Part shown: piece after piece, positions 1 through 13,594 of the stretch
How the letters are laid out: each line of letters opens with the position of its first letter
Numbering within the stretch: the stretch's first letter is position 1
NCBI GenBank assembly: GCA_903891375.1
Contig: CAITEL010000264.1
Span: forward strand, 1 to 13,594
Length of the DNA: 13,594 nt
Direction: 5' to 3'
Origin: an uncultured Neisseriaceae bacterium
Lineage (GTDB): Bacteria > Pseudomonadota > Gammaproteobacteria > Burkholderiales > UBA11063
The notes under the pieces: model-generated
What the model saw: the letters and a program-made list of their open reading frames with translations, nothing else
Told to the model about the DNA's origin: nothing
Database searches by the model: none
Made by a program: the position numbers and the translations under genes

Positions 1-59
1 AAGATATATTTCATTGCATAATCAAAACTGATTAAAGGCTTATCGTGTGTACTTGTCAT
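1..59 (-). CDS. Rpn-type PD-(D/E)XK nuclease / putative transposase, N-terminal fragment (runs off left edge)
   Basis: Reading leftward from ATG at 59-57, 19 codons are visible before the window ends: MTSTHDKPLISFDYAMKYI. The phrase KPLISFDYAMKYI is what I know from the start of Rpn-family recombination-promoting nucleases / PD-(D/E)XK nuclease-family transposases, which typically begin with a short lead and then an (L)ISFDxAxKxLLR block. A GGAG Shine-Dalgarno (CTCC at 70-73 on the plus strand) lies 10 nt upstream of the ATG, and an extended -10 promoter lies further upstream at 135-143. The catalytic part is outside the window, so completeness cannot be judged. These proteins are often accessory, repeated in host-associated genomes and prone to decay. 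Start well supported; family call moderate because so little is visible. Confidence 0.6.
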   Translation of the reverse strand, partial: MTSTHDKPLISFDYAMKYI

Positions 60-134
60 TAATTTTATGCTCCATTTATTATTTTGTACATGGTGGTTTC
101 GATAATGTAATCACTATGTAAGGCATCTACTAGT

Positions 135-143
135 ATTATACCA
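135..143 (-). promoter_or_regulatory. Extended -10 promoter for the leftward nuclease gene
   Basis: The minus strand reads TGGTATAAT, a perfect TATAAT preceded by the TGn extension. The hexamer at -35 spacing (158-163) is poor, as is usual for extended -10 promoters. It lies about 75 bases upstream of the ATG at 59. The same nine bases recur at 4875-4883 and 7007-7015 on the plus strand. Confidence 0.45.
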
Positions 144-525
144 TACTAACCTAAAATGCACCCACATATTATAAAAAAGCGGTAATTAATTGTCTTGGCA
201 CCTTAATTGTTTACTCCTGCAAAAACAATATAAACATTATTAATCCTACATTCCTCACAAAATTTAAATTTAATTAGATTTAAATTTATTTTGAATGATA
301 AACCAATTTTGGATATTATTGATGTGTATAACATTAATCAATTAATAGAAAAAGCCCAGCTGATGAAAAAAATTCCTTTAATACCAGATAGCCTAATGTA
401 AATTAGTAGACATGTCCCAAACATATTAATCATTATACGTAAAATAGCCAAATAAATGTTTTTAGTGCATAAATATGTGATAGAATTACATGATAATACT
501 AATTGATTTTGGAGGAGAGCTAAAA
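144..525. other. Gene-poor interval with a possible ORF remnant at 234-401 (+)
   Basis: No convincing gene is present. On the plus strand a frame is open from the TAA at 231-233 to the TAA at 399-401, without an ATG near its beginning. Its last part, from TTG at 291, reads like real protein (DIIDVYNINQLIEKAQLM and then KKIPLIPDSLM), with plausible amphipathic content. I do not recognise it. It may be the C-terminal end of a decayed gene. The remainder is AT-rich and includes the presumed promoter of the zinc-ribbon gene, where GATAATACT around 491-499 is a possible -10 with no clear -35. Confidence 0.3.
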
Positions 526-838
526 ATGAGTTTTTTTAAAAATTTATTTAATTCTATGGGTGGCCATCATGGGGGGAGGTAATCGTGGTAGCGGTCATGG
601 AGGTTATAGTAATAATGATTATAATAATTATCCCCAACAACAGCAACAGCAACAAACAACCAAGATTCAACCATCAGGTAATGCTTGTCAAAAATGTAAT
701 ACCCAAAATGAGATAGGTGCAAAATTCTGTATGAATTGTGGTACTAGTTTGGCAAATGTGAGTAAATTTTGTGCAAATTGTGGTACACAAAATCAGGCAA
801 CGGGCAAATTTTGCTCTAACTGTGGCGGTCAAATATAA
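526..838 (+). pseudogene. Small double-zinc-ribbon protein, frame broken (or +1 frameshifted) at a G6 tract
   Basis: A strong ribosome site (GGAGGAG, 511-517) precedes ATG 526, which opens a frame reading MSFFKNLFNSMGGHHGGR and stops at TAA 580-582. The continuation lies in the +1 frame and runs to TAA 836-838. Removing one G from the GGGGGG run at 571-576 joins them into one protein of about 103 residues, reading HHGGGNRGSGHGG across the join. The parts are a short hydrophobic/basic N-terminus, a Gly/Asn/Tyr-rich linker, a Gln run of seven, and two zinc ribbons at the C-terminus with four CxxC pairs (CQKC, CMNC, CANC, CSNC), the DZR-type arrangement. Function is unknown. A GTG inside the second frame (560) could start only a headless product and lacks a fitting ribosome site. 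Causes to separate: sequencing error in the homopolymer, slippage mutation or phase variation, or programmed +1 frameshifting at GGG AGG TAA. Confidence 0.65.
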
Positions 839-887
839 TATACTCATTTATATTCAAAAATATGAGACTTGAATATGAATGAGTATA
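839..887 (+). terminator. Long hairpin immediately after the zinc-ribbon gene
   Basis: Arms at 839-857 and 869-887 are inverted repeats of 19 bp with a single T-G wobble, around an 11-base loop. The left arm begins right after the stop codon of the zinc-ribbon gene. No U-tract follows, so it could be an mRNA-stabilising or bidirectional structure rather than a classical intrinsic terminator. A second, weaker stem-loop follows (ACATGGCG paired with CGCCTCCATGT, 887-913). Confidence 0.45.
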
Positions 888-960
888 CATGGCGTAACTT
901 GTCGCCTCCATGTGTCTTGACTCTGTTCGAGTATAGATAAAGTAATAGAAACTAAAATAT

Positions 961-1683
961 ATGAAAATAACCCAGTCAAAATTTTTGATGCTATATATTG
1001 TATTAGCGATCCTTATGTGTGTGATTGAACTACGTGATATGGCTACATTACGTTATATAATTAAGCCTTTATTATGCTTGAGCTTAGTGGGTTATGTTTG
1101 TACAAGCTATAAAAAATATGGCTTGAGAAACTTACTGTTAATTCAGATTGCATTGATTTTCTCTTTTTTAGGCGATTCATTTTTACTTTTTCCTAATTTT
1201 TTTATTTTAGGTTTAATTTCTTTTCTTTTTGCGCATATAAGTTATATTGTGCTTTTCTATAAAGATGCTGATATATCCAATGTTATGCTCGCTAGAGCTA
1301 TACCCACATTACAAAAATCAGATACTAAAATTAATTTTATATTGGTTATTCTTGGGGTAATTGTTTATATAGGTGTATTTTATTTTTTAATACAAGATAA
1401 ATTACACGATTTAAAGATTCCTGTATTAATTTATATGATTGTGATTAGCCTTATGTTTATTTTAGCATTATTAAGAAAAGTTAAAGTAGGATATAAGGTG
1501 GTCGTTGTCGGGGCATTATTTTTTGTAATTTCTGACTCTACTTTAGCTATAAATATGTTTGTATCACAATTTAAATTCGCAAGCTTACTAATTATGGTTA
1601 CGTATATGCTAGCCCAATATCTTATTGTGACTGGGTGTGTCAAAAAATCTTTTCGTGATATACTTAGCACGGTCATCATTTGA
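961..1683 (+). CDS. YhhN/TMEM86-family membrane protein, putative lysoplasmalogenase
   Basis: This 240-residue, strongly hydrophobic protein has about eight predicted membrane helices. It carries the hallmarks of the YhhN (TMEM86) family: a KPLL segment near residues 36-39, FSFLGDSFLLFPNFFILGL (residues 67-85) with Asp72, and a C-terminal VISDSTLAINMF with Asp192 followed by TYMLAQYLI. The two aspartates are the conserved polar residues of the family. Characterised members (mammalian TMEM86B, bacterial lysoplasmalogenase) hydrolyse the vinyl-ether bond of lysoplasmalogen, giving a fatty aldehyde and a glycerophospho-alcohol. Substrate here is inferred. No clear Shine-Dalgarno precedes the ATG; TTGACT (916-921) with TAAAGT is a weak promoter candidate. 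The last eight residues and the stop codon lie inside a dispersed repeat starting at 1658, so the native C-terminus has probably been replaced. It is followed by a hydroxylase-type gene and an aldehyde dehydrogenase on the same strand. Confidence 0.8.
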   Translation: MKITQSKFLMLYIVLAILMCVIELRDMATLRYIIKPLLCLSLVGYVCTSYKKYGLRNLLLIQIALIFSFLGDSFLLFPNFFILGLISFLFAHISYIVLFYKDADISNVMLARAIPTLQKSDTKINFILVILGVIVYIGVFYFLIQDKLHDLKIPVLIYMIVISLMFILALLRKVKVGYKVVVVGALFFVISDSTLAINMFVSQFKFASLLIMVTYMLAQYLIVTGCVKKSFRDILSTVII

Positions 1684-1766
1684 ACTTTTTGATTTTGCTC
1701 CTGATGTACTACCTGTACACGGCGTCGCCTATCAAAAACCTCAAATTTCGAGCGCACTAAGTATAA
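1658..1766. repeat. Dispersed palindromic repeat, copy 1 (MITE-like)
   Basis: This element of about 109 bp is bounded by ATATACTTAGCACGG (1658-1672) and GCACTAAGTATA (1754-1765), which are imperfect terminal inverted repeats. Inside, TTGAACTTTTTGAT pairs with ATCAAAAACCTCAA (1731-1744), so most of the element can fold into a long imperfect hairpin. It shares three blocks with the copy at 12308-12422: GCTCCTGATGTAC (1697-1709), TACACGGCGTCGC (1716-1728) and ATCAAAAACCTCAA. It encodes no protein. It occupies nearly the whole gap between the lysoplasmalogenase and the hydroxylase gene and supplies the 3' end of the former. Confidence 0.75.
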
Positions 1767-1796
1767 ATTAGAAAAATAATATAAAGAGGAGTATAG

Positions 1797-2672
1797 ATGG
1801 ATTCGAGTTTAATTCTTTTACTTTTAGCACCAGTGTTTTTAGCGATTTTTGTTCTTGAGGTCTGGTATTGCTATAAAAAATGCATAAAAATGTATACACT
1901 CAAAGATACGTTAGCTAATATTTCATTATCGTTGATGTATCAAGTTTCAGATGTTATTTTTACGTTTTTAATTGTCAAAACTATCTATGTATGGGTATTT
2001 AATCATGGATTTAAATTGTTTAGTATAAATTCGGGATGGAATCTTTTTTTATTATTTATATGTCAAGACTTTCTCTATTATTGGTTTCATAGGTCGGCGC
2101 ATCGAATTAGATGGATGTGGGCGTCGCATGTTACACATCATTCTTCTACTAGGTTAAATTTTTCTACGGCTTTTAGGCAGAGTATGACTTATCCTATTTC
2201 TGGAATGTGGTTATTTTGGTTGCCTTTAGCATATATGGGGTTTAATCCAGATATGGTGATATTAGTTGTGGCCCTAAATTTGGCTTTTCAGTTTTTTATT
2301 CATACGCAACTGGTTAATAAAATTGGCTTTTTAGAAAAAATATTTAATACCCCTTCACATCATAGAGCGCATCATGGAACCAATCCACAATATATTGATA
2401 AAAATTATGCGGGGATTTTAATTATTTGGGACAAACTCTTTGGTACATTTGTTGAAGAAAAAGAGTCGCCCAATTATGGTATTGTTGGGCAAGTATATAG
2501 TTATAATCCGATAACTTTAACTTTTCATGAGTGGGTTAGCATGTTTAAGGATGTTGTTAAAACAGGAGATTTACGTTATTTCATCATGCCACCAGCGTGG
2601 AAACAAGTTAATAAAGCCAACAAATTTAAAGAAAGAAAAGTAGACGATGGAAAATCTGAAGACGTTGCATGA
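1797..2672 (+). CDS. Fatty acid hydroxylase/sterol desaturase-superfamily membrane protein, alkylglycerol monooxygenase-like
   Basis: This 291-residue integral membrane protein has the complete histidine set of the di-iron hydroxylase superfamily (Pfam fatty acid hydroxylase): HRSAH (98-102), HVTHH (111-115), His169 in FFIHTQ, and HRAHH (189-193), followed by the conserved NYAG (203-206) and WDKLFGTF (211-218). Such enzymes use a di-iron centre and O2 to oxidise lipid C-H bonds. The pattern of the last boxes and WDxLFGTF matches the alkylglycerol monooxygenase/TMEM195-like branch at least as well as true sterol desaturases. AGMO cleaves O-alkyl glycerol ethers to a fatty aldehyde. The exact reaction is inference, strengthened by a lysoplasmalogenase upstream and a fatty aldehyde dehydrogenase downstream. 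A good ribosome site, AGAGGA (1785-1790), precedes the ATG by 6 nt. Its 3' end overlaps the next gene by 26 bases, implying translational coupling. Confidence 0.8.
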   Translation: MDSSLILLLLAPVFLAIFVLEVWYCYKKCIKMYTLKDTLANISLSLMYQVSDVIFTFLIVKTIYVWVFNHGFKLFSINSGWNLFLLFICQDFLYYWFHRSAHRIRWMWASHVTHHSSTRLNFSTAFRQSMTYPISGMWLFWLPLAYMGFNPDMVILVVALNLAFQFFIHTQLVNKIGFLEKIFNTPSHHRAHHGTNPQYIDKNYAGILIIWDKLFGTFVEEKESPNYGIVGQVYSYNPITLTFHEWVSMFKDVVKTGDLRYFIMPPAWKQVNKANKFKERKVDDGKSEDVA

Positions 2673-4023
2673 TTACTTTCTTACGGGTGAGACCAAACAG
2701 TATGAGTTGCGTATACAAAAATTAAAACAACTTCGTCAAAGTATAAAAAATCATCAATTACAATTACAAGAAGCGTTAAATTTAGATTTAAATAAACCAG
2801 AAATGGAAAGTTATGCTAGTGAAATATCAATAGTTTATGATGAGATTAATTTTGCAATTAAGCATTTAAAATCATGGATGAAGCCGATTAATGTAGCAAC
2901 TCCATTACCATTTTTTTTATCGAAAAGCTTTATTTGTAAAGTTCCATTAGGTGTGGTACTTGTTATTTCACCATGGAATTATCCAGTGCAGTTATCGTTA
3001 TCACCTTTAGTTGGGGCAATCGTTGCGGGTAATTGTGTAGTTTTAAAACCATCAGAATTTACTCCTAATGTAAATAGTATAATAAAAAATATATTAAATG
3101 ACGTTTTTAGCAAAAATTATGTGGAGATATATGAGGGTGATGGTGCAAAAATAATTCCCCAGTTAATTAATTCTGGAATATTTAAGCATGTTTTTTTTAC
3201 AGGTTCTACGCTTGTAGGTAAAGAAATCGCAATTATGTGTGCAACAAAGTTAATCCCATATACTTTGGAGTTAGGTGGTAAGAGTCCAGCTATTGTAGAT
3301 AATACAGCAAAGCTAGAATTAGTAGCAAAGCGGTTGGTTTGGGCGAAATTTTATAATGCAGGTCAAACTTGTGTGGCGCCAGATTATGTTTTAGTGCATA
3401 AAGAGATTAAAGAGAAATTTATTGAATATTGTAAAAAATACATAGATATTTTTTACAATGGGCAATCACATACAATGTCTAAAATCATTACACAAAAACG
3501 TTTTAACACATTGTGTGATTATTTAGAAGGTACTGATATTATTTATGGTGGCGGGTATAATCGGGAAACACTATCGTTTGAGCCTACATTACTTAATGAA
3601 CCATCATTAAGTCATAAAGTTATGCAGGAAGAGATATTCGGGCCAATTTTACCACTTTTAACCTATGAAAATTTTACGGATATAGTTGAGGTTATAAATC
3701 ATAATCCAAACCCATTGGCTTTATATGTTTTTAGTGAGGATAAACAATTTACTAATAACATTATCCAAAATATTCAGTTTGGAGGTGGTGGGGTAAATAT
3801 TGCATTAATGCATGTGGTTAATATCAACTTACCTTTTGGTGGTATTATGTCGAGTGGTTGTGGTAAATATCATGGTAAATACAGTTTTGATATATTCTCT
3901 CATTCTAAATCTATTTTAAATATGTCCACTAAAATAGATGTAGCATTAAAATACCCACCATATACAAAATTTAAAACTTGGCTTTTAAGAAAATTACTAC
4001 CAAAACCATGCAATACAAAGTAA
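2647..4023 (+). CDS. Class 3 (ALDH3-type) fatty aldehyde dehydrogenase
   Basis: This 458-residue NAD(P)-dependent aldehyde dehydrogenase shows PWNYP (109-113), KPSE with Lys134 in the cofactor site, FFTGSTLVGK (183-192), the catalytic general base Glu208 in LELGGK, the nucleophile Cys242 in NAGQTC, EEIFGP (328-333) and PFGG before the C-terminus. Its short length and the ending KYHGKYSFDIFSHSKS followed by YPPYTKFKTWLLRKLL are typical of class 3 enzymes, which lack the long N-terminus of other ALDHs and often carry a C-terminal membrane-associating tail. Class 3 members oxidise medium- and long-chain fatty aldehydes to acids. The ATG lies inside the end of the hydroxylase gene (26-base overlap), with the purine-rich GAAAGAAAAG upstream. 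It would complete the pathway by detoxifying or salvaging the aldehyde released by the two preceding enzymes. All key residues are present and it appears intact. Confidence 0.9.
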   Translation: MENLKTLHDYFLTGETKQYELRIQKLKQLRQSIKNHQLQLQEALNLDLNKPEMESYASEISIVYDEINFAIKHLKSWMKPINVATPLPFFLSKSFICKVPLGVVLVISPWNYPVQLSLSPLVGAIVAGNCVVLKPSEFTPNVNSIIKNILNDVFSKNYVEIYEGDGAKIIPQLINSGIFKHVFFTGSTLVGKEIAIMCATKLIPYTLELGGKSPAIVDNTAKLELVAKRLVWAKFYNAGQTCVAPDYVLVHKEIKEKFIEYCKKYIDIFYNGQSHTMSKIITQKRFNTLCDYLEGTDIIYGGGYNRETLSFEPTLLNEPSLSHKVMQEEIFGPILPLLTYENFTDIVEVINHNPNPLALYVFSEDKQFTNNIIQNIQFGGGGVNIALMHVVNINLPFGGIMSSGCGKYHGKYSFDIFSHSKSILNMSTKIDVALKYPPYTKFKTWLLRKLLPKPCNTK

Positions 4024-4141
4024 TCATGCCAATTCAAGTGTGAAAAAGCAATTTCCATTTTCTATGGTATGTTTAAAATTTTATAGTAGTATTTGAAATT
4101 ATAGTATAATACAGGTAAATAACATCTTTTGTAAAAGGAAT

Positions 4142-4816
4142 TTACCGTTATGGAGAGGAATCTTTCGGCAAGAATCAAAAAATTACTCATATCGTGATGT
4201 GGCGATATTATTTCCACATATAAAAAAAGAAAATTTTCAACATTTTTTTAAAACACTTGCGTATTTATCGGGTACAATTATAAATAGAGCACAGCTTGCC
4301 CGTGATATTGAATGTAGCGAAACATCTATTCGAAATTATTTAGCTATTAGTGAGGGGACTTTTCTTTGGAGAAACATTCTTAGTTTTGAAAGAAGTGGTT
4401 ATAAAAATTTGGTCAAAATGCCTAAAGGTTACATGGCAGATTCTGGTCTGCTTCATTATCTTACAAAAATTAATGATATTGAAACTTTACGTCGTCATCC
4501 GATGATTGGTAAATCTTTTGAAGGATTTGTTATTAATGAAATCATAAAAGGGCTACAGTCTCAATCTATAGGTTCATGGGAGGCATACCATTACAGAACA
4601 AGACATGGTGCAGAAATTGACTTGATATTAGATGGACGTTTTGGTATTCTCCCTATAGAAATAAAATATGGCACAAGCATTGAACGTAGGTCATTAGTAA
4701 CTCTAAGTAAATTTGTAGAAGAGGAAAAACTACCACTTGGAATCGTTATTAATCAGTCAGATAAAATACTATGGTTAACGCCAAATATAATTCAAATCCC
4801 TGTTAGATATATTTAA
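4142..4816 (+). pseudogene. C-terminal remnant of an AAA_14/DUF4143-type ATPase
   Basis: The frame is open from about 4097 to TAA 4814-4816. Recognisable homology starts near 4142 with LPLWRGIF, upstream of the GTG at 4199, so that GTG is not the original start. What remains is the central winged-helix part (LARDIECSETSIRNYL) and the DUF4143 domain: KGYMADSGLLHYL, SFEGFVINEI (107-116, counted from the GTG), then YRTRHGAEIDLIL and LPIEIKYG (151-158), a PD-(D/E)XK-like D...ExK core. Full proteins are about 380-400 residues and begin with a P-loop ATPase domain (Walker A/B), which is absent here. Upstream bases to 4024 hold no such domain in any frame I can read. It is therefore a 5'-truncated gene, unlikely to function as an ATPase. 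Family members are scattered accessory proteins of unknown role. Confidence 0.75.
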
Positions 4817-4993
4817 GAATAATATAATTTTATGAAAAGTGCTTGATGTAATTACAGAAATTCAAACTCGAATTTGGTATAATAGATGATGTTTTTAAAC
4901 ATATGTTATTGACATTCTAAATCACAGTATGATATCATTATGTAATAATATCATTTTACAATACATGCCAGTGTTAAGTATATAATAAAGTTA
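4817..4993 (+). promoter_or_regulatory. Orphan promoter-like stretch with no gene downstream on its strand
   Basis: Two plus-strand promoter-like signals occur here: the extended -10 TGGTATAAT (4875-4883), overlapping the end of the partial palindrome CAAACTCGAATTTG; and TTGACA (4909-4914), 18 bases before TATCAT (4933-4938), which sits in the palindrome ATGATATCAT (4929-4938). ATATCAT recurs at 4948-4954, an operator-like arrangement. Downstream on the plus strand there is no gene until 7210, and the next gene body is on the opposite strand. These could drive an antisense or small RNA, or be the control region of a deleted gene. Confidence 0.3.
4963..4985. repeat. Isolated end of the dispersed palindromic repeat
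   Basis: Twenty-three bases are the exact reverse complement of 12308-12330, the left terminus of repeat copy 2, and contain its TATACTTAACACTGGCATG end. Similarity stops abruptly on both sides, and none of the internal blocks follows. It lies just beyond the stop codon of the minus-strand propeller gene. It is either a solo end left after deletion or a rearrangement scar. Confidence 0.65.
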
Positions 4994-5869
4994 TTACTTA
5001 TAACTCATTACTCCAATTGGTTCGATGCTGTTAGAACGACTAGTAAATGCTACATAAAGTCTACCATCGTTACCAAAATGCATTCCAAACCAACCTGTGT
5101 CAGGTAAAGAGTATAATGCAGAGAAATCAGCTTCACCAAAAGTTAACCAATTTGTACCATCGAAATATTTCACGATGGTATTATAACTGCCAAAATCTTG
5201 AAAAAGTACATATGGTTGGTGGCTAATTGGATTAAATTCAATTTGCACTTGAGCAGTTTGGTTGCTTGGTGAGGAAGAGTTGAAATTCTGTGCTCCAACA
5301 TAAACCCAGTTGGTACTATTATATTGTAAGACTGATACCGTGGCTACACTAGCGCTCAATATATTGGTATATGCAATGATTGGTTGATTATCTGTAGGAT
5401 CGAATGTTAATGAAATTGACCCATTACTCTTAGGAATGGAATCATGGTTACCAACATATTGCCAATTAATCCCATCAAATTGCATAACTTCAATCCTGCT
5501 ACTCGAATTTAGATTATAAAATGCGATGTACGGAATATTGTTATTTGGGTTTATTTTTAGTACTGGATTAGATGTGTAAGATGATTCATTTAATCCAGGC
5601 ATCCCAAGATAATTCCAACTTTCGCCATCATACTTTTTTATTGAGGTAGTAATATCTGATGTATTACTGTCATCGAAAGCAATATAAAGTTTTCCAGTGT
5701 TATCGAAATCAATTTGTGGGGCATTTAATCCACTGCCTCCACTACCAAAGTCAGTATCATTGTTAATTTGAACCCAAATTACACCATTATATTGTTCTAC
5801 AATCATGTGCTGAGTAACATTATCTATATATGTCACATATGGTTGCATAGTTACTGGATTTATTTTAAT
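4994..5869 (-). pseudogene. Beta-propeller-like repeat protein, C-terminal part (5' end lost)
   Basis: About five and a half tandem units of roughly 50 residues are visible. Each has a strand like IEFNPxxxQPYVxF followed by a (K/Q)(Y/F)DGxxWxYVG turn: YNGVIWVQI, YDGESWNYLG, FDGINWQYVG, YNSTNWVYVG and FDGTNWLTFG. This is the pattern of a sialidase/Kelch-like propeller, rich in Asn, Ser and Thr, as in exported proteins. I do not recognise a specific family. The in-frame ATG at 5848 is not a true start: the first repeat already begins upstream (IKINPVTMQPYV, from 5869), and no signal peptide is present. The frame is lost at a 16-bp palindrome at 5888-5903, beyond which a different frame encodes Ig-like repeats. 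It probably formed the C-terminal part of a large surface or secreted protein. Confidence 0.5.
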
Positions 5870-6615
5870 CTCTTTGGGTATAATTCCTCGCAGCTTGCTG
5901 CGACACTGTGACTCATATTGGTAATGGTTACTAATCGAGACTCCACGTCAATACCATCATTTATAATAGTCACATTATCTAATGGTGATAAAGCTAATAG
6001 TGCACGATATTCATTTGCAGTATAATAAAGAGTTAATATACGACTATAATTTTTAAAAGCAGTTCCATCATAATAAGTACTATTAAATTTAATAATGAAA
6101 GGTTTATTAATATCTGTTTGCATATCACTTAAATTTAGACGGAAAGTGCAACTACTATTTTGGCTAAGTGGTACAGTTGTGCTACAAGTGTCATTACTCT
6201 CGGTTATTACTGCACTTCCGAGTAGAGCTTGTGCGGATATACTTTGTATATTAATCGGTACCCCACCAATATTACTTACTGTTACACCAATACTAGTAGA
6301 TTGGGTAGCATTAAACATTACTAGGTTAGAGGAGGCAGTTAGTGTGACTAGGGCACCATTTTTACTGTTATACCATTGAATATTCTGTGTGGTAGAGTTT
6401 GGACCATTTGGAGTTGAGTTATCGTATCCTACAGTTATGGTAGAACTTCCATTGCCAGCACTAGGTACATTAAAGTATACAATACAATTTTGCCCAACAG
6501 TTAATTGCGTTCCTGTACTACAGGAATTATTACCATTAGTTAATGTTACTCCATCCTGAACTAAAATAGAATTAATAGCAGACGCTTGATTACCTGTATT
6601 GGTAACTGTCTGTAT
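5860..6615 (-). pseudogene. Ig-like (choice-of-anchor-D-type) repeat fragment of a surface protein
   Basis: A minus-strand frame of 251 codons is open from just after the stop at 6618-6616, with no start codon or signal peptide at its head. The ATG at 6318 falls in mid-protein. It has at least two repeats of the type VTNTGNxxxxINSI, CSTGTQLTVGQNC, then VSNIGGVPINIQSI, CSTTVPLSQNSSC, each with a Cys pair, followed by the beginning of a third (VTITNMSHS). Such modules, often labelled choice-of-anchor D, build extracellular bacterial proteins. The third repeat is cut after SHS by the sequence VAASCEELYPKRLK and a stop, encoded by the palindrome TCGCAGCTTGCTGCGA (5888-5903) and its flank. The propeller fragment follows directly in another frame. 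Both ends are broken, so it is a gene relic. Confidence 0.5.
5888..5903. repeat. Perfect 16-bp palindrome at a gene breakpoint
   Basis: TCGCAGCTTGCTGCGA comprises two perfectly complementary arms (TCGCAGC and GCTGCGA) around TT. It is GC-rich within AT-rich surroundings. It sits exactly where the Ig-like frame ends and the propeller frame begins, with GGGTATAAT at 5876-5884 next to it. It resembles the terminal part of a small mobile or repeat element left after excision. I saw no second copy in the window. Confidence 0.45.
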
Positions 6616-7209
6616 TTAAGGTATAATAGTGGACGCTATACGTATGGCTAAAACCATCGTTTATTTTGGACACATTCCGATATTATAGCATACCTATTTT
6701 TGATTTTTGTTGTCCAATTACTGAAATTTTACATTTACAATGGCATAATTTCTCCCAAGGGAATAATCAATAAAAATCTAATTACAGCACAAAAACGTGG
6801 AATATTGCGCGTATTATTCTCTTTGCTTCTGCCAGAAAACACTCAAAGCGCTATTATTAAAAAAATAAACTCTTCTGCACGTTATTCAGATCTGAGAAAA
6901 GCATTGTGTGAATAAAAATTAATATTTATATGTGAGTACGCTTATTCCATTTAACAATCAGTAACTTCATCGCAATTAATAATCATACGGCATATATATC
7001 TAAAAATGGTATAATAATGGGGCGGTCAGAAGTGTATGATAAATGAGTGCTATTAATTACAGTATAAATATGTAGCAGTTACTAAATCAATTTCAATTTA
7101 TGTTACAGTGAATACAAAAAAATATCTCACATTAATGTCACTACTGGGTGTACCCTCGCAACTATCTAACAACTCATTTGATTAACTTACATAAGAAAGT
7201 TTCATAGCT
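6616..7209. other. Interval without a convincing gene; probable upstream region of dnaE
   Basis: The left end (6616-6680) abruptly ends the Ig-like frame and contains AAGGTATAATAGTGGAC and, about 35 bases on, TTTTGGACACATT, plus a small ATGG/CCAT stem. This looks like a junction of an inserted or deleted element. A 71-codon frame at 6700-6915 (+) begins with TTG, has no ribosome site, and its product (containing ARYSDLRKALCE) is not recognised. It may be a relic. Bases 6916-7209 are AT-rich and carry an extended -10 promoter at 7007-7015. Confidence 0.35.
7007..7015 (+). promoter_or_regulatory. Extended -10 promoter upstream of dnaE
   Basis: TGGTATAAT is a perfect TATAAT with TGn extension, and no good -35 hexamer is visible. 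It lies about 195 bases before the dnaE ATG with no gene between, implying a long 5' leader if it is the dnaE promoter. No other strong plus-strand candidate was seen closer. Confidence 0.4.
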
Positions 7210-10200
7210 ATGGCAAATTTCATTCATTTAAGAACACATTCCGAATTTTCGGTTACGGATAGTTTAATCCGCATCAAAGATTTAGTTAAAACAGTTAAAC
7301 AAGATAACATGGTGGCTGTGGCTTTAACTGATTTACATAATATGTTTGGCTTTGTAAAATTTTATAAAGAATGTAGTGTTAAAGGTATTAAACCTATTAT
7401 AGGGGCTGAGGTAAATGTAATTGCAACAGATACCTTCAAATATAAAATTCTGGTGTTAGTTAAAAATATCGTTGGGTTAAATATTTTAAATGAACTAATT
7501 ACTCGGGCGTATATTGAAAATAAAATCTTAGATATTCCATACATTAAAGAAGAGTGGTTATTAAATAATACCTATCATGATTTGATTATTCTGTCTGGCG
7601 GTGTATATGGAGATATTGGTGAATTAATTATTCAAAAAAAACTTAAAGAGGCTCAGGCTAAAGCAAAAGCTTGGTTAAAAAGCTTTCCTGATAATTATTA
7701 TATTGAGTTACAGCGATTTTCTAAAAATGAAGTAAATGTGGTAGTATCAGAATCAGTACAAATAGCCTATAATTTACAAATACCAGTTGTGGCAACACAC
7801 CCAGTGCAATTTATGCAAGCAACTGATTATATCGCACATGAGGTGCGGGTATGTATTGCGGATGGTGATACACTTGAAAATGACTCTCGAATTAAAAAAT
7901 TTACCCAAGATCAATATTTCTTAACTCAAGCACAGATGCTTGAACGATTTAGCGATATTCCTGTTGCGTTAGAAAACACCCTTGCAATTGCAAAGAAGTG
8001 TAATGTTGAACTAACTTTTGGTAAGTATTTCTTGCCTGATTTTGCTGTTACTAACGGTGTGGGTATTGATAGTTATTTGCGTACACTGGCGAGTCAAGGG
8101 TTAACTAAAAGATTGGCTGAAATCACTACCGAGGGTGAGCTTATTGTGGATACTCAAATTTATCAAGAACGTTTAAATATTGAAATAGAAACCATTAACT
8201 CAATGGGGTTTGCTGGGTATTTTTTAATTGTGGCTGATTTTATTAATTGGGCAAAAGAAAACAACATTCCAGTTGGGCCAGGTAGAGGCTCTGGAGCTGG
8301 TTCTTTAGTTGCGTTTGCATTAGGTATCACGGATGTTGAGCCGTTACGCTACGGCTTACTTTTTGAGCGATTTTTGAATCCAGAGCGGGTATCTATGCCT
8401 GACTTTGATATTGATTTTTGTCAAGAAAAACGTGAATTAGTTATTGAGTATGTTAAAAACAAATATGGGGCAGATGCGGTGGCGCAGATTGCTACTTTTG
8501 GTACCATGTCCTCAAAGGCGGTAATTAAAGATGTGGGGCGAGCGTTGAACTTGTCTTATGGTTTATGTGATTCTTTATCCAAATTAATTTTAAACACCCC
8601 TGCAAAAAGTTATGGTCTATTGGATGCTTGTGAACAATTTCCTGATTTAAAAGTTAGGATTGATAATGCGGATGAGGATGTTAAGCGCTTATGGGGGCTA
8701 TCCTTGCAGTTGGAAGATTTAACTAGAAACGTAGGTAAACATGCTGCAGGTGTCCTGATAGCACCAAGTAAATTAACTGATTTTTGTCCACTTTATGTTG
8801 CGGATGGAATGCAAACTTCACAATTAGATAAGGATGATGTTGAAACAGTTGGTTTAGTTAAATTTGACTTTTTGGGGCTACGTAATTTAACTATTATTCA
8901 AGAAGCAATAGTGAATATCAAGAAATTATATGGTAAAGAGCTAAGGCTATGCCAATATGATTTTAAAGACAAGGCTGTATATGAGTTATTGCAAAGTGGA
9001 AACACATCAGCAGTATTTCAGTTAGAATCTCCAGGAATGAAACGGGTACTAGTTAAGCTTGAGCCAGATAGATTTGAAGATATTATTGCTTTGTTGGCAT
9101 TATATCGTCCAGGTCCGCTTGGTTCTGGTATGGTGGATGATTTTATTCGACGTAAAAAAGGAATAGATGTACCTAATTATTTTCATGATGATCTAAAGAC
9201 TTGCTTAGAATCAACTTATGGTGTTATTGTATATCAAGAACAAGTAATGCAGATTTCTCAAATTATAGGTGGATATACATTAGGTGGTGCAGATTTATTG
9301 CGTAGAGCGATGGGCAAGAAAAAGCCAGAAGAAATGGCAAAGCATAAAAACATTTTTATTGAGGGCGCATTAAAGAAAGGTTATACAGAAGAGTTAGCTG
9401 TAGAATTATTTGACTTAATGGCTATGTTTGCTGAGTATGGGTTTAATAAATCACATAGTGCTGCGTATGCTGTTGTTTCTTACCATACTGCATATTTAAA
9501 AGCACATTATTTAACTTGTTTTATGGCGGCGACATTATCTTCAGAATTGGATAAAACAGATAAGTTATATGAATTTTATCAAGATTGTTTAGATAATGAC
9601 ATTACATTACTACCTCCTGATATCAATGAGTCAGAATACCGCTTCATTCCTACGAGTGATACAACGATTCGTTATGCTTTAGGGGCAGTAAAGGGGGTGG
9701 GTAAAAATGTAGTAGATTTAATAGGAGCTGAACGTGAAGCCAATGGAAAATTTTTGAGCTTTGTGGATTTTTGTAGGCGAGTAGATAAAAAGGTTATTAA
9801 TAAAAAAACGTTAGAGAGTTTAGTTAAAGCTGGTTGTTTTGATAATTTAGAAATTAATCGGGCAAAGTTATATAATGGAATTGCCTTTGTGTTAGATAGT
9901 GTGGGCAAATCCCAAGCGAATATTAATCAAGGTTCATTATTTGATGATATATTTACTGATGATGGTAATGCGGTACTAACTAATGCGCTGATATTAGAAG
10001 ATGTTGCAGATTGGGGAGTAAAAGACAAGCTTAAGATGGAAAAACAAGCAATTGGATACTATTTTAGTGCTAGCTTGTTTGATGAGTATAAAGAGTTAGT
10101 CAATAAATTAAATATTTTACCATTGACCACGTATAATTTGGATAACGAGGATATGCAAGATGTGGTGAATTCACGTAGTCGTGATAGAAAAAAAATATTA

Positions 10201-10674
10201 GTTTGTGGGGTTATAAACAATATAGGTTCACGTCCACTTAAAAAAGGTGGTAAGGTATATTTTATTAATATTGAGGATGATGCAGGAGATTTGGAGTTTG
10301 TTATTTTTAACGATGAATACGAGAAATACAAAGAGTTAATAAAAATTGATGAATGTGTATTTATTGAGGGTGAGTTGATGTATGATTCATTTAGGGAACA
10401 AATTAAAATTACTGCCAAAAGTATTTATACGTTTGATGATATTTTAACTGAGCAAGTAAAACGCATTACTTTAAATATTAATCATGAGATAGACATTGAG
10501 GCTTTAAAACCAATGATAATGGCGGATGGAAATGCAAAAGTGATTGCGTACTATACAAATGATCAGGCTAAATGTAGGTTAGAGTTTAGTGATGGGCATA
10601 AATTTGTAGCAAGCTATCCAAATCTAGAACGGTTAACTGCATTGGTAGGTAAGCATGCATGGTCAATTAATTAA
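7210..10674 (+). CDS. dnaE: DNA polymerase III subunit alpha
   Basis: This is the replicative polymerase catalytic subunit, synthesising DNA at the fork within the Pol III core and holoenzyme. At 1154 residues it is full length (E. coli is 1160). The N-terminal PHP domain starts at HLRTHSEFS (6-14), followed by ALTDLHNMFGFVKFY and GIKPIIGAEV. The polymerase active site shows PGRGSGAGS (357-365) and PDFDIDF (397-403), with Asp400 and Asp402, plus Asp553 in VKFDFLGL, equivalent to E. coli D401, D403 and D555. Further conserved blocks are VGKHAAGVLIAP, YRPGPLGSGM and FNKSHSAAYA. A beta-clamp binding peptide QGSLF (907-911) precedes the C-terminal OB fold (about 996-1065). The ATG follows a modest AAGAAAG ribosome site. 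A Fic remnant begins 12 bases after the stop. No defect is seen. Confidence 0.98.
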   Translation: MANFIHLRTHSEFSVTDSLIRIKDLVKTVKQDNMVAVALTDLHNMFGFVKFYKECSVKGIKPIIGAEVNVIATDTFKYKILVLVKNIVGLNILNELITRAYIENKILDIPYIKEEWLLNNTYHDLIILSGGVYGDIGELIIQKKLKEAQAKAKAWLKSFPDNYYIELQRFSKNEVNVVVSESVQIAYNLQIPVVATHPVQFMQATDYIAHEVRVCIADGDTLENDSRIKKFTQDQYFLTQAQMLERFSDIPVALENTLAIAKKCNVELTFGKYFLPDFAVTNGVGIDSYLRTLASQGLTKRLAEITTEGELIVDTQIYQERLNIEIETINSMGFAGYFLIVADFINWAKENNIPVGPGRGSGAGSLVAFALGITDVEPLRYGLLFERFLNPERVSMPDFDIDFCQEKRELVIEYVKNKYGADAVAQIATFGTMSSKAVIKDVGRALNLSYGLCDSLSKLILNTPAKSYGLLDACEQFPDLKVRIDNADEDVKRLWGLSLQLEDLTRNVGKHAAGVLIAPSKLTDFCPLYVADGMQTSQLDKDDVETVGLVKFDFLGLRNLTIIQEAIVNIKKLYGKELRLCQYDFKDKAVYELLQSGNTSAVFQLESPGMKRVLVKLEPDRFEDIIALLALYRPGPLGSGMVDDFIRRKKGIDVPNYFHDDLKTCLESTYGVIVYQEQVMQISQIIGGYTLGGADLLRRAMGKKKPEEMAKHKNIFIEGALKKGYTEELAVELFDLMAMFAEYGFNKSHSAAYAVVSYHTAYLKAHYLTCFMAATLSSELDKTDKLYEFYQDCLDNDITLLPPDINESEYRFIPTSDTTIRYALGAVKGVGKNVVDLIGAEREANGKFLSFVDFCRRVDKKVINKKTLESLVKAGCFDNLEINRAKLYNGIAFVLDSVGKSQANINQGSLFDDIFTDDGNAVLTNALILEDVADWGVKDKLKMEKQAIGYYFSASLFDEYKELVNKLNILPLTTYNLDNEDMQDVVNSRSRDRKKILVCGVINNIGSRPLKKGGKVYFINIEDDAGDLEFVIFNDEYEKYKELIKIDECVFIEGELMYDSFREQIKITAKSIYTFDDILTEQVKRITLNINHEIDIEALKPMIMADGNAKVIAYYTNDQAKCRLEFSDGHKFVASYPNLERLTALVGKHAWSIN

Positions 10675-10686
10675 AAAACAAGGTAG

Positions 10687-10878
10687 ATGTTGATGAAATT
10701 GGGTTATCCAACAGTTATTATTGACGTTGAAAGTAAAGGGCGTTATTGTGATGCCTTGGATAAAGGTCATATGAGTGGTGACTATCATGATTTTATAAAA
10801 TTTATAGCTGAAAAAACAGAAGAGGCATTGCGTTTTTATTTAATGATTATCCGTCAAAATACTGAAGAAAGAAAATGA
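10687..10878 (+). pseudogene. C-terminal remnant of a Fic-family protein
   Basis: The 63 codons read LMKLGYPTVII, then RYCDALDKGHMSGDYHDFIKFIAEKTEEAL, the typical tail of Fic-domain proteins (LMxxGYPPxII, xxYYxALxxA...GDxxPFIxFI). Complete Fic proteins carry HPFxxGNGR upstream, the motif that transfers AMP or another nucleotide moiety to target proteins. That motif and the rest of the domain are absent, and a TAG lies in frame directly before the ATG. So it cannot be an active Fic enzyme. It starts 12 bases after dnaE, and its TGA overlaps the ATG of the MFS gene (ATGA). Translation of the remnant may therefore have been kept because it couples ribosomes to the transporter. It might alternatively be a genuine short peptide, but the match to a Fic tail makes a relic more likely. 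Confidence 0.7.
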
Positions 10879-12260
10879 ATCCACAACCCACCAAAATGAC
10901 ATTCAAACAAATACTAAATATTGCAGTAGTTTCAGCTATGCTTTTATTAGAAAACATGGATACTAATATAATTAATATTGCGGTGCCTACGATAGCCAAG
11001 AGTTTACACACTCATCCATTAGAATTAAAATTGGCGATAACAAGTTATTTAATAAGTTTAGCTATTTTCGTACCGATAAGCGGTTGGGTGGCTGATAAAT
11101 TTGGCACGCAGAAAACTTTATTTTGTTCTATTTTAGGATTTTCTGTATTATCTATTTGTTGTGGGTTATCCCAATCTTTAACCCAATTAGTAATATTTCG
11201 GTTTTTACAAGGTATTTCTGGGGCATTTATGATGCCTGTGGGTAGATTATTACTTTTAAAAGTATTTGGTAAGAAAGAATTGGTAAAAGTATTTATTCTA
11301 ATGGCGATGCCAGGTGTTTTAGGGCCATTATTGGCGCCATTGGTGGGTGGCTTAATTGTAGCGCATCTACATTGGGGGTATATTTTTGGGGTTAATGTTC
11401 CAATTGGTATCATGGGTTTATTTATAACACATAAGTACGTGGATAATTTTACGGAAAAGGTGAATATCTTTAATTGGGCAGCATTTATTTGGTTGGGATT
11501 ACTTTTAGCTATTGCGTCTTTGACTCTTGATACTATATTTTATCCACTGGCAATGAGTTCACGCATAATTTTATTGATTTTGATTGTTGTGTGTCTATTT
11601 GTATATATAAAGATAGAAAAAAAATCAGTAAACCAGGTGGTCAACTATAAGCTTTTTAGTATTAGGACTTTTCGTTTGTGTTTTATGAGTAATATTGCAT
11701 TACGTATAGCATTTGGTGGTAGGGCCTTTGTTTTAGGGTTGTATTTGCAGTTGGCATTGGGTTTGTCACCATTACATGCTGGTTATATGTTATCAAGTGC
11801 TGCTTTAGGATTATTTTCTGGGAGAATGCTCATAAAAAGAATATTGCCGCATTTTGGCTTTAGAAAATTATTAATCTATGCAAATGTGGCTGCAGTTGTG
11901 ACATCCGTAATGTATCTGTTTATTTTAAAAGCCAATTTCTGGGCATTAATTATAATAGTTAGTAATTCTTTTTTTACCACCATGGTATTTATTTTATTGA
12001 ATACATTATTTTTTGCTGATGTGCCTGAAAGACACTACGCATCTGCCACCAGTATTTCTAATACCATTCAGCAGTTATTTAATTCGTTTGGAGTAACAGC
12101 GTTAGCAACAATATTGTTTATGGCAAATCTAGTTTTACCACATTTTAGCTATAAAGTGTTTATGATTGCATTTATGTCTATTGCTGTAATTGGTGTAATA
12201 TTACAATTACTTTTACTAAAACTTAGACCACATGATGGCGACAATTTATTAACTAAATAA
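10875..12260 (+). CDS. MFS transporter, DHA2-type multidrug exporter
   Basis: This 461-residue inner-membrane protein has roughly 14 hydrophobic segments, matching the DHA2 (EmrB/QacA-like) drug:H+ antiporter group. Motifs: the TM1 signature MDTNIINIAVPTIA (28-41), motif A GWVADKFGTQ (70-79) in the loop after TM2, motif B with Arg109 in FRFLQG, and the antiporter motif C GVLGPLLAPLVGG (147-159) in TM5. It resembles HsrA/YieO-like members, but the substrate cannot be told. No membrane-fusion partner (EmrA-like) or regulator is adjacent. The ATG overlaps the stop of the Fic remnant (ATGA), with purine-rich GAAGAAAG upstream, so it is probably co-transcribed with dnaE or its remnant and translationally coupled. 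A dispersed repeat follows its stop and may act as a 3' structure. Confidence 0.88.
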   Translation: MNPQPTKMTFKQILNIAVVSAMLLLENMDTNIINIAVPTIAKSLHTHPLELKLAITSYLISLAIFVPISGWVADKFGTQKTLFCSILGFSVLSICCGLSQSLTQLVIFRFLQGISGAFMMPVGRLLLLKVFGKKELVKVFILMAMPGVLGPLLAPLVGGLIVAHLHWGYIFGVNVPIGIMGLFITHKYVDNFTEKVNIFNWAAFIWLGLLLAIASLTLDTIFYPLAMSSRIILLILIVVCLFVYIKIEKKSVNQVVNYKLFSIRTFRLCFMSNIALRIAFGGRAFVLGLYLQLALGLSPLHAGYMLSSAALGLFSGRMLIKRILPHFGFRKLLIYANVAAVVTSVMYLFILKANFWALIIIVSNSFFTTMVFILLNTLFFADVPERHYASATSISNTIQQLFNSFGVTALATILFMANLVLPHFSYKVFMIAFMSIAVIGVILQLLLLKLRPHDGDNLLTK

Positions 12261-12307
12261 ACAATGCATTTTCATATCTGCATGCCCTTTAAAAGGGAAA
12301 TGCGACC

Positions 12308-12422
12308 TTATATACTTAACACTGGCATGTGTGTTGAGCTTTTTCCATTTTCGCTCCTGATGTACGAGAGTTACACGGCGTCGCTCATCAAAAACCTCAA
12401 TTTGTGCCCGTGCTAAGTATAT
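12308..12422. repeat. Dispersed palindromic repeat, copy 2 (MITE-like)
   Basis: This copy of about 115 bp is bounded by TTATATACTTAACACTGG on the left and CCGTGCTAAGTATAT (12408-12422) on the right. The right end is the exact reverse complement of the left end of copy 1 (1658-1672). Shared internal blocks: GCTCCTGATGTAC (12353-12365), TACACGGCGTCGC (12372-12384) and ATCAAAAACCTCAA (12387-12400). It lies between the convergent MFS and orn genes, touching neither, and could serve as a bidirectional terminator or processing site. A small inverted repeat CCCTTT/AAAGGG at 12283-12295 precedes it. Confidence 0.75.
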
Positions 12423-12428
12423 GTAGGA

Positions 12429-12995
12429 TTATTTAATAAATAAATACTCTCGATAATGTTTTAATTCATTAATTGATTCAAAAATATCGGCTAATGCTTC
12501 GTGTTTGTTTTGTTTTTTGAAACTATTGTAGATTGATGGGTGCCAACGTTTAGCTAGTTCTTTTAAGGTGCTAACATCAAGGTTTCTGTAGTGTAGATGT
12601 TCCTCGAGTTTTGGCATAAATTTAGTGACAAATTTGCGATCTTGATATATGGTGTTACCACATAACGGTGATTTACCTTTAATGGTGTGTGTAGCTATTA
12701 GTTTTAATATTTCATTTTCTACTTGAGCTACATTGTATGTTGAAACTTTGACTCGATCGATTAATCCAGTTTTCGTATGCGTGTTAACATTCCACTTATC
12801 CATTTTCTTTAATTCATCTTCTGCTTGGAATATTGCATAACTCGGCGATTGAGCTAATGTATTTAAATCACCATCAGTAATTACGACTGCAACTTCAAGA
12901 ATAACATTTTGGTTGTGGTCAAGACCAGTCATTTCCATATCTAACCAAACCAAGTTATGTTCTTTTTTTGAAATATTATTACTGCTATCCGCCAT
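12429..12995 (-). CDS. orn: Oligoribonuclease (3'-5' exoribonuclease of short RNAs)
   Basis: Orn degrades two- to five-base RNA leftovers to mononucleotides, finishing RNA turnover and removing pGpG, and is essential in many gammaproteobacteria. The protein has the DEDDh fold: Asp19 and Glu21 in VWLDMEMTGLD, Asp119 in GNTIYQDRKF, then His165 and Asp170 in KHEALADIFESI. The family ending REYLF is present. Length is 188 residues from the ATG at 12995 (E. coli 181). The frame stays open 22 codons further up to 13061, but that stretch lies in the tRNA gene and is not part of the protein. The ribosome site is weak (GAAAGA, about 6 bases upstream). It lies 32 bases downstream of tRNA-Ile2 on the same strand and is probably transcribed from the tRNA promoter. 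Confidence 0.96.
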   Translation of the reverse strand: MADSSNNISKKEHNLVWLDMEMTGLDHNQNVILEVAVVITDGDLNTLAQSPSYAIFQAEDELKKMDKWNVNTHTKTGLIDRVKVSTYNVAQVENEILKLIATHTIKGKSPLCGNTIYQDRKFVTKFMPKLEEHLHYRNLDVSTLKELAKRWHPSIYNSFKKQNKHEALADIFESINELKHYREYLFIK

Positions 12996-13027
12996 ATTGA
13001 GTCTTTCAGAGGTGCAATGAGTAAAAA

Positions 13028-13104
13028 TGGTGGGCCCTGCTGGACTCGAACCAGCGACCAAAGGATTATGAGTCCTCTGCTCTAACCAACTGAGCTAAGA
13101 GCCC
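13028..13104 (-). tRNA. tRNA-Ile2, anticodon CAU (lysidine-modified, reads AUA)
   Basis: A 77-nt cloverleaf with encoded 3' CCA: acceptor GGGCTCT pairs with AGGGCCC (one G-U), D arm GCTC...GAGC, anticodon arm GAGGA-CTCATAA-TCCTT, T arm GCTGG-TTCGAGT-CCAGC. The anticodon is CAT, which by itself would suggest methionine. However, the body TTGGTCGCTGGTTC..GTCCAGCAGGG matches the E. coli tRNA-Ile2 I remember and not elongator tRNA-Met. TilS would convert C34 to lysidine so that it reads AUA, a frequent codon in this AT-rich genome. It is located directly upstream of orn. Confidence 0.9.
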
Positions 13105-13119
13105 TCAGATGAGGAATAG

Positions 13120-13149
13120 ATTATGCCATAAAATACCTTAAATTTGCAA
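13120..13149 (-). promoter_or_regulatory. Promoter of tRNA-Ile2 (and probably orn)
   Basis: On the minus strand, -35 TTGCAA (13149-13144) is separated by 18 bases from -10 CATAAT (13125-13120), which is preceded by TGG as in extended -10 promoters. Transcription would start about 9 bases before the mature tRNA 5' end. It lies in the gap after the Nudix gene. Confidence 0.5.
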
Positions 13150-13173
13150 CAAAATTTTTAAAAAAAATCATAA

Positions 13174-13594
13174 CTATTTGTGAGTATAATTAATTTTGTT
13201 TAAATATCCTAAATATAACATGATGCCAGATAGGGTTTTACTATCTTCTATTTCACCATTATATGCCATTTCCATTAACGTATTAAAAGGCATTATTGTT
13301 GTTTCTAAAAATTCACCATCATCAAGTTTTGTGTTACCGCTGGTTAAATCAGTTGCTAAAAAATAAATTATTTTTTCAGTGGAATAACCAATACAGGGTA
13401 GACAAGTACCTAATTCAATCCAGTTTAATGCAGTGTACCCAGTTTCTTCTTTAAACTCTCGTTGAGCACATAGTAGAGGAGATTCATTAATTTCAAGTTT
13501 ACCAGCTGGTAATTCAAGTATGATTTTTGCCACTGGATAGCGGTATTGGTATTCAAGAATGATTTCGTTATTGTCAGTGATGGCAATGATACAA
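13174..13594 (-). CDS. Nudix hydrolase, ADP-ribose pyrophosphatase-like (N-terminus beyond right edge)
   Basis: The frame enters from the right window edge and is open for 139 visible residues to TAG 13174-13176. It contains a perfect Nudix box, GX5EX7REXXEEXGX: Gly and Glu in GKLEINE, then REFKEETGY, which binds Mg2+ and the pyrophosphate. The preceding sequence EYQYRYPVAKIILELPAGKLE is typical of ADP-ribose/NDP-sugar pyrophosphatases (NudF/NrtR-type: YR.....ELPAG), which hydrolyse ADP-ribose to AMP and ribose 5-phosphate. The GTG at 13533 is an internal valine codon, not a start, because the homology continues upstream of it to the edge. It lies upstream of tRNA-Ile2 and orn on the same strand. 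Family call sure; exact substrate moderate. Confidence 0.85.
   Translation of the reverse strand, partial: CIIAITDNNEIILEYQYRYPVAKIILELPAGKLEINESPLLCAQREFKEETGYTALNWIELGTCLPCIGYSTEKIIYFLATDLTSGNTKLDDGEFLETTIMPFNTLMEMAYNGEIEDSKTLSGIMLYLGYLNKINYTHK

Follow-up and report, generated by a model that had tools for sequence, protein, structure and literature searches.

Three neighbouring genes of an uncultured Neisseriaceae bacterium, encoding a putative lysoplasmalogenase of the YhhN family, a membrane hydroxylase resembling alkylglycerol monooxygenase (AGMO) and an aldehyde dehydrogenase (ALDH) of class-3 type, probably form a small module for the breakdown of ether lipids. We place the probability of this reading, which is drawn from sequence, close to 0.6. 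The window is the whole stretch of DNA analysed (contig CAITEL010000264.1, 13,594 nucleotides), and all positions given here refer to it.

In the proposed route, the substrate of the short AGMO-type hydroxylase would be an alkylglycerol or a lyso-alkyl-phospholipid, in which the alkyl carbon adjoining the ether oxygen would be hydroxylated with O2; the resulting hemiacetal would then decompose into a glycerol product and a fatty aldehyde. From lysoplasmalogen, YhhN would release an aldehyde of the same kind, together with a glycerophospho-alcohol, by adding water to the vinyl ether, and oxidation by the ALDH would turn the aldehyde into a reusable fatty acid. The lipids might be obtained by scavenging, which is our guess as to their source.

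Identity and arrangement of the three genes

The three genes are neighbours on the plus strand. The first (961–1683, +) encodes a YhhN/TMEM86-type protein of 240 amino acids (aa), which matched PF07947 of Pfam with E = 9.4e-40 and 136.7 bits against a curated cut-off of 25.6. When the eight residues proposed for TMEM86 were located by motif and spacing without alignment to TMEM86, all eight were found: K35, G71, D72, H92, G184, S191, D192 and Y215, corresponding to K43, G81, D82, H104, G182, S189, D190 and Y213 of TMEM86A. The domain and these residues are common to the known lysoplasmalogenases (TMEM86A/B, YhhN of Legionella pneumophila and Rv1401 of M. tuberculosis), and for the Legionella and M. 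tuberculosis members of the family lysoplasmalogenase activity is reported to have been demonstrated. The window protein can be regarded as a putative lysoplasmalogenase; unlike the known ones, its gene adjoins an AGMO-like gene and has its last seven codons in a repeated element.

This element (1659–1765) is short and MITE-like with 35-nt inverted ends (77%). It spans the last seven codons and the stop codon of YhhN and fills most of the 113-base gap to the hydroxylase gene, and a second copy lies near 12310–12422 (80% over 95 nt). The hydroxylase gene (1797–2672, +; 291 aa) is preceded by AGAGGAG (1785–1791, +), which from reading of the sequence is its likely ribosome-binding site. The RNA fold of the gap was unremarkable (z = -0.34), the Rfam search returned tRNA only, and no terminator-like site was found in positions 800–4300, versus a mean of 1.6 in shuffled sequences.

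The ALDH gene (2647–4023, +; 458 aa) begins inside the hydroxylase gene, and the overlap of 26 bases (2647–2672, +) fits, by eye, the tail of P0001 and the head of P0242, whose contigs agree in length and source, and appears to be kept in a related contig. Its product matched Aldedh PF00171 of Pfam (E = 1.2e-82) and carries the motifs GQTC, ELGGKSP and YPPY, with the catalytic Cys and Glu present. The best matches among solved chains were 6k0z, named 'Aldehyde dehydrogenase' (417 bits), 4qgk, a human-named fatty aldehyde dehydrogenase (FALDH, 329 bits), and the ALDH3-type 3sza (326 bits); since FALDH and ALDH3A1 score so similarly, the scores do not settle the substrate. ALDH3A2/class-3 ALDH, which is among these best matches, has YPPY and the catalytic motifs in common with the window ALDH. 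Unlike ALDH3A2, the window ALDH shows no hydrophobic C-terminal anchor, as no such segment was found at the cut-off used.

Coordinates and Pfam matches agree with the preliminary description, which had named these three genes, placed them on one strand and noted the 26-base overlap of the last two, and its assignments to YhhN/TMEM86 and class-3 ALDH are borne out by the domains, residues and structure matches given above. It had also read the set as a candidate operon. The gene names and the AGMO-like assignment in that reading stand; a single transcript for all three genes is not supported, YhhN lying 113 bases away and being unlinked to the hydroxylase in a relative (G003), and its suggestion of host lipid as the substrate is speculative.

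The AGMO-type signature of the hydroxylase

The hydroxylase matched FA_hydroxylase PF04116 of Pfam with E = 1.4e-30 and 106.8 bits (cut-off 31). For human AGMO, 15 residues are reported as essential, namely nine His and Q162, D233, N235, Y236, W243 and D244. When this list was applied to the window protein, 15 of 15 were present: the nine His of the di-iron centre (H98, 102, 111, 114, 115, 169, 189, 192 and 193) and, with matching spacing, Q128, D201, N203, Y204, W211 and D212. The likeness to animal AGMO (TMEM195) is to this reported set of residues. The earlier statement that this is a membrane di-iron hydroxylase with all histidine boxes is confirmed by the nine His; these are common to all PF04116 clades counted and therefore are not AGMO-specific.

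Among the six non-His residues, only the Gln separates the AGMO-type clades well from other PF04116 rows. At the position of AGMO Q162, which is Q128 here (codon 2178–2180, +) and the most discriminating of the 15, Gln was found in 33/33 rows of the window's clade and 41/42 rows of the AGMO-C/fusion clade, and in 0/9 rows of one sister set and 0/18 outside rows. The tree united these two clades in a superclade (100/96) that excluded every one of the 16 distant PF04116 rows. Its AGMO references were bacterial AGMP_C-bearing proteins and its 16 distant rows were unnamed, so that the comparison with animal AGMO and with sterol or carotenoid enzymes is indirect. Of the points on grouping raised in the preliminary description, the residue signature and the shared superclade with bacterial AGMO-C proteins hold. 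Judged by these residues, the AGMO reading of the hydroxylase is better than a guess.

Human AGMO is approximately 445 aa in length, whereas the window protein has 291 aa and is without the AGMO C-terminal domain AGMP_C (PF24858); in the Pfam search, this domain was not found in the window hydroxylase or in the G003 and G004 copies, which gave PF04116 only. The longer AGMO-C and fused bacterial forms make up a clade separate from that of the window hydroxylase. The search of solved structures by sequence gave no match for the hydroxylase, the hydroxylase alignment or YhhN, and two chance-level matches for a fusion protein described below. Ornithine lipid hydroxylase OlsE was considered and rejected (69.4 bits against the NCBIfam NF052566 cut-off of 475).

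Pterin carbinolamine dehydratase (PCD) and Biopterin_H were found in the window's own genome and in G003, and were not found in G004 or in G019, which is 81% complete; the pterin genes hence do not track the hydroxylase across these four genomes. A possible link to BH4 through pterin recycling had looked promising from the PCD in the own genome, before the genes failed to track the hydroxylase in G004 and G019. The search of the own genome for a CarF/PEDS1-type desaturase, run without a working control, gave no match.

Hydroxylase and YhhN genes as neighbours or fusions in relatives

Of the 23 genomes examined in the genus, four carried the hydroxylase; YhhN was present in all of these (4/4) and in none of the remainder (0/19). 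A similar association was observed in the class sample (10/12 versus 10/264) and in the order sample (17/18 versus 30/282), all of these being plain genome counts in which shared descent is ignored. The two genes were fused or adjoining in 9 of the 17 order genomes with both, and linked in only 2 of the 10 such genomes of the class sample, where most co-occurrences were unlinked.

The arrangement varied. The gap between YhhN and the hydroxylase is 2 bases in G004, where the ALDH is on another contig, and 1 base in G035; in G003 the ALDH comes first, 18 bases from the hydroxylase, and YhhN is bordered on both sides by other genes. G019, of the same genus, encodes a 578-aa hydroxylase-YhhN fusion protein with the ALDH 6 bases downstream, and 81 of the 120 relatives listed for this fusion are at least 560 aa long. 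Such FA_hydroxylase-YhhN fusions are common in Burkholderiales; those of Variovorax, Ramlibacter and Polaromonas hold the window's two families in one chain, but their hydroxylase part belongs to the longer clade and not to that of the window. The hydroxylase and ALDH are linked in 3 of the 4 genus genomes with the hydroxylase, and in G354, of another family, a hydroxylase, an unnamed membrane ORF and an ALDH lie close together on one strand. The conservation of neighbours asked about at the outset is therefore found, as linkage in the genus and as hydroxylase-YhhN gene fusions in other genomes.

Different results were obtained for 80 loci of named relatives of the hydroxylase (47–69% identity, 66 of them nearly full length), with flanks of up to 8 kb. 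YhhN was found in 0/80 flanks, and clustering of the neighbours gave no interpretable shared partner. An ALDH match at E ≤ 1e-8 was present in only two: L028, the G003 locus already described, and L062, where it scored 120 bits at a distance of about 4 kb. Likewise, no ALDH at this threshold was found within up to 6 kb on each side of four fusions (L178, L179, L183 and L186). The loci, which represent the window's clade in Cupriavidus, Ralstonia, Lysobacter, Burkholderia and others, favor the view that the AGMO-type hydroxylase has another role, the hydroxylation or oxidation of a lipid of the cell itself or of a secondary metabolite, with YhhN acting alone on scavenged lysoplasmalogen and the ALDH serving general aldehyde clean-up. 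The absence of tracking by pterin genes points the same way, as does PRUB680 of Pseudoalteromonas rubra, the one bacterial AGMO-like enzyme of which we found a description, which cyclises prodigiosin. We consider this view unlikely but not negligible, because the full set of AGMO-essential residues is kept, the discriminating Gln included, the OlsE match is weak, and the hydroxylase and YhhN share the same four genus genomes.

All three genes were together only in G000 and G019, both of one genus, and the ALDH is present in four genus genomes without the hydroxylase, including G016, where an ALDH very similar to that of G019 occurs with no match to the hydroxylase or YhhN. These facts would suit three unrelated lipid and aldehyde genes that are neighbours by chance; because linkage recurs, in varying orders and as fusions, with the ALDH joined to the hydroxylase in most of the genus genomes concerned and the overlap apparently kept, we reject this as the main reading and regard it as very improbable. 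Slightly less probable still is action in series, in which the hydroxylase turns an alkyl ether into a hydroxy-ether or, like PEDS1, into a vinyl ether, YhhN cleaves that product and the ALDH removes the aldehyde: a fused chain fits a shared intermediate equally as well as two parallel cuts, but the residue signature is that of the monooxygenase AGMO, whose product is thought to fall apart unaided, and YhhN is also found without the hydroxylase family, for example in the E. coli control genome.

Significance for ether-lipid use

The ether-lipid module preferred here has a wider form, for which we judge the chances finely balanced and just on the doubtful side. Proteobacteria may possess a dedicated ether-lipid scavenging module of an AGMO-type oxygenase and a lysoplasmalogenase, adjoining or fused into a bifunctional chain several times independently, and one genus may couple two different hydroxylase clades to its resident class-3 ALDH. 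In a literature search with most subscription papers outside its scope, no report was found of a link between AGMO and YhhN, including the hydroxylase-YhhN fusion, and the literature searched held no biochemical evidence for the window's hydroxylase clade. Alkylglycerol monooxygenase and lysoplasmalogenase are treated separately in PMC9131029.

In PMC7911779, AGMO is called the sole known alkylglycerol-degrading enzyme, and repeat purification of AGMO is reported to have been attempted and to have failed. Bacterial AGMO-type enzymes tied to a lysoplasmalogenase would provide new proteins for study and a test of whether pterin is always needed, and the fusions predict that one chain cuts both alkyl and alkenyl lysolipids. 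Many microbes with YhhN are not equipped to make plasmalogens; PMC9052158 asks for the reason, and an enzyme set of this kind would bear on that question. If the scavenging module is real, bacteria that do not make plasmalogens could feed on ether lipids of both the alkyl and the alkenyl kind, taken from eukaryotes or from other bacteria.

The three-gene locus

The genome (G000) amounts to 2.08 Mb in 422 contigs and is 94% complete, and the window is one entire contig. The preliminary description reported genes for YhhN, an AGMO-like hydroxylase and a class-3-type aldehyde dehydrogenase (ALDH). The three ORFs are present as described (961-1683, 1797-2672 and 2647-4023, all +), and their YhhN, FA_hydroxylase and Aldedh domains score far over the Pfam cut-offs. 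Measured in 1-kb steps, GC content is 29-33% across the three genes, similar to the 29-37% of the rest of the contig. The hydroxylase and ALDH genes overlap by 26 bases, YhhN is located 113 bases upstream of the hydroxylase, and no terminator-like site was found in the three-gene region. A single transcript is likely for hydroxylase and ALDH, and possible for all three genes. When the top 30 rows of the hydroxylase and ALDH lists of relatives were compared for shared contigs, size and source agreed for P0001 and P0242 (4218 bases) and for P0018 and P0249 (3220 bases), and therefore each pair probably shares a contig; a third pair, both on 861 kb contigs, was little informative. Judged by eye, the end of P0001 and the beginning of P0242 are consistent with the 26-base overlap of the window.

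Most of the gap between YhhN and the hydroxylase, together with the last seven YhhN codons, is occupied by a repeated element of 107 bases with 35-nt imperfect inverted ends (1659-1765). A second copy lies near 12310-12422 (80% alike over 95 nt), and a lone matching 23-base end at 4963-4985. The element, 107-113 bases long with the inverted ends TATACTTA...TAAGTATA, is MITE-like. In G004, a genome of the same genus, the two genes are only 2 bases apart, so the compact arrangement may be the ancestral one. DUF4143 is usually part of a longer ATPase, and the ORF downstream of ALDH (4199-4816, +) holds the DUF4143 part only, so it is possibly a remnant. Two adjoining ORFs with no Pfam match (4994-6318, -) are possibly one gene split in two. 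A tRNA-Met (13028-13104, -) overlaps the oligoribonuclease ORF as mechanically extended to a TTG start (12429-13061); the true start of that gene probably lies further in.

Residues and phylogeny of the hydroxylase

Nine histidines and six further residues are essential in human AGMO, according to the Figure 2 legend of PMC7911779, and the window hydroxylase has all 15 with matching spacing. Residues were counted over the rows of a hydroxylase tree, which shows which of the 15 positions separate AGMO-type from other PF04116 proteins. The tree has 111 rows, with 80 named loci thinned to 14, and contains neither animal AGMO nor a named sterol enzyme. At the position of Q162 (human numbering), Gln is found throughout the window's clade (33/33 rows) and in 41/42 rows of the AGMO-C/fusion clade, which comprises AGMP_C-bearing and YhhN-fused proteins, but in 0/9 rows of a sister set and 0/18 other rows (16 distant rows, L232, and L230, which is drawn just within the 94-row superclade). 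Nine further mixed rows have Gln in six cases, five of which fall in the window's clade in the drawn tree (38 rows, support 99/99); the sixth, L236, lies outside both clades. The D233 position is Asp in 71/75 rows of the two AGMO-type clades and 3/18 of the other rows, and is less telling because it is also Asp in 9/9 of the sister set. The histidines, N235 and D244 are common to every row counted.

The tree places the window's clade, the shorter of the two, as a sister of the AGMO-C/fusion clade and distinct from it; deep placement is unsure because of long branches among the distant rows. Domain search found no AGMP_C in the hydroxylases of the window, G003 and G004, and within the AGMO-C/fusion clade it turned up in some rows only. 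The G003 copy (L128:3145-3942) diverges from its relatives near the C-terminus.

Linkage and fusion of hydroxylase and YhhN

Among 23 genus genomes, several of them incomplete, AGMO-type hydroxylase (E<=1e-48) was found in G000, G003, G004 and G019, and YhhN in the identical four (4/4 with hydroxylase versus 0/19 without; calculated by hand, a chance of roughly 1 in 8855 with the genomes taken as independent). G002, G013 and G022 gave weak hydroxylase matches only. The ALDH (E<=1e-60) is present in 8/23, namely these four and four without hydroxylase. The order in the window is YhhN, hydroxylase, ALDH; in G004 YhhN precedes the hydroxylase and ALDH is on a separate contig; in G003 ALDH precedes the hydroxylase by an 18-base gap and YhhN is on another contig amid unrelated genes. 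A same-strand block resembling a small biosynthetic cluster, with an alpha-oxoamine-synthase-like enzyme (PRK07505), a 2OG-Fe(II) oxygenase and others, adjoins the pair in G004 (L126:201-6651).

G019 encodes a single 578-aa hydroxylase-YhhN protein, followed by ALDH after 6 bases. Its hydroxylase part sits in the AGMO-C/fusion clade and not in the window's, so that one genus has two hydroxylase clades beside the same kind of ALDH. The single-contig genome G016 has a very close ALDH (branches 0.03 and 0.05 for G016 and G019), adjoining a LysR-type gene seemingly the same as that of G019 by eye, and its search gave no hydroxylase or YhhN match; the fusion gene was thus either acquired next to an ALDH already in place or lost from beside it. 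Databases already contain such fusions. Among 120 relatives listed for the G019 protein, many carry both domains, under the names 'lysoplasmalogenase family protein', 'sterol desaturase' or 'alkylglycerol monooxygenase'.

In the class sample (276 genomes), YhhN was over the cut-off in 12, and hydroxylase (E<=1e-20) occurred in 10/12 of these versus 10/264 others, although the two were linked in only 2/10 genomes having both (G000, G238). In the order sample (300 genomes, excluding G019, whose completeness is under 90), 18 had YhhN over the cut-off, and hydroxylase at E<=1e-24 occurred in 17/18 versus 30/282 others (48/282 at the looser E<=1e-15). The E<=1e-24 threshold is drawn by score and not by the tree, and it takes in some rows of the non-Gln set. 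Fisher's test, ignoring shared descent, gave p values of 1.9e-11 (class) and 1.9e-14 (order). The 17 genomes span seven families. Neighbourhoods were read in 60 + 12 regions, a subset of the matches. The two genes are fused or adjacent in 9/17 (G000, G004, G035, where 1 base separates them, G238, G420, G539, G560, G583, G586) and neither in 8/17 (G003, G318, G363, G403, G442, G534, G553, G576). G354, of another family of the order, has an AGMO-C/fusion-clade hydroxylase, a membrane ORF without Pfam match and ALDH, closely spaced in this order on one strand (L189:3505-6900), possibly a second kind of hydroxylase-ALDH set; its ALDH and that of the window share the best NCBIfam model, under the cut-off for both. 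Weaker ALDH matches (113-120 bits) lie 2.5-4 kb from the hydroxylase in G030, G352 and L062.

The ether-lipid reading

Several observations count against this reading. Of at least 482 confirmed hydroxylase relatives, 80 (47-69% identity) were retained; the flanks examined contained no YhhN (E<=1e-3), and the only ALDH matches (E<=1e-8) were at L062 and at L028, the latter being the G003 locus. The window's hydroxylase clade thus mostly occurs without these partners. Pterin recycling genes do not track the hydroxylase: Pterin_4a and Biopterin_H adjoin each other at G000:C174 and G003:C302, the only 2/4 hydroxylase-bearing genus genomes that show them. CarF/PEDS1 was not found in the genome of the window by a search run without a positive control. 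A bacterial AGMO-like enzyme, PRUB680, makes cycloprodigiosin, according to a review (PMC6667630).

For TMEM86A/B, PMC11994398 proposes from conservation K43, G81, D82, H104, G182, S189, D190 and Y213, which mutation found crucial except G81/87; the counterparts in the window YhhN are K35, G71, D72, H92, G184, S191, D192 and Y215. According to PMC9052158, lysoplasmalogenase activity has been demonstrated for YhhN proteins of Legionella and M. tuberculosis, and M. tuberculosis is described there as lacking own plasmalogens. High-ranking solved relatives of the window ALDH are class-3 enzymes, FALDH among them; since ALDH3A1 scores about equally, long-chain aldehyde specificity of the window enzyme is inferred.

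The proposed ether-lipid breakdown operon is plausible, with more support than the preliminary description could draw on; the enzymatic functions stay predicted. What stands out most among the new findings is that AGMO-type hydroxylase and YhhN are repeatedly linked or fused. The simplest reading of this recurrence is that hydroxylase and YhhN would act jointly in ether-lipid cleavage. Host lipid is a candidate substrate, and scavenging of lipid from protists, from animals or from other bacteria would each fit.
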